A stretch of DNA of 64,000 bases from Nostoc sp. FACHB-280 (lineage in GTDB: Bacteria; Cyanobacteriota; Cyanobacteriia; Cyanobacteriales; Nostocaceae): NCBI RefSeq assembly GCF_014697615.1, contig NZ_JACJSD010000002.1, positions 1 through 64,000 of the forward strand, written 5' to 3'. The notes under the pieces were generated by a model, which saw only the letters and a list, made by a program, of their open reading frames with translations, did not search any database and was not told the origin of the DNA. Below, in pieces: positions 1 to 64,000 of this stretch. How positions within the stretch are numbered: the stretch's first letter is position 1; every line of letters starts with the position of its first letter. The position numbers and the translations under genes are program-made.

Positions 1-60
1 ATCTTTGACAACTTTGGGAAATGTATTTATAATCACTATCAAACAGATATATTTATGTTT

Positions 61-97
61 ATCGCCCAAATTTTACCAAACTTTGGGCGATTTTTAT
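61..97. terminator. Rho-independent terminator-like hairpin
   Basis: A 10-bp stem (ATCGCCCAAA / TTTGGGCGAT) with an 11-nt loop is followed by a T-rich run. It probably ends a plus-strand gene lying left of the window edge. The rest of positions 1-180 shows no coding signal. Confidence 0.6.
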
Positions 98-180
98 CGG
101 TTTTTTCTTAACATTCAACACTTCTGCTCAAGGCTAAATTATATATTGTTGTGTGTTGTGGTTGAAGATTTGGGCAAAAC

Positions 181-209
181 ATAACCCCAAGTATTGAGAT
201 TGGGGTTAT
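181..209 (-). terminator. Terminator hairpin after the small minus-strand gene
   Basis: A perfect 10-bp stem (ATAACCCCAA / TTGGGGTTAT) sits just beyond the stop codon of the 102-aa minus-strand ORF. On the minus strand it is followed by GTTTTG. This placement supports that ORF being transcribed. Confidence 0.55.
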
Positions 210-218
210 GTTTTCAAG

Positions 219-527
219 TTATGCAGTTAAAATTTGTCGGATTAAAATACTCATCACTTCACTAGAGTTTTCTGTGGGTAATAATGGACTCCAATCTCCG
301 ACATTTGCATAACCGATCGCCTGCAAATAATGTATTGTGCTGGTGACTGCTTTTGGCGAACCAATCAACAAATGTTTAATAGATTCTCTGCGAGAAAATG
401 GCTGTTGGACTGGCTGTTGATTGTCTGGGTTTTCTCTTTCTTGTGCCATGATATTAATTAACTCCTGTTTTGGGGTTGAAAGAAAGGCGATCGCAGACTC
501 TTCCACAAGGGCGATCGCCTTTCTCAT
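219..527 (-). CDS. Conserved cyanobacterial hypothetical protein, 102 aa
   Basis: I do not recognise a named domain. The protein is soluble, with no signal peptide or membrane segment. It has a polar central stretch rich in Gln, Asn and Pro (about residues 30-45) followed by a helical C-terminal part (HYLQAIGYANVGDWSPLLPT) that looks like a small folded domain. The codon for Ala-Ile near the N-terminus is built from HIP1 octamers, usual for genes of this genome. A strong hairpin directly follows the stop codon and an AT-rich promoter-like stretch lies upstream. Being alone between hairpins suggests a single-gene transcript. Function unknown. Confidence 0.6.
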   Translation of the reverse strand: MRKAIALVEESAIAFLSTPKQELINIMAQERENPDNQQPVQQPFSRRESIKHLLIGSPKAVTSTIHYLQAIGYANVGDWSPLLPTENSSEVMSILIRQILTA

Positions 528-702
528 ATCTTTATATTAAAGTATAATTTTATACAAGTTAACTATTAATTTAAAAAATTGAGTAACTAATTTTTTCTGT
601 TTAAAATAGACTTATAAAGAATTGTCGAGAAAAAATTACTGAGTATAATTTATTTTTGTGCTGATATACAGCAATTTAGCTTGAAAGTTACTCAGTAAAA
701 AT

Positions 703-915
703 CTAGTACTTGATTAATTGAGGTAAAAACGTCAATTTCTCTCCTCTACTCCTTTGCGGTTTATACTGCAAATGAAGTGCTGAAGAGGTTATACCAACGA
801 CAACATCTGTATCTGCGTGGATACTTAATTTAAGGTAGATAGTTGTCGGAATGCCATCAACAGTGCCATAAAGATAAGGTAAAGGATTTATCCTGGTATC
901 CTTTGCGTTAATCAT
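703..915 (-). CDS. Possible small hypothetical protein, 70 aa
   Basis: This ORF fills the gap to the divergent cyclase gene. It has an ATG start and a plausible composition for a small beta-rich protein (PYLYGTVDGIPTTIYLKLSI), but no recognisable family, signal peptide or clear ribosome-binding site. It could be a chance ORF or a degraded gene. Positions 528-702 between it and the previous gene are AT-rich and show nothing else. Confidence 0.35.
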   Translation of the reverse strand: MINAKDTRINPLPYLYGTVDGIPTTIYLKLSIHADTDVVVGITSSALHLQYKPQRSRGEKLTFLPQLIKY

Positions 916-950
916 GGTTCCCCTGCTTCCAGGATAAACAAACCATACTC

Positions 951-2564
951 ATGACTGAACTTACACTGCGCCTACAACAAGGAGAAACAGAAACAACGAT
1001 AACAGTGAATCAAGATGAATTCACCATTGGTCGTTTACCAGAATGTGACCTTTATTTACCTTTTGGTGGTATCTCCCGAAAACACGCGCTGTTACGAAAA
1101 AAAGCTAACGGTGCATGGGCTATTGAAGATTTAGGTAGTAAAAATGGTACGCAAGTCAATCAAAGTTTTGTGACTGCTACACGAGATTTACAAAATGGCG
1201 ATATTATTTGGTTAGGAAATGTCAGCTTAGTAGTAATGTTGGTCAATCCGGCAATACAAATAAAACCTCTGCAAGCAGTTGCTGATAATAACGAACAAAG
1301 AACGATATTACGCAATGTCAAACAATTACAACAGCAGTGGATAGCACCTGAAAGTCAGGATGATGATATTACTACTAAAAACAAAAGTATTGCCCGCCTG
1401 AAAGACTTGGTAGATATTGCCAAAAATCTCTGCGCTGCCGCATCAATAGAAGAAATTTTCTCCCAAGTCCAACAAGTAGTGTTTCGTTATCTCGACAGTA
1501 TTGACCGCTTGGCTTTATTAATTGATATCAATGGGTGTAATCATCTAGAATTAGTCAACGCTGGAACAAGAAATGCTGCGGAAAAAAAATATTTAGCAGC
1601 TGATGGTAGCTGGATTAGTCGCAGTATTTGTCAAAAAGTATTTGAAGAAAAAGTCGCAATTCAAACTGCTGATACTCACAAAGATGAAAGATTTGCTGGC
1701 GAACATAGTATTTTAGTCAAAGGTATTCGCAGCGCAATGGCTGTACCTTTGTGGGATGAAAATAAAGTTGTTGGCGTTCTTTATGCTGATGCCCATCTTT
1801 CCTCTTATCATTGGGAAAATGATGGTGAAGAAGAACTCAGCTTTTTTTCGGCTTTAGCAAATGTGGTGGCTTCGAGTGTCCAGCGTTGGCTATTAGTAGA
1901 AAAACTCAAAACCGAAGAAGTAATTCGTCACCGCTTAGAACGTTATCATTCTCCCGCCGTTGTGCAGCAGTTAATTTCTGTGGGTGGTTTACCAGATGGA
2001 CGTTTGCCGACAACAGAAAGTGAAATTAGTATTGTCTTTGCAGATTTAGTCGGGTTTACAGCACTTTCGGAAAGATTAACACCAAAGGCGATCGCCCAAC
2101 TATTAAATAATTTATTTGAAGAAATGCTACAAGAAGTATTTGCCTACGGTGGCACTTTAGATAAATATATTGGCGATTGTATCATGGCATTTTTTGGCGC
2201 TCCTGAACCACTGCTAGACCACGCAGACCGCGCCACCGCAGCCGCCAAAGGAATGCTCACACGTCTGCAAAAATTAAACGCCAAAGGTTTTTGGGAAGAA
2301 CCTCTACAATTACGCATTGCAATTAACAGTGGTAAAGCCGTCGTTGGAGATGTTGGCAGTTCCCAACGGGTAGATTACACCGCCCTAGGCGCTACCATTA
2401 ACTTAGCCGCGCGAATGGAAGCTGTTTGTCCCCCTGGGGAATGTGTGATTAGTGAAGCCACCTATCAAATGCTGACAGATCCTTCAGATTTTCAAGAAAT
2501 GGGCGATCATCGGTTTAAAGGTATTGATAGGTTAGTCAAGGTTTATCAAACAAAAATGAGTTAA
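951..2564 (+). CDS. FHA-GAF adenylate cyclase (class III)
   Basis: Predicted to make cAMP from ATP in the cytoplasm under control of two sensory modules. Residues 1-95 are an FHA phosphothreonine-binding domain (IGRLPECDL, ISRKHALL, DLGSKNGT). Residues about 150-320 are a GAF domain. Residues about 355-535 are the catalytic CHD. The two metal-binding aspartates are visible (Asp365 in FADLVGFT and Asp409 in DKYIGD). Lys405 and the later DYTALGATINLAAR segment are typical of adenylate rather than guanylate specificity. The 537-aa length and domain order match cyanobacterial FHA-GAF cyclases. No operon partner: the next gene starts 88 bp downstream and is unrelated. The GAF ligand cannot be read from sequence. 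Confidence 0.92.
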   Translation: MTELTLRLQQGETETTITVNQDEFTIGRLPECDLYLPFGGISRKHALLRKKANGAWAIEDLGSKNGTQVNQSFVTATRDLQNGDIIWLGNVSLVVMLVNPAIQIKPLQAVADNNEQRTILRNVKQLQQQWIAPESQDDDITTKNKSIARLKDLVDIAKNLCAAASIEEIFSQVQQVVFRYLDSIDRLALLIDINGCNHLELVNAGTRNAAEKKYLAADGSWISRSICQKVFEEKVAIQTADTHKDERFAGEHSILVKGIRSAMAVPLWDENKVVGVLYADAHLSSYHWENDGEEELSFFSALANVVASSVQRWLLVEKLKTEEVIRHRLERYHSPAVVQQLISVGGLPDGRLPTTESEISIVFADLVGFTALSERLTPKAIAQLLNNLFEEMLQEVFAYGGTLDKYIGDCIMAFFGAPEPLLDHADRATAAAKGMLTRLQKLNAKGFWEEPLQLRIAINSGKAVVGDVGSSQRVDYTALGATINLAARMEAVCPPGECVISEATYQMLTDPSDFQEMGDHRFKGIDRLVKVYQTKMS

Positions 2565-2652
2565 TATTATTGCCTTTAGATTTCATTTTTTTATCGGTTT
2601 TCTCATAATAGTTAATTACGCATTGGCATAAAATACTTGTGGAGGCGAGATT

Positions 2653-3267
2653 ATGACTCAAGCTTTGCCTAAATTATTTACTTTCAATGAATTTATTGAA
2701 TGGTATCCCAACGATGGTAAACTCTACGAATTACACAGGGGAGTAATTTTTGAAATGCCACCTCCAAGCGGAACGCATGAAAAAGTTTTAGGATTTATCG
2801 CGTGTCAGCTAACTGTCGAGTTTTTTCGGCTGAATCGTCCCTACACTATACCTAAAACTACATTTGTGAAAACTCCATCTGCTGAATCTGCATATTTACC
2901 TGATGTGTTGCTGCTAAATCTTGAGAATCTTGACAATGAACCACTTTTTGAAAAGTACTCAACAGTCAGTCAAGCCGCATCTGTTCCTTTGGTAGTTGAG
3001 GTTGTATCGAGTAATTGGCGTGACGATTATTATAATAAATTTAGAGATTATGAAGAGATGGGAATTGCTGAATATTGGATTGCTGATTATGCTGGATTAG
3101 GTGGTAGAAAGTTTATCGGAAATCCCAAACAACCGACTATTTTTGTATGTGAGTTAGTTGAGGGTGAATATCAAATGACTCCGTTTCAAGGTAATATTAA
3201 TATTGTGTCGCCTACTTTTCCGCAATTAAATTTAACTGCACAACAAATTTTTGATGCGGCTAACTAA
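2653..3267 (+). CDS. Uma2-family (DUF820) putative PD-(D/E)XK endonuclease
   Basis: A 204-aa cytoplasmic protein of the very large cyanobacterial Uma2/DUF820 family. The nuclease fold is visible as LPDVLLLN followed by VPLVVEVVSSNWRDDYYNKF and then YEEMGIAEYWIAD; the Asp, Glu-Val-Val-Ser and Lys positions form the presumed PD-(D/E)XK catalytic set. The start ATG has a good Shine-Dalgarno sequence (GGAGG) about 8 nt upstream. Family members are usually solitary and present in dozens of copies; their biological role is not established. The gene is monocistronic here, and a decayed NACHT-NTPase fragment lies immediately downstream on the other strand. Confidence 0.9.
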   Translation: MTQALPKLFTFNEFIEWYPNDGKLYELHRGVIFEMPPPSGTHEKVLGFIACQLTVEFFRLNRPYTIPKTTFVKTPSAESAYLPDVLLLNLENLDNEPLFEKYSTVSQAASVPLVVEVVSSNWRDDYYNKFRDYEEMGIAEYWIADYAGLGGRKFIGNPKQPTIFVCELVEGEYQMTPFQGNINIVSPTFPQLNLTAQQIFDAAN

Positions 3268-3276
3268 TATTTTGAG

Positions 3277-3468
3277 CTAACAACATCCGCGCTTCAATTG
3301 CTTGCCAGTCTTAGATTGCTTATCTGCTTCTGATTGAAACCAATTAGTAATAAATTTCTGCATCTGTTCATCATCAAAGTCTACCATAATCACATCGCTA
3401 AAGCGGCGGAAACAGTTACGATGAGCAGCAGTCCGGCAAGAAGCACAGAAGGTGATGGTGTAATCATC
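3277..3468 (-). pseudogene. Remnant of a NACHT-domain NTPase
   Basis: Translated on the minus strand, this stretch encodes about 63 residues ending at a TAG at 3277-3279. They include CASCRTAAHRNCFRRFSDV and VDFDDEQMQKFITNWF. These resemble the CR-AA-----F--F--VEVADFDDEQI--F---WF segment after the Walker B motif of cyanobacterial NACHT NTPases. There is no start codon: an in-frame stop lies just upstream, and both the P-loop and the downstream domains are gone. It is the debris of a much larger gene. The assignment rests on remembered family sequence, not on a search. Confidence 0.55.
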
Positions 3469-3488
3469 AATTATTTATAAACAAAAAT

Positions 3489-3517
3489 ATCCCCGACTTC
3501 TTAAAGAAGTCGGGGAT
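3489..3517 (-). terminator. Dispersed GATCCCCGACTT hairpin acting as terminator
   Basis: A 14-bp perfect stem with a one-base centre. Read on the minus strand it is followed by ATTTTTGTTT, so it would terminate the 3555-4463 gene. The same sequence family recurs at 25080-25110 and 55616-55648. Confidence 0.65.
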
Positions 3518-3554
3518 CTGATGCTCTCTATTTTTACTTATTGAAAATCAGCTT

Positions 3555-4463
3555 TTACTTTAAATACTGGTTATTACAATATTCTAGAGTTTCTTTAACA
3601 GCAACAACTTCTACTGTAACTGGTTTGTCGTTAGTACCATTAATGAGAAATTCACTAGCACCAACATGAGGCTTTTTCGGATTTCCCCAATCGTAGGTAT
3701 AACCTAAACCAGTCCAAGGATAGTATTCTTTTTTGTCATTCTCAAAAGAGTTTTGATAAATATCGTGCAGCAGAGAATTAGTTTTAGGTACAGGAACAGG
3801 TAAAACATTGCAAGTCGAATCGTTAATTTCTGGGTCAATACATGGTCTGCTTAAGTCTTCTGCTTTTACCCACATTTCTACAAAGTGAGTTTTATTAGCA
3901 CTTTTATTTAAAATTAAGCCTAAATACTGCTGTAATCTCAAAGCTAACATGACATTCCCAGGCAAATCAATGCCCGTTCCTTTGCAGTTTTGACAAAATT
4001 CCTGCACTTGAGGAAACGCTGTTAACCAAGTTTGACGGCTGATTTCTTTTGTACCTATAGGCCAGTCTGTGCTGGGATTTGATGTATATAGCCAACTCAC
4101 CATCAAAAATTCTGTTTTACCGTCCCGTTCTCGCGTTTTAATTTTGGGGTTAGTGGCGGATAATGCCCAAAGGTTATTAATAACTTTATTTTGACTTGGC
4201 TGTTTAGCATCTTGAATAGATGCGTTTAGTTGCTTTTTCAAATAGTTGTAACTTTCTGGTTTATTTTTATCTAAATATTCATATACATAAGGTATTTTTT
4301 GGGACTGCACCAACAATTGCTTTGGTGAATTAGCCGCTTGCTGAAGATGATTTTCAGTGGCAAATAAACTTGAATAACTGACTGATAAACCAACAGTAGC
4401 CAAAGTTAAAAATATAGATTTATTAATTTTTTTCATAGCAAATTTCCTGCTATTTAATAGCAA
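3555..4463 (-). CDS. Secreted hypothetical protein, about 294-302 aa
   Basis: I do not recognise a family. The N-terminus has a signal peptide: after MKKINKS a hydrophobic segment (IFLTLATVGLSVSYSSLFA) ends in a likely cleavage site near ATENH. The better start is therefore the ATG at 4436 (Met10) rather than the first Met. The mature part is soluble. It contains six cysteines, including CQNCKGTG and PCIDPEINDSTC, which may form disulfides in the periplasm. A GLGYTYDWGNPKKPHVGASEF segment lies near the C-terminus. It is convergent with the upstream genes and terminated by the palindrome at 3489-3517. Function unknown. Confidence 0.65.
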   Translation of the reverse strand: MLLNSRKFAMKKINKSIFLTLATVGLSVSYSSLFATENHLQQAANSPKQLLVQSQKIPYVYEYLDKNKPESYNYLKKQLNASIQDAKQPSQNKVINNLWALSATNPKIKTRERDGKTEFLMVSWLYTSNPSTDWPIGTKEISRQTWLTAFPQVQEFCQNCKGTGIDLPGNVMLALRLQQYLGLILNKSANKTHFVEMWVKAEDLSRPCIDPEINDSTCNVLPVPVPKTNSLLHDIYQNSFENDKKEYYPWTGLGYTYDWGNPKKPHVGASEFLINGTNDKPVTVEVVAVKETLEYCNNQYLK

Positions 4464-4808
4464 TAATGGACATCAACATAAAGATTGAGTCTGATTTTAT
4501 AGTGGGTTTGGAGAATGCGCTACTAAGTTAAAACTTTTTAATTTTATTTACTGGTATAAAAATTGTGCAGTTCACGGGTAGTCTTCCTGAGAGTTGGATG
4601 AACTACAAAAGAGCGATCGCCAGCACAAATACATTAGCAAAATCTAAGTATTGAGTATGATACAAAACTTATCAATTTTTGTAAGTATTACTGTTGCCAT
4701 CATGAATTGTCTACACCGTAATTTCACGATTATTTACTGTTACTCTGCCTCAGTGATTGGGTAATCTAAAATGACAATTATTCTAAACAAAGCATTTGCT
4801 GACTCACC
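4464..4808. other. Intergenic region between divergent genes
   Basis: 345 bp of AT-rich sequence separating two divergent secreted-protein genes. It must hold both promoters. It contains one HIP1 site near 4614. I see no ORF, hairpin or known operator. Confidence 0.4.
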
Positions 4809-5678
4809 ATGAAAATTATTACTACTCGAATTCTCTTAGCATTAGTCTTGTTAGGGCTTTGTAGTTGTAACTCTGTTAAATCAACCAGTACGACAAATAA
4901 CAGTCAAATTAACAGTCAAAATAATCCCCAAACCCAGCCACCAATCAAACTTGCTAGTTCTAGTTCATCTGTTACCCTTTTAAAAGTACTCACAGAAGCT
5001 TATCAAGCCAACAACAAAACGGCCACATTTGAGTTTATTTCCCAAAGTCAATCAGAAGGAGCGATCGCAGCCCTGAAAAATGGTATTGTCGATATTGCTA
5101 GTAGTAGCCACAAACTCAAGCCAGAAGAAGATGATGGTAAAATTCAATATCGAGAATTGGCACAAGATTTGCTGGTTGTTGCTACCCACAACAGCGTTAA
5201 AGGTGTAACGAATTTAACAACTGATCAGTTAAAGTCAATTTACGCTGGCAAAATTACCAACTGGAAAGAATTAGGCGGGCCAAATGCTAAAATCGTGGTC
5301 TTGGATAGGCCTGAAGATGAATCTGCAAAAAAACTACTGCGAAAATACTATCTAGGAAAAGATAAAACTACAACTCAGGCTGTAATTCTCAATAAAGAAG
5401 GAGAGCTAATTGATACTTTACAAAGCACTCCTTATTCTATTGGGACTTTTTCTCTAGCTTATTCTCTAATTAATCAATTACCAGTCAATCACCTCAAGCT
5501 GAATGGTAATGCACCAAACAAGGAAAATTTCACTAGCGGTAAATATCAAATGGTACGTCATCTTGGACTTATTTGGCAGAAAACACCTACATCTAATACC
5601 CAAAAATTTATCGATTTTGTTTTTAGTCCAGATGGTACTAAACTACTGCAAGACAAAGGCTTTCTTACCAAGAATTAA
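4809..5678 (+). CDS. PstS-like phosphate/anion-binding lipoprotein
   Basis: A 289-aa periplasmic-binding protein of the phosphate-binding-like family. The N-terminus is a lipoprotein signal (LLALVLLGLCSC, Cys at about residue 20), followed by a Ser/Asn/Gln-rich linker. The binding domain starts at IKLASSSSSVTLLKVL, where the Ser cluster is the usual oxyanion-binding loop. It continues through LTTDQLKSIYAGKITNWKELGG, a signature of PstS-type proteins. It is shorter than classical PstS. No pstCAB genes follow; instead a sensor kinase begins 17 bp downstream. I infer that the protein senses a ligand for that kinase rather than feeding a transporter. Confidence 0.85.
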   Translation: MKIITTRILLALVLLGLCSCNSVKSTSTTNNSQINSQNNPQTQPPIKLASSSSSVTLLKVLTEAYQANNKTATFEFISQSQSEGAIAALKNGIVDIASSSHKLKPEEDDGKIQYRELAQDLLVVATHNSVKGVTNLTTDQLKSIYAGKITNWKELGGPNAKIVVLDRPEDESAKKLLRKYYLGKDKTTTQAVILNKEGELIDTLQSTPYSIGTFSLAYSLINQLPVNHLKLNGNAPNKENFTSGKYQMVRHLGLIWQKTPTSNTQKFIDFVFSPDGTKLLQDKGFLTKN

Positions 5679-5695
5679 ATATATTTATAACTGCT

Positions 5696-7684
5696 ATGCG
5701 AAGAAATTTTCGCTTTCGTCTCAATCTCAGCCAGAAAATTATTTTCTCATATCTGGCTGTATTTTTGAGCATATTTATATTATGTTTATTGATTATTGGA
5801 CATTGGTTTACTAATAGTCTAGAACAGAATATCCGTCTAGAAGTTGCGAGTTTTGCAGCTAGAGTTTACACAGATTTTGAGCATGAACAGCAAGATTTAG
5901 AAGTCCAAGGAAATTTAATAGCCGGACGTGAAACAATCCACTTAGCTATTGAACAACAAGATAGGGCAAGGCTACTACAAGAGCTACTACCAATCAGAAC
6001 TTCCTTAGAACTGGCTTGGATAAAAGTAGTTGATACTAATGGTAATACCTTAGTTGAAATAAAACACGCAAATTTGAATAATTTTAAGTTACTGGATAAA
6101 GATATTACTAACCTTGTCAGTAGTGGCTCTATTCTAAATGATTTCGTGGACGTAAAAGGCAATTTACAAGTACTGCAAGTAGCAATCTTACCAATTAAAT
6201 CTGCTGAAAAAATTATTGGCGGAATTATGATTGGTAATTTAGTAGATGAGTCATTTTTAGAACAAGTTGCTATTGGTTCTGCAAAACAAATAGTCAGCAC
6301 AAAAAAAGATACAATTATTGCATCAACTATACCAGAAATTGAACTGATAAAATGGCAACCGCCTTCTCCAGATTCATCGACCATCGAAGTAGTTATTAAT
6401 CAACAAGAATATTTTGCTAAAAGTATCTTATTTAAAGGAGCAAGTCAGTCTTTAATCACCACTATACTTTATCCAACTTTGCAATTAAAAACAACCCAAG
6501 ATGCACTTTGGGTACGCTTAGAAATTTTGTTTTTCTTAGGAGCAACACTTGTTACATTGATAGGCTATTTAATTAGCCAAAAAATTACTCGTCCTTTGCA
6601 AGCTGTGACTAAAATTGCCAAAAAAGTTACAGAAGATGCAGATTTTGACTTACAAGCGCCAGTTATCACTCAAGATGAAGTGGGTGTTCTAGCTATTTCT
6701 TTAAATCAGCTAATTCAACAAGTAAAACAGCTTTTAACAGAACAGTATGCTGCTAAAGAAAAATTAGAAACATACAGTCAAAATTTAGAGCAGAAAATCA
6801 AGGAACGTACACAAGAAATTGAACAAAAAAATCGTGATTTAAAACATACATTAAATGAGTTAAAGCAGACTCAGGCTCAACTAATTCAAACTGAGAAAAT
6901 GTCATCGTTAGGTCAATTAGTTGCTGGTGTTGCCCATGAAATTAACAATCCCGTGACTTTTATTTATGGCAATGTGGGACACGCGGAAAATTATGTTAAC
7001 GATATCTTGCACTTAATTCACCTGTATCAACAATCCTATCCCTATCCAGATGCTCATATTCAACATGTCATCGAAGAAGTTGATATTGAATACATTCTGC
7101 AAGACTTACCCAAAATCTTAACTTCTATGAAGGTAGGTGCAGAACGTATTCATCAAATTGTTCTTTCTTTGCGAATTTTCTCCCGCTTAGATGAAGCTGA
7201 ATTTAAAAGTGCAAATGTGCATGATGGGATAGATAGCACTTTGTTAATTTTGCGCCATCGCCTGAAAGCTCAACCTCATCGCCCTGAAATTCAAGTCATT
7301 AAAGATTATTGTGAAATGCCGGAGATTAAATGTTTTGCTGGGCAATTAAATCAGGTATTTATGAATATTTTGGCCAATGCAGTTGACGCTTTAGAAGAGG
7401 CTTGGGAAAAAAATCTCTGTTCACAGCCGATAATTCGCATTTCTTCTGTATGCGACCAGGAAAATATTAGTATTCATATTGCTGATAATGGGACAGGCAT
7501 TCCCCAGGAAGTACAAAGTCGTTTATTTGATCCATTTTTCACTACTAAACCAATTGGTAAGGGAACTGGTTTAGGATTGTCGATTAGTTACCAGATAGTG
7601 ACTGAAAAGCATCGTGGAGCATTACAATGTATTTCATCACCAGGCACAGGTACAGAATTTGTAATTACAATTCCAATCCGCTAA
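5696..7684 (+). CDS. Membrane sensor histidine kinase
   Basis: A 662-aa two-component sensor. Residues about 14-38 form the first membrane helix, followed by a periplasmic sensor region of about 230 residues. A second helix lies at about 276-296, then a HAMP domain (SQKITRPLQAVTKIAK) and a long coiled coil (KEKLETYSQNLEQKIKER). The HisKA domain carries the phospho-acceptor His414 in GVAHEINNP. The HATPase_c domain shows the N box (NILANAVDALEE), G1 (DNGTGIP) and G2 (GKGTGLGLSI). It is co-transcribed with the upstream binding lipoprotein (17-bp gap). No response regulator is adjacent, so its partner is encoded elsewhere. Confidence 0.93.
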   Translation: MRRNFRFRLNLSQKIIFSYLAVFLSIFILCLLIIGHWFTNSLEQNIRLEVASFAARVYTDFEHEQQDLEVQGNLIAGRETIHLAIEQQDRARLLQELLPIRTSLELAWIKVVDTNGNTLVEIKHANLNNFKLLDKDITNLVSSGSILNDFVDVKGNLQVLQVAILPIKSAEKIIGGIMIGNLVDESFLEQVAIGSAKQIVSTKKDTIIASTIPEIELIKWQPPSPDSSTIEVVINQQEYFAKSILFKGASQSLITTILYPTLQLKTTQDALWVRLEILFFLGATLVTLIGYLISQKITRPLQAVTKIAKKVTEDADFDLQAPVITQDEVGVLAISLNQLIQQVKQLLTEQYAAKEKLETYSQNLEQKIKERTQEIEQKNRDLKHTLNELKQTQAQLIQTEKMSSLGQLVAGVAHEINNPVTFIYGNVGHAENYVNDILHLIHLYQQSYPYPDAHIQHVIEEVDIEYILQDLPKILTSMKVGAERIHQIVLSLRIFSRLDEAEFKSANVHDGIDSTLLILRHRLKAQPHRPEIQVIKDYCEMPEIKCFAGQLNQVFMNILANAVDALEEAWEKNLCSQPIIRISSVCDQENISIHIADNGTGIPQEVQSRLFDPFFTTKPIGKGTGLGLSISYQIVTEKHRGALQCISSPGTGTEFVITIPIR

Positions 7685-7709
7685 ATTTTAATTTTTGCAA
7701 TTATCAAAA

Positions 7710-8177
7710 TTATTTTTTTTGCAGACGAATCAAGGTGTTGTAAACTTGCCTTTTTAAGTTATTGTCATTTTGAATTTCCATAGTAATCTTATTGAACCGC
7801 TCAATGCTTAAGCCATTTTCTTCCACGATTGTTTGGGAGCGATTACAGTAGTTGACAGCAATATCTCTGGCTTTGCGTGGTAGACTGTTAATGCTTTTAG
7901 GATCGTTACAAACTATCTGAGGAATTTCTCCACCACCAATTAGTTTTTTGATTTCGCTAAAGGCTTGTTGACGCGATGGTTCCATTGCTAAGACAGCTTG
8001 GGCATAGCTGACGATTTCATTATTATTGACTGTGGGAGTTTGAGCATCAGCTTTGGCTGTAAATGTTAATGTGCTGGCTAACAAACTTGCACTAGCCATC
8101 ACTCCGAAAAAAAAGTTTTTAGGTAATAAATTTACTAGTGTATCTCGGAAAAACAAGTTAGTAATTTTGTTAATCAT
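7710..8177 (-). CDS. DUF4168 secreted protein
   Basis: A 155-aa exported protein. A hydrophobic segment (FFFGVMASASLLASTLTFTA) ends at AKADAQ, a plausible signal-peptidase site. The mature domain (IVSYAQAVLAMEPSRQQAFSEI, then a helix ending NNLKRQVYNTLIRLQKK) matches the DUF4168 family, widespread in cyanobacteria and alphaproteobacteria and of unknown function. Two cysteines (VCNDP and NYCNRS) could form a disulfide. It converges with the kinase gene, whose stop is only 25 bp away. The T- and A-rich gap may serve as a shared terminator. Confidence 0.85.
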   Translation of the reverse strand: MINKITNLFFRDTLVNLLPKNFFFGVMASASLLASTLTFTAKADAQTPTVNNNEIVSYAQAVLAMEPSRQQAFSEIKKLIGGGEIPQIVCNDPKSINSLPRKARDIAVNYCNRSQTIVEENGLSIERFNKITMEIQNDNNLKRQVYNTLIRLQKK

Positions 8178-8273
8178 GTCTGGGACACAGGACTGAATCG
8201 TAGGGGTGCTTTATTGATTGTGAATTATTTTGGGTGTGAGAAGTTCCAATCAAAATTTCAGTGTACCGAAATT

Positions 8274-9275
8274 TTATATGTATTTTCCGTTGCCTTTACA
8301 TATTTGACAAAGTTCAATAACTTTGGTTTGGAGTGTGGATATTTCCCCAGATCCTTGCTTAAGGCTGACTTCTAACTCCAACAGTAACGGTAAACACGAA
8401 ATTAGTTGCTGCACAGACAGGAATTTGACTTCTTGTTGTAAAAAGTAGATACGTTTAGGGTTGCTGACATCAGCAGCTTGAGCGATCGCTTGTGGGTTAC
8501 GCTCACCGCTATCTGTGACAATTTTGACCCATAACCAAGTGCGAAATTGACCAATTAATGTTGCCACTATCCGCAATCCTGGTTCGGCTGCATTTAGCAA
8601 GTCAGTCAATACAGTTAAAGCTTTACCTGTATCGCCTGTTCTAATTGCTGCTGCTAATTGTAAACTATTTTGCGTAGTATTTCTGACTAATTTACTAACT
8701 GTCTCGACATCTAAAGGCTTTTTGTGATCAAGATGATACAGCCGCAATTTTTCTAACTCGTTATAAAGTAGCCTTGTATCATTACCCACAGCTTCGGCTA
8801 ACAGTTCGGCAGTTTTCGGCGCGAGTTGCACTCCTACTGTTTGCGCCGCTTGCTGCACAGCTTGCACAATTAATTCAGTTTTCCACGGGGGAATCAGCGA
8901 AAATTCCCGAAACTCTGTGGTGACTTGTTTCAGCAATTTGGTAGATTTTAGCCGTTCATCTGGTTTATTGCGACTGGTAAGCAATAAATAGGAATTTTCG
9001 GGAATGACTGGTAAGGTGCGCGTCAATTCCGCCAATACATTTTCAGGACATTGTTGACAAAGGTTAGTGTTCATCAGCCAAACCAAACGTCCACCAGCAC
9101 CAAAAGCCGGAGTCATCGCTTGATTTAAAGCCGCAATCGCAGCATCAGATTGATCAGGCGCAAAATAAGAATAGTTAAAATCTGTCCACAGGGGATCTAA
9201 AATGCGATCGCGCAACGAATTAACCGCTTTTTCCATCGCAAAGTCATCTTCACCCCAGTAAACTAAAACCGGCAT
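8274..9275 (-). CDS. holA: DNA polymerase III subunit delta
   Basis: The delta subunit of the clamp loader, which opens the beta sliding clamp during replication. The 333-aa length is normal. The N-terminal AAA+-like domain begins MPVLVYWGEDDFAMEKAVNSLRD, the usual cyanobacterial form, and lacks a functional P-loop as expected for delta. The middle domain has LLLTSRNKPDERLKSTKLLK and LAEAVGNDTRLLYNELEKL. The C-terminal helical collar includes IATLIGQFRTWLWVK. No linked replication genes; the gene stands alone between a DUF4168 gene and a divergent DUF1868 gene. Confidence 0.93.
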   Translation of the reverse strand: MPVLVYWGEDDFAMEKAVNSLRDRILDPLWTDFNYSYFAPDQSDAAIAALNQAMTPAFGAGGRLVWLMNTNLCQQCPENVLAELTRTLPVIPENSYLLLTSRNKPDERLKSTKLLKQVTTEFREFSLIPPWKTELIVQAVQQAAQTVGVQLAPKTAELLAEAVGNDTRLLYNELEKLRLYHLDHKKPLDVETVSKLVRNTTQNSLQLAAAIRTGDTGKALTVLTDLLNAAEPGLRIVATLIGQFRTWLWVKIVTDSGERNPQAIAQAADVSNPKRIYFLQQEVKFLSVQQLISCLPLLLELEVSLKQGSGEISTLQTKVIELCQICKGNGKYI

Positions 9276-9295
9276 ATATCAACCTCTCATGTGTG

Positions 9296-9425
9296 AAGAG
9301 AATGGGGAGTGTGGGGGGAAAGATTTCTTCACTATCCTCCCACACCTCCCACACCCCTTCCTTTCTCTCTTGGTTACACCCATCTCAATATTTTCTCCCC
9401 ACTCCCTTTCCCAAATCCTCAATAC
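9296..9425. repeat. Pyrimidine/purine-rich low-complexity intergenic tract
   Basis: The stretch alternates short CT-rich and GA-rich words (CCTCCCACACC, ACTCCCTTTCCC). It resembles the short tandemly repeated sequences common between genes in heterocystous cyanobacteria. It lies between the divergent holA and DUF1868 genes. Confidence 0.45.
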
Positions 9426-9500
9426 TTTTTAAGTCAACTTAGTCACAACTGGATAATTTTCCCTAAAATCTATCAAGTAAGAATGTGAGGCTATTGAAGA

Positions 9501-10289
9501 TTGGACGACAACTACCAAACTTACCTAAACCGGGTAGCAAGAATGATGCTACCAGAATCATACAAAACCCAAGTTCAGCATATCCAGGAGTCTTCTAAAT
9601 TCCAACCTGCTTCTGGAACAAGACAAGCAGCACCTTTTCCTGGTTATACATTAATTACCCCAACGTTGGAGGAAGCGGCAGAGAACTCTGCTTTTTATGC
9701 AACCTTAACAACTTATCAACAGCAACTTTTACAGTTACCTGTCAACCAGGATTTGATTGTCCCTGTACCACCTGCCAGCTTTCATTTAACCTTGGCAGAT
9801 TTGATTTGGGATCATGCTTATCTTGATGCTTGTGAAAAAAATCCCAAGTTTGAGGAAGAATTACACCATTACTGTGAAGAAATTTTTCAACAATATCAAC
9901 AAACCATAACACCAGGAAGTAAGCCAATTTATTGGCAAATTTTGGGATTAGTTCTGATGCCAAGAGCATTGGCTGTTTGTTTAGTCCCCAAAGATGAAAG
10001 TTCTTATGAACAAATTATTCAATTTCGCCGCACAATTTATCAAAATCCCAAGTTGATTGCATTGGGGATTGAGCAACATTATCACCTCACAGCACATATT
10101 ACATTGGGCTATTTTGGTGATATTTCGCCAGATTTAGACCGCAATAAATTCAGTGATTTACTTGCACAATTAAATCAACAGTGGCTAGAGAATTCGCCAG
10201 AGTTACTGGTTAACCGAGTTGAATTGCGGAAGTTTGATGATATGACACGTTATTATCGTGAACCAGACTGGCCGAGTTTAAATTTTTAA
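9501..10289 (+). CDS. DUF1868 protein of the 2H phosphoesterase-like fold
   Basis: A 262-aa cytoplasmic protein. The two 2H-type motifs are visible as FHLTLADLIW (about residue 94) and HLTAHITLGYFGD (about residue 199). This places it near the 2'-5' RNA ligase / cyclic phosphodiesterase superfamily; DUF1868 itself has no proven function. The reading frame starts with TTG at 9501. The next in-frame ATG is at 9540 (Met14 in RVARMMLPES), and the residues before it look conserved, so I prefer the TTG start with moderate certainty. It stands alone and is followed by a structured palindromic element at 10343-10450. Confidence 0.82.
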   Translation: MDDNYQTYLNRVARMMLPESYKTQVQHIQESSKFQPASGTRQAAPFPGYTLITPTLEEAAENSAFYATLTTYQQQLLQLPVNQDLIVPVPPASFHLTLADLIWDHAYLDACEKNPKFEEELHHYCEEIFQQYQQTITPGSKPIYWQILGLVLMPRALAVCLVPKDESSYEQIIQFRRTIYQNPKLIALGIEQHYHLTAHITLGYFGDISPDLDRNKFSDLLAQLNQQWLENSPELLVNRVELRKFDDMTRYYREPDWPSLNF

Positions 10290-10342
10290 ATCAGTTATCA
10301 GTTTTTTATTGATGACTGTTCACTGTTAAATTTGTATCTCTT

Positions 10343-10450
10343 AGACTGGAGTTTAAGGCTACACAAACAGCGACTTACTAGCGGCTTAGTGGGTTTTGCC
10401 TGTGTAGCCAAGCCAGTATTTTTTTAGCAACTGGCTTGTGACTTCAGTCT
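10343..10450. repeat. Three-way-junction palindromic element, 108 bp
   Basis: The outer arms AGACTGGAGT (10343-10352) and ACTTCAGTCT (10441-10450) pair with one G-T wobble. Inside are two hairpins: GGCTACACA (10357-10365) with TGTGTAGCC (10401-10409), and AAGCCAGT (10410-10417) with ACTGGCTT (10430-10437). The three stems form a cloverleaf-like fold. It could be a mobile palindrome family or a structured RNA at the 3' end of the DUF1868 transcript. Confidence 0.6.
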
Positions 10451-10495
10451 TCCAATGCAATATCTGAGTTTATCCAACTCTTGACTTATTAGGAT

Positions 10496-10891
10496 TCAAC
10501 GCTCAGATGATTCTTCTCCGAAAAAGATATCATTGACACTGATTACCCAAGGAGTACCTTGGTTAACTGGAGAACTAATACTAATTTTGGCTTGGTTAGC
10601 AAATTGCTTTAACTTTTCGGCTAAATGCGGCACAGTCATCATAATGTTCTGATAACTTTCTATATCATGGCAAACCATAATTAATATGAGAATACCGCTA
10701 TTGATTTTGAAATACCAATGACAACTAGATAATAAAAGACGGACGGTGCGATCGCAAACTGCAAAAAACCTTTGTTTGACTGTCTCTTCTAACTGACTAA
10801 GTAATACTTCACTAATTAGTGTTGTTTTATGAGAAGGTAAATCATCGGGAGAGAGATATGGTTGATTCATAGAAATTTTCCCTAATTTCAA
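10496..10891 (-). CDS. Hypothetical cyanobacterial protein, about 124-131 aa
   Basis: No recognised domain. The start is either the first Met or, more likely, the ATG at 10870 (MNQPYLSPDDLPSHKT). The protein is helical, with a Cys-containing centre (FFAVCDRTVRLLLSSCHWYFKI) and a hydrophobic beta segment (GILILIMVCHD). It ends in a short acidic tail. It is preceded by a long AT-rich upstream region and has no operon partner. The compact single-domain length and lack of signal peptide suggest a small cytoplasmic protein; function unknown. Confidence 0.6.
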   Translation of the reverse strand: MKLGKISMNQPYLSPDDLPSHKTTLISEVLLSQLEETVKQRFFAVCDRTVRLLLSSCHWYFKINSGILILIMVCHDIESYQNIMMTVPHLAEKLKQFANQAKISISSPVNQGTPWVISVNDIFFGEESSER

Positions 10892-11474
10892 AGGGTTAAT
10901 TACTGATATAAACTGAATAATTTTCCTATACTTGCTTGACTGAAGAGATTCCCTTTATTCAGATATATCAGCTTGTAAAACAGGCTAATCAGATATCCAT
11001 TCACTCCTGGTACAACTTTTATATAATCTCAATCGCCTGTGTTTGGAGTTTCATCATCTTTCTTTAGCAATTGCTCTACAAAAATATATATTTCGTGTTT
11101 TTTCTTCAAACAACAATAAATCGCAGATAACTTCTCTGCCCTTACTCTAGAGCATACATTAACAATATAGCAGTTATAAATAATTTGTGAAAAAATAGCT
11201 CCCCAACTTTTGAATAAATCAGGAATTTAAGCTGATTATTGTTACGTTTCGCAACAATTAAGTGGATATTTATTTCCTATTCCATCTTTTGTATTTCTGC
11301 GAGTTATTCAGGAAGCTAATTTAAATGATGAACACCAATATAATTACTTATTGATATATGAATAATAGAGACAAGAGAAATGAGGAAGACAAGGTAGACA
11401 GAGTAGACAAGGGAGAGAGGGGTTTGTAATTTATCCAAATAAATCTGTTATCTATTCCCTCTATTGACAATCTG
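10892..11474. other. 583-bp intergenic region with a short-repeat tract
   Basis: AT-rich, without a credible ORF in any frame that I followed. Near 11368-11420 it holds a purine-rich short tandem tract made of variants of GACAAGG/GGTAGACA, the same vocabulary seen near 15495, 17940, 25215 and 28190. Nothing else stands out. Confidence 0.45.
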
Positions 11475-11867
11475 TTAATTAATCAATTTGTGAATATTTT
11501 CTTCCCAATTCATCCCATCAAAAGGCACAATTTCAAAATTGGAGATGACATTACCATCTAAACAGCGGACATTAACATCAATACAATCAGGATGGCTACG
11601 GGGAATATAAAAAGAATGTATCCCACAATTTTTACAAAATTTATGTTGAGCAACGCCTGTATTAAATTTGTAAGTTGTTAACTCAGTTTCACCTTGTAAT
11701 AACGTAAATTGTTCCTTGGGGACTATTAAATGTAAAAAGCCCTTTTTTCGGCAAATCGAACAGTTACAATCATCAACTTTGTGGCTATTGACAACTACTC
11801 GGAAACGTACCGCGCCACAATGACAACCACCCTCGTATGTCATTGGTTTTAAAATATTTTCTGTCAT
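11475..11867 (-). CDS. GFA-family (glutathione-dependent formaldehyde-activating-like) zinc protein
   Basis: A 130-aa cytoplasmic protein with the GFA/CENP-V cysteine set: GGCHCGAVRF (about residues 14-23), DCNCSICRKKG (about 33-43) and FCKNCGIHSFY (about 78-88). These bind two structural zincs in family members. The family is named for glutathione-dependent formaldehyde activation, but most members have no proven substrate. The ATG lies 6 bp beyond the stop of the upstream coiled-coil gene, so the two are probably co-transcribed. Length is typical. Confidence 0.9.
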   Translation of the reverse strand: MTENILKPMTYEGGCHCGAVRFRVVVNSHKVDDCNCSICRKKGFLHLIVPKEQFTLLQGETELTTYKFNTGVAQHKFCKNCGIHSFYIPRSHPDCIDVNVRCLDGNVISNFEIVPFDGMNWEENIHKLIN

Positions 11868-11872
11868 CTTAA

Positions 11873-12220
11873 TTAACGAGATTCTAACTTACTAATGCGT
11901 TGTTCTAGAGTATTCACTTGTTGTTTTAATTCAACCACTAAAGTTGCTAAACGGTCAAACATTTTATCCCGTTGTGCTTGTGATAAATTCCGTCCAGTTG
12001 ACTGTGGTACGGTGATTCTTGTGCGCGAGTTAGGAGACTGGCGAGTGTTTCCGAGTTGAGATTCTATTTGGCTTAACCGTGATTCCAGACGATTGAAATC
12101 AGCCTGTAAATTATTCAAGCGAGATTCGATTTGCTGTGATGATGCAGTGTTAGAGAATAACCCAGCCCAGAGGATAATGGCTAAAGCCACTGCAATTCCT
12201 AATGTTTGAATGCTTTTCAT
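11873..12220 (-). CDS. Membrane-anchored or secreted coiled-coil protein, 115 aa
   Basis: I take the ATG at 12220 (MKSIQTLGIAVALAIILWAG) because it opens a clean hydrophobic anchor or signal sequence. The longer frame to 12301 only adds residues encoded by a dispersed repeat. After the anchor come two heptad-rich coiled coils (QIESRLNNLQADFNRLESRL and LATLVVELKQQVNTLEQRI) separated by a Ser/Thr/Arg linker with TVPQSTGRNLSQAQRDKMFD. It probably oligomerises at the cytoplasmic membrane. The GFA gene follows 5 bp after the stop. Function unknown. Confidence 0.7.
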   Translation of the reverse strand: MKSIQTLGIAVALAIILWAGLFSNTASSQQIESRLNNLQADFNRLESRLSQIESQLGNTRQSPNSRTRITVPQSTGRNLSQAQRDKMFDRLATLVVELKQQVNTLEQRISKLESR

Positions 12221-12351
12221 TGTCCGAACCGCAAAGAACGCTAAGGGCGCGAAGGAAGAAGATATAGCAAAGTTGAACAAGGTTGGGAGGTGCGATCGCA
12301 CCTCCCAAAAAAGTATGCTGATATATATTGATCAATCTATAGAGTATTGAT

Positions 12352-13836
12352 TTATTTATCAGGTTGCAAACCAGAAAATAGTGTCTCCCAATTGCGAGAG
12401 TTCACTTTATTTTCTGTTGCTTTGATTTCAAAAGTGACATTATGCACTTGACTTTGTTCTAACGCTTGTACGCAAAGTTCTGCCACATCCTCGCGGCTGA
12501 TTTTGCCCCGAATGTTATCACCTTGTTCTAAAATTAACTCCTGTCCGCCACTTTCTTCAGTTAAGGCACAAGGTCTAATAATTGTGTAAGGAATACCACT
12601 AGCTCTTAAGCTATCCTCGCCTTTTAATTTCCAGGTTAAAATCCCACCCAACTGGTCATTTAATCTGACTGCGGGAGGTTCTTCATCTAAATTAATTCCT
12701 GCTCTTCCGGGACGGGTGACACCTGCGGAACTAACCAGCACAAATTTTGGTAAAGTTTTCTCTCCGTAGGCTTTAATAGATTCCACCTGCAAACAAAAAC
12801 CACCAGGGGTAAATTTAGGATTTAACGCCCCATCATATTCAAATTTGCTCAACATCAGTTGAAATGAGCTAATTCTACTAGTATTTAATGGTGGAGCATC
12901 TTTAACAGTTTTGGCGCGAAATACAGGTGTTAATTCGGCAAAAGGAATGCGGATATTTATCCAAGTATTAGCTACGGTATCAAAAGAATAGCTATAGCCT
13001 GAACCATCCCAAGTTGCATCAGGGCGGAGAAAGAGTTTATAACGTTGTCCATCACCTTTAACTCGTAGTTCTACACCTGTGTAACCAGATAAATTAAATG
13101 GTGGGTCAAAGTTTTTGGTTCTCACAGATGCAAAGCCACCTGAGTTGGCGGTGGAAACATTACCAGCAAACACAGCAGTATTTTCTGTTAATTGAATATT
13201 ACTAGAACTGACACCACCCATCACCACATCATCTAACGCACCCCAAATATTTTTTAATTCAGCAGAGGGATGAGTAAAATCAAAAATCAGTTTTTCATTT
13301 GCGGCGGGGAGATATTTGGCGGCGGCTGCGACTAAGTTTTTGACACCTTGATATTCGACATTTTCGGGAGTGTCGCCAACAATTTCCGGCTGGTAAAATT
13401 TCACACCTTGATAATATTTGTCTCGATTGCTGGTGTCGCCTTCCACTGGTTGGACACGCACTGCTGTACAACAAATCACGGCTTGAATATTCGCCATGAC
13501 TAATGCGGTTAAAGTTTCAGGTTTGGTGATGTCTGCAACTACTAAGTCAACATCGTTACCCAAAATTGACCGTGCTTTGTCAATATCACGTACCAAACCT
13601 CGCACTTGATAACCTTGTTCTCTTAGCCGCCTCACGACTCGCTTACCAAGTCCACCCGTTGCACCCGCTACTAGTATTACACCCACGCTTTTTTCTCCAT
13701 TAGGTCTATGTTGTGTTTCTTGGGAACGACCTTGGATAAGTTTTTGTATGCAGTTGAGAAAAGGAATAACCTCGAAGTAAGACAAGGTGTTGATAAACCT
13801 ACCTAAGTCCCATTGATAACGATTTTTGTCATTCAC
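12352..13836 (-). CDS. NmrA/SDR-type NAD(P)-binding protein with inserted CIA30 domain
   Basis: A 494-aa protein combining two folds. Residues about 50-150 are a Rossmann domain (VILVAGATGGLGKRVVRRLRE, glycine-rich dinucleotide site, then DVDLVVADITKP). Residues about 180-355 are a CIA30-like beta-sandwich (FDFTHPSAELKNIWGALDDVVMGG, then NLSGYTGVELRVKGDGQRYK). The rest returns to the atypical SDR fold (FVLVSSAGVTRPGR, GIPYTIIRPCALTEE). This insertion arrangement is known in cyanobacteria and plastids. CIA30 proteins assist complex I assembly in mitochondria; whether this one serves NDH-1 is only inference. It is preceded by a short promoter region and has no operon partner. Confidence 0.88.
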   Translation of the reverse strand: MNDKNRYQWDLGRFINTLSYFEVIPFLNCIQKLIQGRSQETQHRPNGEKSVGVILVAGATGGLGKRVVRRLREQGYQVRGLVRDIDKARSILGNDVDLVVADITKPETLTALVMANIQAVICCTAVRVQPVEGDTSNRDKYYQGVKFYQPEIVGDTPENVEYQGVKNLVAAAAKYLPAANEKLIFDFTHPSAELKNIWGALDDVVMGGVSSSNIQLTENTAVFAGNVSTANSGGFASVRTKNFDPPFNLSGYTGVELRVKGDGQRYKLFLRPDATWDGSGYSYSFDTVANTWINIRIPFAELTPVFRAKTVKDAPPLNTSRISSFQLMLSKFEYDGALNPKFTPGGFCLQVESIKAYGEKTLPKFVLVSSAGVTRPGRAGINLDEEPPAVRLNDQLGGILTWKLKGEDSLRASGIPYTIIRPCALTEESGGQELILEQGDNIRGKISREDVAELCVQALEQSQVHNVTFEIKATENKVNSRNWETLFSGLQPDK

Positions 13837-13938
13837 AATTGCGTCCTCATTAAAGTTTTTGAGCGACCAGAAGTGAATAATAGTTTACAAGTTAAATTAT
13901 AGGAATAACCCGTAAGGAAGTTTTACGAGCCAAAAATT

Positions 13939-14256
13939 TTAATACAACACACTGTTTAATCCACGGTTTTTTACTAAGTGCAGTAGCTTAAGAGATGCTC
14001 CACTAGGCTTTTTTTGTCCTATTTCCCATTTTTGAACTGTTGAAGGACTTATATTCAAAATACGTGCAAAAACAGCTTGGCTGACTTGAGATGATTCCCG
14101 TATTTCTTTAATTTGATTAGGTTCTAGTGGCTCAATAGGAGGTATACATAAGTGTTCAAAGTCGCGCAATGTAGTTTGATTCATTAGCCCAGCTTTGTGT
14201 AGGTCTTTTGCTGTCTCATGAACTGCTTCAAGAATTGCTGATTTTTTCTTCCGCAT
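13939..14256 (-). CDS. HTH antitoxin of a HigBA-like pair
   Basis: A 105-aa DNA-binding protein. Residues about 48-100 are an HTH_XRE-type domain (IKEIRESSQVSQAVFARILNI, then STVQKWEIGQKKPSGASLKLL), of the type found in HigA/COG2944 antitoxins. Its start overlaps the end of the upstream toxin gene by 29 bp in a different frame, giving toxin-first order as in higBA. It should neutralise the toxin by binding and repress the operon. The gene is followed by a non-coding gap before the CIA30 gene. Confidence 0.85.
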   Translation of the reverse strand: MRKKKSAILEAVHETAKDLHKAGLMNQTTLRDFEHLCIPPIEPLEPNQIKEIRESSQVSQAVFARILNISPSTVQKWEIGQKKPSGASLKLLHLVKNRGLNSVLY

Positions 14257-14623
14257 TACAAATCACCTCTATTAACGCATTACTATCTTTTGCCTGTTCA
14301 AGCTCTTCTAGTGTATAAACAAGTAATTGCTTAGATAACATTTTCAGAGCTTCTTCTTCATCTTTGTCAATGTTACTGCATTCGTTTTTTGAAAAGCCAA
14401 AAATAAAAAACCAACGATCTTCATTATTAGTAGCTACTAGTGTCCGAAATCCACCACGTTTACCTTTCCCTGGTTTTGCTATGCGTTTTTTAAACAACCC
14501 ACTTCCTAAATCAGCATCATAAAGCCCTGCGGCCATTTCGTTTGCAGCGTTACAGAGACTAAGATCATTTAAGCCTTCCTTCCGCGCCCAACGGTCAAAA
14601 GTACGGTTTTTGTAAATTTTCAT
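14228..14623 (-). CDS. RelE/HigB-type mRNA interferase toxin
   Basis: A 131-aa toxin. I choose the ATG at 14623 (MKIYKNRTFDRWARKEGL) because the upstream part of the frame is unlike the family. The fold is indicated by ALNDLSLCNAANEMAAGLYDADLG-like helices, then FKKRIAKPGKGKRGGFRTLVA and DRWFFIFGFSKNECSNID, the Lys/Arg-rich strands of RelE-like ribosome-dependent RNases. The C-terminus is longer than in minimal RelE. It is the first gene of the pair with the HTH antitoxin. The pair is flanked upstream by a 91-bp inverted-repeat element. Confidence 0.83.
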   Translation of the reverse strand: MKIYKNRTFDRWARKEGLNDLSLCNAANEMAAGLYDADLGSGLFKKRIAKPGKGKRGGFRTLVATNNEDRWFFIFGFSKNECSNIDKDEEEALKMLSKQLLVYTLEELEQAKDSNALIEVICNAEEKISNS

Positions 14624-14710
14624 TTGATAGTCTCTTTGGTTAAAGTATAGCACTAGGTACTATATTTTAGGATGGATATCGTGTAGGCACATCTATGGAA
14701 TAATGGTTTC

Positions 14711-14801
14711 AGGACTTACGCAAAATCATGAAAAAACGAACCGCAAAGGGCGCAAAGGACACGAAGTTAAGAAGATTTGAGAGGGTTCTTGCGTAAGTCC
14801 T
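14711..14801. repeat. 91-bp MITE-like element with 13-bp perfect inverted ends
   Basis: The ends AGGACTTACGCAA (14711-14723) and TTGCGTAAGTCCT (14789-14801) are perfect inverted repeats. The core contains a rearranged CGCAAAGGGCGCAAAGGAC word of a kind that recurs near 12232, 20590 and 24085. No transposase is encoded. The rest of 14654-14969 shows a HIP1 site near 14910 and no ORF. Confidence 0.6.
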
Positions 14802-14969
14802 AGGTTTCTTCAATCTTGCTAATCACTGATAGGATTTTGGCGATGTCTGTAGCTAATTCCGATTTGGTCTTCAAGATGAGGAAGTAGGTACAATAAATTG
14901 GTGTTTTGGCGATCGCTCAAAACGCTAAAATACTTACCTAAATGTTGTTAATAATACAAAAAATTACTT

Positions 14970-15467
14970 ATGAGCCAACTAGAAAACGCTCAAGCTGAAT
15001 ACGCTAGTTTTCTGCAAGAGTTTCAAAGTGTCATTATTAGCACTATCAGTCCAGAGGGCATACCTAATAGTAGCTATGCACCTTTTGTCAGTGATGCAGC
15101 CAAAAATATTTATATTTATATCAGCGACTTGGCAGCCCACACCCAAAATATTTATGCTAATCCCCGTGTGAGTATTTTATTTATTGAAGATGAAACAAAA
15201 AGTAATAACATTTTTGCTCGTCGTCGTCTAACTTTTGATTGTACTGCGACGTTAATAGAACGAGATACAGAGAGTTGGAATAAAATTGTTGACCAACTGC
15301 AAGAACGTTTTGGTGAAATGATTGAAGTCTTAAAAAGCTTGGGGGACTTTCGCATTTTTCAACTTATTCCCAGTTCCGGCCGTTTTGTCCTCGGTTTTGG
15401 CAATGCTTATAAAATTAGCGGCGACAATTTAAATGAATTGACTCATATTACGAGGGATAATCGTTAG
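14970..15467 (+). CDS. HugZ/pyridoxamine-5'-phosphate-oxidase-fold protein
   Basis: A 165-aa cytoplasmic split-barrel protein. The N-terminal strand set (FQSVIISTISPEGIPNSSYAPF) is the usual opening of PNPOx-like folds. It is followed by VSILFIEDETKSNNIFARRRLTFDCTATLI and a C-terminal DFRIFQLIPSSGRFVLGFGNAYKI, as in HugZ-type haem-utilisation proteins. HugZ proteins degrade haem to release iron, but related members bind flavin or F420. The histidine of well-studied HugZ is not obvious here, so the substrate is uncertain. Monocistronic. Confidence 0.83.
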   Translation: MSQLENAQAEYASFLQEFQSVIISTISPEGIPNSSYAPFVSDAAKNIYIYISDLAAHTQNIYANPRVSILFIEDETKSNNIFARRRLTFDCTATLIERDTESWNKIVDQLQERFGEMIEVLKSLGDFRIFQLIPSSGRFVLGFGNAYKISGDNLNELTHITRDNR

Positions 15468-15490
15468 GTTTTTGATCATTTTGTTGGAAG

Positions 15491-15530
15491 ATGAGGGAGA
15501 CAAGGGGGACAAGGGAGACAAGGGAGATAG
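15491..15530. repeat. Short tandem repeat tract (GGGAGACAA type)
   Basis: A run of GGGAGACAA/GGGGGACAA units between the HugZ-like gene and the hydrolase gene. It is one of several short tandemly repeated tracts in the window. Confidence 0.6.
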
Positions 15531-15593
15531 ATGTTTGGAAATTATTTAGGACTATCTTGACTTCAGACTTCACACTTCACACTTCATACTTTT

Positions 15594-16478
15594 ATGCTTC
15601 AGTTTCAACCTCCTGGCTTTGGGCAGAAAGTGATTCATACTTCCTTGGGAGCGATGGTGTATTATACTCAGACATCTGCACCTTGGTTGAATGCTGATAG
15701 TGAAGATTTACCGCCACTATTATTTCTGCATAATTTTGGGGGTGGGGCTTCGGCTTATGAATGGGCGAAGGTGTACCCAGGATTCGCGGATAAATATCGC
15801 ATTTTAGCGCCTGATTTAATTGGTTGGGGCGATTCTGCACACCCGGTGCGGGATTATCAAATTAAGGATTATTTGACAACGCTGGCTGAATTTATTACTC
15901 AAACTTGTCGCCAACCTGTAAAAGTTATTGCATCATCACTGACGGCTGCTTTAACTATTCGTTTAGCTATTACTCAGCCGCAATTATTTCAATCATTATA
16001 TTTAGTTTGTCCTTCGGGGTTTGATGACTTTGGTCAAGGTGCTGGACGCAGGCTACCACTTTCTGTAATCAATACACCGCTGGTAGATAGTTTAATTTAT
16101 GGGTTGGGTGCAGAGAATGAATTGGCAGTGCGGAATTTTTTACAAAGTTTTTTGTTTGCTAAACCTGGACGTGTTTCACCCGAAATGGTTGCTGCTTATT
16201 TAACTTCAGCACAACAACCTAATGCGAGGTTTGCAGCTTTGGCATTTTTGCGAGGTGATTTATATTTTGACTTGAGTTTGTATCTGCAACAGTTAACTAT
16301 TCCAACTGTGTTTTTTTGGGGCGAGGAAGCACAATTTACTAGTATCAAATTAGGGCGGAGGTTGGCGAATTTAAATCCCAATGCTGTGGGAAAATTTTAT
16401 GCGATCGCCGATGCTGGAGTACTGCCTCATTTAGAATTACCAGAAGTCATGATTGGTTTATTACAGCAGCATTTGTAA
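15594..16478 (+). CDS. Alpha/beta-fold hydrolase
   Basis: A 294-aa cytoplasmic hydrolase. The oxyanion-hole region (PLLFLHNFGGGASAYEW), the following strand (YRILAPDLIGWGDS) and the lid and cap segments are typical of the epoxide-hydrolase/haloalkane-dehalogenase branch. At the nucleophile elbow the sequence reads VKVIASSLTAALTIRLA, so the usual G-x-S-x-G is replaced by A-S-S-L-T; Ser is still present. The late acidic residue region (IPTVFFWGEEAQF) and a histidine near the C-terminus (GVLPHLELPE) complete a plausible triad. Substrate unknown. The next gene starts close downstream. Confidence 0.86.
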   Translation: MLQFQPPGFGQKVIHTSLGAMVYYTQTSAPWLNADSEDLPPLLFLHNFGGGASAYEWAKVYPGFADKYRILAPDLIGWGDSAHPVRDYQIKDYLTTLAEFITQTCRQPVKVIASSLTAALTIRLAITQPQLFQSLYLVCPSGFDDFGQGAGRRLPLSVINTPLVDSLIYGLGAENELAVRNFLQSFLFAKPGRVSPEMVAAYLTSAQQPNARFAALAFLRGDLYFDLSLYLQQLTIPTVFFWGEEAQFTSIKLGRRLANLNPNAVGKFYAIADAGVLPHLELPEVMIGLLQQHL

Positions 16479-16615
16479 ATGGGTTGAGCAAATTTCCCGA
16501 CTTGAGTCAAGAGGCGTGTTTATCCACAACCCAACGAGAAATCACAAGAGTGATTTTCGTCCACGTTGATAATTACTACAATAAAATAGTTACACCCAAC
16601 CCTGGAGTTCCGGCA

Positions 16616-17200
16616 GTGGGCTTATTTGATGATTTTAGTCGGTTTTTAGAAAACCGTTTAGAAGAGTTCTTGCGTAATAATCCACATTTGGAGTTAGATG
16701 CGCTGTTAGACCAACTACGTCAGCAAGAAGAAGATACATTAAAGCTAATAGCAGATTTACAAGTCCAAGAAAAGCGATCGCAAGATGATATTCTTTCCAC
16801 CGCCCAAGAAATTCAGCGTTGGCACATTCGTGTACAAAAAGCCAAAGATGCGGGTAGGCAAGATTTAGCCGCCGCCGCCCAAGAACGAGAAGCCGCCCTA
16901 TTGCGGGAAGGAAACCAAAAATGGGGACACATGCAAGGGTTGAAAGAACGTCTGAATCAATCTCAAGAATTATTGCGAAAAATCCAAGTCAGAAGACAAG
17001 AAGTACAAGCAAAAGCCGCAGAAGCACAAAAAACACGCGCTCAAACTCAAGCCCAACAACAACAGCGTATAGACACTAACGGTTGGTGGAATTCTTCTAC
17101 AAGTAGTTCGAGAAGTTTCGATGACTTAGAAGAAAAGTTCCGCCGTTGGGAAACAGAAGACGAATTAGAAGAAATGAAGCGGAATTTAGGGAAGAAGTGA
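16616..17200 (+). CDS. TIGR04376-like coiled-coil protein (GTG start)
   Basis: A conserved cyanobacterial protein of about 194 aa. The open frame reaches back to 16484, but family members as I know them begin MGLFDDFSRFLE. The codon at 16616 is GTG followed by GLFDDFSRFLENRLEEF, so I place the start there. Residues 1-40 form the conserved head; about 40-160 are a long charged coiled coil (QQEEDTLKLIADLQVQEKR and similar), then a Gln/Ala-rich stretch. A WW-Ser-rich linker and a terminal DLEEKFRRWETEDELEEM motif follow. The architecture recalls PspA/ESCRT-III-like coiled coils without being one. Function unknown. Confidence 0.78.
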   Translation: MGLFDDFSRFLENRLEEFLRNNPHLELDALLDQLRQQEEDTLKLIADLQVQEKRSQDDILSTAQEIQRWHIRVQKAKDAGRQDLAAAAQEREAALLREGNQKWGHMQGLKERLNQSQELLRKIQVRRQEVQAKAAEAQKTRAQTQAQQQQRIDTNGWWNSSTSSSRSFDDLEEKFRRWETEDELEEMKRNLGKK

Positions 17201-17281
17201 AAATTTAAGAGGTGTAGGGGTGTATAGGCTGCGAAAATTTGGAGCCTCATATATGTCAACTTAATGTATTATTCGTGTTCT

Positions 17282-17400
17282 GCAAGGAACTTAAGTTCCT
17301 TGCTCATAGCAAAAGTCATCTGAAGATGACTAAATATATCCAATGTTTTTGAGTCTACTTGAGTAGACTTGAGCTATTAGCCTTGAACTTGAGTTCAAGG
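17282..17400. repeat. Cluster of four near-perfect hairpins
   Basis: In 120 bp there are four palindromes: a 22-bp perfect one at 17282-17303 (GCAAGGAACTT / AAGTTCCTTGC), AGTCATCT..AGATGACT at 17314-17331, AGTCTACT..AGTAGACT at 17352-17369, and CCTTGAACT..AGTTCAAGG at 17381-17400. Three of the four have a TTGA- or GA-type centre. It lies between two plus-strand genes and precedes the DUF4332 gene. Confidence 0.7.
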
Positions 17401-17463
17401 CGGGAATGGCTTGTATGTATACCGTAGACTTCCTAATTCCAAACCCATACTTTATCGTCAAAA

Positions 17464-17916
17464 ATGTCTGCTAAACCTCAAGATAAAAGCCGAAGTTTCT
17501 TTCAATCTGGTGACTGGCCGATTGAACAACTACCAGGATTAAGTCAAGAAGAGCGATCGCAACTACAAGTTTGCGGTATTAAAACTACACGCAGTCTATT
17601 CAATCAAGGCAAAACTCTAGAAGCTAAATTAGCCTTAGCTAGTAAATTACAAGTTCATCTTCAATATGTCAATAAATGGGTAGCACTAGCTGATTTATCG
17701 CGCATTCCCAGTGTCGGCACACAATATTGTGGCTTATTGCTTCATGCAGGAATCGGTTCTGTCGCCCAATTAGCCCAAACTCCCAGCCATAGATTGCACA
17801 GACAAATTATGCGTTTGCAAGTAGCAACCTTGCAACGACGAGACTTGTGTCCATCAATTGAATTAGTCCAGCAATGGAGTCAACAAGCTAAGACAGTGCT
17901 GAGTGCTGAGTGCTGA
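17464..17916 (+). CDS. DUF4332 helix-hairpin-helix protein
   Basis: A 150-aa cytoplasmic protein. The DUF4332 region is visible as two helix-hairpin-helix-like units: IEQLPGLSQEERSQLQVCGI (about residues 20-39) and LSRIPSVGTQYCGLLLHAGI (about 78-97), each followed by a short helix (TTRSLFNQG and GSVAQLAQT). Such repeats often contact DNA or act as scaffolds; no function is proven for the family. The gene is monocistronic. Its 3' end runs directly into a TGAGTGC-type tandem repeat that supplies the stop codon. Confidence 0.85.
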   Translation: MSAKPQDKSRSFFQSGDWPIEQLPGLSQEERSQLQVCGIKTTRSLFNQGKTLEAKLALASKLQVHLQYVNKWVALADLSRIPSVGTQYCGLLLHAGIGSVAQLAQTPSHRLHRQIMRLQVATLQRRDLCPSIELVQQWSQQAKTVLSAEC

Positions 17917-17970
17917 GTGCTGAGTCCTGAATAAATATGTCTCCCTTGTCTCCCTTGTCTCCCCCATTTC
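17897..17970. repeat. Tandem repeat tracts (GTGCTGA units, then TTGTCTCCC units)
   Basis: Four copies of a GTGCTGA-type heptamer begin inside the last codons of the DUF4332 gene. They are followed by three TTGTCTCCC-type units ahead of the convergent TetR gene. Both belong to the short tandem repeats of heterocystous cyanobacteria. The first tract sets the C-terminal residues of the upstream protein. Confidence 0.65.
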
Positions 17971-17976
17971 CGCCTC

Positions 17977-18591
17977 TTACTCCTTCACCAATACGCCATT
18001 GAGAAAAATATCCGCCAATCCTTCAGCCATCTGCTGCATTTCTTGGGGAGAAGCGTCGGGTTCCATGAGGGTGTTATTAGAAAAACCTGCGATCGCAAAC
18101 ATCCCTAAAAATACTTTAGCAACAAGTTTGGCATCGGTTTGACGATAAATGCCTTTATCCATCGCTGTTTGAAAGAAGGCTTCCGCCACATCTGTCATTT
18201 TATTAATAACTTCGATTTGAATGCGATCGCGTAAATCAGGGTGAAACTGCACTTCCATAAAACACACCCGCATCAAATCAGCATTTTTCTTGAAGTTCCA
18301 CATCCTCCGGCGCATCACCTGGGCTACAGCCTTATAACTGCCCATTTCACTCAATTCTGTTAGCAAATCCGTTAATATCTCCACCCAGCCACCCGTCGCT
18401 ACCTCCACCAAAATGGCTTTTTTATTCGGAAAATGCCTAAATAACGTACCCTCAGCCACACCCGCAGCTTGGGCTAAATCGCGGGTAGTTGTACCATCAA
18501 ATCCTTGCGAGGCAAATAGTCTTTGTGCCGCTTGTAAAATGCGGTTGCGTGTTTGTGCTTCTGAAGGTGGGGGAGAATTAAAAACTCGCAT
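17977..18591 (-). CDS. TetR/AcrR-family transcriptional regulator
   Basis: A 204-aa repressor. Residues about 15-60 are the TetR DNA-binding domain (RILQAAQRLFASQGFDGTTT, then LAQAAGVAEGTLFRHFPNKKAIL). The C-terminal ligand domain is helical and not assignable to a known effector. The M16 peptidase genes are divergent and start about 370 bp away; TetR proteins often control a divergent neighbour, but the gap is long and filled with a repeat, so regulation of those genes is only a guess. Confidence 0.92.
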   Translation of the reverse strand: MRVFNSPPPSEAQTRNRILQAAQRLFASQGFDGTTTRDLAQAAGVAEGTLFRHFPNKKAILVEVATGGWVEILTDLLTELSEMGSYKAVAQVMRRRMWNFKKNADLMRVCFMEVQFHPDLRDRIQIEVINKMTDVAEAFFQTAMDKGIYRQTDAKLVAKVFLGMFAIAGFSNNTLMEPDASPQEMQQMAEGLADIFLNGVLVKE

Positions 18592-18815
18592 AACAGTTAC
18601 GGTGTGATTTCCGGGACGAGATAGGTAGCATTATTGTCTAACGTCGATTACAAAAAGCACGGAAAGCTTAATACAAGATTAACGCCCTGCCCAAATATTG
18701 ACCTGTTTCTCTGGATGGGGAATTTGACAATACCAGTCTGAAGTGTAAAAGATGAAGATGAAATTTATTGTTCTATCAAGTCCAGTTGATTAGTTATGAT
18801 TTCCACAATCATTGC

Positions 18816-18883
18816 ACCCCACCCCCAAACCCCTCCCCGTGCACGGGGAGGGGAGACGAAGCACAGCTTTGGCGGGGTGGGGT
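18816..18883. repeat. Dispersed GC-rich palindromic repeat
   Basis: A 24-bp perfect palindrome (18830-18853, CCCCTCCCCGTG and its complement) is nested in outer arms ACCCCACCCC / GGGGTGGGGT. It breaks the 18592-18958 gap between tetR and the first peptidase gene. The reading frame of the peptidase extends through it from a TTG, but that extension is repeat-derived. Confidence 0.65.
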
Positions 18884-18958
18884 TTGAAGGTTGGCATAAG
18901 TAATCAAGCGGATACGATATTTCAGACTTCACACTTCATACTTCAACCCATATTGCTT

Positions 18959-20590
18959 ATGAATCATTTCCGTAGCCTGAAAACAGTTTTAAATTTGTCA
19001 AATCAACTCTCGCTAAAACTGTTGCGGCTGTTTATTACCTTTTTTGCTGTCACAATTTTAGTTTCGGGTTCTCTACCAGAAATGGCGGTGGCGCAAACTC
19101 AAACTGCATCACCGCCACCACGCACAGTCCAACCCAGCAAACCACCAGAGAAAAGCTCGATTCAGCCTTATTTAGACCGAGTAGTCAAGCAATTGACGAA
19201 ATTTCAACTGGATAATGGCATGAAGTTCATTGTTTTAGAACGCCATCAAGCGCCTGTGGTTTCTTTTTTAACCTACGCTGATGTTGGTGGTGTAGATGAG
19301 CCGGATGGGAAAACAGGTGTGGCGCACTTTCTAGAACATTTAGCTTTTAAAGGTACGCAACGGATTGGTACTACAGATTACAAAGCTGAAAAGCCACTTT
19401 TAGAACGTCTAGAACAGTTAGATAGCCAAATTAGAACCGCTAAGGCAGAAAATAAAAAAGCTGATGTGACGCGGTTACAGGCTGAATTTAAGCAAGTAGA
19501 AGCCCAAGCCGTCAAGCTAGTCAAGCAAAACGAGATGGGGCAAATTGTGGAACAAGCCGGAGGTGTAGGTTTAAATGCAAATACTTCCACCGAAGCCACC
19601 CGTTATTTTTACAGCTTTCCATCTAATAAATTAGAACTTTGGATGTCCCTGGAGTCGGAGCGATTTTTAGAACCTGTACTCAGTCGGGAGTTTTATAAAG
19701 AAAAAGAAGTAATTTTGGAAGAACGACGCTTACGGGTGGAAAATTCACCGATTGGGTTGATGGTGGAGAAATTCATCGACGCGGCGTATAAAGTTCATCC
19801 ATACAGAAGGCCTGTAATTGGTTATGACGAAGATATCCGCAACCTTACACCCACAGATGTAAAGCAGTTTTTTAATACTTACTATGCACCAAATAATTTA
19901 GCGATCGCAATTGTTGGTGATGTTAACCCCAACGAAGTCAAACGACTCGCACAAATTTACTTTGGGCGTTTTCCTAGCAAACCCAAACCCAAATCAGAAA
20001 TTCCGGTAGAACCCAAGCAAACCGAAACACGTCAAGTCACTTTAGAACTACCTTCCCAACCTTGGTATTTAGAAGGTTATCACCGTCCGGCAGTTACCCA
20101 TCCCGATAACGCTGTGTATGAAATTATCAGCCGACTGTTGAGTGAAGGGCGCACTTCCAGATTGTATAAATCTTTGGTGGAAAAACAACAACTCGCCCTG
20201 ACAGCCCAAGGTTATAGCGGTTTTCCTGGCGATAAATATCCCAATTTGCTGTTATTTTATGCCCTGACGGCTCCCGGTCACACTGTGGATGAGTTAGCCA
20301 CGGGTTTACGTCAAGAAATTGATAACTTAAAAACTCAACCAGTCACAGCCACCGAATTGCAGCGTGTGAAAACTCAAGCCAGAGCCGATTTACTCCGCAG
20401 CCTTGATTCTAATACAGGGATGGCGCAGTTGTTGTTGGAATATGAAGTGAAAACGGGTGATTGGCAAAACTTGTTTAAGCAATTGGATGAAATTGCGGCG
20501 GTAACTCCGGCGGATATTCAACGAGTCGCCAAAGCAGCGTTTACACCCGAAAATCGCACTATAGGTAAGTTGTTGTCGAAGCAAGGATGA
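18959..20590 (+). CDS. M16 zinc metallopeptidase, catalytic member
   Basis: A 543-aa exported peptidase. I start at the ATG at 18959 because it opens a signal sequence (LLRLFITFFAVTILVSGSLP, then AVAQTQ). The N-terminal M16 domain carries the inverted zinc motif HFLEH (in GVAHFLEHLAFKGT) and a downstream glutamate in NANTSTEATRYFYSFP. A region rich in Lys, Glu and Gln (about residues 145-190) interrupts the domain after the motif. The C-terminal M16_C domain includes SEGRTSRLYKSLVEKQQLA. It is paired with the inactive-type M16 gene 102 bp downstream; such pairs act together as a heterodimer. Substrate unknown, probably periplasmic. Confidence 0.9.
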   Translation: MNHFRSLKTVLNLSNQLSLKLLRLFITFFAVTILVSGSLPEMAVAQTQTASPPPRTVQPSKPPEKSSIQPYLDRVVKQLTKFQLDNGMKFIVLERHQAPVVSFLTYADVGGVDEPDGKTGVAHFLEHLAFKGTQRIGTTDYKAEKPLLERLEQLDSQIRTAKAENKKADVTRLQAEFKQVEAQAVKLVKQNEMGQIVEQAGGVGLNANTSTEATRYFYSFPSNKLELWMSLESERFLEPVLSREFYKEKEVILEERRLRVENSPIGLMVEKFIDAAYKVHPYRRPVIGYDEDIRNLTPTDVKQFFNTYYAPNNLAIAIVGDVNPNEVKRLAQIYFGRFPSKPKPKSEIPVEPKQTETRQVTLELPSQPWYLEGYHRPAVTHPDNAVYEIISRLLSEGRTSRLYKSLVEKQQLALTAQGYSGFPGDKYPNLLLFYALTAPGHTVDELATGLRQEIDNLKTQPVTATELQRVKTQARADLLRSLDSNTGMAQLLLEYEVKTGDWQNLFKQLDEIAAVTPADIQRVAKAAFTPENRTIGKLLSKQG

Positions 20591-20690
20591 AAACGAACCA
20601 CAAAGAACGCATAGACACGAAGTGGCTTCCCGAAGGGTAGGGCGCGAAGAAATATGGACAGATATAAACATCAGGTGAAGGGTAAGAGGT
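20591..20690. repeat. Dispersed repeat between the two peptidase genes
   Basis: Contains the word AACCACAAAGAACGCA, an ACACGAAG segment and a short hairpin GGCTTCCCGAAGGGTAGG. Similar words occur near 12232 and 14745. It separates two genes of one probable operon. Confidence 0.45.
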
Positions 20691-20692
20691 CG

Positions 20693-22177
20693 ATGAAATT
20701 CAAACTATTGCATGGTAAAAGGTTGATTTATGTTGTCATGTTTGCCTTTGCCTTTTTGCTTTTGACTTTTGACTTTTCGTTAGCAGCGACAACAACAGCC
20801 AAACATTACACAGAGTTAAAATTACCAGCTTTACCTGCGGTCAAATTACCCAAATATGAACGCTTTGTTTTACAAAACGGCCTGGTTGTGTATTTAGTAG
20901 AAGATCATGAACTGCCGTTAGTGAGTGGTTCGGCTTTGGTGCGGACTGGTAGCCGTTGGGAACCGGGCGAGAAAGTTGGGTTAGCTGGTTTAACAGGTGC
21001 AGTGATGCGGACTGGGGGAACCAAGCAGCATTCGCCAGATGAACTCAATGAAATCTTAGAACAACGGGCTGCATCGGTAGAAACGAGTATTGGTGAAGGT
21101 TCCGGGAGTGCGAGTTTTGACGCGTTAACTGAAGATGTGGACACAGTGTTTGGTTTGTTTGCGGAAGTACTGCGGGAACCAGTATTTGCCCAAGATAAAC
21201 TGGATTTAGCCAAGAACCAAACTAAAGGGGGAATTGCCCGCCGCAATGATGATCCTAATAGTATTGCCAACCGAGAATTTAAGAAATTGGTTTATGGCAA
21301 AGAAAGTCCATATTCGCGGACTGTGGAATATGCCACATTGGATAAAATTAACCGGGAAGATTTAGTCCAGTTTTACCAGCAATACTTTCACCCCAATAAT
21401 ATAATTTTGGGGATTGTGGGCGATTTTGATAGTAAAAAAATGCGATCGCTCATTCAAGCTAAATTAGGTAATTGGCAACGTAACCCCAAAATCACTAAAC
21501 CCCAGTTACCAGAAGTTTCCCCAGCTAACAAAGGCGGAGTATTTTTTGTTAACCAGCCCCAGTTAACTCAAAGTAGTGTACTGTTAGGGCATTTAGGCGG
21601 ACAATTCGACAGCCCCGACTATGCCGCACTGGATGTATTGAATGGGGTGTTAAATGGTTTTGGTGGACGCTTATTTAACGAAGTGCGATCGCGCCAAGGT
21701 TTAGCTTACTCTGTATATGGTTACTGGAGTCCCCGCTTTGATTATCCCGGTATTTTCTTGGCTGGCGGACAAACCCGTTCTGAGGCTACAGTCCAGTTTG
21801 TGAAATCCTTACAAACCGAAATTAAACGTATTCAAGCACAGCCTGTAACAGCCCAAGAACTGGCCTTTGCCAAAGAATCAACTCTCAATTCTTTCGTGTT
21901 TAACTTTCAAGACCCTGGTCAAACCTTATCACGGCTGATGCGGTATGAATATTATGGCTACCCATCAGACTTTTTATTCCGTTATCAAAAAGCCGTCGCC
22001 GCCACTACCGCCGCCGATGTGCAACGGGTAGCCAAGCAATATCTCAAACCAGAAAACCTGATAACCTTAGTTGTGGGAAATCAAACCGCAATTAAACCAC
22101 CGTTGACAGGTTTAGCCAAACAAGTCACAACCATTGATGTGACAATTCCTGGTTCACCATCACAAGCCAAGAATTAA
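20693..22177 (+). CDS. M16-family peptidase-like protein, non-catalytic partner
   Basis: A 494-aa exported protein. The ATG at 20693 starts a signal peptide (LIYVVMFAFAFLLLTFDFSLA); the longer frame from 20654 is encoded by a repeat. It keeps the M16 fold (FVLQNGLVVYLVEDHELPLV, then GGRLFNEVRSRQGLAYSVYG in the second domain). The zinc motif is missing: where HxxEH should be, the sequence reads VGLAGLTGAVMRTGG. This is typical of the partner subunit in two-gene M16 systems, where it supplies the substrate-gripping Arg/Tyr half of the chamber. It follows the catalytic gene in the same direction. Confidence 0.9.
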   Translation: MKFKLLHGKRLIYVVMFAFAFLLLTFDFSLAATTTAKHYTELKLPALPAVKLPKYERFVLQNGLVVYLVEDHELPLVSGSALVRTGSRWEPGEKVGLAGLTGAVMRTGGTKQHSPDELNEILEQRAASVETSIGEGSGSASFDALTEDVDTVFGLFAEVLREPVFAQDKLDLAKNQTKGGIARRNDDPNSIANREFKKLVYGKESPYSRTVEYATLDKINREDLVQFYQQYFHPNNIILGIVGDFDSKKMRSLIQAKLGNWQRNPKITKPQLPEVSPANKGGVFFVNQPQLTQSSVLLGHLGGQFDSPDYAALDVLNGVLNGFGGRLFNEVRSRQGLAYSVYGYWSPRFDYPGIFLAGGQTRSEATVQFVKSLQTEIKRIQAQPVTAQELAFAKESTLNSFVFNFQDPGQTLSRLMRYEYYGYPSDFLFRYQKAVAATTAADVQRVAKQYLKPENLITLVVGNQTAIKPPLTGLAKQVTTIDVTIPGSPSQAKN

Positions 22178-22246
22178 TTATCTGGCACTTACGCACAAAG
22201 ATTAGCTGTGAAAATGGGTGTAAGGGTTTGATGGTTTGAGGGTGTA

Positions 22247-22410
22247 AGAGGATGTCTGAAAACTTTTTGGTGTTGTATTTGAGACTTGTAGATCCCCCTA
22301 AATCCCCCTTAAAAAGGGGGACTTGAGAAAAATTCCCCCCTTTTTAAGGGGGGTTAGGGGGGATCAAGAAGTTCTAATAATCACAACCAACCACTTTTCA
22401 AACATCCTCT
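22247..22410. mobile_element. 164-bp MITE-like element, complete copy
   Basis: Imperfect terminal inverted repeats of about 25 bp (AGAGGATGTCTGAAAACTTT at the left, matching the complement of the right end CACTTTTCAAACATCCTCT). The core holds two inverted CCCCCTTAAAAAGGGGG-type hairpins. A second copy, inverted, enters the window at 63942. No coding capacity, so mobilisation would need a transposase elsewhere. Confidence 0.75.
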
Positions 22411-22772
22411 AAGGGGTGTAAGTGAATAACTCCTACACCCCTATACTTAGCCTCAAATTTTCTCACTCAGAGGCGCAGAGTCGCAGAGAGGATAAGTAGT
22501 TTCAAATTTGAACTTCTAATTTAGCTGTGGATAAATTTCTTCTTAATGCGCGGATGGGTAGGTGTACAAAATATCCCTTTTGACAAAATCGCTAGATTCC
22601 TTGAAGTGCAAGCTTTTGCCGAAAAAATTCCTAAAAATCATCCGCGCACCTTACCCAGTCTAGGTTTCAGGCATTTTAGTTAACTCAACTGAAATTTCCC
22701 CATGTTAAAATCAACCCATCCGCGAAACCGCACCTTGAAAACTAAATACAGACTGCCTTTCCAGTCCCCGCA
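22411..22772 (+). promoter_or_regulatory. CRISPR leader region
   Basis: The array repeat ends in GATTGAAAC, so crRNAs are read on the plus strand and the leader lies to the left. The AT-rich 220 bp before the first repeat contain TGCGCGGATG (22547-22556), its perfect complement CATCCGCGCA (22639-22648) and again ACCCATCCGCG (22714-22724). They end in CACCTTGAAAACTAAATAC, a motif I associate with leaders of this CRISPR class in heterocystous cyanobacteria. No ORF is present. Confidence 0.6.
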
Positions 22773-24045
22773 GTTTAAACATCAACTAATCCCTATTAGG
22801 GATTGAAACGCCTTTCAAAAGCTTCTTCCCTAAGCCTCAAAGGTTTAAACATCAACTAATCCCTATTAGGGATTGAAACCAGTTAGTTCAGATGCCGTAG
22901 TTTTGGCACTACTTAAGTTTAAACATCAACTAATCCCTATTAGGGATTGAAACAAAAATGCACCCCGAATACACCCGTAAGCGCGGTTCGGGTTTAAACA
23001 TCAACTAATCCCTATTAGGGATTGAAACACGCGCTTATGCACCGAACCCGATCACCCCCCGGTGTTTAAACATCAACTAATCCCTATTAGGGATTGAAAC
23101 GAGAGCGAAATCGCCAAACCGAACTGTGGTGAAACATTCCTCGTTTAAACATCAACTAATCCCTATTAGGGATTGAAACACCGCATCCTGAGTACCACCA
23201 ACTACAAGCCCAGTGCGTTTAAACATCAACTAATCCCTATTAGGGATTGAAACACCTGCCGTCGATTGCATTTTTTCAGAATTTCCAAGTTTAAACATCA
23301 ACTAATCCCTATTAGGGATTGAAACGTGTCTACATTTGGATGTCTTGCAGCGACAGAGTTTAGTTTAAACATCAACTAATCCCTATTAGGGATTGAAACA
23401 GGACTGGGAACTTGTTGTCACTTATTCGCCCAGTTTAAACATCAACTAATCCCTATTAGGGATTGAAACGGGTGCGATCGCCATAGCCGTTGTGGTTTTG
23501 CAATTGTTTAAACATCAACTAATCCCTATTAGGGATTGAAACAGGTACTGTTAACTCATTATCTGGACTCCAGGTTTAAACATCAACTAATCCCTATTAG
23601 GGATTGAAACATTATTCCCTGAATACACGATTGGAAGCTTAACGCCTTTAGAGTTTAAACATCAACTAATCCCTATTAGGGATTGAAACTTCTTGAGTGT
23701 CAACGTATCTACGTAGCACTAGAAACGTTTAAACATCAACTAATCCCTATTAGGGATTGAAACAAACTTCTTAGGAATCCACGAGTATTTTATCCAGTTT
23801 AAACATCAACTAATCCCTATTAGGGATTGAAACTTTTATGGGTCATTAAATTGGCAAGGATGGGCGTTTAAACATCAACTAATCCCTATTAGGGATTGAA
23901 ACAGCACCATATCCACCTTTTGATTTGCTATTTCATGTTTAAACATCAACTAATCCCTATTAGGGATTGAAACCCTGGCTCCACACACTGAAATCGGCGG
24001 ATTTTGGGGTTTAAACATCAACTAATCCCTATTAGGGATTGAAAC
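22773..24045 (+). CRISPR. CRISPR array, 18 repeats and 17 spacers
   Basis: Repeats of 37 bp start with GTTTAAACATCAACTAATCC and end with TAGGGATTGAAAC. All 18 copies look identical, including the last one, with an internal palindrome AATCCCTA-T-TAGGGATT. Spacers run from 31 to 42 bp. First repeat 22773-22809; last 24009-24045. Repeat length, the ATTGAAAC 3' end and the variable spacers fit the class used by type III or I-D systems of cyanobacteria. No cas gene lies within this window, so the processing machinery must be encoded elsewhere. Spacer 23470-23505 contains a HIP1 octamer. Confidence 0.98.
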
Positions 24046-24308
24046 ATTGGTCATTCGTCCCGAATTAAAGTTAACTATAAATCTTTGCGCCTTTGCGCGA
24101 AACAAAAAATATCCCGCTAATCACCAACACCAAAACACCTAATTCTCTCCGCGCCTCCGCGCCTCTGCGTGAAAAAACTCATTAGACCCATCTATGAAAA
24201 ACTGCGGTAGAAATTGCTGAATTTGGCTAAAGTCGAGTTAGTGGCGAGTAATTATCAAGTCGAGAAATTGGACAGCCACAGCAATTATCACGAGGACGTA
24301 GATTAAGA
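24046..24308. other. Region downstream of the CRISPR array
   Basis: Contains dispersed CTTTGCGCCTTTGCGCG and CTCCGCGCCTCCGCGCC words between 24080 and 24175. The rest is the promoter region of the creatininase-family gene. No ORF or cas remnant seen. Confidence 0.45.
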
Positions 24309-25055
24309 ATGTTACTGCATTTAAGTACTTGGCAAGAAGTTGAAGCGTATTTACAGCAATCTCAGGGGATAATTTTCCCCATTGGTTCTACAGAACAACA
24401 TGGGCCGACGGGGTTAATTGGGACTGATGCGATTTGTGCAGAAGCGATCGCTCGTGGTGTGGGTGATGTCACAGGTGCGATCGTCGGCCCTACAATCAAT
24501 GTGGGGATGGCATTACACCACACAGCCTTTCCCGGTACAATTAGTCTCCGTCCTAGCACCTTAATTCAAGTCGTGCGAGACTATGTAACCAGTTTAGTCA
24601 AAGTTGGTTTTAAAAAGTTCTACTTTATTAATGGTCACGGTGGTAACATTGCTACCCTCAAAGCGGCTTTTTCAGAAACTTATGCTTACCTAGAAGATTT
24701 ACAAATTTCCCACGCTCATCAAGTGCAATGTCAAGTAGCTAACTGGTTTATGTGTAAATCTGTATTTGAGTTAGCTAAACAATTATACGCCGATCAAGAA
24801 GGTTCTCATGCTACCCCCAGTGAAGTAGCCGTGACTCAATTTGTTTATCCCGAAGCCATTAAGCAAGCACCCCTTTCTCCAGAAGTAGCGCGGGGACACA
24901 ATATTTATAGCGCCGCCGACTTTCGCAACCGTTACCCAGATGGACGTATGGGTTCAAATCCCGCCTTAGCCACACCAGAACATGGTAAGCAATTTTATGA
25001 CTTGGCGGTGAAAGAACTGAGTAATGGATATTTGGAGTTTCTCAACGCAGATTAA
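24309..25055 (+). CDS. Creatininase-family amidohydrolase
   Basis: A 248-aa cytoplasmic metalloenzyme of the creatininase/FAPy-hydrolase-like family. The metal-binding residues are visible in order: IGSTEQHGPTGLIGTDA (Glu, His, Asp; about residues 24-38), FINGHGGNIATL (His; about 108-119) and DQEGSHATPSEVA (Glu and His; about 156-168). Length is normal for the family. Members include creatininase, mycofactocin MftE and ArfB-type formamide hydrolases, so the substrate is not decided by sequence. Monocistronic, with the palindrome at 25080-25110 as its terminator. Confidence 0.9.
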   Translation: MLLHLSTWQEVEAYLQQSQGIIFPIGSTEQHGPTGLIGTDAICAEAIARGVGDVTGAIVGPTINVGMALHHTAFPGTISLRPSTLIQVVRDYVTSLVKVGFKKFYFINGHGGNIATLKAAFSETYAYLEDLQISHAHQVQCQVANWFMCKSVFELAKQLYADQEGSHATPSEVAVTQFVYPEAIKQAPLSPEVARGHNIYSAADFRNRYPDGRMGSNPALATPEHGKQFYDLAVKELSNGYLEFLNAD

Positions 25056-25079
25056 AGGATAGTAAGTTATGGGGTTTCA

Positions 25080-25110
25080 GATCCCCGACTTTTTAAAAAA
25101 GTCGGGGATC
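25080..25110 (+). terminator. Dispersed GATCCCCGACTT hairpin, second copy
   Basis: A 15-bp perfect stem with a one-base centre, 25 bp after the stop of the creatininase-family gene and followed by TTGTTGTTT. It acts as that gene's terminator. Related to 3489-3517 and 55616-55648. Confidence 0.7.
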
Positions 25111-25325
25111 TTGTTGTTTAGAGCAGAAAGACTCATTAATCGAGAGAAAATCCTCATTTCTCTAGTTTCGACACTCATTCACAAGCTATAGCAATCCTAA
25201 ATGGTTTATAAATATCTCTCTCCCTTGTCTACCTTGTCTCCCTTGTCTTTGTTGTTCACATATCAACTAGGACTGCTATAAAATACTTATCTACCAATTT
25301 CTGCTCTGTCACCTTCCTCGCAACT

Positions 25326-26387
25326 ATGACCAATTTCTTCCGCGCCAATGTTGATGCAATGGCTAGTTATGTTCCAGGTGAACAGCCGAAACGCGGTAGC
25401 CAAGTAATTAAACTCAACAGTAACGAAAATCCCTACCCTCCCTCACCAACTGCTTTAGCTGCACTACAAAATATTGATGGTGAGTGGTTGCGGCGTTATC
25501 CAGAACCTTTTGGCGACCAGTTTCGCCACGCTGCTAGTCAAGTTTTAGGAGTGCCGAGTGATTGGATTATTGTTGGTAATGGCAGTGATGAGATTTTAAA
25601 TGTTGTGATGCGAGCCTGTACGGAACCTGGACGCAAGGTAGTTTATCCGACACCAACTTATGTCCTGTATCGTACTCTCACAGAGATGCAAGCAGCAGAT
25701 GTTGTAGAAATTCCTTACAGTGAAGGCTATCAATTACCTGTTGCGGAATTAATTGCTGTGGATGGTGCTGTGACATTTATAGCTTCACCTAACAGTCCCT
25801 CTGGTCATGTTGTCCCTAGCGCAGATTTAGAAAAACTCGCCAGTCAGTTATCTGGAGTGTTAGTCATTGATGAAGCTTACGTCGATTTTGCGGAAGTTGA
25901 TGCTTTAGCTTTGGTCAAAGACTATGAGAATGTAATCATTATCCGCACCTTATCTAAAGGTTACTCCTTAGCGGGTTTGCGCTTGGGTTTTGGGATTGCT
26001 CAACCCAAGTTATTGCAAGGATTATTTAAAGTTAAGGATAGTTATAACATTGATGCGATCGCCTGTACAGTCGCCACAGTCGCCATCACCGACCAAGCTT
26101 ATAAAAATGCTTGCGTAGCCAAAATCAAAGCATCACGCACCCAACTCACCAAAGAATTTCAACAATTAGGCTTCCAGGTTTGGGAGTCGCACACCAACTT
26201 TTTACTCGTCCAGCCACCCCAGCAAAACGCCGCATATCTCTATCAAAAACTCAAAGAACAACAAATTCTCATCCGCTACTTTCCCCACCCCGGACTCTTA
26301 GATAAACTCCGCATCACCATTGGTACAGATGAGCAAAATCAAATATTAGTCAATGCCATTAAGGCATTACTTTCAAAAACAATTTAG
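25326..26387 (+). CDS. hisC: Histidinol-phosphate aminotransferase
   Basis: Transfers an amino group from glutamate to imidazole-acetol phosphate in histidine synthesis, using PLP. The 353-aa length is normal. Visible signatures are KLNSNENPYPPSP at the N-terminus, GNGSDEILNVVMRAC (cofactor phosphate region), ASPNSPSGHVV, DEAYVDFAE and RTLSKGYSLAGLRLGFG with the Schiff-base lysine at Lys211. The C-terminal FPHPGLLDKLRITIGT binds the substrate carboxylate. It is not in a his operon here, as usual in cyanobacteria. A short repeat tract (25205-25255) lies upstream. Confidence 0.94.
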   Translation: MTNFFRANVDAMASYVPGEQPKRGSQVIKLNSNENPYPPSPTALAALQNIDGEWLRRYPEPFGDQFRHAASQVLGVPSDWIIVGNGSDEILNVVMRACTEPGRKVVYPTPTYVLYRTLTEMQAADVVEIPYSEGYQLPVAELIAVDGAVTFIASPNSPSGHVVPSADLEKLASQLSGVLVIDEAYVDFAEVDALALVKDYENVIIIRTLSKGYSLAGLRLGFGIAQPKLLQGLFKVKDSYNIDAIACTVATVAITDQAYKNACVAKIKASRTQLTKEFQQLGFQVWESHTNFLLVQPPQQNAAYLYQKLKEQQILIRYFPHPGLLDKLRITIGTDEQNQILVNAIKALLSKTI

Positions 26388-26515
26388 GTATAACTGTAGT
26401 CACGTAGATGAGGATATCCTGAAAGCGTGAATAACAGGATTAGTAATATTTTACCTCCTGCCTTCTGCCTCCTGCCTCCTGCGATAAAATAAATTGCTAA
26501 AACTCAAGTCGCTAT

Positions 26516-27256
26516 ATGAGTGAATGGTATAAAGAAGACCTCGCCTTTATCCATGATGAGGGTTTTCGGGATTATGCGCTCAAATCAGCCCCCGGTATTT
26601 TAGAAATTTTCCGGCAAAACAACATTAACTCAGGTTTAGTCTTAGACTTGGGCTGCGGGAGTGGGTTATGGGCAAATGAACTCGTCAAGTCTAATTATCG
26701 GGTATTAGGGGTTGATATTTCAGAATCGATGATTGCGATCGCGCAAAAAAGAGTACCCCAGGCAAAATTTTATGTTGGTTCAGTCTTTAAAATTGCCATT
26801 CCCCCATGTCACGCTGTTACTTCTATTAGTGAATGTTTAAGTTACTTGTTTGATACTGACAACAACCGCCAAAACCTGATTCAGCTTTTTCAGCGCATAT
26901 ATCAAGCTTTAGTTCCTGGTGGTGTCTTGATTTTTGATATTGTAGAAGCGGGACAAATCGCCGTCGGTAATCAAGCGAAAAATTTTACGGAAGGAAAAGA
27001 CTGGGTTGTATTAGTTGAAAAAGAAGAATTGCGATCGCAAAATATCTTAACTCGCCGCATCATCACTTTTCGCCAAGTCGGACAATACTACAGACGTGAT
27101 GAAGAAATCCATCATGTGCAGTTATACCGAGCCACACAAATAGCCACAGACTTACGCAAAATTGGCTTTCGTGTCCAAACAACGCGCAATTATGGTAATT
27201 TCTATTTACCAAAAGGAAATGTGGCATTTATCGCCCGTAAACCATTTCCTGATTAA
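26516..27256 (+). CDS. Class I SAM-dependent methyltransferase
   Basis: A 246-aa cytoplasmic methyltransferase. Motif I is LVLDLGCGSGLWANEL (about residues 41-56), followed by motif II acidic end in VLGVDISESM. The later PGGVLIFDIVEAG is motif post-II/III. The acceptor is not evident from sequence. It is the first of three genes packed tightly: a GNAT gene starts 13 bp after its stop and a cupin gene follows after 1 bp. This suggests a small modification operon. The ATG at 26516 has no strong Shine-Dalgarno sequence. Confidence 0.9.
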   Translation: MSEWYKEDLAFIHDEGFRDYALKSAPGILEIFRQNNINSGLVLDLGCGSGLWANELVKSNYRVLGVDISESMIAIAQKRVPQAKFYVGSVFKIAIPPCHAVTSISECLSYLFDTDNNRQNLIQLFQRIYQALVPGGVLIFDIVEAGQIAVGNQAKNFTEGKDWVVLVEKEELRSQNILTRRIITFRQVGQYYRRDEEIHHVQLYRATQIATDLRKIGFRVQTTRNYGNFYLPKGNVAFIARKPFPD

Positions 27257-27269
27257 AGATAGTTTTCCC

Positions 27270-27698
27270 ATGACTTACAAATTTGTTGACACCCTCACAG
27301 AAAAGCAAATTCATCAATTAGTAGAGTTATATCAAAAAGAATTTTGGAGTCAGAGACGGACATATCCAGATGTTGTTAAAATGCTCAAACATTCAGATAT
27401 TGTTTTAGGATTGATAGATAATCATGAGCAATTAATTGGCTTTACACGGATTCTCACTGACTTTGTTTATCGAGCCACCATTTACGATGTCATCATTAAT
27501 TCAACCTACAGAAACCAAGGACTTGGTGCTAAGTTAATGGATGCAATTGTCCATCATCCCAAATTACATCAAGTCGAACAAATTGCACTTTACTGCTTGC
27601 CAGAGATGATGCCATTTTATCAACGTTGGGGTTTCACAACAGAAGTTGCTAATCTCAACTTAATGTATCGATATCACCACTCCCATCAGGATAAATAA
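27270..27698 (+). CDS. GNAT-family N-acetyltransferase
   Basis: A 142-aa acetyltransferase. I use the ATG at 27270 (MTYKFVDTLTEKQIHQLVEL) because the frame upstream of it overlaps the methyltransferase gene and does not look like GNAT. The acetyl-CoA site is visible as VIINSTYRNQGLGAKLMDAI (motif A, R-N-Q-G-L-G), and the C-terminal MPFYQRWGFTTE is motif B. It is the middle gene of the methyltransferase-GNAT-cupin cluster. The acceptor amine is unknown. Confidence 0.9.
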   Translation: MTYKFVDTLTEKQIHQLVELYQKEFWSQRRTYPDVVKMLKHSDIVLGLIDNHEQLIGFTRILTDFVYRATIYDVIINSTYRNQGLGAKLMDAIVHHPKLHQVEQIALYCLPEMMPFYQRWGFTTEVANLNLMYRYHHSHQDK

Positions 27699-27699
27699 C

Positions 27700-28164
27700 A
27701 TGATTATCAATCCAGATAATGTTCCTAGTCGCACAACTTCAATTTACCCAGAAAAATTCCAACATATCGTTGCTGGGAGAGTTAAAAAAGCATTAGGAAA
27801 TGCCGCCGGATTAAAAAATTATGGGGTAAATTTAGTCACCCTAGCACCAGGAAGTTGTTCTTCCTTAAGACATTGGCATACTCGGCAAGATGAATTTATT
27901 TATATTATTGAAGGTGAAGCAACATTAGTCACCAATGAAGGAGAACAAATTCTCACACCAGGAATGATGGCAGGTTTTCCCGCAGGCGAAGAAAACGGAC
28001 ATCACCTAGTAAATCGCTCTGAGAAAATAGTAATTTATTTAGAAGTTGGGGATAGAACACCGGATGACGAAGGTTACTATCCAGACGATGATTTAATTGC
28101 CAAAGCAGGTGTAAACGGTGAGCGAATTTTTACAAGAAAAGATGGAATTTTGTATGAAAGTTAA
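27700..28164 (+). CDS. Cupin-domain protein
   Basis: A 154-aa single-domain cupin. Motif 1 is SSLRHWHTRQDEFIYIIEGEATLV (His, His, Glu metal ligands) and motif 2 is GEENGHHLVNRSEKIVIYLEVG. The acidic tail DRTPDDEGYYPDDD is common in cyanobacterial relatives that are annotated as cupins acting with acetyltransferases. The start lies 1 bp after the GNAT stop, so translational coupling is likely. Catalytic or binding role unknown. Confidence 0.9.
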   Translation: MIINPDNVPSRTTSIYPEKFQHIVAGRVKKALGNAAGLKNYGVNLVTLAPGSCSSLRHWHTRQDEFIYIIEGEATLVTNEGEQILTPGMMAGFPAGEENGHHLVNRSEKIVIYLEVGDRTPDDEGYYPDDDLIAKAGVNGERIFTRKDGILYES

Positions 28165-28241
28165 TAATGTAGCCATCTTATTTGATATGTAAACAAAGGA
28201 GACAAGGAAGAGAGACATTTATAAATTATCAGAAAACTCTC

Positions 28242-28841
28242 ATGGCTTATAGTGATTTCAGCTTAACTAAGTTTAAAAAAGACTTCAATATTCATATTGA
28301 TGAACAACTCGACTTATTTTTTAATATTGAACCTGCCCAAATCAGTGAGCGACTACAAACCACCCTTGCCGAAACAACAGAATTAGCATTAGCAATTAAT
28401 ACAGAAAAAGCTCGCTCGGAAATGATTATCACACCAATATTATTAGAAGTTAGACGCAGTGCTAATTATCAGATAAGTTTGTTTTCGGGAACAGATTTTA
28501 ACGTTGATGCCGAAAAAGGCTTAAATGGTTATTGCGATTTTGTCATCAGCCGTTCTAAAGAACAGCTAACCATTAACGCACCTGTAATAATCATTGTTGA
28601 AGCTAAGAATGAAAATATTAAAGGTGGATTAGGTCAATGTATGGCAGCAATGTTAGCAGCACAGATATTTAATGAACGGGAAGGTAATAATATTAAAACC
28701 ATTTATGGAGCAGTTACAACAGGAGATATTTGGAAATTTTTGAAACTAGAAGGTACAAATTTATTTATTGATTTAAATAATTATTATATTAAAGAATTGA
28801 ATAAGATTTTAGGGATTTTAATTCAAGGAACTCAAGGTTAA
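28242..28841 (+). CDS. PD-(D/E)XK-like nuclease-fold hypothetical protein
   Basis: A 199-aa protein. The frame opens at 28182 inside a GGAGACAAGGAAGAGA-type repeat, so I place the start at the ATG at 28242 ([19 protein letters not shown]). The core suggests a restriction-endonuclease fold: [18 protein letters not shown], then [11 protein letters not shown] (Asp) and [19 protein letters not shown] (Glu-x-Lys). Many cyanobacterial homologues are solitary. It may be a nuclease relative acting alone or a remnant of defence function; no methylase is adjacent. Family known to me only by pattern. Confidence 0.72.
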
Positions 28842-28962
28842 CAGCAAGCGATCGCCTCGCTAGTCATTTCCTACCTGTTGTGTGATCAGCATCACGCAAA
28901 AACTAGATATAAATCATTGAGACTTAAGTAAGTCTAACATAGCCTTTGGGGTAATCATAACC

Positions 28963-28981
28963 TATACTTACTGTAAGTATA
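28963..28981. promoter_or_regulatory. Perfect operator-like dyad TATACTTAC-T-GTAAGTATA
   Basis: A 19-bp perfect inverted repeat lies 39 bp upstream of the 47-aa ORF. It extends imperfectly to AAC..GTT. A shorter dyad GACTTA..TAAGTC is at 28921-28934. It looks like a transcription-factor site rather than a terminator because no T-run follows. Confidence 0.45.
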
Positions 28982-29020
28982 AGTTTCGATTATATTGTGG
29001 TGGATGTGGGGGAGAGGGTC

Positions 29021-29164
29021 ATGCTAGAAAAACTCTTACTTGCAACTCTTTTAACTTTAGTTTTACGCTTAATTGCAGAGATAGGCTGGTCAGTTCCCAG
29101 CAATACAAGTCAAAAAGTAAATTTTTACCAGCCTGGAGATTTTGCTGTTATGCAAATTCATTAA
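29021..29164 (+). CDS. Small hydrophobic protein, 47 aa
   Basis: A short ORF starting MLEKLLLATLLTLVLRLIAE with a good GGGAGAGG Shine-Dalgarno sequence 7-14 nt upstream. It encodes a single amphipathic or membrane-spanning helix followed by a polar tail (SVPSNTSQKVNFYQPGDFAV). The perfect dyad at 28963-28981 sits just before it. No family recognised. The RBS, dyad and composition make it more likely than chance, but it needs comparative support. Confidence 0.45.
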   Translation: MLEKLLLATLLTLVLRLIAEIGWSVPSNTSQKVNFYQPGDFAVMQIH

Positions 29165-29277
29165 CTCATCTAGGCATCTACTGAGGGCAAATTGCTCAAA
29201 CTCTTCATATCATGGGCTGAAGTATAAATTTATAGCCTAATTGTGAGTTTGAGCAGTAAATATTGCCACACCCAAGT

Positions 29278-30048
29278 ATGAAAAGCCCAATTTTAGCCAC
29301 AATTATATTTGTCGCCGCCATCAGTGCCGCTTCAACTGCCCAAGCAGCTAATCCCGAACATTTGACACAGTTATTAGCCACAAAACAATGTCAAAACTGT
29401 GATTTGACTGGTGCAGGTTTAGTTTTAGCTGATTTGTCTGGGGCAAATTTGAGTGGTGCAAACCTCACTGGTGCGAATCTCAGCCGCGCTAATTTAGCTG
29501 GTGCTGATTTACGTGGTGCAAACTTAGCTGGTGCAGGCTTGTTTGGTGCGAACTTAACCGAGGCGAAATTCAATGGGGCGAATCTTGCCGGCGCAGATTT
29601 AAGAAACACTTATTTAGGCAATGCGGAATTTACCAAGGCTTACCTCCAGGGAGTAAATTTTCAAGGTGCTATTGGTATCCCATTACAAATTGCTACCCCA
29701 GAAGAGTTTTATGCTTGGGGCATAGCAGAAGGGCAGAAAGGCAATCACCCACAAGCAATTAGTTATTTTAGTCAGGCGATCGCCGCTAAACCAGAATACG
29801 CAGGTGCTTACTTAGCAAGAGGTATTGCTAAATACCAAATGTTTGACCGTCAAGGTGCTTTCGCAGATGCCCAAATTGCCGAAAAGCTCTTTGCTACTCA
29901 ACAAAATGGTGATGGAACCCAAACAGCCCAAGCGTTTATCAAAGAACTGCAAACGCCTTATAAAGAAAATGTGACTACAGGCAAACCAAGTTTCTTTGAT
30001 TTTGTTGGTAGTGTTGGTTCAATTCTGCTTCAGTTCTTACCTTTTTAA
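29278..30048 (+). CDS. Secreted pentapeptide-repeat protein with TPR-like C-terminus
   Basis: A 256-aa exported protein. The ATG at 29278 starts a signal peptide (SPILATIIFVAAISAASTAQAA). Residues about 25-120 hold some 17 tandem A(D/N)LXX units (ADLSGANLSGANLTGANLSR and so on), which fold as a right-handed square beta-helix. A CQNCDLTG pair of cysteines opens the helix. Residues about 145-215 look like TPR-type helices (GQKGNHPQAISYFSQAI, GAYLARGIAKYQMFDRQGAF). The fold is clear, the function is not. Its stop overlaps the convergent FAD gene by 12 bp. Confidence 0.88.
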   Translation: MKSPILATIIFVAAISAASTAQAANPEHLTQLLATKQCQNCDLTGAGLVLADLSGANLSGANLTGANLSRANLAGADLRGANLAGAGLFGANLTEAKFNGANLAGADLRNTYLGNAEFTKAYLQGVNFQGAIGIPLQIATPEEFYAWGIAEGQKGNHPQAISYFSQAIAAKPEYAGAYLARGIAKYQMFDRQGAFADAQIAEKLFATQQNGDGTQTAQAFIKELQTPYKENVTTGKPSFFDFVGSVGSILLQFLPF

Positions 30049-31788
30049 TTGATGAACTAATAACCAATTACCAGAGAAATTGAGCCTTCCCCACACAGTA
30101 ATCAATTGTTCATGTACAGTAATTTGTAGCTGTTCGTTTATTTGCGATCGCAAAGTTACTAGTTTCCAAGTCTGACCCTGATACGCTGATGGTTCAGTCA
30201 CTAGGATTTGGTAATTCTGCTGATCTATACGTTGGAAAATCCCTGTCAAACAGTCACAATTTTGGGTTGATACTTCCTCAACCAAAGATATTTGAGGGCA
30301 ATTACCACTTAGAGGATAATCTTCGGGATGATCTAAATAATCTAGTTGCGTTGATAACCATTGTGAATGATTGGGGGAAAAATCTAGATTAAATAAAGGT
30401 GCGATCGCCGCAGGTGCTTGTTTATCCTGTAATAATGCTTCTTGTAAAGCCCTAATTGGTAAATCTCGCGGCTGTACACCCAACTCAACGCACATAGCAG
30501 CCGCTATACCAGCAGCTTGGCCGATACCCATCACCACAGGTTGCAATCTTGTTGCACCATTAGCTATGTGCGATACAGAAATATTTTTTTCACACACTAA
30601 TAAACCGTCTGTAGTCGCCGGAACTAAACAACGGTAAGGAATAGTAAACGGCGTTCCCGTCCAGCGTCCGCCCCAGCGAATTGATTTTGGTTGTAGTGGT
30701 AAATCAAACCCTGGATAATGATGGTCGTTGGCATAGTTACCAATCGCAACTGCATCTGTAAATAAAGATGCAACTCTACCTCCAGCCACAGGTAAAATAT
30801 CTTGTTCTCGAATGGTTGTGAGTCCTACTAAACGGCGACTTTCTCGGTAATAGGGATGTAATGCAAAAGCTGTGTCATTTCCAGGGAAAATTTTTTCAGC
30901 CAAACCATAGCGGCGACCTAACTGATTTTGGATAAAATGAGCGAAATTTTGACTATACCAGCGACATTCCTGGAGAAACTCAGTTTTAGATGCTTCTGAC
31001 TCGACTAAACGCCCAACACCTTCAGCATAATCATTACCTTTGATGGGCCAGTTAATCATAAAGCGATCGCCCGGCAAGCGTCCATAATTCAAAAACTTCT
31101 CAGCACCGTAGTTTTCCCAAGCCCCCGCAAACAACGCTGGATTATAATGAGGCGCAACCGGAATTTCAGGTGCAACCACATCACCAAAATCTTGCATAAC
31201 TACTACCCAAGTTGGTGACTGCACTGGATATTTCTCCGTCAAGGCATTATAACTAGTCGGGGCGCTGGGTTCTCCCCATTCACTTTGCAACTCCCAACCC
31301 CAACGGTAAGGAACTTCCGCCAACGCCAATAAATCACCCAATTCTGTACCATCAAGAATTACCTTGGCGTGAACCGTAAAATCAGCAAACCGCACCCCAG
31401 TAACACAATTTCCCTCTTGTAAAACCTCTAGTGGGACTTGTCCCGCCATCCATTGCAGATTCGCCAACTCCTTCACCCAATCAGCAAAAATCGCCGCCCC
31501 CACCGCAGGATTATAACTAAAAAAACTCACCCAACTATTATCTAATCCTCCCGGTTGGCAATGTCTTAATGCTTGTAAAAATTCGCTCCACAACCCAGTT
31601 TGCCAAGCAATCAATTCATTCCCATCGGGTGCAGAAACTCCAGCAGCAGTCAGCATTCCCCCCAACCAAGCAAACTCACTCACCAACAGCGTTTTAACAC
31701 CTCTTCTCGCTGCTTGAATCGCCGCAGCTGTTCCACCAGTTCCCCCGCCCACAACTAAAATATCAGTTGTATATATTTGATGACTCAT
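30037..31788 (-). CDS. FAD-dependent oxidoreductase
   Basis: A 583-aa flavoprotein of the FAD_oxidored type. The dinucleotide fold starts at the N-terminus (DILVVGGGTGGTAAAIQAARRG) and the loop WLGGMLTAAGVSAPDG is typical of this family. The second FAD contact (LDGTELGDLLALAEVPY) follows near residue 140. The C-terminal part contains ATRLQPVVMGIGQAAGIAAAM. Related proteins are annotated as putative xanthan lyases or dehydrogenases, without biochemical proof. No signal peptide. It ends 12 bp inside the convergent pentapeptide gene, so the two transcripts overlap at their 3' ends. Confidence 0.9.
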   Translation of the reverse strand: MSHQIYTTDILVVGGGTGGTAAAIQAARRGVKTLLVSEFAWLGGMLTAAGVSAPDGNELIAWQTGLWSEFLQALRHCQPGGLDNSWVSFFSYNPAVGAAIFADWVKELANLQWMAGQVPLEVLQEGNCVTGVRFADFTVHAKVILDGTELGDLLALAEVPYRWGWELQSEWGEPSAPTSYNALTEKYPVQSPTWVVVMQDFGDVVAPEIPVAPHYNPALFAGAWENYGAEKFLNYGRLPGDRFMINWPIKGNDYAEGVGRLVESEASKTEFLQECRWYSQNFAHFIQNQLGRRYGLAEKIFPGNDTAFALHPYYRESRRLVGLTTIREQDILPVAGGRVASLFTDAVAIGNYANDHHYPGFDLPLQPKSIRWGGRWTGTPFTIPYRCLVPATTDGLLVCEKNISVSHIANGATRLQPVVMGIGQAAGIAAAMCVELGVQPRDLPIRALQEALLQDKQAPAAIAPLFNLDFSPNHSQWLSTQLDYLDHPEDYPLSGNCPQISLVEEVSTQNCDCLTGIFQRIDQQNYQILVTEPSAYQGQTWKLVTLRSQINEQLQITVHEQLITVWGRLNFSGNWLLVHQLKR

Positions 31789-32098
31789 AGTTTATATTTG
31801 TATGTTGTTATAATTATTTTTTGTTTTACCAGATGGGCGATCGCACAGAATAATTGTAGTCAGGATGATGGGCGATCGCACTGAGGAAATTTTTCATGAG
31901 GATTTACTGGAAGCGATCGCTTTATTTGGGGTTAAGATACTTTTATAGTTGAAAGTTTGCTGTTTTATTGATGTCATTTATTGGGTTACTCTGTCGCTAC
32001 ACATGAAGCGATTGCCAATTTAGTTATGCCAATGGGCGATCCCTCCTCCAGGCTTATTTGCTCACTCTTTCTTCTTAAACAGTTTGTCAGGATGTTAT
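31789..32098. other. Intergenic region with HIP1 sites and a 26-aa micro-ORF
   Basis: Three HIP1 octamers lie at about 31840, 31873 and 31913. A 26-aa plus-strand ORF (31868-31948) starts MGDRTEEIFHEDLLEAIA. It is similar to another micro-ORF at 32757-32855 on the far side of vapBC. No other gene is visible. Confidence 0.45.
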
Positions 32099-32509
32099 CT
32101 AAGCATCAACGGGTAATAGAATAATTGGAATATGTGTCCGAAAAGTGTAAAAATCATTATCAGTAGTCAGGATGCTGTAGCTTCGACGGTGAGCAACTGC
32201 ACAAATCAAAAAATCAGTATTTGAACCCTGGATACCATTGCTGCGACAAGTATTGAAAAACTCTGCGGCGAGTTCGTAGTCTTCAGCTATGAGTTCTAAA
32301 TCTCTTAAAGCTCGCAGATAATCTCGTAGACGGGTAAACTGTTCAAAGTTACGGATTCCAGAAAGAATTTCTTGCCGAATTGCACCCAGCATTGCAACTT
32401 GGTCATCAGTGATTAAATTCTGCAATATTGCGATCGCTCTTGAAGAATCAGGTGGCGTTCTCCGACGCAGAGCCAGTGACCAAACAGAGGTATCAACAAT
32501 TACACTCAT
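32099..32509 (-). CDS. vapC: VapC-type PIN-domain ribonuclease toxin
   Basis: A 136-aa PIN domain. The acidic metal site is formed by Asp in MSVIVDTSVWSLALRR, a Glu in RQEILSG and Asp residues in SNTDFLICAVAHRRSYSILTTDNDF. VapC toxins cut tRNA or rRNA. Its start overlaps the stop of the antitoxin gene by 4 bp, so translation is coupled. The pair lies between two homologous micro-ORFs. Confidence 0.92.
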   Translation of the reverse strand: MSVIVDTSVWSLALRRRTPPDSSRAIAILQNLITDDQVAMLGAIRQEILSGIRNFEQFTRLRDYLRALRDLELIAEDYELAAEFFNTCRSNGIQGSNTDFLICAVAHRRSYSILTTDNDFYTFRTHIPIILLPVDA

Positions 32510-32706
32510 GTTTGTTGACGTTGGTGTTTATAGTCGTAGCCTGCATCATAATCAATAGTACCAAAGAGTTCTAACACTTTGAGTCGCTTGCGACGTTGAA
32601 TATATTCGCGCAGTGCTGTTTCCACCAGAGAATCAATGCTCAGTTGGTCGTCAAGTGCCAACGCCTCTTGTAGTAAGGCTTCGTTGATGTTGAGCGGTGT
32701 AGCCAC
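32506..32706 (-). CDS. vapB: VapB-type antitoxin
   Basis: A 66-aa antitoxin upstream of vapC. The N-terminal ribbon-helix-helix is visible as ATPLNINEALLQEALALDDQ followed by SIDSLVETALREYIQRRKR, the form found in type II VapB antitoxins of the VapB45/DUF2191 kind. The C-terminal tail (FGTIDYDAGYDYKHQRQQ) is the usual disordered toxin-binding part. It should repress its own operon. Confidence 0.9.
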   Translation of the reverse strand: MATPLNINEALLQEALALDDQLSIDSLVETALREYIQRRKRLKVLELFGTIDYDAGYDYKHQRQQT

Positions 32707-32756
32707 AATTACTTCTGATCCAACAACTGACTAAATCGATAGTAGCGCACACTGCT

Positions 32757-32855
32757 ATGAGCGATCGCACTTTTCATGAGGATTTAGTCAGAGCGATCGC
32801 TCATCCAGAAAAAGACTCATGGAGTTTATTTAGATCGCCTCTTGGCGCTGTGTGA
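32757..32855 (+). CDS. Micro-ORF homologous to the one at 31868, 32 aa
   Basis: The frame MSDRTFHEDLVRAIAHPEKD parallels the MGDRTEEIFHEDLLEAIA micro-ORF on the other side of vapBC. The HIP1 sites in both fall in the same codons (DRT and AIA). It may be a remnant of a duplicated gene rather than an expressed peptide. The rest of 32707-32981 has no other signal. Confidence 0.3.
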   Translation: MSDRTFHEDLVRAIAHPEKDSWSLFRSPLGAV

Positions 32856-32981
32856 AAAAATCTTCAATAGTGTCTTCTTCCAGTCAAAAATCAGCAGCAG
32901 CGTCTACGCACCACACAAAGAAGTTGTCAAGGCAAGGCTAAAATAGTAATTTACGTGTAAATTGGTCGAACTTTAAATCTT

Positions 32982-34457
32982 ATGACTTCTGCTACTCCAG
33001 TCAAAACTGAGTACGAAGCGATTATTGGTCTAGAAACCCATTGTCAGCTCAGTACGAATACCAAAATTTTCTCTAGTAGCTCTACGGCGTTCGGTGCTGA
33101 TCCAAATACTAACATTGACCCCGTGTGTATGGGATTACCAGGGGTTCTGCCCGTACTTAACGAAAAAGTTCTAGAGTACGCGGTAAAAGCAGGTTTAGCG
33201 TTGAATTGCCAAATCGCTAAATATAGCAAATTTGACCGTAAACAGTATTTTTATCCTGATTTACCGAAAAACTACCAAATTTCTCAATATGATCTACCCA
33301 TTGCGGAACATGGTTGGATTGAAATTGAGATGGTAGATGCTGATGGTAATCCTGTCCGTAAACGGATTGGGATTACTCGTCTGCACATGGAAGAAGATGC
33401 AGGTAAATTGGTACATGCAGGAAGCGATCGCCTGTCTGGTTCCAGCTATTCTTTAGTAGACTACAATCGTGCAGGTGTACCGTTAGTAGAAATTGTCTCG
33501 GAACCTGATATCCGTTCGGGACAAGAAGCCGCAGAATACGCCCAAGAACTCCGCCGGATTATGCGTTATCTCGGTGTGAGTGATGGAAATATGCAAGAAG
33601 GATCATTACGTTGCGACGTGAATATTTCTGTGCGTCCCGTCGGACAAAAAGAATTCGGGACGAAGGTAGAAATTAAAAATATGAATTCCTTCAACGCCAT
33701 TCAACGGGCGATTGAATACGAAATTGAACGTCAAATTGCAGCTGTGGAAGCTGGAGAACGCATCATCCAAGAAACGCGGTTGTGGGAAGAAGGCACACAA
33801 CGCACAATTAGTATGCGGACAAAGGAAGGTTCTAGTGATTATCGCTACTTCCCCGAACCAGATTTAGCACCCATTGAAGTTGCTGATTCTCAACTAGAGA
33901 ACTGGCGTAGCGAACTACCAGAACTCCCCGCCCAAAAGCGCCATCGCTACGAAACTGAACTAGGACTTTCGGCTTATGATGCACGAGTCTTGACAGAAGA
34001 GCGTTACGTATCAGAATATTTTGAAGCAGTGATCGCAGCTGGCGCAAGCCCCAAAGCAGCAGCTAACTGGATTACTCAAGATATCGCCGCATATCTCAAC
34101 AAGCAAAAACTCAGCATTTCTGATATTGCTTTAACTCCGGCGAACTTGGCTGAAGTTATCACCCGCATTGAGAAAGGCAAAATTAGCAACGCCCAAGCTA
34201 AAGAAAAATTGCCAGATTTACTCCAAGGTGTGACTCCAGAAAAAGCTTTTGCTGGTCAAGAGTTAATCACTGACTCCAGTGTCCTAGAACCTATTGTTGA
34301 TGAAGTGATTGCGGCTAACCCCAAAGAACTGGAAAAATATCGCAACGGTAACACCAATCTCAAAGGCTTCTTTGTGGGGCAAGTGCTGAAAAAGACTAGC
34401 AAACGTGCTGATCCGAAATTAACTAACGAACTGGTAGAGAAAAAGCTCAATGCCTAG
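32982..34457 (+). CDS. gatB: Asp-tRNA(Asn)/Glu-tRNA(Gln) amidotransferase subunit B
   Basis: Part of GatCAB, which converts Glu-tRNA(Gln) to Gln-tRNA(Gln), essential in organisms lacking glutaminyl-tRNA synthetase. The 491-aa length is normal. Signatures are YEAIIGLETHCQLSTNTKIF, PVCMGLPGVLPVLN, KNYQISQYDLPI, HMEEDAGKLVH and EGSLRCDVNISVRP. The C-terminal YqeY-like domain follows (SNAQAKEKLPDLL, then NTNLKGFFVGQVLKKT). gatA and gatC are not adjacent, as usual in cyanobacteria. Two candidate small-RNA genes lie downstream. Confidence 0.96.
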   Translation: MTSATPVKTEYEAIIGLETHCQLSTNTKIFSSSSTAFGADPNTNIDPVCMGLPGVLPVLNEKVLEYAVKAGLALNCQIAKYSKFDRKQYFYPDLPKNYQISQYDLPIAEHGWIEIEMVDADGNPVRKRIGITRLHMEEDAGKLVHAGSDRLSGSSYSLVDYNRAGVPLVEIVSEPDIRSGQEAAEYAQELRRIMRYLGVSDGNMQEGSLRCDVNISVRPVGQKEFGTKVEIKNMNSFNAIQRAIEYEIERQIAAVEAGERIIQETRLWEEGTQRTISMRTKEGSSDYRYFPEPDLAPIEVADSQLENWRSELPELPAQKRHRYETELGLSAYDARVLTEERYVSEYFEAVIAAGASPKAAANWITQDIAAYLNKQKLSISDIALTPANLAEVITRIEKGKISNAQAKEKLPDLLQGVTPEKAFAGQELITDSSVLEPIVDEVIAANPKELEKYRNGNTNLKGFFVGQVLKKTSKRADPKLTNELVEKKLNA

Positions 34458-34578
34458 TATGAAAGGGAGTCAATGCCCGCATATCAAGCATTATAACCAG
34501 TTTTTGTTCAGTAATTTCTTTACAGTATATTTACTAAAAATACCATCTACTCAGTAATAGCCCTCACAATTAAAAGGC

Positions 34579-34645
34579 TATTCTATGGTTAGTAGATTCA
34601 CCCTAATGCTTCGGAGAGTTGCCTCAGCTGCTCTCCTTATTTATT
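34579..34645 (+). ncRNA. Candidate small RNA, copy 1 of a tandem pair
   Basis: A -10 box TATTCT (34579-34584) precedes a transcript start around 34591 (AGTAGATTCACCCTAATG). The transcript ends in a hairpin GGAGAG..CTCTCC (34613-34636) and a T-rich tail, giving about 50-55 nt. The sequence is shared with 35046-35098 in both promoter and body. It resembles NsiR1-type tandem small RNAs of heterocystous cyanobacteria in size and organisation, but that identity is unproven. Confidence 0.55.
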
Positions 34646-34680
34646 AATGGGAAAGTTATGTTTCTATCACATAAGAAATC

Positions 34681-34899
34681 TTGATTTGGATAGCTATATT
34701 GATAGTAGTGATAACAGGATTGATGGCTCAAAGTATTAAATTCGTTGAGTTTATCCTCGACACTCACCACGCAGCACCCAAAACTTTGCCATCAGCAGAA
34801 CAGTTAACTATAGGGTTGTTTTTCTCAACACTCTTATTTAACCTAGAAAACGAATTACAGAGAATCTCAGCTCACCATAACAGTGAATGTGCATTTTGA
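34681..34899 (+). CDS. Possible small membrane protein between the sRNA copies, 72 aa
   Basis: A TTG-started frame with a hydrophobic N-terminus (IWIAILIVVITGLMAQSI) followed by a polar part (VEFILDTHHAAPKTLPSAEQ). It could be a membrane-anchored small protein. No family is recognised and the start is unusual, so it may equally be a chance frame in an intergenic region. Confidence 0.35.
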   Translation: MIWIAILIVVITGLMAQSIKFVEFILDTHHAAPKTLPSAEQLTIGLFFSTLLFNLENELQRISAHHNSECAF

Positions 34900-35033
34900 G
34901 ATGTGACACAGGCTAGTAATAAAATTTACCATTTTCATTTAAAATTTTATATCTCAGTAATCTACGGGTAAATTCTTAACAATATTTATACGAAAAAACA
35001 AATAATGGGTGATACTCCTCATGGCAAAAATGA

Positions 35034-35098
35034 TATGCTGTGTTAAGTAGATGCACCCTGATGATCTGGAGAGCTGCTCAAGTGGCTCTCCTTTTTCA
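35034..35098 (+). ncRNA. Candidate small RNA, copy 2 of a tandem pair
   Basis: The -10 box TATGCT (35034-35039) is again six bases before AGTAGATGCACCCTGATG (35046). The end is a stronger terminator: GGAGAGC (35068-35074), ten-base loop, GGCTCTCC, then TTTTT. Spacing and sequence match copy 1 position by position. The argJ gene starts about 110 bp later, so the RNA is an independent unit. Confidence 0.6.
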
Positions 35099-35205
35099 AT
35101 TGATTTAGGGAGTCGGGAAAAATAACCAATGACAAATGACAATTGACTATTGACTATTGGTATAATCGCCAGTCAAGCCGCTAATTTTGTGAGGGGAACG
35201 GAAAA

Positions 35206-36543
35206 ATGGCAGACTGGCAAGAAATTACTGGTGGTGTAACTGCTCCTAAAGGATATCGAGCCGCAGGAATCACCGCAGGATTAAAACCATCGGGATTGCC
35301 AGATTTAGCTTTGATAGTATCGGATGTGGAGGCGATCGCAGCTGGTGTGTTTACCACATCTCAAGTTAAGGCGGCCTGTGTAGATTATTGCCGTCAACGC
35401 TTGCAAGCTAAACCAAGCGCCCGCGCCATTCTCTGTAACGCCGGACAAGCCAACGCCGCCACAGGTAGTCAAGGTGTACGTGATGCTAATGAAAGTGCGG
35501 AGTTGTTAGCCAAGGAATTAAATATTTCTCCCGAATTGATTTTGCTGGCTTCTACTGGTGTAATTGGTCAACGCATCAAGATGGATGCCTTACGCAGTGG
35601 GATTCCCAAACTAGTGGACAGCCTCTCAGAAACAGGTTCTGATGCGGCGGCTGGGGCAATTATCACCACAGATTTAGTTACAAAATCCATTGCTCTAGAA
35701 ACAACTATAGGCGATCGCCCAGTCCGCATTGGTGGAATTGCCAAAGGTTCCGGGATGATTCACCCCAACATGGCAACAATGCTGGCATTTGTCACCTGTG
35801 ATGCGGCTGTTTCCCCCCACCTTTGGCAGCAAATGTTGAGTAGAGCCGCCGATAAAAGCTTTAATTCCATTACAGTAGATGGCGACACCAGCACCAACGA
35901 TAGTTTAATCGCCTTAGCAAATGGTCAATCTCGCACCCCAGCAATTACCGAGATGGGTGCAGAATCCGAAAAATTAGAGGCGATGTTAACAGCAGTATGC
36001 CAGCATTTAGCTAAAGCGATCGCACGGGATGGTGAAGGTGCAACCTGTTTGGTAGAAGTGCAAGTCACCGGCACTCATGATGACCTCGCCGCCAGACAAA
36101 TCGCCAAAACCATTGCAGGTTCATCCTTAGTTAAATCGGCAATTTTCGGTCGTGATCCCAACTGGGGACGCATCGCCGCCGCCGCCGGACGTGCAGGTGT
36201 ACCCTTTGAGCAAGAAAACTTGCAAATTAAATTAGGAGATTTCTTACTGCTAGAAAATGGTCAACCTCTGCAATTTGACCGCGCCGCCGCCAGTACATAT
36301 TTAAAACAAGCAGCCACCGATTATCCAGTTGTAGATGTAGTAGCTACTAATAATAGTAATGATTTATCAGGCGATGTCCAAGGACAAGCCGCTGCGCGTC
36401 TACGTAGCAATATCAAAACTCAACGCTTAGACAATCCTGTAATTATTGCTGTTAGCGTTGGCAATGGTCATGGTACAGGTAAAGCTTGGGGTTGTGATTT
36501 AAGTTACGACTACGTGAAAATTAACGCCGAGTATACAACTTAA
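35206..36543 (+). CDS. argJ: Bifunctional ornithine acetyltransferase / N-acetylglutamate synthase
   Basis: Recycles the acetyl group in arginine synthesis and can also make N-acetylglutamate. The 445-aa proprotein is cut by itself into alpha and beta chains. The cleavage motif is present as KGSGMIHPNMATMLAFVTCD, with nucleophile Thr191. Other signatures are FTTSQVKAACVDYCR, CNAGQANAATGSQGV, VDGDTSTNDSLIAL and GRDPNWGRIAAAAGR. Cytoplasmic. An in-frame GGGGAACGG lies before the ATG as Shine-Dalgarno. No other arg gene adjacent. Confidence 0.96.
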   Translation: MADWQEITGGVTAPKGYRAAGITAGLKPSGLPDLALIVSDVEAIAAGVFTTSQVKAACVDYCRQRLQAKPSARAILCNAGQANAATGSQGVRDANESAELLAKELNISPELILLASTGVIGQRIKMDALRSGIPKLVDSLSETGSDAAAGAIITTDLVTKSIALETTIGDRPVRIGGIAKGSGMIHPNMATMLAFVTCDAAVSPHLWQQMLSRAADKSFNSITVDGDTSTNDSLIALANGQSRTPAITEMGAESEKLEAMLTAVCQHLAKAIARDGEGATCLVEVQVTGTHDDLAARQIAKTIAGSSLVKSAIFGRDPNWGRIAAAAGRAGVPFEQENLQIKLGDFLLLENGQPLQFDRAAASTYLKQAATDYPVVDVVATNNSNDLSGDVQGQAAARLRSNIKTQRLDNPVIIAVSVGNGHGTGKAWGCDLSYDYVKINAEYTT

Positions 36544-36680
36544 CGTAACCAACAAATATTAGGAAAGCAAAATCTTTTTCAGATTAAAGCTTAGTTATTG
36601 AAATGGGAGGTGATGGAGTAAGTTTGGTAGATCACAATAATTGACTAGATTGATTACAAGGTATCTATCATATAAACTTT

Positions 36681-37256
36681 ATGGATTTTCATATAGGGGC
36701 ATATCAAGTTCCCACTAAAATTTATGGAACAATGGCAAGAACAGCCGTGTTGTCCCCTGCTAATTTGTCTGATATGCCCACAAATTGGACATTTCCTTGG
36801 AGAGAGTTATGGAGAAATAACCGTATTGATGGCTTAACTATTGTTAAAATGAGTATTGAGGACGAAGTATGGGGATTAGTTCAATACGGCATTTTTCCAA
36901 GAAATAACCCATCCATTGTAGTAATTGACCACTTGGAAACTAATCCTGTTAATAGAGGGAAACAATCTCCCAGGTTAGTTGAGCCTGTAGGTAAATGGTT
37001 AATTTGGTATTGTGTAAATGTAGGGTTAAAACTCATATCTCAGTCTAATTTAGGTGATGAGCGTTTAGTTTTACTGTTCTCCAAACCTCGCGCTTTTGAA
37101 TATTATGATAGTAAAATTGGGATGAACTACCAGGGGACAAAATATTTAAGCCCAGGAGAGAAAGTTCATGAGTTTATATTTACGCAACAGGGCGCGTTTG
37201 AATATTCGACTAGCCAACAGGAGATTTGGGGTAGTCCAACGCCCATTGACTCCTGA
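36681..37256 (+). CDS. Hypothetical protein, 191 aa (possible GNAT-like fold)
   Basis: No family recognised with certainty. The order VKMSIEDEVWGLVQYGIF, VIDHLETNPVNRGKQSPRLVEPVGKWLIWYC and GMNYQGTKYLSPGEK suggests an acetyltransferase-like fold in which strands precede an R-G-K-x-x-P acetyl-CoA-like loop. A catalytic role is not supported. No signal peptide. A second frame begins within its last 90 bases, so the two genes overlap substantially and may be translated together. Confidence 0.65.
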   Translation: MDFHIGAYQVPTKIYGTMARTAVLSPANLSDMPTNWTFPWRELWRNNRIDGLTIVKMSIEDEVWGLVQYGIFPRNNPSIVVIDHLETNPVNRGKQSPRLVEPVGKWLIWYCVNVGLKLISQSNLGDERLVLLFSKPRAFEYYDSKIGMNYQGTKYLSPGEKVHEFIFTQQGAFEYSTSQQEIWGSPTPIDS

Positions 37257-37374
37257 GCAAGTAAAAGCTGGTACTGGCAGAATTCGTACTTATACAGACT
37301 GGGAGCAAATTTTGCAAAGACCTGAGTTTGGTGTATCACATTTATTTACTGAAGATTACTCAAAAACTAAATAA
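37168..37374 (+). CDS. Overlapping small hypothetical protein, 68 aa
   Basis: A 68-aa basic protein (MSLYLRNRARLNIRLANRRF, then DWEQILQRPEFGVSHLFTED). It overlaps the end of the upstream gene by 89 bp in a different frame. A GGAGAGAAAG Shine-Dalgarno stretch precedes its ATG. Composition is protein-like beyond the overlap, where no other gene competes. The arrangement looks like a coupled pair. It is not a family I know. Confidence 0.55.
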   Translation: MSLYLRNRARLNIRLANRRFGVVQRPLTPEQVKAGTGRIRTYTDWEQILQRPEFGVSHLFTEDYSKTK

Positions 37375-37488
37375 CTTAACTCAACACCGAATTAACTATC
37401 AAGAAGTTGTAATATCCGGGAAGCGTGAAGCAAGAAGTTGAGTAAATTGGTTTCGCAAAACCCAAGGTGACATTTAATCACTTAACAT

Positions 37489-37513
37489 AAAAGGTGGGTA
37501 ATGCCCACCTTTT
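37489..37513 (-). terminator. Terminator of ndhO
   Basis: A 10-bp perfect stem AAAAGGTGGG / CCCACCTTTT lies 8 bp after the ndhO stop codon; on the minus strand the stem itself ends in TTTT followed by ATGTT. Confidence 0.7.
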
Positions 37514-37520
37514 ATAATGC

Positions 37521-37736
37521 TTACTTAAATTGTTCTAATTGGTCTAAGCGTAACCAAATATTTGGTGTTGGGACTTGTCCGAATTTCACAAAGGCATAAT
37601 CACCTTTAATATCCACAATTTCACCTTGAGTCTCAAATAAATAAGCCGGAAAACGAGTATCGCTGGCTGTGGCTTCAACACTGTTTTCTAGCTTTTCACG
37701 GATAGCGCGAACAATGTCTCCTTTTTTGACTGGCAT
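37521..37736 (-). CDS. ndhO: NAD(P)H-quinone oxidoreductase subunit O
   Basis: A 71-aa small subunit of the cyanobacterial NDH-1 complex, on its cytoplasmic side at the thylakoid membrane. The sequence [44 protein letters not shown] and [15 protein letters not shown] is highly conserved in NdhO. I choose the ATG at 37736 (MPVKKGD) because the family starts there; the frame to 37769 only adds non-conserved residues. A strong hairpin terminates the gene. It is monocistronic, as in other cyanobacteria. Confidence 0.95.
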
Positions 37737-37987
37737 ATATTCCCCTCTGATGTTTGCAGATTGTCTCATAGAGGATTTTAGCTTGCGAGATGATACTAAA
37801 TCTCAGAGCGATCGCTTTGAAGTATTTAACTTCTCCATGACATCTCAAACTATTCCTCTATTGAAAACAATTAATAGGAAAAATTTAGGGTGAAGGGTGC
37901 AAGGTTGTAAGTCATAAAAAACCCTTACACCCATTCCCAACCGACAATCTCTGAAATCAAACAGTTAGGACTGTAACACCCTCGCAA

Positions 37988-40282
37988 TTAACTACCTAAA
38001 GCCGCCGCCGTTTTTTCCTTATCTAACTTGAACATCAACACACCCAAAGGTGGTAGACACAAATCTAAAGAATAAGGACGATTGTGCATTGACCAATCAT
38101 CTGTCCACTTACCGCCTAAGTTGCCCATATTGCTACCGCCATACTCACGAGCATCACTATTAAACAACTCGGTATAAAATCCTTTTTCAGGCACACCAAT
38201 GCGGTAATGAGAATGCGGTTGGGGTGTAAAGTTACAAATCACTACGATAAAGTTGTCAGAATCTTTATCACGGCGGATAAACGAAACTACACTATGACGA
38301 TTGTCGCTACAATCAATCCAGTCAAATCCTTCTCTGGCAAAATCTAAGGTGTATAAAGATGGTTCAGAACGGTAAAGTTCGTTGAGTTCTTTAAAGAATT
38401 GTTTTAATTGTTGGTGTGGCTCAAATTGTAGCAATTGCCATTCCAAATCAGCCCAAACATTCCACTCACTCCATTGCCCAAATTCCATGCTCATAAACAT
38501 GGTTTTCTTGCCTGGGTGAGCAAACATATAGGTAAATAAACAACGCACATTGGCCATCTTCTGCCATCGATCACCAGGCATTTTACCAATCATGTTGCTC
38601 TTACCATGCACCACTTCATCGTGAGACAACGCCAGCATAAAATTCTCGCTGTGGTTGTACCACATACTAAAGGTGATGTTATTTTGGTGGAATTGGCGGA
38701 ACCAAGGATCCATGCTGAAGTAATCCAACATATCGTGCATCCAACCCATGTTCCACTTTAAGTTAAAGCCCAAACCGCCTGTGTAGGTTGGCCAAGACAC
38801 CATCGGCCAAGATGTTGATTCTTCCGCAATGGAAAGCACACCGGGAAAATAACTAAAAATCAGGTGATTTACTTGACGTAAGAAATCCGCAGCTTCTAGG
38901 TTTTCTCGACCACCATATTGATTAGTTACCCACTCACCTTCTTTGCGGCAATAGTCAAGATATAACATCGAAGCTACAGCATCTACACGAATGCCATCAA
39001 TGTGATATCTATCGAACCAAAATAAAGCATTTGCTACTAAGAAATTCCTAACTTCGTTGCGGTTGTAATTAAATACCAGCGTACCCCATTCTTTATGTTC
39101 ACCTTTGCGGGGGTCGGCGTGTTCGTATAAGTGAGTCCCATCAAAGAATGCTAAACCATGTCCGTCTTTGGGGAAGTGGCCAGGAACCCAATCGACTATT
39201 ACACCAATGCCGTTTTGGTGACATTGGTCAACAAAATACATAAAATCTTCGGGAGTGCCAAACCGGGAAGTAGGTGCATAATAGCCAGTAACTTGATAAC
39301 CCCAAGACCCATCAAAAGGATGCTCGGCAATGGGTAATAGTTCTACATGGGTATAGCCTAAATCTTTGACGTAGGGAATCAAGCGGTCTGCCAATTCCCG
39401 ATAAGTTAAAAATCGCGCACCCGGTTTTAATTCGGAAACAATAACTACAGGTTCAGTTTCACCATTAGGTAATTTTGGTGGTTCAGCACTGGAAGCATGT
39501 AACCAAGAACCTATGTGTACTTCGTAAACGGAAACAGGCTGCGTTAGGGGATCGGTGTGACGGCGCTTTTCTATCCAGTCTTCGTCATTCCATTGATAGG
39601 AATTTAAGTTAGTTACAATAGAGGCTGTTTTGGGTCGGGGTTCTTGCTGAAAAGCGAAGGGGTCAGATTTTTCGTAAATGTGTCCTTCTATATTTTTGAT
39701 TTCATACTTGTAATGTTCCCCTACTCCAATTTCGGGAATGAATAATTCCCAAACTCCTGTGATGCCTTTACGCATTTGATGTTTGCGTCCGTCCCACAGG
39801 TTAAAGTCTCCCAGTACAGAAACGTTCCGCGCATTGGGAGCCCAAACCGCAAAATAAACACCCTTGATTCCATCGATTTCGGTGGCGTGCGCTCCAAGTT
39901 TTTCGTAAATTCGGTGATGGTTGCCTTCTGCAAACAAGTGCAAGTCAAAGTCTGTTAGGCGGGGAGAACGGAAAGCGTAAGGATCATAGGTAACTCGCTC
40001 ATGCTCTCCTTCTTGAATGCGTAACTGGTAGTTGGCAAGTTCTGGGGTTTCAATCGTACATTCAAAAAAATGGGGATGATGTACGGGTTGCATTGGGTAT
40101 TCTTGGCGTTCTTCGGGAATAACTACCCAGGCGGCACTAGCATTTGGTAAATAAGCACGTACAGCCCACACTTGTTTGCCATTTTGTTCTACTGCATGAG
40201 AACCGAGTATTTCAAACGGATCGTGATGCTGATTCCAAACTATACGGTTAACCTGTTCCTGAGCGATCGTGGCTATGGACAT
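37988..40282 (-). CDS. glgB: 1,4-alpha-glucan branching enzyme
   Basis: Adds alpha-1,6 branches to glycogen. The 764-aa length and order are normal: N1 and CBM48 modules (about residues 20-110 and 125-220: GAHATEIDGIKGVYFAVWAP, NARNVSVLGDFNLWDGR), then the GH13 barrel. Catalytic motifs are visible: DWVPGHFPKDGHGLAFFDG, GIRVDAVASMLYLDY (nucleophile Asp), LSIAEESTSWP (acid Glu) and LSHDEVVHGKSNM (transition-state Asp in HDE). The C-terminal beta domain includes VVICNFTPQPHSHYRIGVP. No other glycogen gene is adjacent. Confidence 0.97.
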   Translation of the reverse strand: MSIATIAQEQVNRIVWNQHHDPFEILGSHAVEQNGKQVWAVRAYLPNASAAWVVIPEERQEYPMQPVHHPHFFECTIETPELANYQLRIQEGEHERVTYDPYAFRSPRLTDFDLHLFAEGNHHRIYEKLGAHATEIDGIKGVYFAVWAPNARNVSVLGDFNLWDGRKHQMRKGITGVWELFIPEIGVGEHYKYEIKNIEGHIYEKSDPFAFQQEPRPKTASIVTNLNSYQWNDEDWIEKRRHTDPLTQPVSVYEVHIGSWLHASSAEPPKLPNGETEPVVIVSELKPGARFLTYRELADRLIPYVKDLGYTHVELLPIAEHPFDGSWGYQVTGYYAPTSRFGTPEDFMYFVDQCHQNGIGVIVDWVPGHFPKDGHGLAFFDGTHLYEHADPRKGEHKEWGTLVFNYNRNEVRNFLVANALFWFDRYHIDGIRVDAVASMLYLDYCRKEGEWVTNQYGGRENLEAADFLRQVNHLIFSYFPGVLSIAEESTSWPMVSWPTYTGGLGFNLKWNMGWMHDMLDYFSMDPWFRQFHQNNITFSMWYNHSENFMLALSHDEVVHGKSNMIGKMPGDRWQKMANVRCLFTYMFAHPGKKTMFMSMEFGQWSEWNVWADLEWQLLQFEPHQQLKQFFKELNELYRSEPSLYTLDFAREGFDWIDCSDNRHSVVSFIRRDKDSDNFIVVICNFTPQPHSHYRIGVPEKGFYTELFNSDAREYGGSNMGNLGGKWTDDWSMHNRPYSLDLCLPPLGVLMFKLDKEKTAAALGS

Positions 40283-40525
40283 GAAGCTACCTATGTTGAA
40301 TAAAGTGATTAGCTAAACTGGCTTTTTTAATATCTATATCTATTCTTTACATTTATTTGCAATTTATTGCCACCGTTATCGTACATCAGATGGGGACATC
40401 GGGGATAAGGGGTAGCAGTCGAAGGTCAAAAGGCAAAAATTAAAAGTCAAAAATGAAGAATACTTTTGACTTTTGGTTTTTTACTTTTGACTTCTCCGGT
40501 TTTGCCGGAGTGCCTCCTGCTATCA

Positions 40526-40858
40526 CTACAAATCTAAAAAGGGGAATAACTTCAGCAAAGCATTACGTATCCGCAGTAGAAAGACTGTTTGCCGCAGATT
40601 GGTGGTTAATTTTGGTGGCGGAACTTTTTGGAGTTGTGCTTGTAGTTCTGCATACTCAGCAGCACTGACTGGTTTGCCATCGATGGGCGATCGCGCATCT
40701 ATAATTATTTCTGTCCGTAAAATTTCTTCTGGGATGTCTTCTGGGGGTGGTAAAGCCACAACTGCTGATCCCCAATGGCTAATTAACCATACACCCAGAC
40801 TAGAGACAAGACTCAATAGCCCCAATATGATTCGCTTATGAGATTTTACTTTCCTCAT
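40526..40858 (-). CDS. Conserved cyanobacterial membrane-anchored protein, 110 aa
   Basis: The N-terminus has a basic tail (MRKVKSHKR) and one hydrophobic helix (IILGLLSLVSSLGVWLISHW), then a polar part. The soluble region contains PPPEDIPEEILRTEIIIDAR, then SAAEYAELQAQLQ, a conserved-looking acidic-basic block. It is probably anchored in the membrane with the remainder outside. Conserved in filamentous cyanobacteria as far as I know; no function is known. Monocistronic. The upstream 40283-40525 gap shows a short GACTTTTGACTTT-type repeat only. Confidence 0.65.
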   Translation of the reverse strand: MRKVKSHKRIILGLLSLVSSLGVWLISHWGSAVVALPPPEDIPEEILRTEIIIDARSPIDGKPVSAAEYAELQAQLQKVPPPKLTTNLRQTVFLLRIRNALLKLFPFLDL

Positions 40859-41104
40859 TGCATCACTTTCAAGTCATACTGACTGCGCTAAAAATTGAAA
40901 TGGACACTTGGTTGTGGTATTAACCGACTTTACCAGTGTCCATTTGCTGCTGTTTGAGTTTATACAGATGTATGAATTGCGCTTGAGTTGGGTAGCCGCG
41001 TTCTCAAGAATACGCTGATTCTTGTTTGGTACCCAAGCACTCAAGCAATTTTCGTAAACTGCAAGACCAAATGCTTGTCTGAAAACAAAACTTCAGACAA
41101 AGAA
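40859..41104. other. Intergenic region
   Basis: Contains a long-range inverted pair TTGAGTTGGGTA / TACCCAAGCACTCAA (around 40984 and 41029), suggesting a hairpin between the two minus-strand genes. It may terminate the lipoprotein transcript. No ORF is convincing. Confidence 0.35.
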
Positions 41105-41356
41105 CTAAGGTGTTTTAGTAGGGGTTGCGGTGGGAGAAGCCGTAGCAGTCGGGGATGCCGTAGCAGTTGGGGATGCCGTAGCAGTGGGTTCAGCAGTGGG
41201 CGCAGCAGAGGGAGAAGTCGTAGACCCAGTATCAGTGGGTTCACCTGTAGCGGTTGGTGAGGTTGTAGCACTAGGTGTATTACCACCACCTTCACAAGCT
41301 CCTAAAACTGCCGCCAAACTTAACATTAGAGCTAAACCAAAGATTTTTGTTTTCAT
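41105..41356 (-). CDS. Thr/Pro-rich repeat lipoprotein, 83 aa
   Basis: Starts at the ATG at 41356 with a lipoprotein signal (IFGLALMLSLAAVLGAC). The mature protein has no cysteines apart from the lipid-anchored one and consists almost entirely of PTATGEPTDTG and ATASPTATASPTAT-type repeats, encoded by three near-identical 18-bp units. It would form a flexible stalk on the outer leaflet of the membrane. Repeat number likely varies between strains. Function unknown. Confidence 0.7.
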   Translation of the reverse strand: MKTKIFGLALMLSLAAVLGACEGGGNTPSATTSPTATGEPTDTGSTTSPSAAPTAEPTATASPTATASPTATASPTATPTKTP

Positions 41357-41386
41357 AACTCCTCTTTCACCAATTATGGCAATCAA

Positions 41387-41837
41387 ATGTTTGTGCCTTT
41401 TGACTACGATAACCTATTTATTGCGAATTGTTGAATTACCTGTGTAGGAGATATTTAAAAACTGACTGAAGGCTGATTATTGATGTTTGAGTTATGATGC
41501 CGCAGATTGATGACGAAAAACATCAAATGATGAGTAGGCGATCGCAATCAGTAGCTTGTTTTTTGTCTTGTATTGCCATACTGAGATGCACTACTTAAAA
41601 TGTCAAGTGATCCAATAGGGAATCTTTGATGATATCTATTTGATTGATCAACTACTGTTGGAGGCAGAGAAAAGCAAATGGTTGTGCAACTCTCAACGGA
41701 TTGTTATATCTCAAAAACATTTAAACATAGTTGACAGTTAACGCTATACTCATGCAGATCCCAAAAAAGGCGATTCTAACCTGAGCAAAATTAAATAAAC
41801 AGACTAAAATACAGTATTTCCTATCCCAGAAAATTTT
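41387..41837. other. 451-bp intergenic region
   Basis: Divergent promoters for the lipoprotein and the FtsL-like gene. It contains a HIP1 site near 41540 and an AT-rich section near 41690-41830. I see no ORF or hairpin that I can assign. Confidence 0.4.
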
Positions 41838-42455
41838 ATGGCTGCTGTTCGTAAATCGGCTGTATCTGCAACTAATACTTGGTTTGGGCGCAATTCTAAA
41901 CCAACTGCGCCAAGACGGCGCTCTCCTGTTCGGGGATCAGTTATGAGCAGTGTATCCCCACTTTCAGGGCAATCTCCAGTAGTATCGCCACAACGTCGGC
42001 GACGGACTGGCAAAAGTTTATCGACTCCGACAACCAAAGCATCACCAGAATTAACTGCATCCAAAGTCTCTCATGTGCCGACTGCGGAAGTTTTACCAAC
42101 TTGGTTGTTGCGGTTGTACACTGTTCATCGTTACTCATCTGTGGTGACGTTTTTATTAGTTGCAGTGGCGCTGGTTGTTTATGGTTGGACAGTTTATTCT
42201 CAAGAACTGTGGAATCAAGAGTTCCGCCGCTTGCAAAATCTCCAACGTAACGAGCGACAATTAACCACAACCAACGCTATGTTAAAAAACAAAATGGCGG
42301 AAGAAGCTGAAAAGCCAAGTGCGGGATTAGTATCACCTACACCAGATAAAACAATTTTCTTGCCTTCAGCGCCTGATACGGCTAATTCTTCGCCATCGAA
42401 TACGACACCCAATTCTCCCACACAACAGCCAACTTCTTCACCGTTGGGATATTAA
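41838..42455 (+). CDS. FtsL-like single-pass membrane protein
   Basis: A 205-aa protein. It has a long basic, disordered N-terminus (PRRRSPVRGS, PQRRRRTGKS), one membrane helix at about residues 98-120 (YSSVVTFLLVAVALVVYGWTVYS), then a short coiled coil (ELWNQEFRRLQNLQRNERQLTTTNAMLKNKM) and a Ser/Pro/Thr-rich tail. This topology and position directly before the class B PBP match FtsL of the divisome. No sequence motif proves it. The ftsI gene follows after 59 bp, so the two are probably one operon. Confidence 0.7.
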   Translation: MAAVRKSAVSATNTWFGRNSKPTAPRRRSPVRGSVMSSVSPLSGQSPVVSPQRRRRTGKSLSTPTTKASPELTASKVSHVPTAEVLPTWLLRLYTVHRYSSVVTFLLVAVALVVYGWTVYSQELWNQEFRRLQNLQRNERQLTTTNAMLKNKMAEEAEKPSAGLVSPTPDKTIFLPSAPDTANSSPSNTTPNSPTQQPTSSPLGY

Positions 42456-42514
42456 AGGCAATAGTCATTGGTCATTTCTCAAAGACAAATGACAAATAAC
42501 AAAGGACGAAGCCG

Positions 42515-44353
42515 ATGCAGAAGTCATCCAGTAGATTAAAATTTAGAAATTCTCGCAATCCAGCAGTTACAAAGCGGCAGAAAGTTTCCCGACAAAGATT
42601 GCTGGAGAAACTCACACCAAAAGCCCCAGAACCGATACAAAGCAGCAAAACTCGGCTGTTAATTGTTTGGGCTATTTTAATATTCTCAGCATTAGGTTTA
42701 GCTTTTAACTTATATAATTTACAAATTCTCCAAGGCAAAAAACTCACTCAGAAGGCACGCAATCAACAAATGGTGAGTTTGCGGTCTTTTATGCCGCGTC
42801 GTTTGCTCATCGATCGCAATAATAATGTTTTGGCAGTTGATCGCCCTGTATATACTGTTTATGCCCATCCTAAACTGTTTGATAAGTCTAATGAAGAAAT
42901 CGCCCAGAAGTTAGCACCAATCATTGCTAAAGATGCGGCTGAGTTAGTGAAAACTTTTCAAAGTCGCAAAAGTGGCATTATCTTGATGCCGGCGCTACCC
43001 GAAGAAATTGCCGAGCGCGTGATTGCTCTGCGCTTAAATGGCCTAGAATTCATTCCCAAATACTCACGCTTATATCCACAAGCTGATGTCACATCTGATG
43101 TGGTGGGCTACGTAGATTTGGAACGTCGTGGTCAAGCGGGTGTGGAATATAGTCAAGAAAAACTGCTAGAACGTTCTGTGCAGAAGGTACGGTTAATGCA
43201 GTCTGGCAGAGGCGAATTAAAGCCAGATGATGCGCCGGAGGGCTTTCTCCATGCGGATGATTTGAAATTACAACTCACAATTGATACACGCTTACAAAGG
43301 GCGGCTCGCTTGGCGCTAAAAGCCCAGGTAGACAAGTACCGCGCTAAACGTGGGGCTGTGATTGTCATGGATGCGTTGGATGGTTCTTTACTGGCACTGG
43401 TGTCACAGCCGACTTATGACCCCAATGATTATGGTAAAGCGAAGATTGATTTATTTAAAAACTGGACGGTAGCTGACCTTTACGAGCCAGGGTCAACATT
43501 CAAACCATTAAATGTCGCGATCGCATTAGAAAATGGTGTCATTCAACCAAATGATACTTTTAATGACCCAGGTTCTATTAGAGTCGCTGACCGTGTAATT
43601 AAAAATGCTCAACACAACAGTTATGGGCGAATTAATATTGCTCAAATTCTCCAAAATTCCAGCAACATCGGGATGGTGCAAATCATTCAAAAGCTGCGCC
43701 CTTCTGTTTACTACACTTGGTTAGAACGTCTAGGTTTAGGACAACCATTAGAAACAGATTTGCCTTTTGGTGTCAGTGGTTCCTTGAAAAGCCAAGCCAG
43801 ATTTATTGCCTCACCCATTGAACCGGCAACCGCCTCCTTTGGACAAGGTTTTTCACTCACTCCCCTCCAACTAGTACAACTGCATGGAGCTTTAGCTAAT
43901 GGTGGTAAATTAGTCACACCCCATGTGGTGCGCGGGCTGGTTGATAGCAGTGGCAAAATGCACTATTCACCAACACTTCCCACACCAAGACAAATTTTTT
44001 CTGCGAAAACCACCCAGCAAGTTGTGGAAATGATGGAAACAGTGGTTTCTGAAGGTACTGGTAAACCTTCTAAAATTGCTGGATATCGTATTGGTGGTAA
44101 AACAGGTACAGCCCAAAAAGCTAGTCCGAATGGTGGCTATATCCCTGGTGCAAGAATCACCAGCTTTGTGGCAGTTCTGCCTGTGGAATCTCCGCGCTAT
44201 GTAATTTTGGCAATTGTTGATGAACCAAAGGGTGAAAGCGCCTACGGTTCTACTGTCGCGGCACCAATTGTCAAATCAGTGATGGAAACCCTAATTCCTC
44301 TAGAACATCTACCACCAGAACAGTTAAATTCCCCCACCGAAACACCAAGGTAA
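42515..44353 (+). CDS. ftsI: Peptidoglycan D,D-transpeptidase, class B penicillin-binding protein (FtsI/PBP2)
   Basis: Cross-links septal peptidoglycan. A membrane helix is at about residues 47-67 (LLIVWAILIFSALGLAFNLYNL), then a dimerisation domain (RSFMPRRLLIDRNNNVLAVDRPV). The transpeptidase domain follows with the SxxK motif (GSTFKPL, nucleophile Ser327), SSN (LQNSSNIGMVQI) and KTGTAQ (GGKTGTAQKAS). The 612-aa length fits class B enzymes; no glycosyltransferase domain is present. The preceding FtsL-like gene supports a role in septation. The start is at an ATG following AAAGGACGAAGCCG. Confidence 0.94.
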   Translation: MQKSSSRLKFRNSRNPAVTKRQKVSRQRLLEKLTPKAPEPIQSSKTRLLIVWAILIFSALGLAFNLYNLQILQGKKLTQKARNQQMVSLRSFMPRRLLIDRNNNVLAVDRPVYTVYAHPKLFDKSNEEIAQKLAPIIAKDAAELVKTFQSRKSGIILMPALPEEIAERVIALRLNGLEFIPKYSRLYPQADVTSDVVGYVDLERRGQAGVEYSQEKLLERSVQKVRLMQSGRGELKPDDAPEGFLHADDLKLQLTIDTRLQRAARLALKAQVDKYRAKRGAVIVMDALDGSLLALVSQPTYDPNDYGKAKIDLFKNWTVADLYEPGSTFKPLNVAIALENGVIQPNDTFNDPGSIRVADRVIKNAQHNSYGRINIAQILQNSSNIGMVQIIQKLRPSVYYTWLERLGLGQPLETDLPFGVSGSLKSQARFIASPIEPATASFGQGFSLTPLQLVQLHGALANGGKLVTPHVVRGLVDSSGKMHYSPTLPTPRQIFSAKTTQQVVEMMETVVSEGTGKPSKIAGYRIGGKTGTAQKASPNGGYIPGARITSFVAVLPVESPRYVILAIVDEPKGESAYGSTVAAPIVKSVMETLIPLEHLPPEQLNSPTETPR

Positions 44354-44418
44354 AAGTTTCACATAGGTTTGCAACTGATTGCTGACTCAAAAATGTGTAA
44401 GTCCTAATTAATTACAAA

Positions 44419-45084
44419 TTACCGTGTATTAGTGGGACTGGGGCTACTAGTTGAAGTTCCTGTATTAGCGCCAGCATTAACAATAGAACGAGCCTGTTGC
44501 AAGTGTTCTTGCAGGGTTGGTAGTGTTTGGGCTGCAAATGCCTTCACATCTGGATCTTGCCCCTGTTTTGCTTCAGTTTGGAATGTAGAAACATCCTTTT
44601 GATGATCTTGAACCATGTGAGTCATATATTCGCGGTCAAATTTCGCACCAGAAAGCTTAGATAAGCGTTGCTGGAGTTGCTGATTTTCGCTGTTGAGAGT
44701 AGTTGGTAGTTTTACACCTTTTTGAGCAGCTAACTGTTGGAGTTGATTGTTCACTTGTGTATGATCTTGCACCATACGCAGCCCAAATTGTTTTACCGCA
44801 TTGTTAGCTGCACGTTGTGATGCTAGTTGTCCTAGTTGGACTTCTGCTAAACCACCTTGCGCGGCTTCATTGATAAACTGTCTGTCTGAAGAACTCAGAT
44901 TATTTTGTCCTGATGTAGTTGGTGATGCTGTGGGGGATGGACTTTCAGTTAGCTGTACTGGTTGTGTTGCACCAGATGGAGCTTCAGATATGTTTTGATT
45001 TTGCTGGGGAGTTCTTGTACAACCAGTGGCTAGAGATAAAGCGATCGCCACTAAACTAGTAGACAATAATTTTAAATTAGACAT
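44419..45084 (-). CDS. DUF4142 lipoprotein
   Basis: A 221-aa protein. The N-terminus is a lipoprotein signal (LLSTSLVAIALSLATGC, with C as the lipid-modified residue) and then a Ser/Thr/Pro-rich linker. The DUF4142 domain (about residues 65-200) is visible as SSDRQFINEAAQGGLAEVQLGQLA, AVKQFGLRMVQDHTQVNNQL and FDREYMTHMVQDHQKDV, with the conserved Asp-His pairs. It is related to ferritin-like four-helix folds but lacks clear metal ligands. Function is not proven. Confidence 0.9.
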   Translation of the reverse strand: MSNLKLLSTSLVAIALSLATGCTRTPQQNQNISEAPSGATQPVQLTESPSPTASPTTSGQNNLSSSDRQFINEAAQGGLAEVQLGQLASQRAANNAVKQFGLRMVQDHTQVNNQLQQLAAQKGVKLPTTLNSENQQLQQRLSKLSGAKFDREYMTHMVQDHQKDVSTFQTEAKQGQDPDVKAFAAQTLPTLQEHLQQARSIVNAGANTGTSTSSPSPTNTR

Positions 45085-45502
45085 AATTCGTCCTTTTTTC
45101 TAAAAAGCTCACAATTACAGTGATTTAGAATCATCAAACTAATAATTAACTTGTTTTTCTAAATCAAAAACATGCCAGTTAAATGTCCAATAGCTTATCT
45201 ATATTTTTAAATTTGTTGGTTTATCTCGAATATAGAAAAAATGTTCTCAGAAAATACCTACCCCCAGATATACCTCACCCGCGTAAGTTTGTTAGCTCTG
45301 TCTGAGGGTGTGTGAAATATAGTCAGTACTACTAGTTTTACCAACTGGTATGCAACCAGAAAATGATAAATTTGTAATTCTGTATCTCTAGAGTTAATAT
45401 TTGTTTATAACTACCGAAAGAGGTTAATAAATCTGAACTGTGGAACTTTAGATATTAGAGATAAAAATATTTTTACTCTTGAGCCAAGTTATCTAAGATT
45501 CC
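45085..45502. other. 418-bp divergent intergenic region
   Basis: Separates the DUF4142 gene and the diiron-oxidase-like gene, which diverge. AT-rich with no ORF; TACTAGTTTTACCAACTGGTA near 45335-45355 is a weak dyad. Nothing else is identified. Confidence 0.35.
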
Positions 45503-46600
45503 ATGCAAAGCAATTTATTGACACTACCTAACTTTGAGATTGAAGCTAAAACAGCTAATGATTATCACCAAGCTGAACAATTATTTTTAGAATTACTAGC
45601 AATAGATGATTTAGATAATCAACTACATCAAGTAGCAACGAAAGTTAGAGAATTTGAACAAACACTCTTTGCGGCAATTGTAGCAGCTTATCAAAATAGC
45701 AGCACAGATAATCGCGCTCATTTATTTCTGCAACGAATTTTATATTGGATTAATCGTCTGAAGTTATTTTGGTACGACGATTTACGCCATTATACCAATG
45801 AGCGATCGCTTTATTTAAGTTGTTGTCGGCATCAAATTGAACTGGCTTGGCAAGCTTGGGAATTAGCTCAAATTGATTTACCAACATTACAAAAATTAGA
45901 TGTCAAACAAGCATTAGTAGAACGCGCTACCTCTGATTTAGATCCGCCATTATCACCAGAAAGTCGCTACATCCGTGAACAAATGAGTGAAATTGGCTAT
46001 TGTCATTTACTCGCGATCGCTTCATTTGATGGTTTAGTGGAAGGTAGTCGTCTATCGCGGATTTTAGGCGGTACAGCCAATGAAGTGCAATGTACTTTGG
46101 TGCGGGTATTTTTAGAAGAATATGGCAATGGGCGCTTATCTCGCAAGCACTCAACATTTTTTGCCCAAATGTTAGCCGAGTTTGAAATGAACACCGAACC
46201 AGAAGGTTATTTTGATTTAGTACCTTGGGAAGTGTTAGCTTGTGCGAATCAAAACTTTTTAACCACCGAACGTAAACGTTATTTTCTGCGTTATAGTGGC
46301 GCATTAACTTATTTTGAAGTAGCAGGCCCAGCAGCTTACAGAAATTATTTAGCAGCAGCGCAAAGACTACAACTTTCAGATGCAGCAATGGGTTATTGGG
46401 AACTGCACATCCGTGAAGATGAACGCCACGGTCAATGGATGTTAGACAGTGTAGCTTTACCTTTAGCCGAGCAGTATCCCCATGATGCGTGGGAATTATT
46501 ACTAGGATACGACCAAGAGAAACTCATGAGCGATCGCGCTGCTCAAGCTGTTGTTAGTTCTATTCGCGCAGTCGAACAAGCAAATTTACCAACAAGATAA
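45503..46600 (+). CDS. Iron-containing redox enzyme family (haem-oxygenase-like diiron fold)
   Basis: A 365-aa protein. The C-terminal two-thirds (about residues 155-350) have the helical pattern of haem-oxygenase-like diiron enzymes: FLEEYGNGRLSRKHSTFFAQML (Glu, His) and YWELHIREDERHGQWMLD (Glu, His, Glu, His), giving a plausible two-metal site. The N-terminal 150 residues are helical with no domain I recognise. Substrate not determinable. Cytoplasmic, monocistronic. Confidence 0.85.
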   Translation: MQSNLLTLPNFEIEAKTANDYHQAEQLFLELLAIDDLDNQLHQVATKVREFEQTLFAAIVAAYQNSSTDNRAHLFLQRILYWINRLKLFWYDDLRHYTNERSLYLSCCRHQIELAWQAWELAQIDLPTLQKLDVKQALVERATSDLDPPLSPESRYIREQMSEIGYCHLLAIASFDGLVEGSRLSRILGGTANEVQCTLVRVFLEEYGNGRLSRKHSTFFAQMLAEFEMNTEPEGYFDLVPWEVLACANQNFLTTERKRYFLRYSGALTYFEVAGPAAYRNYLAAAQRLQLSDAAMGYWELHIREDERHGQWMLDSVALPLAEQYPHDAWELLLGYDQEKLMSDRAAQAVVSSIRAVEQANLPTR

Positions 46601-46719
46601 CTTACCAAGTTAAATTTTTGCCAACTTGATTCTGCTTGAGTGACACATAATTCACTCCAGGCTAATTTCTGTCTCTTTATACAAGTCACAACTCTAATTT
46701 CAGGAACTATTACCATCAC

Positions 46720-47415
46720 ATGAAAGATATATTTTTCTGCCCAGAAGAATCTAACTTCTATTCCAACTGTTTAGAAAATTTTGTCCTAAGAGATTGCCAC
46801 AATCCGGCATCTATTGTTGAATTTGGTTCTGGCGATGGCAGCCCAGTCATTAACTCACTACTGCGAAATAAATTTGAGGGATTAATTCAAGGCTATGAAC
46901 TGAATACATCTGCCTGTAAAGCTGCAAACTTAACTATAGATGAATATAATCTAACTAGCAAATATATTATTCATAACTCCTGTTTATTTGACTCAGATAA
47001 ACCTCAAGCCGATTATCTTGTAGCTAATCCACCCTATCTGCCTGCTCCAGATGATGATATCTATATGCCATTATTATTTGGCGGTATAGATGGAGCATCA
47101 ATTACCAATGAGTTGTTATCTTTAGATTATGAAAATGTTTTGGTTTTAGTTTCTAGTTATTCCAATCCTATTAGTACTATTAAAACAGCCCAAGAGAACG
47201 GCTACAGTGTCAATAAATTTGTGATTTTACCTTTGCAGTTTGGTTACTATAGTTCTGAGCCAAAAGTCAAGCAACATATAGAAGATTTAAAAAAAGATCA
47301 TAAGGCATTTTACTCTGGAGATTATTATTTCTTAGCTGGAGTACTATTTCAGAAATCTCAAGTATCAAATATTGATTTAGCTAATAAATTAACTCAAGTT
47401 ATGACAAGTTTATAG
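46720..47415 (+). CDS. Class I SAM-dependent methyltransferase with NPPY motif
   Basis: A 231-aa methyltransferase. Motif I is VEFGSGDGSPVINSLL (about residues 31-46) and the acidic loop is GYELNTSA. The NPPYLPAP segment (about 106-113) is the motif IV shared by N-methyltransferases acting on adenine or on glutamine side chains (PrmC/HemK-like). Specific substrate not known. It is monocistronic. Upstream of it lies a stretch of about 120 bp without features. Confidence 0.88.
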   Translation: MKDIFFCPEESNFYSNCLENFVLRDCHNPASIVEFGSGDGSPVINSLLRNKFEGLIQGYELNTSACKAANLTIDEYNLTSKYIIHNSCLFDSDKPQADYLVANPPYLPAPDDDIYMPLLFGGIDGASITNELLSLDYENVLVLVSSYSNPISTIKTAQENGYSVNKFVILPLQFGYYSSEPKVKQHIEDLKKDHKAFYSGDYYFLAGVLFQKSQVSNIDLANKLTQVMTSL

Positions 47416-47670
47416 ATTGGGAATATGTAGGCTGGGTATTCACTACCAGTTGGATTGAGAATGTTTACCTACGTATAATCCAATACAGTTAATTTGAGAA
47501 AGTTTACAGTTGGAGATAAGAGAAGAGTAAAAGACAAAAAAGCTTATCGGAACTGGATTGACTTATAGTTCAAAAATGAAATTTGATTGTTATTTGATCA
47601 GGTTGAGACTTGATAGATGAGATAGAGATTAGGTAAGAGATGAATTCAAAAGTTTGATATCAAAAAATTA
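47416..47670. other. 255-bp convergent gap
   Basis: Lies between convergent genes. It contains GA-rich short words (GAGATAGAGATTAGG) but no clear terminator or ORF. Confidence 0.3.
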
Positions 47671-49101
47671 TTAGATAAAAGCAGATAGTTGTTTTTGAAA
47701 GTAAGTGCGGTAGAGTTTGCATCGCGGTAAGATGCGATCGCCATCAAAACTAATCAATCCTAGGCTGTCGAGCTTATAAGCATCCACAGGGTCAATCACT
47801 AGACCTAGTTTGGTTTTGACAAGTTCAGCATATATCTTGATCAGATGAGGATAGTCTTGCAGTTTCAACCAATGTCGCCACAAATGATGGCGGTAGATAC
47901 CACCGTTGACCATTGCTTCTTCAATCAAATCTTGAAGAGTTATCCTACCAGAGACAAGATGAAACAAGGCTAGTTGAATCAAGGCTGGATGACCACCAAC
48001 TAAAGACATTAATTCCGCAGATTCTTGACCAGAACTCCAATTTAATTCGTATCTCCTAGCTAAATCTTGGACTTGTGAGTGTGTGAATTCACCAAGACGT
48101 ATAGGCAGACCGATATTAAATGGTGAACGGTTAATATCTAGAGAGATATATTGTTCTGTGGAGTAGACCACGACTAATCTCAGTTTTTGCCAACCATAAT
48201 TTTGTCTGGCTTCTTCACACCAAGAACGCAATAAAGCAAAAAATTCCTGAGCTATGTGAGGATATTCAAAAAAGCGATCAACATCGCTTAAAGCCAGCAA
48301 TATGGGATTGTCGATCTGTTTAAAAATATACTTTTGCAGGTAAAAACTACAAACTAACTTATAGCCAACTTCTTCATCCCACATTTCATCTAGGTTAGGC
48401 TCAATGTTTAATTGCTGGGCAATTTGCCAACAAAGAGAACGTAAAAGCTTATTTAAATCTGTTAAACAAGAGTCATCAATTTGATAACAATTGACATTAA
48501 CAGTCTGGTATTCTTGCTTCTGGGCAAAGTCTAAAATACGTAGCAATAAAGAAGTTTTTCCCATCTGTCTGGGAGAGCGAATCCGAATTACACAGCCTGG
48601 TCGGGTAATTTCTCGATAAGCTAGTTCTTCTATGGGTGGGCGCTCGATATACAAGGGAGAGTCCAAAGCTACCGGGCCATCTGGATATGTCCAACGATTT
48701 CCTATTTCATAAGTCGAGAGTCGAGGCGAGTGTTCTAGTTGTGTGTATGAATTTCTAGGTAGAAATTCTACGATTTCACTTTCATCCTCTGCACTCGAAA
48801 CAGCGTAATCTTCTTCATTTAATTTGAGGTTAAAGGCACTAAAACATAGTTTGAGAGTTTTTTGATCTACAGCTTTGCTCAAAGACCACAATCGACTGAG
48901 AGTTTTTGTCGAAATACTAATCTGTGTGCTGAGTTCCTGTAGGGTTAAGCGATCGCCTTTTTTTCTAGCCATCTCCCAAGCTACAATCGCTTCCTGCAAA
49001 CGTTGTAGTCCGGTAGGAGTTAGTACAACGCCTCGTCTTCTCTTGCTTTTAGTTTGTTTCACTTGCATAGGCTGTGTTCCAACAACTTTTTGGGGACACA
49101 A
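47671..49101 (-). CDS. AAA-like domain ATPase with N-terminal HTH
   Basis: A 476-aa protein. Residues about 22-80 form an N-terminal helical, HTH-like module (LQRLQEAIVAWEMARKKGDR, LTLQELSTQISISTKTLSRL). Residues about 135-470 are the AAA-like (AAA_35) domain. The Walker A is in VIRIRSPRQMGKTSLLLRIL and the Walker B-like segment is NPILLALSDVDRFFEY. The sensor region continues QKLRLVVVYSTEQYIS, and the C-terminal LMSLVGGHPALIQLALFHLV winged helix is typical. These ATPases are abundant in filamentous cyanobacteria and often precede WD40 or CHAT effector domains; this one lacks an effector. Probable signalling ATPase. Confidence 0.88.
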   Translation of the reverse strand: MCPQKVVGTQPMQVKQTKSKRRRGVVLTPTGLQRLQEAIVAWEMARKKGDRLTLQELSTQISISTKTLSRLWSLSKAVDQKTLKLCFSAFNLKLNEEDYAVSSAEDESEIVEFLPRNSYTQLEHSPRLSTYEIGNRWTYPDGPVALDSPLYIERPPIEELAYREITRPGCVIRIRSPRQMGKTSLLLRILDFAQKQEYQTVNVNCYQIDDSCLTDLNKLLRSLCWQIAQQLNIEPNLDEMWDEEVGYKLVCSFYLQKYIFKQIDNPILLALSDVDRFFEYPHIAQEFFALLRSWCEEARQNYGWQKLRLVVVYSTEQYISLDINRSPFNIGLPIRLGEFTHSQVQDLARRYELNWSSGQESAELMSLVGGHPALIQLALFHLVSGRITLQDLIEEAMVNGGIYRHHLWRHWLKLQDYPHLIKIYAELVKTKLGLVIDPVDAYKLDSLGLISFDGDRILPRCKLYRTYFQKQLSAFI

Positions 49102-49983
49102 AATCTACTTTTAACTTCTTGCATCAATACTTTTTGCCTTGTGCATTTCCCTGTGTGCTTTCCCGGAGGATAAGCGCAAAAATACGAATAGAAGCACGCA
49201 AATCACAAATTTTGCAAGAGGTGTTTTGTAGAATCTGATGATCCAACTACTCCAAGAATTTAAACAGCGTCAAACATTCCGAAATTTAAAGTTTTAACAA
49301 CCGTAGAAACCACCAACAAGAGCATTGTATAAAAAACCAAATTTTGATACAGTATTTTTACTGAAAGTAACCGTGAAAATTATTACAAAAGTATGAAATT
49401 GCTGACCATTTCTTAACAGGTTGTTATACTTAGCAAATTAAATTTGTTGCAGAATAAGCTTGAAAGCTTAAGTTAGAAAAAATTAGTACTTTAGTCTTAT
49501 GTAAAATGTCTAAAACACTGTAAACTCTGATTTATCAGGTATTTCAGGCTTTATTCAGCCCCAAATTTATTATTTTAAGTGAGTTATCAGACATTTTACT
49601 GTACTTTAAACCATTTTGTGAGATTTTGAGCTTTTAATTAATTTTTCTATCTAAACTATTGATTTTTCTGATTACATCCTCTAAATCAACTTACAACATA
49701 TTAACATCATAATAAACGCTTTCAGTAAATACACGAGATGAGATCAATGCTATTGATTAATGATGCGATCGCTATTATGAAGCTGATGTATTCTTAGCAA
49801 CGTTTCTCACGTAAGTAAAAATCCCCAAATTAAAAAAATAATTCGGGGATGAAAACCTAAATCACACAAAATAGCTGTCTGTAGGACTCGTATTTGATTT
49901 TTGAAATTATCTGTACAGGCTGGAAGTAGGGATGAGGAAAGAGTATGTTTTGCAGCAATCAAATGTGAACATCATCTGAAATA
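49102..49983. other. 882-bp intergenic region
   Basis: AT-rich with no ORF or known family. One hairpin at 49821-49850 (ATCCCCAAATTA / TAATTCGGGGAT with one mismatch) may terminate a transcript. A HIP1 site lies near 49767. Nothing else is convincing. Confidence 0.4.
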
Positions 49984-51072
49984 CTATTTTTGGCTGATGG
50001 TGGGTGGCGTAATTGCAGCGTACTGTTCTGGGGTTAACACTGCTTCTCGAATATTCACAGGTTTGGGAAGTAAGCCATTTTTATAGAAATAATCGGCTAC
50101 TCGCTGTTGTTCTTGGATTAAATCGGGAGAAATGGCTCTTAAACCATAACTACGGCGGCTAATGACTAAATCCATCACATCGGGGGGTAGTTTTTGAAAA
50201 GGTGCGATGAGTTGGGCGGTTTCTTTGGGATGCGCCTCAGCCCAGCGTTGAATTTTGTCAATCTCTTCAATCACTATTCGCAGCAATTCTGGATTATCTA
50301 TAGCAAATTGTTTGCCACCGATATAATATCCTCCTGGAGAGTCTAGGCCTTGAGAATCTCGCAAAATCCTGGCTTTACCTAATTTTTCGGCTCTGGCTAG
50401 ATGCGGATCACCTGTTACCCAAACCGGAATTTTACCTTCTAAAAAGGCGCTGCTCGCTTCTACGTTGGGAATACTCAAAACTTTTATATCGCTATATTTC
50501 AAACCGACATCTTCCAAAGCTCTGAGAATAAAGTAGTGAGATGCTGATGCTTTTTGGAAGACGACTTTTTGTCCTTTGATATCTTTTAAAGTCTTAATGG
50601 GTGAATCTGGTGGTACTGCGATCGCACTACTTCTACCACTATTTTCGCTACGTCTTGAACCAACAACATAGACAATCTGCGCCCCAGCCGCTTGGGCAAA
50701 GATGGGAGGCGTTTCACCAACAGAACCCAAATCAATTTTGCCCACATTCATCGCTTCCATCAGTTGTGGCCCTTGGGCAAATTGTGACCATTCCACTGTC
50801 ACTCCCAACGGTTCTAGACGTTTTTCTAATACTTTTGTCACCCTGACTAAATCACCAGCTTGTTGATACCCCATCCGCAAGACTTTGGTTTTGATACCTG
50901 CTGGCTTGACATCAGATACGTTATTCGCGGTAGATGAAGTTTCTGCTTTTGGAGTTGGTTGTGTGCAACTAATTAATGTGAATGAAGTTGCAATGCTCAT
51001 CAACCCTGGAACTAACAACCGTGTAACACGATGAAAAATGTTTGTATATTGGGGTTTAACTGTAGCGACCAT
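49984..51072 (-). CDS. Aliphatic sulfonate/taurine-type ABC substrate-binding lipoprotein
   Basis: A 362-aa periplasmic-binding protein. The N-terminus is a lipoprotein signal (LVPGLMSIATSFTLISC). The mature domain has the SsuA/NMT1 order: VLRMGYQQAGDLVRVTKVLE, EWSQFAQGPQLMEAMNVGKIDLGSVG, GAQIVYVVGSRRSENS and GQKVVFQKASASHYFILRAL. Family members bind sulfonates, taurine or nitrate; the ligand is not decided here. No permease or ATPase genes are next to it, so it depends on a distant transporter. It is the second gene after a methyltransferase gene, 46 bp away. Confidence 0.88.
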   Translation of the reverse strand: MVATVKPQYTNIFHRVTRLLVPGLMSIATSFTLISCTQPTPKAETSSTANNVSDVKPAGIKTKVLRMGYQQAGDLVRVTKVLEKRLEPLGVTVEWSQFAQGPQLMEAMNVGKIDLGSVGETPPIFAQAAGAQIVYVVGSRRSENSGRSSAIAVPPDSPIKTLKDIKGQKVVFQKASASHYFILRALEDVGLKYSDIKVLSIPNVEASSAFLEGKIPVWVTGDPHLARAEKLGKARILRDSQGLDSPGGYYIGGKQFAIDNPELLRIVIEEIDKIQRWAEAHPKETAQLIAPFQKLPPDVMDLVISRRSYGLRAISPDLIQEQQRVADYFYKNGLLPKPVNIREAVLTPEQYAAITPPTISQK

Positions 51073-51118
51073 AATTTTTTTGTACGGCTAGATTAATTGA
51101 TAACGGAGAGATAATTTT

Positions 51119-51814
51119 TTACCTGGCTCTATTGGCAACACCAGAAAACACAAAAAACTGTTGCTCTTTGGGTTCAGTCAGGTTTTCACCAAGGTAGCGA
51201 TGAATGCCTACACCCATATCTCTGGTTGCTGTCAGCTTAAAGTTGACTTCTGCAAACCCAGCTTGTTGCAAAGATGTACGGACTGTTTCAGAGTGGGGAA
51301 TACCATTGGAATGTCCGCGAGTCCAAATGATAAAAGCACCTTGTTTACTTAGGAAACTCAAATTTCCTAATAAGCGATTGAGTTCATTTTCGTCAGCAAG
51401 ATTACCAAAAACGCCACAAACAATCACAATGTCTGCTGGTACTGCGCCTATATAGTTAGAGGCGACAGTTGCATCACCATTAATGAACTCAATTTGTTTT
51501 GTCAAACCCAATGATTCTATAGTTGCTTTGCCACGTTCTACGAGTTGGGAATTTAGCTCTACAAGTCGTGCATGAACATCTTGAGCGCGTGGGTGATTAG
51601 CTAAAGTTCCTAGTAAATCTCGTCCATCTCCAGCACAGACACTGACTACACGAATTACGCCTGATGGAGAGAAATTTAAACTGTGGGCGATAAATTCTCG
51701 CACAATTTCTAAACGCTGCTGCAATCTCGGTTCTGTTTGGTAGAGGTCGTGCCATTCAAACCAGTCTTTTGGCATAAGCTGATATTTCCGTTTCCGCAAA
51801 CTAGAAGGAGGCAC
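51119..51814 (-). CDS. Class I SAM-dependent methyltransferase family protein
   Basis: A 231-aa protein. Motif I is RVVSVCAGDGRDLLGTL (about residues 54-70) with the acidic contact in ARLVELNSQLVERG. The later IVIVCGVFGNLADENEL and GAFIIWTRGHSNG complete the Rossmann-like fold. The start could be the ATG at Met14 (MPKDWFEWHDLYQTEPRL). Substrate not known. It is upstream of the sulfonate-binding gene by 46 bp and divergent from hetC, whose promoter lies about 190 bp away. Confidence 0.85.
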   Translation of the reverse strand: MPPSSLRKRKYQLMPKDWFEWHDLYQTEPRLQQRLEIVREFIAHSLNFSPSGVIRVVSVCAGDGRDLLGTLANHPRAQDVHARLVELNSQLVERGKATIESLGLTKQIEFINGDATVASNYIGAVPADIVIVCGVFGNLADENELNRLLGNLSFLSKQGAFIIWTRGHSNGIPHSETVRTSLQQAGFAEVNFKLTATRDMGVGIHRYLGENLTEPKEQQFFVFSGVANRAR

Positions 51815-51999
51815 AGTGATTCATACACTGTACTAAAATACGGTTCATCGGTAGATTTACCGTATTTATATGTAAAAGCAGGCTATCACAGAAATTACAG
51901 TTAAATCAAGTCCGATCGCCAAGTGTTGAATACGGATATTGAAAGTTACCAATGCTGAATAATTTATGTGGTGAAGCAACCAGCGATCGCCAAAAAACA

Positions 52000-52048
52000 G
52001 TAACTTTAGTTACATTCTAAAAACCGTAGCTGACTTAATATTCCTGTC
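52000..52048 (+). promoter_or_regulatory. NtcA-activated promoter of hetC
   Basis: The site GTAACTTTAGTTAC (52000-52013) fits the NtcA consensus GTAN8TAC exactly. It is separated by 22 bases from a -10 box TAATAT (52036-52041), the canonical NtcA class II spacing. Predicted start is around 52048, giving a leader of about 450 nt to the hetC ATG. hetC of model Anabaena has the same NtcA-dependent, long-leader organisation. Confidence 0.85.
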
Positions 52049-52498
52049 TTGAGCAGCACTGTGTTTCCAGCACAAATCTGAGCTTTCGAGAATGTCATTT
52101 TATTTTCCGGGTGTTGCACAAATGAACAGAAAATGTAAGTAACACTCAGGAAAAATTGAATACTCGCTGACATATTTCGAGAACCAATCACAAGAATGCT
52201 CACTTGTATCTGCTCAATTACTAATAGCAAATAACCTATGTTTAAAATAAAAAGTATTTAAGCACAGATAAATTGGCAAAAACATGACTGACAAGCTGCT
52301 ATATCTCGCCTAAAAATTCTCACTTAATAAGAATTAAGAAGTCAAAAGCAATGATTAGATTGCTCAAAAAACGAGTGATTCATCTGTAAATTTCACAGAA
52401 TTCAATACTAAAGTCTGTCTTCTAAATACTGAATTATATTTTGATAAAATTACGTCAAAAAACATCAAAAAACTTACAAAAAGAACAGCTAATCAATC
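52049..52498 (+). promoter_or_regulatory. Long 5' leader of hetC
   Basis: The stretch from the predicted start to the hetC ATG has no conserved ORF on the plus strand. A minus-strand frame here (52006-52230) is rejected because it overlaps the NtcA promoter. Such a long leader may carry translational or post-transcriptional control. Confidence 0.5.
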
Positions 52499-55400
52499 AT
52501 GAATCCTGCTTCTTCGTTCAGCGTTCAAGGAGAACTAAAATTTAATAAACAAAAGCAGTCTAATACTTTAGAAGCAATCATTATTAAACTTTTGAACTTA
52601 GTTGCAGAGGATACAGATTTAGTAGCAGAATTTATTCCGTTGTGGACAATTCAGGAATTTCAACTAGGTGATAATTTAACTAGATACACTGAGAATAAAG
52701 CTACAGCAGACAACAGCAATTTTTTTTACTTGGTATGTCAAGGTAGAGTGCGTTTATTGAGTTTTGATGCAACTTTGGGTAGGGAAGTTTCTTCACAGTT
52801 GTTATTAGCAGAACAGACATTTGGCGCAGATCATTTGTTTTGCGATCGCCCTTTATCATACCGTGCCATTGGTGCTAGTCCGGGTTTTGTAGCGCAAATT
52901 ACAATTGCCGATTTACAACTGTGGTTGCAACGCTTACCAAATCTCCAAAAGCACTGGCAAAAGTTAGCAGTTGAGCGTCAAGCACTGATTTTTTTTAAAA
53001 GTTATACAGAATTGCGATCGCTCAACAGTGCAAGTTTACGGCAATTCTTACCTAATATAATTACTAGCAAAATTCCCGTTGGCGCATCTTTAAATACAGC
53101 CACACCAGCCAATGCGGGACGTTTTTGGTTAGCTGGGGGAACAACCTCACTCTTAGTTGGTGATAGTTGGGGATATCCTGATGTGACATCTCCCGATGCA
53201 ATTGCGGAGACAGACTTGTTAGTTTACCAGCTACCGATTGAACAGTGGGAATCAGCCCAAGTATTTACTAGTCAAAATCCACAACCAAAAGTCGCCGTTA
53301 TTGATCATTCCGAAATTACCCAAATTCCCCTTCCCAAACCGGAATCTTCCCAAGCAGAAATTCCCCCAGTCGCAGAAATTGATTTTCCCCAACAGCCAAA
53401 AGCTAAACCACGGCGAAAATATCCCTTGATTTTGCAACAAAGTTCATCAGATTGTGGTGCGGCTTGTTTAGCAATGATTAGCCAATATTGGGGTAAACGC
53501 TTCCGCCTCAATAGTTTACGCAACTTAGCAGCCATAGATATTACAGGCGCATCTTTAGCGGGTTTAGCCACAGCCGCCGAAACATTGGGTTACACAACAT
53601 TACAAGTGCGGGCGAGTTTAACTAAGTTAGAGTCGCAAACTAATCCTTGGATTGCTCACTGGCAAAGCAATCATTATATAGTGGTTTGGCAAATTCAAGG
53701 CGATCGCATATTAATTGCTGACCCAGCGAAGGGGAAAAAATGGCTGTCACGCCAAGACTTTGAAGCCAATTGGACAGGATACGCACTTTTATTAGATCCA
53801 ACCGCCAACTTTCACAGCCGCAAAAACGAGAAACTTTCCTTACGTCGTTATTGGCAGACATTACAGCGCGATCGCCAACTTATTCAATACATTATTCTGG
53901 TTTCTCTGGTCATGCAAGTATTTGGGTTGGCGACTCCCTTACTTACCCAAGTTGTTCTCGACCAAATACTATTACTGAAAAACTTTTCCACATTAAATGC
54001 TTTTGTACTCGGCTTTTTATGCTTGGGTGTCTGGGGTATTGTTTTAAATGCACAGCGACAATATCTGCTCGATTATTTTGCCAGTCGCATCGATGTTAAT
54101 TTAATTGGTGGTTTTGTCAAACATACCTTACAGCTACCATTACAGTTTTTTACCACTCGCCAAGTCGAAGACATTCTCAGCCGCATTCCCGAAAATCGCC
54201 AAATTCAACAGTTCTTTACCCGTCGCGCTATTACTAGTCCAATTGATGCGGTGATGATTTTTGTTTATTTTGGGGTGATGGCTAACCTCAATTTGCGACT
54301 AACTTTATTAGTTGTGAGTGGAATTGTCCCCGTTGTGATGTTGACTGTAGGCGCAAGTTCATTCCTCCAGCAGATATCGCGGGAAGTTTTGCAAACATCC
54401 GCCAGCCAAAATTCTGCCACAGGGGAAATCATCACAGGAATTGTCACCGTCAAAGCCGCCGCCGCCGAAGGTTCAGTGCAGACATATTGGCAAAAGCGGT
54501 TGCTGACAATGGTTAAGACGCGGTTACGAGGACAGAAGTTAGCCAATGTCTTACAAATGCTGCGGAATTTAGTTAGTCACATTGCGACAACAGTTGTTTT
54601 ATGGTGTGGGTTGCAACTAGTCATCACTGGGGATATGTCACTAGGTAAATTGGTGGCGTTCAATATGCTGATGAGTAATGTGATTCATCCTGTGTTGGCA
54701 TTGTTAGAGTTATGGGATGAATTACCGGCAGTATTAACAGCCGTAGAGCGAGTTAACGATGTCTTAGATTCTCAGCCAGAAGAAAATCCCCAAAAACCCT
54801 TACAGGTAATGCCGTCGATTCGCGGTGAAGTGCAGTTTGAGAATGTATGTTTCCGCTATCATCCTGATGACCAGCATCATACTTTGCAAAATGTCTCTTT
54901 TCGCGTCAAACCAGGACAAACCATCGGGATAATTGGTCAAAGTGGTTGTGGTAAAAGCACTTTAGTCAATTTGCTGGCTGGTTTATATCGTCCTGAAAGT
55001 GGGCGAATTTTAATTGATGGCATTGATATTAGTACGGTATCGCCGCAATCGTTACGCAGTCAAATAGGTTTTGTCCCACAGGATAACTTTTTGTTTTCCG
55101 GGACGATTTTAGAAAATATTACTCTGTATAATCCAGATTTTAGTCCTGAACAAGCGATCGCCGCCGCCAAATTAGCCGAAGCTCACAGTTTCATCCGCGA
55201 ACTACCTTTAGGCTACAACACCCCAGTCGGGGAAAGAGGTTTGCGGCTTTCTGGTGGACAAAAACAAAAAATTGCGATCGCTCGTGCTTTAATCAGTAAC
55301 CCCAAAATTCTAATTCTAGACGAAGCTAGTAGCAGTCTCGACTCGGAATCTGAGCGTTGTTTGTACCAGAAATTAGCTCGTTTAAATCAGCACCACACTA

Positions 55401-55525
55401 CCTTTATCATCTCCCATCGGCTTTCTAGTCTGCGCCATACCGACAATATCCTAGTTCTCAACCAAGGTATGTTAGTTGAACAAGGCACCCATCACAAGTT
55501 GATGGCAACCAAAGGTATTGATTAA
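52499..55525 (+). CDS. hetC: HetC, peptidase-domain ABC exporter for heterocyst differentiation
   Basis: A 1008-aa inner-membrane exporter. Residues about 1-265 form a cNMP-binding-like regulatory region. Residues about 308-440 are a C39 peptidase with Cys319 in SSSDCGAACLAMISQYWGK and the His/Asp part in NHYIVVWQIQGDRILIADPAKG; such domains cut double-glycine leaders. Residues about 460-740 are the membrane domain and 770-1000 the ATPase (Walker A GQSGCGKST with Lys819, LSGGQKQ, Walker B ILILDEASSSLD). The call rests on architecture, the adjacent hetP and the NtcA promoter. HetC acts early in heterocyst formation downstream of NtcA. The exported cargo is unknown. Confidence 0.9.
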   Translation: MNPASSFSVQGELKFNKQKQSNTLEAIIIKLLNLVAEDTDLVAEFIPLWTIQEFQLGDNLTRYTENKATADNSNFFYLVCQGRVRLLSFDATLGREVSSQLLLAEQTFGADHLFCDRPLSYRAIGASPGFVAQITIADLQLWLQRLPNLQKHWQKLAVERQALIFFKSYTELRSLNSASLRQFLPNIITSKIPVGASLNTATPANAGRFWLAGGTTSLLVGDSWGYPDVTSPDAIAETDLLVYQLPIEQWESAQVFTSQNPQPKVAVIDHSEITQIPLPKPESSQAEIPPVAEIDFPQQPKAKPRRKYPLILQQSSSDCGAACLAMISQYWGKRFRLNSLRNLAAIDITGASLAGLATAAETLGYTTLQVRASLTKLESQTNPWIAHWQSNHYIVVWQIQGDRILIADPAKGKKWLSRQDFEANWTGYALLLDPTANFHSRKNEKLSLRRYWQTLQRDRQLIQYIILVSLVMQVFGLATPLLTQVVLDQILLLKNFSTLNAFVLGFLCLGVWGIVLNAQRQYLLDYFASRIDVNLIGGFVKHTLQLPLQFFTTRQVEDILSRIPENRQIQQFFTRRAITSPIDAVMIFVYFGVMANLNLRLTLLVVSGIVPVVMLTVGASSFLQQISREVLQTSASQNSATGEIITGIVTVKAAAAEGSVQTYWQKRLLTMVKTRLRGQKLANVLQMLRNLVSHIATTVVLWCGLQLVITGDMSLGKLVAFNMLMSNVIHPVLALLELWDELPAVLTAVERVNDVLDSQPEENPQKPLQVMPSIRGEVQFENVCFRYHPDDQHHTLQNVSFRVKPGQTIGIIGQSGCGKSTLVNLLAGLYRPESGRILIDGIDISTVSPQSLRSQIGFVPQDNFLFSGTILENITLYNPDFSPEQAIAAAKLAEAHSFIRELPLGYNTPVGERGLRLSGGQKQKIAIARALISNPKILILDEASSSLDSESERCLYQKLARLNQHHTTFIISHRLSSLRHTDNILVLNQGMLVEQGTHHKLMATKGID

Positions 55526-55615
55526 TTAACACAGTTCAGTTAAGAAAGTGTTTCTACAGAGACAAGGGAACACTTCGACAGCAATCGTATTTGATGTGTG
55601 AAAATCGAGAGGCTC

Positions 55616-55648
55616 AGATCCCCGACTTCTTCAAGAAGTCGGGGATCT
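55616..55648 (+). terminator. Dispersed GATCCCCGACTT hairpin, third copy (hetC terminator)
   Basis: A 16-bp perfect stem with a one-base centre, 90 bp after the hetC stop and followed by TTTTGG. It is the strongest of the three copies and is placed to end hetC transcription before the hetP promoter. Confidence 0.75.
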
Positions 55649-56211
55649 TTTGGTTCACTTTAGTTCTAGCTAAGTCGGTGTGAGAAAACCCAACTATATT
55701 AAGAAAGGTTAATGAAGCTAAAATCTTCTTCCCTCCTGCCTTTACCCAACTACAAATATTTACGTCGCTCTACTTAAGCGGAAATGGCTTGAAGGCGATA
55801 GGCTAGGCAAGCTTTGTTTGTATAGCCCCAGACTAACTGTATTGTCCTTTATACCAATTCACGAAATTACTGATACAAATCACTTTCTCTGCAACTCGTC
55901 TTCCGGTCGCCGAGCGTTCGCGCAGCGTCTCCGTCAGGAGAAGTCGAGGCGATGCTTTCATATCTGTATCATTTTTAAAGTGAAATGGTATTACCCCTAA
56001 ACCCAACCCCCGCAGATAATTGTTGTACATAATTCCCGGATGAAATTTATATTTTGTTAAAAATATTTTTAACAACGCCAAATACATAAAATTACTTTGT
56101 TATTGATAATGCTCTCGGAATTACGATATTTAGTGATTGTTTATTAGACAAGTTAATGGTAAATTTCTATATGAATTTGAACCAAATAAAAGTTTCTAAT
56201 GAACAATAAAT

Positions 56212-56228
56212 GAGGGGTCAAACCCCTC
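56212..56228. promoter_or_regulatory. HetR-binding palindrome upstream of hetP
   Basis: GAGGGGTCAAACCCCTC differs at one central position from the HetR site known upstream of hetP in Anabaena (GAGGGGTCTAACCCCTC). It is 622 bp before the hetP start, a remote location also known for that gene. The dyad arms are perfect. Confidence 0.88.
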
Positions 56229-56850
56229 AGTAAACAGCGAATCCGTGACAATACTAAAACTTGGATAATACAAATGGAGACATCATAAAAATTCAGTATT
56301 TTTCACTGGTAAAGTTTTAATTGAGAAGATGACATTTAGGAAAAAACGTAGTATAAATACTAAAGTAGCTATTAATTTTTTTGCTAAATAACTTTGAAGT
56401 TCTCAGGGAAAACTAGAGCATTTTCACCAAGCTTTGCTAGAAAAACTAAAGCGAAAGATTATACGGTAAAATTATCAGGGCAGTAGATTAAACTAAGTAT
56501 TGAGAACCTAAACAGAGGGTAAAACTGCGTCTACCAAGAGCCAAGCCACACTTTTATAGTCATTAAAATGACATTACCAAAAGTTGAAAAGTAACTAACT
56601 ACTAAATCAAATACAGTTAACTTTCTACTCCAAGGTCAAGCTCATGGACATCATCATCAGAACACATGCAGTTCTAACCTCAGTACAAGGAATGAAACAG
56701 CTTTCACAGCTATATTTAGTCATTCTCCACAGGTTTATAGCTAAAACTAAACATAATTTTAGAGGGTAGTTGTTACAACATATCACTGCAACAACTATTG
56801 ATTAATTATTGACTACCTGTAACACCTAATTCCCCAGTTCAATTAACACT

Positions 56851-57276
56851 ATGAATCACAATCTAACTAGCGTCAGTAACTTTAATAAAGGTATCAATCC
56901 CCAACAATTTGACCAAATAGTAGAAGCAATTCTCGCTGGTAAGTATTCTTGGGCATGTGTGTTAATGCTACGTGTGGCTGGTTACAACCCATTACATTAC
57001 ATTCCTTATCGCACTTATAACAGATTGCTCAAAGAAAATTCGTCCACAAATAGAACGCAACAACAAGAAGTATCATCTGCTGAGAAATCTGTAGCAACTA
57101 ATTGCTTGGGCAAAATTAAAGACTTAACTTATCTTGAGGTAGTAAGTAAACAAAAAACCGAAATTCGTGGGGGTAATATGGAGCAATGGTTAGCCCAAGA
57201 AAATCAAGAAGAACAGCCCCAAACATCCGCATCAAATAGCGATAACCCATGTAGAACTTTAACAAACAGCAGATAA
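56851..57276 (+). CDS. hetP: HetP, heterocyst commitment protein
   Basis: A 141-aa soluble protein. Residues about 15-62 are the HetP core: [40 protein letters not shown] and [10 protein letters not shown] second conserved block is [22 protein letters not shown] and EQWLAQEN (about residues 88-116). HetP acts downstream of HetR and makes the cell's decision to become a heterocyst irreversible. Paralogues of HetP exist in such genomes, but the neighbouring hetC and the HetR palindrome indicate the true hetP. It is slightly shorter than the 159-aa Anabaena protein as I recall it. A good terminator follows. Confidence 0.88.
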
Positions 57277-57343
57277 CCTGATGTTATTAATTATTGAAAT
57301 TTATGTAAAATTATCACGTTAATTATACTGTTTCCAATTAACT

Positions 57344-57382
57344 AACCCATCTTTGAGACAATCTCTCAAGGTGGGTTTTGTT
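57344..57382 (+). terminator. Terminator of hetP
   Basis: A stem AACCCATCTTTGAGA / TCTCAAGGTGGGTT with minor mismatches is followed by TTGTTG. It lies about 70 bp after the hetP stop codon. Confidence 0.65.
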
Positions 57383-57952
57383 GTCATAGATTCAAGCTTC
57401 TAGAGCATGGAAAGTCCAGTTTAACCTTGTTATAAAGATTGCAATTAAGGATAAAAATATCTACCAAAATGTGCCAAAATGGCAAATTTAAACTATCAAT
57501 ATCATTTAAATTATACATAGAGCAGATGAGTTAACAAGCTCATCAACAATGATAAAATCATTGAATATCTGACTATGAAATACATTTAACTGATTGTTTT
57601 TGCTGAAGCAGTCAGTATCCCAGAGAGTACATAACTCTGAAACCAAGACAGACAATCAAACTGTTGCTATTGGTGGTTTTGTTTCTCAGGAAGCCTGAGC
57701 ATCAACAAGTTAAAAAGTTGGATTTCCGCAACTTTTACTTTCAATGCCCTCTAGTCAGTTTCTCTATGGTGGGGGAAACTTAGTAGAGCCTTCCATACTT
57801 TTGTAGTCAGAGAAATAGACAACCTAATAGTTAACAGTTGTTGTGACTGAGAGAGCATATAACTACTACACTTTTGTTTTGATGCTCTAAATCCTAGTTC
57901 TACCAAACAGGATAATCTCTGCTGTAATAACACATAATGGATACAGTATTGG
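57383..57952. other. Region with a presumed untranslated transcript
   Basis: No ORF with coding character. The only frames are a TTG-started run ending QTVAIGGFVSQEA and a minus-strand frame of 60 aa; neither is supported. The following strong terminator suggests a small RNA here. Confidence 0.35.
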
Positions 57953-57988
57953 CTGGAAGCTAAAAGCCCAAATAGCTTCCAGTTTTTT
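57953..57988 (+). terminator. Strong orphan terminator before the isomerase gene
   Basis: A perfect 10-bp stem CTGGAAGCTA / TAGCTTCCAG is followed by TTTTTT. It comes about 600 bp after the hetP terminator with no gene between them, and 38 bp before the next gene. A short transcript must begin in 57383-57940. I found no convincing ORF there. Confidence 0.7.
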
Positions 57989-58025
57989 ATGTAAGTTGGT
58001 ATATTTTTAAGCTGTACTAATATCT

Positions 58026-58760
58026 ATGAGTGATTGGTCAAAAGTTTTGCCTGAATCAGAGGAAGTGATGCAATTCCTCAAAAAAGAAATGAGGTTGAAG
58101 GAAGTATCTCAAAATATTTTATTTCACAAAATTATCCGGCAAGCCGCCGAGGCCAGAGATATTACTATCACTCCGGCAGAAATTGAAGCAGAAGCAGAAA
58201 AGCAGCGCCGGGAAAGACATTTAGAAAGAGCCGCAGATACACTGGAATGGTTAGCTGATCAATTAATTACGCCTGAAGATTGGGAAAGGGGAATCTGCGA
58301 TCGCCTATTATCTCACAAACTCGCACAGGTATTATTTGCTAATGAAGTAGAGCATTTTTTTCAGCGAAATCGCGCCGAATTTGAGCAAGTGATTTTGTAT
58401 CAAATGATCATTGACTCAGAAACATTGGCACAAGAGCTATACTATCAAATTGAAGATGGTGAAATCAGTTTTTATCATGCCGCCAAAATTTATGATATCG
58501 ATATTTATCGTCGGCGTAAATGTGGATATGAAGGTATAGTTTATCGTTCTGCACTTCAACCAGATATAGCCACTGTTGTATTTCGAGCGGCACCACAACA
58601 GGTAACATTACCTTATAAAACCGAGCAAGGTTATCACCTTTTTTTGGTTGAAGAATTTATCCCGGCTGAATTAACCAAAGAAAGATATCAAGAGATTATG
58701 GATAAGATGTTTCAAAATTGGTTGCAGACAGAATTGGCATGTATTCTTAAGACTAAATAA
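58026..58760 (+). CDS. Parvulin-like peptidyl-prolyl isomerase of exporter clusters
   Basis: A 244-aa protein with a SurA/PrsA-like architecture. Residues about 25-115 are a helical chaperone part (LKEVSQNILFHKIIRQAAEA, ITPAEIEAEAEKQRRERHLE). Residues about 120-215 are a parvulin-like domain (EVILYQMIIDSETLAQELYY, FYHAAKIYD, then VVFRAAPQQVTLPYKTEQGYHLFLVEEF). There is no signal peptide, so it works in the cytoplasm. Genes of this kind commonly sit beside C39 ABC exporters and HlyD adaptors in cyanobacteria, where they may keep export substrates unfolded. An exporter lies 1.9 kb downstream. Confidence 0.85.
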   Translation: MSDWSKVLPESEEVMQFLKKEMRLKEVSQNILFHKIIRQAAEARDITITPAEIEAEAEKQRRERHLERAADTLEWLADQLITPEDWERGICDRLLSHKLAQVLFANEVEHFFQRNRAEFEQVILYQMIIDSETLAQELYYQIEDGEISFYHAAKIYDIDIYRRRKCGYEGIVYRSALQPDIATVVFRAAPQQVTLPYKTEQGYHLFLVEEFIPAELTKERYQEIMDKMFQNWLQTELACILKTK

Positions 58761-58775
58761 ATCAGTGAGTTTGCA

Positions 58776-58809
58776 GTTGTAGAGATGTTATATACAACTT
58801 CTCTACAAC
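58776..58809. repeat. Dispersed GTAGAGA palindrome
   Basis: GTTGTAGAGA..TCTCTACAAC with an ATATAC-containing centre. A related palindrome, GTAGAGACGTT..AACGTCTCTAC, is at 60613-60640. Both resemble a repeat widespread in filamentous cyanobacteria. The first copy may end the isomerase transcript. Confidence 0.6.
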
Positions 58810-59371
58810 AACAGATGAATTACATCTTCGTAAAGAAACGGTATAAATTATATTAGTATCAGGAGTATAAGTCATTCAACTGTAACCGCTGCGGATTTTT
58901 ATATTCTGTATAATGAATACTTACAGATATATTAACTACTCCCATATTTTTTAATCTACTTTTTGTCCTAAAAATTAGTCATTGTATTTGAGATAAATCT
59001 AATTATTAAACTTTTGATAAAGAAAATATATTTTTTTCATTAAGTTCACCTTTTTTTCATAAAAGCTATTGACTATATTTAGAAAAATTCTTAAAAGAAT
59101 AACAGTTAGGTTAACTTAACAAAGTGAGGAACTACAGGTTTTCGGCAAAATTTCTCTCTTAGCTTACTTTCCTATACTCATCAAGCAATTTTGTGAAACT
59201 AAGTACCAGCGTTACACCAAACTATAGGAAAGTTTGCCAAATTATTCAGTCTTACTAGTTCATCGTTTATTGTGTTTAGGTGTTTACCAGAAACTGCTGT
59301 TTATTGAGGCAAACAACAGCTATGCTGGCCAAATATTTTGTCAGATTTATAAACTACTACTGCTCAATGCT

Positions 59372-59402
59372 CTGCGCTCACAATTTAGGAGCGCAGTTTT
59401 TA
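59372..59402 (+). terminator. Orphan terminator between isomerase and HTH gene
   Basis: Stem CTGCGCTC / GAGCGCAG with a 9-nt loop, followed by TTTTT. It is 610 bp beyond the isomerase stop, so it probably ends a separate short transcript. Confidence 0.6.
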
Positions 59403-59704
59403 ACACAATTTTTCTCCACAGGTAGAATAGTTACTACTAGAAATACTTGTAATTAGATGATTCCAGTAGCAGCTATTCACACAAAACCCTAGATTGTCCG
59501 AACAAATGTAATATGAAAACTTCCCCTGATTATTTGTAAATTCAAGGGGTAAACATTCAACGTCGGCTAAAATTTTTCATCTTCCATCAGTCAGAAGTCA
59601 GCCTTCTAAATCAACAGGTTTTCAAGAGTAAATTTATCTCTTCATCATTGCCAGAGTCTGACTTCATATCGAACAGTAATTGTCAACAATAACTGGTAGT
59701 AATT

Positions 59705-60304
59705 ATGTCAAACTATTCTAGCCAATACCAAGGTTTGGAAAATTATGATCCGCAAGATAGTAAGTTTTTAACACCTTTCCAAAGAAAGGCTTTGTTGAAA
59801 AACTTACAAAGTAATTTACAACCAGAATATCTCCGCAGAATTGAAATTATGTTACTGGCAGATATGGGGAAATCTCAAACTCAAATATGTGAGATTGTAG
59901 GTTGTTCTCAAGAAATGGCACGTTACTGGATTGGCATAGCAGAAGCAGGTTTAGCACATAAATGGAATGAGCGACCAATTGGGAGACCAAAAATTGTCAA
60001 TGCTCAATATATCGACAGATTGAAAGAATTGGTAAGTCATAGTCCGCGTGATTACGGCTACGCATTTACTTATTGGACAGCTCAATGGTTAAGCAAACAT
60101 TTAGCAAATGAATTGGGGATTTCGATTAGCGATCGCCATGTTAACCGCCTACTCAAACAAATGGGACTTTCGACTAAACCTAAAAGTTCCAACCAACAAA
60201 AAACAGAAGAGACAAAAGATAACAATATTACCATTAGTGACTTGCAAACTCACAGTGAACCGACTTTTCCTTGGTCATTTAATTTAATGCAGACAAATCA
60301 ATAA
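59705..60304 (+). CDS. Transposase-type winged HTH protein, stand-alone
   Basis: A 199-aa DNA-binding protein. Residues about 20-75 form a first HTH (LTPFQRKALLKNLQSNLQPE, MGKSQTQICEIVGCSQEMAR). Residues about 90-155 form the winged HTH seen at the N-terminus of IS630/Tc1-type transposases (GRPKIVNAQYIDRLKELVSH, LANELGISISDRHVNRLLKQMG). The DDE catalytic domain is missing, and the C-terminus is a short polar tail. It is probably a domesticated regulator. The exporter gene starts 372 bp downstream on the same strand. Confidence 0.82.
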   Translation: MSNYSSQYQGLENYDPQDSKFLTPFQRKALLKNLQSNLQPEYLRRIEIMLLADMGKSQTQICEIVGCSQEMARYWIGIAEAGLAHKWNERPIGRPKIVNAQYIDRLKELVSHSPRDYGYAFTYWTAQWLSKHLANELGISISDRHVNRLLKQMGLSTKPKSSNQQKTEETKDNNITISDLQTHSEPTFPWSFNLMQTNQ

Positions 60305-60676
60305 GGTTCATTTAAGGTAATGAAGGTCTATCTATTAGACAAAGAGTAAGATTTGGGGGATTCTCCACGCCACATGCTTCAAGTCGGCAAAGCCGCTCAA
60401 CGCAGTGGCTCCCCCACGCCCCCGATTGGGGGACGCAACCGTCCCCCAAACCCCCTCCAAAATCATTTTTTCGTTTTTTGTTGAGTCATTATTTGTGGGT
60501 TTAGTTGTGATTTAGTTTTGTTATTTGAACCTTATTGGGGCTTGAGGCTAGTTTGTTATTTATACTAAGTTGCTTTCAGAAATAGCATTCCTATTCTCTA
60601 GCCTCACCCCAAGTAGAGACGTTTTATACAACGTCTCTACAACCGCGACTTGCTATTAATTTCTGGAGATTAGCAA
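60305..60676. repeat. Dispersed repeat region upstream of the second exporter
   Basis: A GC-rich hairpin-forming repeat (60349-60460; GTTTGGGGG-type arms around GGCAAAGCCGCTCAACGCAG) and the GTAGAGACG palindrome (60613-60640) fill the region. A ribosome-binding sequence TGGAG at about 60663 precedes the exporter ATG. No ORF. Confidence 0.55.
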
Positions 60677-63600
60677 ATGCCATTAGGATTTTCTCAAGAA
60701 CAGTTAGCGCAGCAAATTACTCATACTTTGGGCGAGACATTATCAAGTCAAGATATGGAAAAATGCTTGACGGAAGTGCAAATTGTCGAACCGCCTGTTG
60801 CTAAACAATTTTGGCAAGCAACAACGGCAAATCCGGGGATTTATATGATTGTTACCGGGAAAGTGAGACTGTTGGACAATGCCAATAACTTAATTACTAC
60901 CCTGACAACTGGGGGTGCATTTGGTGAATCAACGTTGTTTCCTGAAGAAGAGTTTTGTTCTTACGTGGCGAGGGCTTCTGTTAACCTGAAATTGGGCTAT
61001 TTACCGGAAGCACTATTGCAGGTGATGATGCAGCAATATCCTAGTATGAGCGATCGCCTGCAAAAAAGAGCAGAACTTTGGAATTTACTCTTATTATGTT
61101 GCCAAAGTGCGCCCATTACCCTCAATGGCTCTGTGGAAGAGATGCTTCAGGCTTTATCTCTCTTCCGGCGACACAATTTAGATACTGGCGCACCTCCAGC
61201 CAAATTATTTCAAGATACTAGACTTTGGCTGTTGCGGCGCGGCAAATTACTCCACGCTGACGGGCGGATATTAACATCCGGCAATATCTATATATATCCC
61301 CAAGAAGGCAGTTGGCAAGCTATACAACCAACCATTGTCTATAGTCTACACAATGCTGATTGGCAAACTGCTGTGGCGTATTGGCCGCAGTTGGCTGATT
61401 TGGCGGGGGAAGAGGGCAGGAGGCAGGAGGCAGGGGGCAGGGGGAGGGGGGAAGAGGAAGGCAGGGGGCAGTGGTTCGGCTCCTTTCGGCTTCGCTCAAG
61501 GCAAGTCGCTCACCAACCGGGGGCAGGGGGCAGGGGAGAAGGAATTTCTCAGTCCCTATCACCGCCGAAGCCCAAGAAGCTGCGTCAAGCTTATTTTCCT
61601 AACCCGACGGTGAAAGCAACTCATGTGTGGGGAAAATTGACGAAACGGTATCCTTTTTTTGAACAACAAAGTGCCGCAGACTGTGGTGCAGCTTGCTTGG
61701 TGATGGTGAGTCGTTATTGGGGTAAGCGTTTAAGTATTAATCGACTGCGAGAGTTAGCCAATGTGAGCCGTGGTGGTGCTTCTTTGAGAGGTTTGACGGC
61801 TGCGGCTGAGAGTGTGGGCTTTGCGACTCGTCCCGTCAAAGCGAGTTTGGATAAATTAGCACAACAAACCCTACCTGCGATCGCACATTGGGAAGGTAAA
61901 CATTATGTCGTTGTCTATGAGATTACCAAGAAAAGGGTAATTATTGGTGATCCGGCGATCGGACAACGCAATCTGACAGTCAGTGAATTTAAAGCAGGGT
62001 GGACTGGTTACGCCTTATTACTCCAACCCACAACCTTACTCAAAGAAGCTGAGGAAGAAAATCTGCAATTTTGGCAGTTTTTTGATTTAGTTAAACCCCA
62101 TTGGCGAGTGCTGTTAGAAGTGTTCATTGCTTCGGTATTTATTCAAGTATTTGGATTAGTGACACCTTTATTTACGCAACTACTTTTAGATAGAGTCATT
62201 GTTCAAGGAAGCACCCTGACATTAAATGCTGTGGGTTTAGGATTGTTGATTTTTGGATTATTCCGCGTCGTTATTAATGGACTGCGACAATATCTTTTAG
62301 ATCACACAGCAAATCGCATCAGCTTATCTTTATTGGTAGGTTTTATCAAACATACCTTTCGTTTACCTCTGGCATTTTTTGAATCGCGTTACGTTGGTGA
62401 TATTGTGTCTCGCGTCCAGGAAAATCAAAAAATTCAGCGTTTTTTGACTGGGGAAGCTTTATCTATCACCTTAGACTTACTGACAGTATTTATTTATGTC
62501 GGGTTGATGTTTTGGTACAGCCCATCAATGGCTTTACTTAGCTTATGTATTGTTCCACCGTTTATGCTGTTGGCACTGGTGGCTACACCATTTTTAAGAC
62601 GAATTAGCCGTGAAGTATTTACCGCCACTGCTAACGAAAATAGTTATTTAATTCAATCTCTCACGGGGATTCGTTCAATTCGTTCGATGTCCATTGAGCA
62701 AACAGTTCGTTGGCATTGGGAAGAATTGTTGAATAATTTGATTAAAAAGACATTTAGCGGGCAAATTGTCGGCAATCAACTGCAAATTTTCAGTGCCACA
62801 ATTGAAACAGTAGTTAGTACAGGGTTGCTGTGGTTTGGGGCATCTTTGGTAATTCAAAATCAACTGACAATTGGACAATTAGTGGCTTTTAATATGCTTT
62901 TGGGTAATATTATTCGCCCTTTCCAAAGATTGGTGGTGTTGTGGAATCAAGTACAGGAAGTGATGATTGCGACCGAGCGTATTAATGATGTTTTAGAAGC
63001 CGAACCAGAAGAAGATTTACAACATCATCCCCGGCAGACTTTACCCAGATTGCAAGGACATATTAAGTTTGAAAATGTCACCTTTCGCTATCATCCAGAC
63101 AGTGATATTAATGTCTTAGAAAATCTCAGTTTTGAAATTAACCCCCAACAAACCGTAGCTGTAGTAGGGCGGAGTGGTTCGGGCAAAACTACCTTATCTA
63201 AATTGATTTTAGGCTTATATCCGCCGACAGATGGTAAAGTTTTAATTGACGCTCACGATGTGACTAGTATATCTTTGCGATCGCTGCGTTCTCAAATTGG
63301 CGTTGTTGACCAAGACACCTTTTTATTTGGTGGCACAATCCGCGAAAACATCAGCATTGCTCACCCCGAAGCTAACTTAGAAGAAATTATCCAAGCGGCG
63401 CGTTTAGCAGGTGCAGATGACTTTATTAAACAATTACCAATGGGTTACGAAACTCAAATTGGTGAAGGTGGCGGAATGTTATCTGGTGGACAGCGACAAA
63501 GAATTGCGATCGCTCGTGCTTTACTCGGCAATCCGCGTTTATTATTATTAGATGAAGCCACCAGTCACCTCGACGCTGAATCTGAACGCATCATTCAAAA

Positions 63601-63790
63601 TAACCTGACAACCATCCTCAAAGGACGCACAAGTTTAATCATTGCTCATCGCCTTTCCACCGTGCGTCATGCAGACTTAATTCTGGTATTAGATCGTGGC
63701 TTATTAGTTGAAAGTGGCACTCACGACGAATTAATTGCCAGAAAAGGTCATTATTTTTATCTCAACCAGCAACAACTGGCGCAAACATAG
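60677..63790 (+). CDS. Second peptidase-domain ABC exporter (HetC-like) with repeat insertion
   Basis: A 1037-aa exporter with the HetC architecture. Residues about 1-240 are cNMP-binding-like (GIYMIVTGKVRLLDNANNLI). Residues about 325-455 are a C39 peptidase with Cys336 in QQSAADCGAACLVMVSRYWGK and the His/Asp region in KHYVVVYEITKKRVIIGDP. Residues about 475-755 are membrane-spanning and 785-1030 the ATPase (GRSGSGKTT, LSGGQRQ, LLLLDEATSHLD). Between the first two domains, residues about 243-295 (EEGRRQEAGGRGRG and following) are encoded by a short tandem repeat inserted in frame. It should secrete peptides with double-glycine leaders. No HlyD adaptor is in the window; it may follow downstream. 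Confidence 0.9.
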   Translation: MPLGFSQEQLAQQITHTLGETLSSQDMEKCLTEVQIVEPPVAKQFWQATTANPGIYMIVTGKVRLLDNANNLITTLTTGGAFGESTLFPEEEFCSYVARASVNLKLGYLPEALLQVMMQQYPSMSDRLQKRAELWNLLLLCCQSAPITLNGSVEEMLQALSLFRRHNLDTGAPPAKLFQDTRLWLLRRGKLLHADGRILTSGNIYIYPQEGSWQAIQPTIVYSLHNADWQTAVAYWPQLADLAGEEGRRQEAGGRGRGEEEGRGQWFGSFRLRSRQVAHQPGAGGRGEGISQSLSPPKPKKLRQAYFPNPTVKATHVWGKLTKRYPFFEQQSAADCGAACLVMVSRYWGKRLSINRLRELANVSRGGASLRGLTAAAESVGFATRPVKASLDKLAQQTLPAIAHWEGKHYVVVYEITKKRVIIGDPAIGQRNLTVSEFKAGWTGYALLLQPTTLLKEAEEENLQFWQFFDLVKPHWRVLLEVFIASVFIQVFGLVTPLFTQLLLDRVIVQGSTLTLNAVGLGLLIFGLFRVVINGLRQYLLDHTANRISLSLLVGFIKHTFRLPLAFFESRYVGDIVSRVQENQKIQRFLTGEALSITLDLLTVFIYVGLMFWYSPSMALLSLCIVPPFMLLALVATPFLRRISREVFTATANENSYLIQSLTGIRSIRSMSIEQTVRWHWEELLNNLIKKTFSGQIVGNQLQIFSATIETVVSTGLLWFGASLVIQNQLTIGQLVAFNMLLGNIIRPFQRLVVLWNQVQEVMIATERINDVLEAEPEEDLQHHPRQTLPRLQGHIKFENVTFRYHPDSDINVLENLSFEINPQQTVAVVGRSGSGKTTLSKLILGLYPPTDGKVLIDAHDVTSISLRSLRSQIGVVDQDTFLFGGTIRENISIAHPEANLEEIIQAARLAGADDFIKQLPMGYETQIGEGGGMLSGGQRQRIAIARALLGNPRLLLLDEATSHLDAESERIIQNNLTTILKGRTSLIIAHRLSTVRHADLILVLDRGLLVESGTHDELIARKGHYFYLNQQQLAQT
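61404..61550. repeat. In-frame short tandem repeat insertion in the exporter gene
   Basis: About 145 bp built from GGCAGGAG and GGCAGGGG words around a nested GGTTCGGCTCCTTTCGGCTT segment. The same GGCAGGAG word (complemented, CTCCTGCC) occurs in the intergenic tract near 26455-26482. The open frame is kept throughout. Confidence 0.8.
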
Positions 63791-63941
63791 GACTTATTTC
63801 GTATTCAGTGAAAGACTGATCATTAAGTCCGTAAGGGTTTAGGGGTGTGAGGGGGTAGGGGTATAAGGGAAAGAATAAAAATGACCTTGACATAGTTATA
63901 AAATAGTATTCTTCTCTTACACCCCACACCCCTATACCCTT
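63791..63941. other. 3' flank of the second exporter
   Basis: Low-complexity GGGGGTAGGGGTATAAGGG and its inverted counterpart CACCCCTATACCCTT flank an AT-rich centre, forming a possible long hairpin. No gene begins before the window end. Confidence 0.45.
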
Positions 63942-64000
63942 AGAGGATGTTTGAAAAGTGGTTGGTTGTGATTATTAGCACTTCTTGATCCCCCCTAACC
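63942..64000. mobile_element. Second MITE copy, inverted and cut by the window end
   Basis: Begins AGAGGATGTTTGAAAAGTGG and continues through the complement of 22352-22410 with at most a mismatch or two. It is inverted relative to the copy at 22247-22410. Confidence 0.75.

Follow-up and report, generated by a model that had tools for sequence, protein, structure and literature searches.

A double-glycine exporter leader inside HetP marks it as a candidate substrate of the HetC peptidase in Nostoc sp. FACHB-280

The window, a stretch of 64,000 nucleotides of Nostoc sp. FACHB-280 DNA, contains the already known hetC-hetP locus (Table 1), and domain matches above cut-off bear out the identities that the earlier note had given to both genes. 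In HetC, the Peptidase_C39, ABC membrane and ABC ATPase domains all exceed their Pfam cut-offs, and the N-terminal cyclic-nucleotide-binding (cNMP) match is sub-threshold (20.7 vs 27.5 bits). The C39 catalytic Cys, His and Asp and the oxyanion Gln are all present, as are the Walker A Lys and Walker B Glu of the ATPase; among the HetC-type proteins compared, Gln, His and Asp are found in 81/81 and the Cys in 80/81. In a quick tree, the window HetC groups with the heterocyst-type clade (26 rows vs 55 across the branch, SH-aLRT 100), where heterocyst-type denotes the 25 loci lacking a full-length HlyD after hetC, a label set before the HetC tree was made. A HetP paralogue outscoring the window hetP, which would have spoken against the assignment, was looked for with the family model and not found: the genome holds three HetP-family genes, and that of the window ranks first (120.4 bits, vs 111.9 and 109.8). 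Searched against PDB sequences, the HetP profile gave a single match, with E 0.84.

Table 1. Features of the hetC-hetP locus in the window
Feature	Position	Strand	Remarks
NtcA class II promoter	52000..52041	+	GTAACTTTAGTTAC, 22 nt, TAATAT; box kept in near relatives
Most conserved hetC leader block	52099..52144	+	TTTATTTTCCGGGTGTTGCA...AACAGAAAATGTAAGTAACA; alignment of 6 loci
hetC	52499..55525	+	1008-aa ORF; cNMP-C39 peptidase-ABC exporter; cNMP match sub-threshold
C39 peptidase domain	53417..53806	+	HetC residues 307-436
HetC catalytic residues			Cys319, His392, Asp408, Gln313
HetR palindrome	56211..56229	.	TGAGGGGTCAAACCCCTCA; between hetC and hetP, 640 bp upstream of hetP
hetP	56851..57276	+	141 aa; NCBIfam HetP_family 119.1 bits, cut-off 45
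Conserved HetP family domain	56860..57039	+	HetP residues 4-63
Internal double-glycine leader	57112..57174	+	21 residues, HetP 88-108; predicted HetC cut after Gly108
HetP C-terminal tail	57175..57273	+	33 residues; predicted released/exported piece
PpiC-type rotamase (SurA-like)	58026..58760	+	adjoins hetP in many ancestral-type operons too

Both regulatory elements claimed in the earlier note, an NtcA promoter before hetC and a HetR palindrome before hetP, were confirmed. The NtcA site is a full class II site, with the box at 52000-52013 and the TAATAT element at 52036-52041. The box recurs in L001, L002 and L059, the last without the -10 partner, and in L009 with a changed middle. Shuffling the 684-nt region 2000 times produced the full consensus on the same strand in 1.15% of cases, and the whole window is not enriched for it (3 matches vs 2.07 ± 1.41 in shuffles), so that support for the site comes from its position and its conservation in near relatives. 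An Rfam scan of 51500-58100, including the conserved hetC leader block, returned zero matches. The HetR site is the sole zero-mismatch match to the HetR pattern in the 7.64-Mb genome, followed by one place with 1 mismatch and six with 3; at up to 3 mismatches the pattern shows no genome-wide enrichment (8 places vs 26 for a backwards control pattern). A palindrome with at most 3 mismatches lies between hetC and hetP in 24/25 heterocyst-type loci and in 0/38 others, and was found in 0/98 shuffled upstream regions. The HetR site is the heterocyst-specific element of the hetC-hetP locus. We rejected the idea that it occupies the scar of a lost hlyD, since Fischerella-type loci keep a short hlyD-like gene and have the site upstream. 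No hlyD trace was seen between hetC and hetP in the window; a HlyD gene at 64189-65739, just past its end, accompanies a second exporter.

C39-substrate leaders carry GG or GA, hydrophobic residues at positions -4, -12 and -15 and a conserved core. The expected pattern is found inside the window HetP, behind the conserved domain: GG with I-4, V-12 and Y-15 and the core KIKDLTYLE, ahead of a tail that has 33 residues here and mostly 36 in relatives. Position -7, often hydrophobic in double-glycine leaders, is Lys, which counts against a C39-substrate identity; the hydrophobic fraction at -7 is 0.00 in heterocyst-type HetP, 0.05 in other HetP and 0.20 in standalone leaders. The HetP motif is the same as the leader of standalone precursors adjoining hetP in ancestral-type operons. 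We found 70 standalone ORFs with the leader in 32/80 loci (80 ORFs counting HetP's own) and none in a reversed-sequence control. Standalone leader ORFs occur in 28/35 ancestral-type loci with at least 4 kb beyond hetP and in 0/22 heterocyst-type loci, where HetP is the sole carrier found. Under the looser rule, which we report, 24/25 heterocyst-type and 37/44 ancestral-type HetPs carry the leader; a tighter rule gives 24/25 and 23/44. Five of the seven ancestral-type HetPs without the motif (L023, L026, L033, L035 and L065) have it on adjoining small genes; in the other two loci, L038 and L047, neither a HetP motif nor a standalone precursor was found, which counts against the pattern. Among HetP paralogues the motif was found in 0/38.

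We take the corresponding locus of PCC 7120 (Anabaena/Nostoc) to be alr2817-alr2818. As described in publications, it shares with the window the gene order, the domain make-up, the HetR palindrome before hetP and the NtcA control of hetC (PMC4133259, PMC10986499, PMC4192349); unlike it, the window has no plus-strand ORF of patC size (at least 60 aa) in the interval from hetP to the rotamase gene. A second likeness is to the Group II bacteriocin clusters described by Wang et al. in 2011, which contain a C39 exporter with a long N-terminus, a SurA-like rotamase and a HetP with KIxDLxYLEx10GG, as in the window, and differ from it by a HlyD in the cluster, where the window has none between hetC and hetP (PMC3140520). 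In the main text of that paper HetP is treated as a bacteriocin precursor, an M16 peptidase is suggested and the word HetC is absent (PMC3140520). The motif itself had been published as a bacteriocin idea, and we found no printed link between it and HetC. Neither the internal leader nor the bacteriocin-exporter ancestry appears in the earlier note. In the PteB-EbfG system of Synechococcus elongatus, a C39 exporter is described as necessary for GG-leader proteins with a non-toxin (biofilm) role to be secreted efficiently; the EbfG secretion motif is N-terminal, whereas the HetP leader is internal (PMC4997328).

Non-heterocystous cyanobacteria carry hetC-hlyD-hetP-precursor-ppiC operons, and relatives of hetC and hetP adjoin in lineages such as Planktothrix, Moorena and Pleurocapsales, whose lifestyles we take to be non-heterocystous. 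Together with the lack of HetC in 44/98 family genomes, this led us to reject the gene pair as a heterocyst marker. The earlier note had read the pair as marking an organism able to form heterocysts; the organism does look heterocystous, with one HetR and HepA above cut-off, but the pair is not diagnostic. HepA, searched in G000, the 44 HetC-less genomes and five genomes outside the family, is itself an imperfect marker, since one of those five also scores above cut-off.

We compared HetC and the HetP site across 99 family genomes, selected at a completeness of 95% or higher and many of them drafts; no hetP was found in one (G214). Genomes without a match at E <= 1e-240 were called HetC-less, and a site was called intact under a strict rule of G[GA] plus a tail of at least 4 residues; fifteen weaker HetP matches were left out of the reading. 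One genome missed by the cut-off (G179) has a tblastn match of 839 bits beside hetP, and we counted it among the HetC-bearing genomes. That it has an intact site was known before this change, and the unmoved table reads 46/53 vs 8/45 (tail at least 5). GG and tail are intact in 48/54 genomes with HetC vs 7/44 without (n=98). Counted by genus, the site is intact in 25, not intact in 3 and mixed in 1 of those with HetC, and 3, 21 and 1, respectively, of those without; two genera are mixed for HetC. On a HetR tree, site and hetC go together in 8.8 of 13 independent pairs and oppositely in 0.0 (median p 0.004); the association is weaker when HetC anywhere in the genome is counted (median p 0.016) and, under that definition, when tail length is taken by itself (median p 0.06). 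The tree holds 90/99 genomes; apart from G214, each omission (G191, G198, G201, G207, G218, G220, G225 and G226) has a congener kept, and G225 is one of the six HetC-bearing genomes that fail the strict rule.

Since HetC was missed in 45/99 genomes despite at least 95% completeness, assembly gaps are a poor general account of its absence, although single gaps are possible. All seven HetC-less genomes with an intact site have hetC-like sequence upstream, and genomes without such remnants keep the site in 0/27; the remnants in G062, G186 and G215, at 33-34% identity to HetC, could instead belong to other exporters. All 44 HetC-less genomes retain HetR, HepA and an open HetP frame of 91 aa or more, and 37/44 retain the HetR site, which indicates that GG and tail are the main part decaying. 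The leader core stays in 40/44 and therefore has a further role, a point against the predicted HetC cut.

In one lineage, seen in L010, G177 and G210, the HetC frame is open and near full length (1017-1059 codons) with the catalytic Cys changed to Ser, in G177 with His changed to Asp as well, and the HetP tail has just 3-4 residues. These Cys-to-Ser cases are probably one event, and G210 satisfies the strict rule, if by a single residue (GG with a tail of 4), which counts against the pattern. So do the 6/54 HetC-bearing genomes that fail: three from one genus have GRG instead of GG and a normal catalytic Cys, G177 has GSG, and G171 and G180 have a truncated hetP that HetC does not adjoin. An apparent His loss in HetC of G160 and G198 was rejected as an alignment gap.

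That heterocysts need HetC has long been known. Its cysteine-protease activity and the need for its catalytic residues have been reported, with the substrate stated in 2024 to be unknown and the surroundings of hetC yielding no double-glycine protein (PMC10986499). HetP looks like a protein of this kind, with repeated natural experiments behind it. We regard it as rather probable, on comparative sequence evidence, that the locus derives from peptide secretion and that HetC cleaves HetP after Gly108. The ancestor would have been a peptide-secretion operon of C39-peptidase exporter, HlyD, HetP, small GG precursors and PpiC. Under nitrogen stress NtcA would switch on hetC, and HetR would switch on hetP, whose product has two parts: a conserved domain of ~60 residues, expected to stay in the cell, and the internal exporter leader with its short tail. 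HetC would dock the leader and its C39 peptidase cut it, after which the N-terminal HetP of ~108 residues would commit the cell and the 33-residue tail be exported or discarded. More tentatively, one cut might give two messages, a cell-autonomous commitment factor and a tail exported towards neighbours, with HetC-less lineages having hard-wired the first through a HetP whose end lies close to the former cleavage point; in this way an exporter of bacteriocins would have become a developmental switch. Cleavage of HetP would offer an answer to what HetC cuts that a one-step assay can test, and would trace a route by which the secretion of peptides led to cell differentiation in bacteria. It may also account for the ability of many lineages that have heterocyst genes to manage without the "essential" hetC.

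Extra HetP-sfGFP is described as rescuing a HetC peptidase deletion, which, along with the polar position of both GFP fusions, speaks for the main reading (PMC4133259). Against it, HetP at high dose does not strictly depend on the cut, since a C-terminal HetP-GFP reportedly works in a peptidase-deleted hetC strain at 3-4 fold hetP transcript (PMC4133259). The function of that fusion, the reported polar position of both HetP-GFP and HetC-GFP (PMC4133259) and the persistence of the leader core where HetC is missing would also fit binding of HetP by HetC through the leader without cleavage, GG and tail keeping HetP at the polar exporter as a signal for docking or localisation. We consider this unlikely: GG and tail are what disappears, not the core, the tail is also gone where the hetC frame is open and the catalytic Cys is Ser, and HetP-GFP localisation is reported as similar in a hetC-p background (PMC4133259).

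Substrates of PCATs may be encoded elsewhere in the genome, and small ORFs with GG-like leaders lie near the second exporter, in the 12.9 kb that follow the window. HetC could then act on another peptide (PatS, HetN, PatC or an unlinked GG precursor), leaving the HetP leader as an operon relic, as might be read from the partial relief of hetC mutants by patS deletion (PMC4133259). A relic would not be expected to be kept where HetC is present and to vanish repeatedly in lineages that lack it, however, and the absence of standalone leaders from the 22 heterocyst-type loci searched, the reported lack of a GG motif in PatS (PMC4997328) and the reported failure of PatS-8 to replace the HetC peptidase (PMC4133259) make this still less likely than uncut binding. 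Least plausible, and in our judgment very improbable, is that a general relaxation of heterocyst development led to hetC loss and HetP tail loss as unlinked by-products. The small size of several HetC-less genomes (about 3.8-5 Mb) would fit, but others have about 10 Mb, the developmental genes and most HetR sites are kept as described above, and HetC-less C. raciborskii CS-505 is reported to make functional heterocysts (PMC2821919).

Good indirect evidence from a comparative reading of the locus suggests that HetP is probably a substrate of HetC, with cleavage predicted after Gly108 at the double-glycine site of an internal HetP leader. The locus itself, as described in the earlier note, is correct, yet ordinary. 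The identity of hetP holds, as no paralogue among the three HetP-family genes of the genome outscores the window gene, which has the top score. The source genome has one HetR and a HepA above the cut-off; the HetC of Nostoc spongiaeforme FACHB-130 is 94% identical to the window HetC, and the window therefore comes from a near relative.

Features of the hetC-hetP region and of related stretches of the source genome
Feature	Position	Remarks
NtcA class II arrangement, full: GTAACTTTAGTTAC, 22 nt, TAATAT	52000-52041	499 nt before hetC
Block with TTTTCCGGGTGTTGCA	52099-52144	strongest conserved block of hetC leader
hetC exporter ORF	52499-55525	C39 peptidase, ABC membrane and ABC ATPase domains
Perfect 16-nt inverted repeat: AGATCCCCGACTTCTT, 1 nt, complement	55616-55648	soon after hetC, then T-rich; terminator-like
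HetR palindrome TGAGGGGTCAAACCCCTCA	56211-56229	sole exact match in genome
hetP, HetP-family gene	56851-57276	119.1 bits against cut-off of 45
HetP last dozen residues	57245-57276	wholly unlike sister locus L001 (SDNTQEFSLKL...)
ORF between ppiC and second exporter	59705-60304	matched by IS630-type models
Second C39 exporter	60677-63790	3.4 kb after hetP
HlyD	64189-65739	beyond window (source-genome stretch L084, to 72798)
Another PpiC	66163-66954	L084
Small minus-strand ORFs	70252-70578, 72514-72798	L084; GG-like leaders by eye; no Pfam match
Second-best genome HetR palindrome	L085 1701-1719 (G000:C19:51700-51718)	1 mismatch; before DUF218-domain gene

Both regulatory sites claimed for the locus were recovered: the NtcA promoter of hetC as a full class II arrangement, and the near-perfect HetR palindrome before hetP. 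The NtcA box recurs in the nearest relatives L001, L002 and L059 (without its -10 partner in L059) and, with an altered middle, in L009; L003 is truncated in the slice compared. The full consensus occurs on that strand in 1.15% of 2000 shuffles of the 684-nt region, and across the whole window there are three matches against 2.07 +/- 1.41 in shuffles; support for the site from frequency alone is modest. Among 50 hetC genes of the wider family, some with incomplete upstream regions, 11 are preceded by the full consensus, 10 by just the core and 29 by neither. The conserved block of the hetC leader exceeds the NtcA box in conservation.

The HetR palindrome fits the 17-bp hetP site of PCC 7120, reported as GAGGGGTCTAACCCCTC (PMC4192349), with one central difference. 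Allowing three mismatches, it matches 8 places genome-wide, fewer than the 26 of a backwards control. The gene before which the second-best palindrome lies is a candidate further HetR target. In the hetC-hetP interval, again with at most three mismatches, the palindrome is found in 24 of 25 heterocyst-type loci (our label for those lacking a full-length HlyD after hetC) against 0 of the 38 loci tested of the remaining kind, which we call ancestral-type. The window HetC and the 25 heterocyst-type HetCs form one side of a branch (SH-aLRT 100). The hetC-hetP pair therefore probably predates heterocysts, and the HetR site was probably added later.

These loci are the best 80 of 128 relatives in a genome-contig scan. 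An HlyD-like ORF of >400 aa lies within 3.5 kb after hetC in 39 of the 55 ancestral-type loci, which include Planktothrix, Moorena, Oscillatoria and Pleurocapsales, and is followed by hetP and then often a PpiC gene; the others are contig-cut, rearranged or show no HlyD-like ORF. No full-length HlyD follows hetC in the 25 heterocyst-type loci (L078 has a 412-aa form), several of which retain hlyD-like sequence; none was found between hetC and hetP in the window.

Residues 88-108 of the window HetP fit exactly the motif KIxDLxYLEx10GG, which Wang et al. (PMC3140520) described in 2011 in HetP-like proteins found next to bacteriocin clusters. With GG, GA or GS, the motif is present in 24/25 heterocyst-type and 37/44 ancestral-type linked HetPs with complete ends, and in 0/38 HetP paralogues drawn from 31 HetP-bearing genomes of a 146-genome phylum sample. 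A leader rule applied to every ORF start of the 80 loci picked out 80 ORFs, and none when the sequence was reversed. Ten of them are the motif within HetP itself; the other 70 are small standalone proteins, most of which lie downstream of hetP. Such precursors occur in 28 of 35 ancestral-type loci whose sequence extends 4 kb or more past hetP, and in 0 of 22 heterocyst-type loci. Seven ancestral-type HetPs lack the motif; five have precursors next door (L023, L026, L033, L035, L065), and no adjoining standalone precursor was found for L038 and L047. In L038, which comes from a Xenococcaceae MAG, the place of GG precursors after hetP is taken by a glycine-rich repeat protein of RTX-like type (6835-7029 and the next ORF). 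The divergent end of the window HetP tail looks like a frameshift.

The site tends to be lost together with HetC. In a family sample of 99 genomes, HetC, called at E <= 1e-240, is present in 54 and absent in 45; G179, one of the misses, has a linked hetC and was counted as HetC-bearing. Of the 99, 98 yielded a hetP orthologue (the exception, G214, has HetC). If G[GA] followed by four or more tail residues counts as an intact site, 48/54 genomes with HetC have one versus 7/44 without (Fisher 8.4e-14, kinship ignored), or 46/53 versus 8/45 with G179 not moved and a tail of at least 5. At genus level, the site is intact in 25 genera with HetC, lost in 3 and mixed in 1; for genera without HetC the corresponding counts are 3, 21 and 1, and two more genera are mixed for HetC. 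Loss takes many forms in HetC-less genomes, including substitutions and premature stops that lie ahead of the site or immediately behind it and leave the old tail readable further on (e.g. G119, G159, G194, G213). In a clade of 18 HetC-less genomes HetP ends ~8 residues past the site, mostly in REKxxA (e.g. L097, L098, L217); this shared ending gives the impression that a new C-terminus has become fixed.

In HetC-less genomes HetP seems to remain a heterocyst gene while GG and tail go, because much else is retained: a frame open for at least 91 residues (44/44), the leader core K[ILMV]K[DE] (40/44), HepA above cut-off (44/44; also 1/5 genomes outside the family), HetR (44/44) and the HetR palindrome upstream of hetP with at most three mismatches (37/44, G179 excluded). 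Functional heterocysts without hetC are reported for C. raciborskii CS-505 (2010 genome paper, PMC2821919).

Kinship was corrected for on a tree of HetR, found in 90/90 sampled genomes, using independent pairs on supported branches (means of 200 pairings). For hetC linked to hetP, 13 pairs differ, the site changing the same way in 8.8, the opposite way in 0.0 and not at all in 4.2 (median p 0.0039, range 0.00195-0.0312); for HetC anywhere, 11 pairs give 6.7, 0.0 and 4.3 (median p 0.0156). Under a looser site rule the figures are 8.3, 0.0 and 4.7 (linked) and 6.2, 0.0 and 4.8 (anywhere), and for tail length alone 7.0, 0.0 and 6.0 (linked) and 5.0, 0.1 and 6.0 (anywhere; median p 0.0625). Each of the seven HetC-less genomes whose site is intact still carries hetC-like sequence of 90-302 residues within 6-7 kb upstream of hetP, although those of G062, G186 and G215, at only 33-34% identity, might belong to another exporter. 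Such remnants occur in 17/44 HetC-less genomes, of which 7 keep the site, and are absent from 27/44, of which 0 do. The six HetC-bearing failures are three genomes of one genus with GRG, G177 with GSG, and G171 and G180, where hetP is truncated and HetC lies elsewhere.

Docking of HetP to HetC, with no cleavage, is a rival to a substrate role, and the catalytic residue bears on it. The Cys is missing in 1 of 81 HetC-type proteins, that of locus L010 (Cys to Ser); G210 has the same change and G177 adds His to Asp, all in open frames of 1017-1059 codons (one TAG, by one count, in the G177 match). The HetP C-termini of these three read KSGSLDN (L010), RGSGLDN (G177) and RGGGLDN (G210), with tails of 3-4 residues. 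HetC is gone from the related genera g107 and g88. The Cys-to-Ser cases are probably one event, but Cys-to-Ser with a short HetP tail points to the peptidase rather than docking alone. Because G210 meets the strict rule, if narrowly, and 3/7 remnants are weak, our confidence in HetP as a HetC substrate is slightly reduced.

HetC is reported to have cysteine-protease activity, and its Cys, His and ATPase Glu to be required for heterocysts (PMC10986499). The authors of this 2024 HetC paper detected no gene with a GG leader close to hetC, describe the substrate as unknown and briefly raise the possibility that peptides derived from PatS/HetN or HetP could be exported. When its transcript is raised 3-4 fold, HetP-sfGFP is described as restoring heterocysts and diazotrophic growth to a hetC strain with the peptidase deleted, which places HetP downstream of HetC and shows that higher-dose HetP can work without the HetC peptidase (PMC4133259). 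In the available text of related literature (Wang 2011, the 2015 follow-up (PMC4558948) and the 2024 paper), with subscription journals largely outside, we found neither a HetP motif tied to HetC nor their co-loss, which is not proof.

Downstream of hetP, the second exporter with HlyD, PpiC and small ORFs looks like a complete peptide-secretion cluster. The ORF preceding it keeps its position, at 95-98% identity in L001, L002 and L059 and 76-79% in L004-L006, and looks like a conserved helix-turn-helix regulator rather than transposon scrap.
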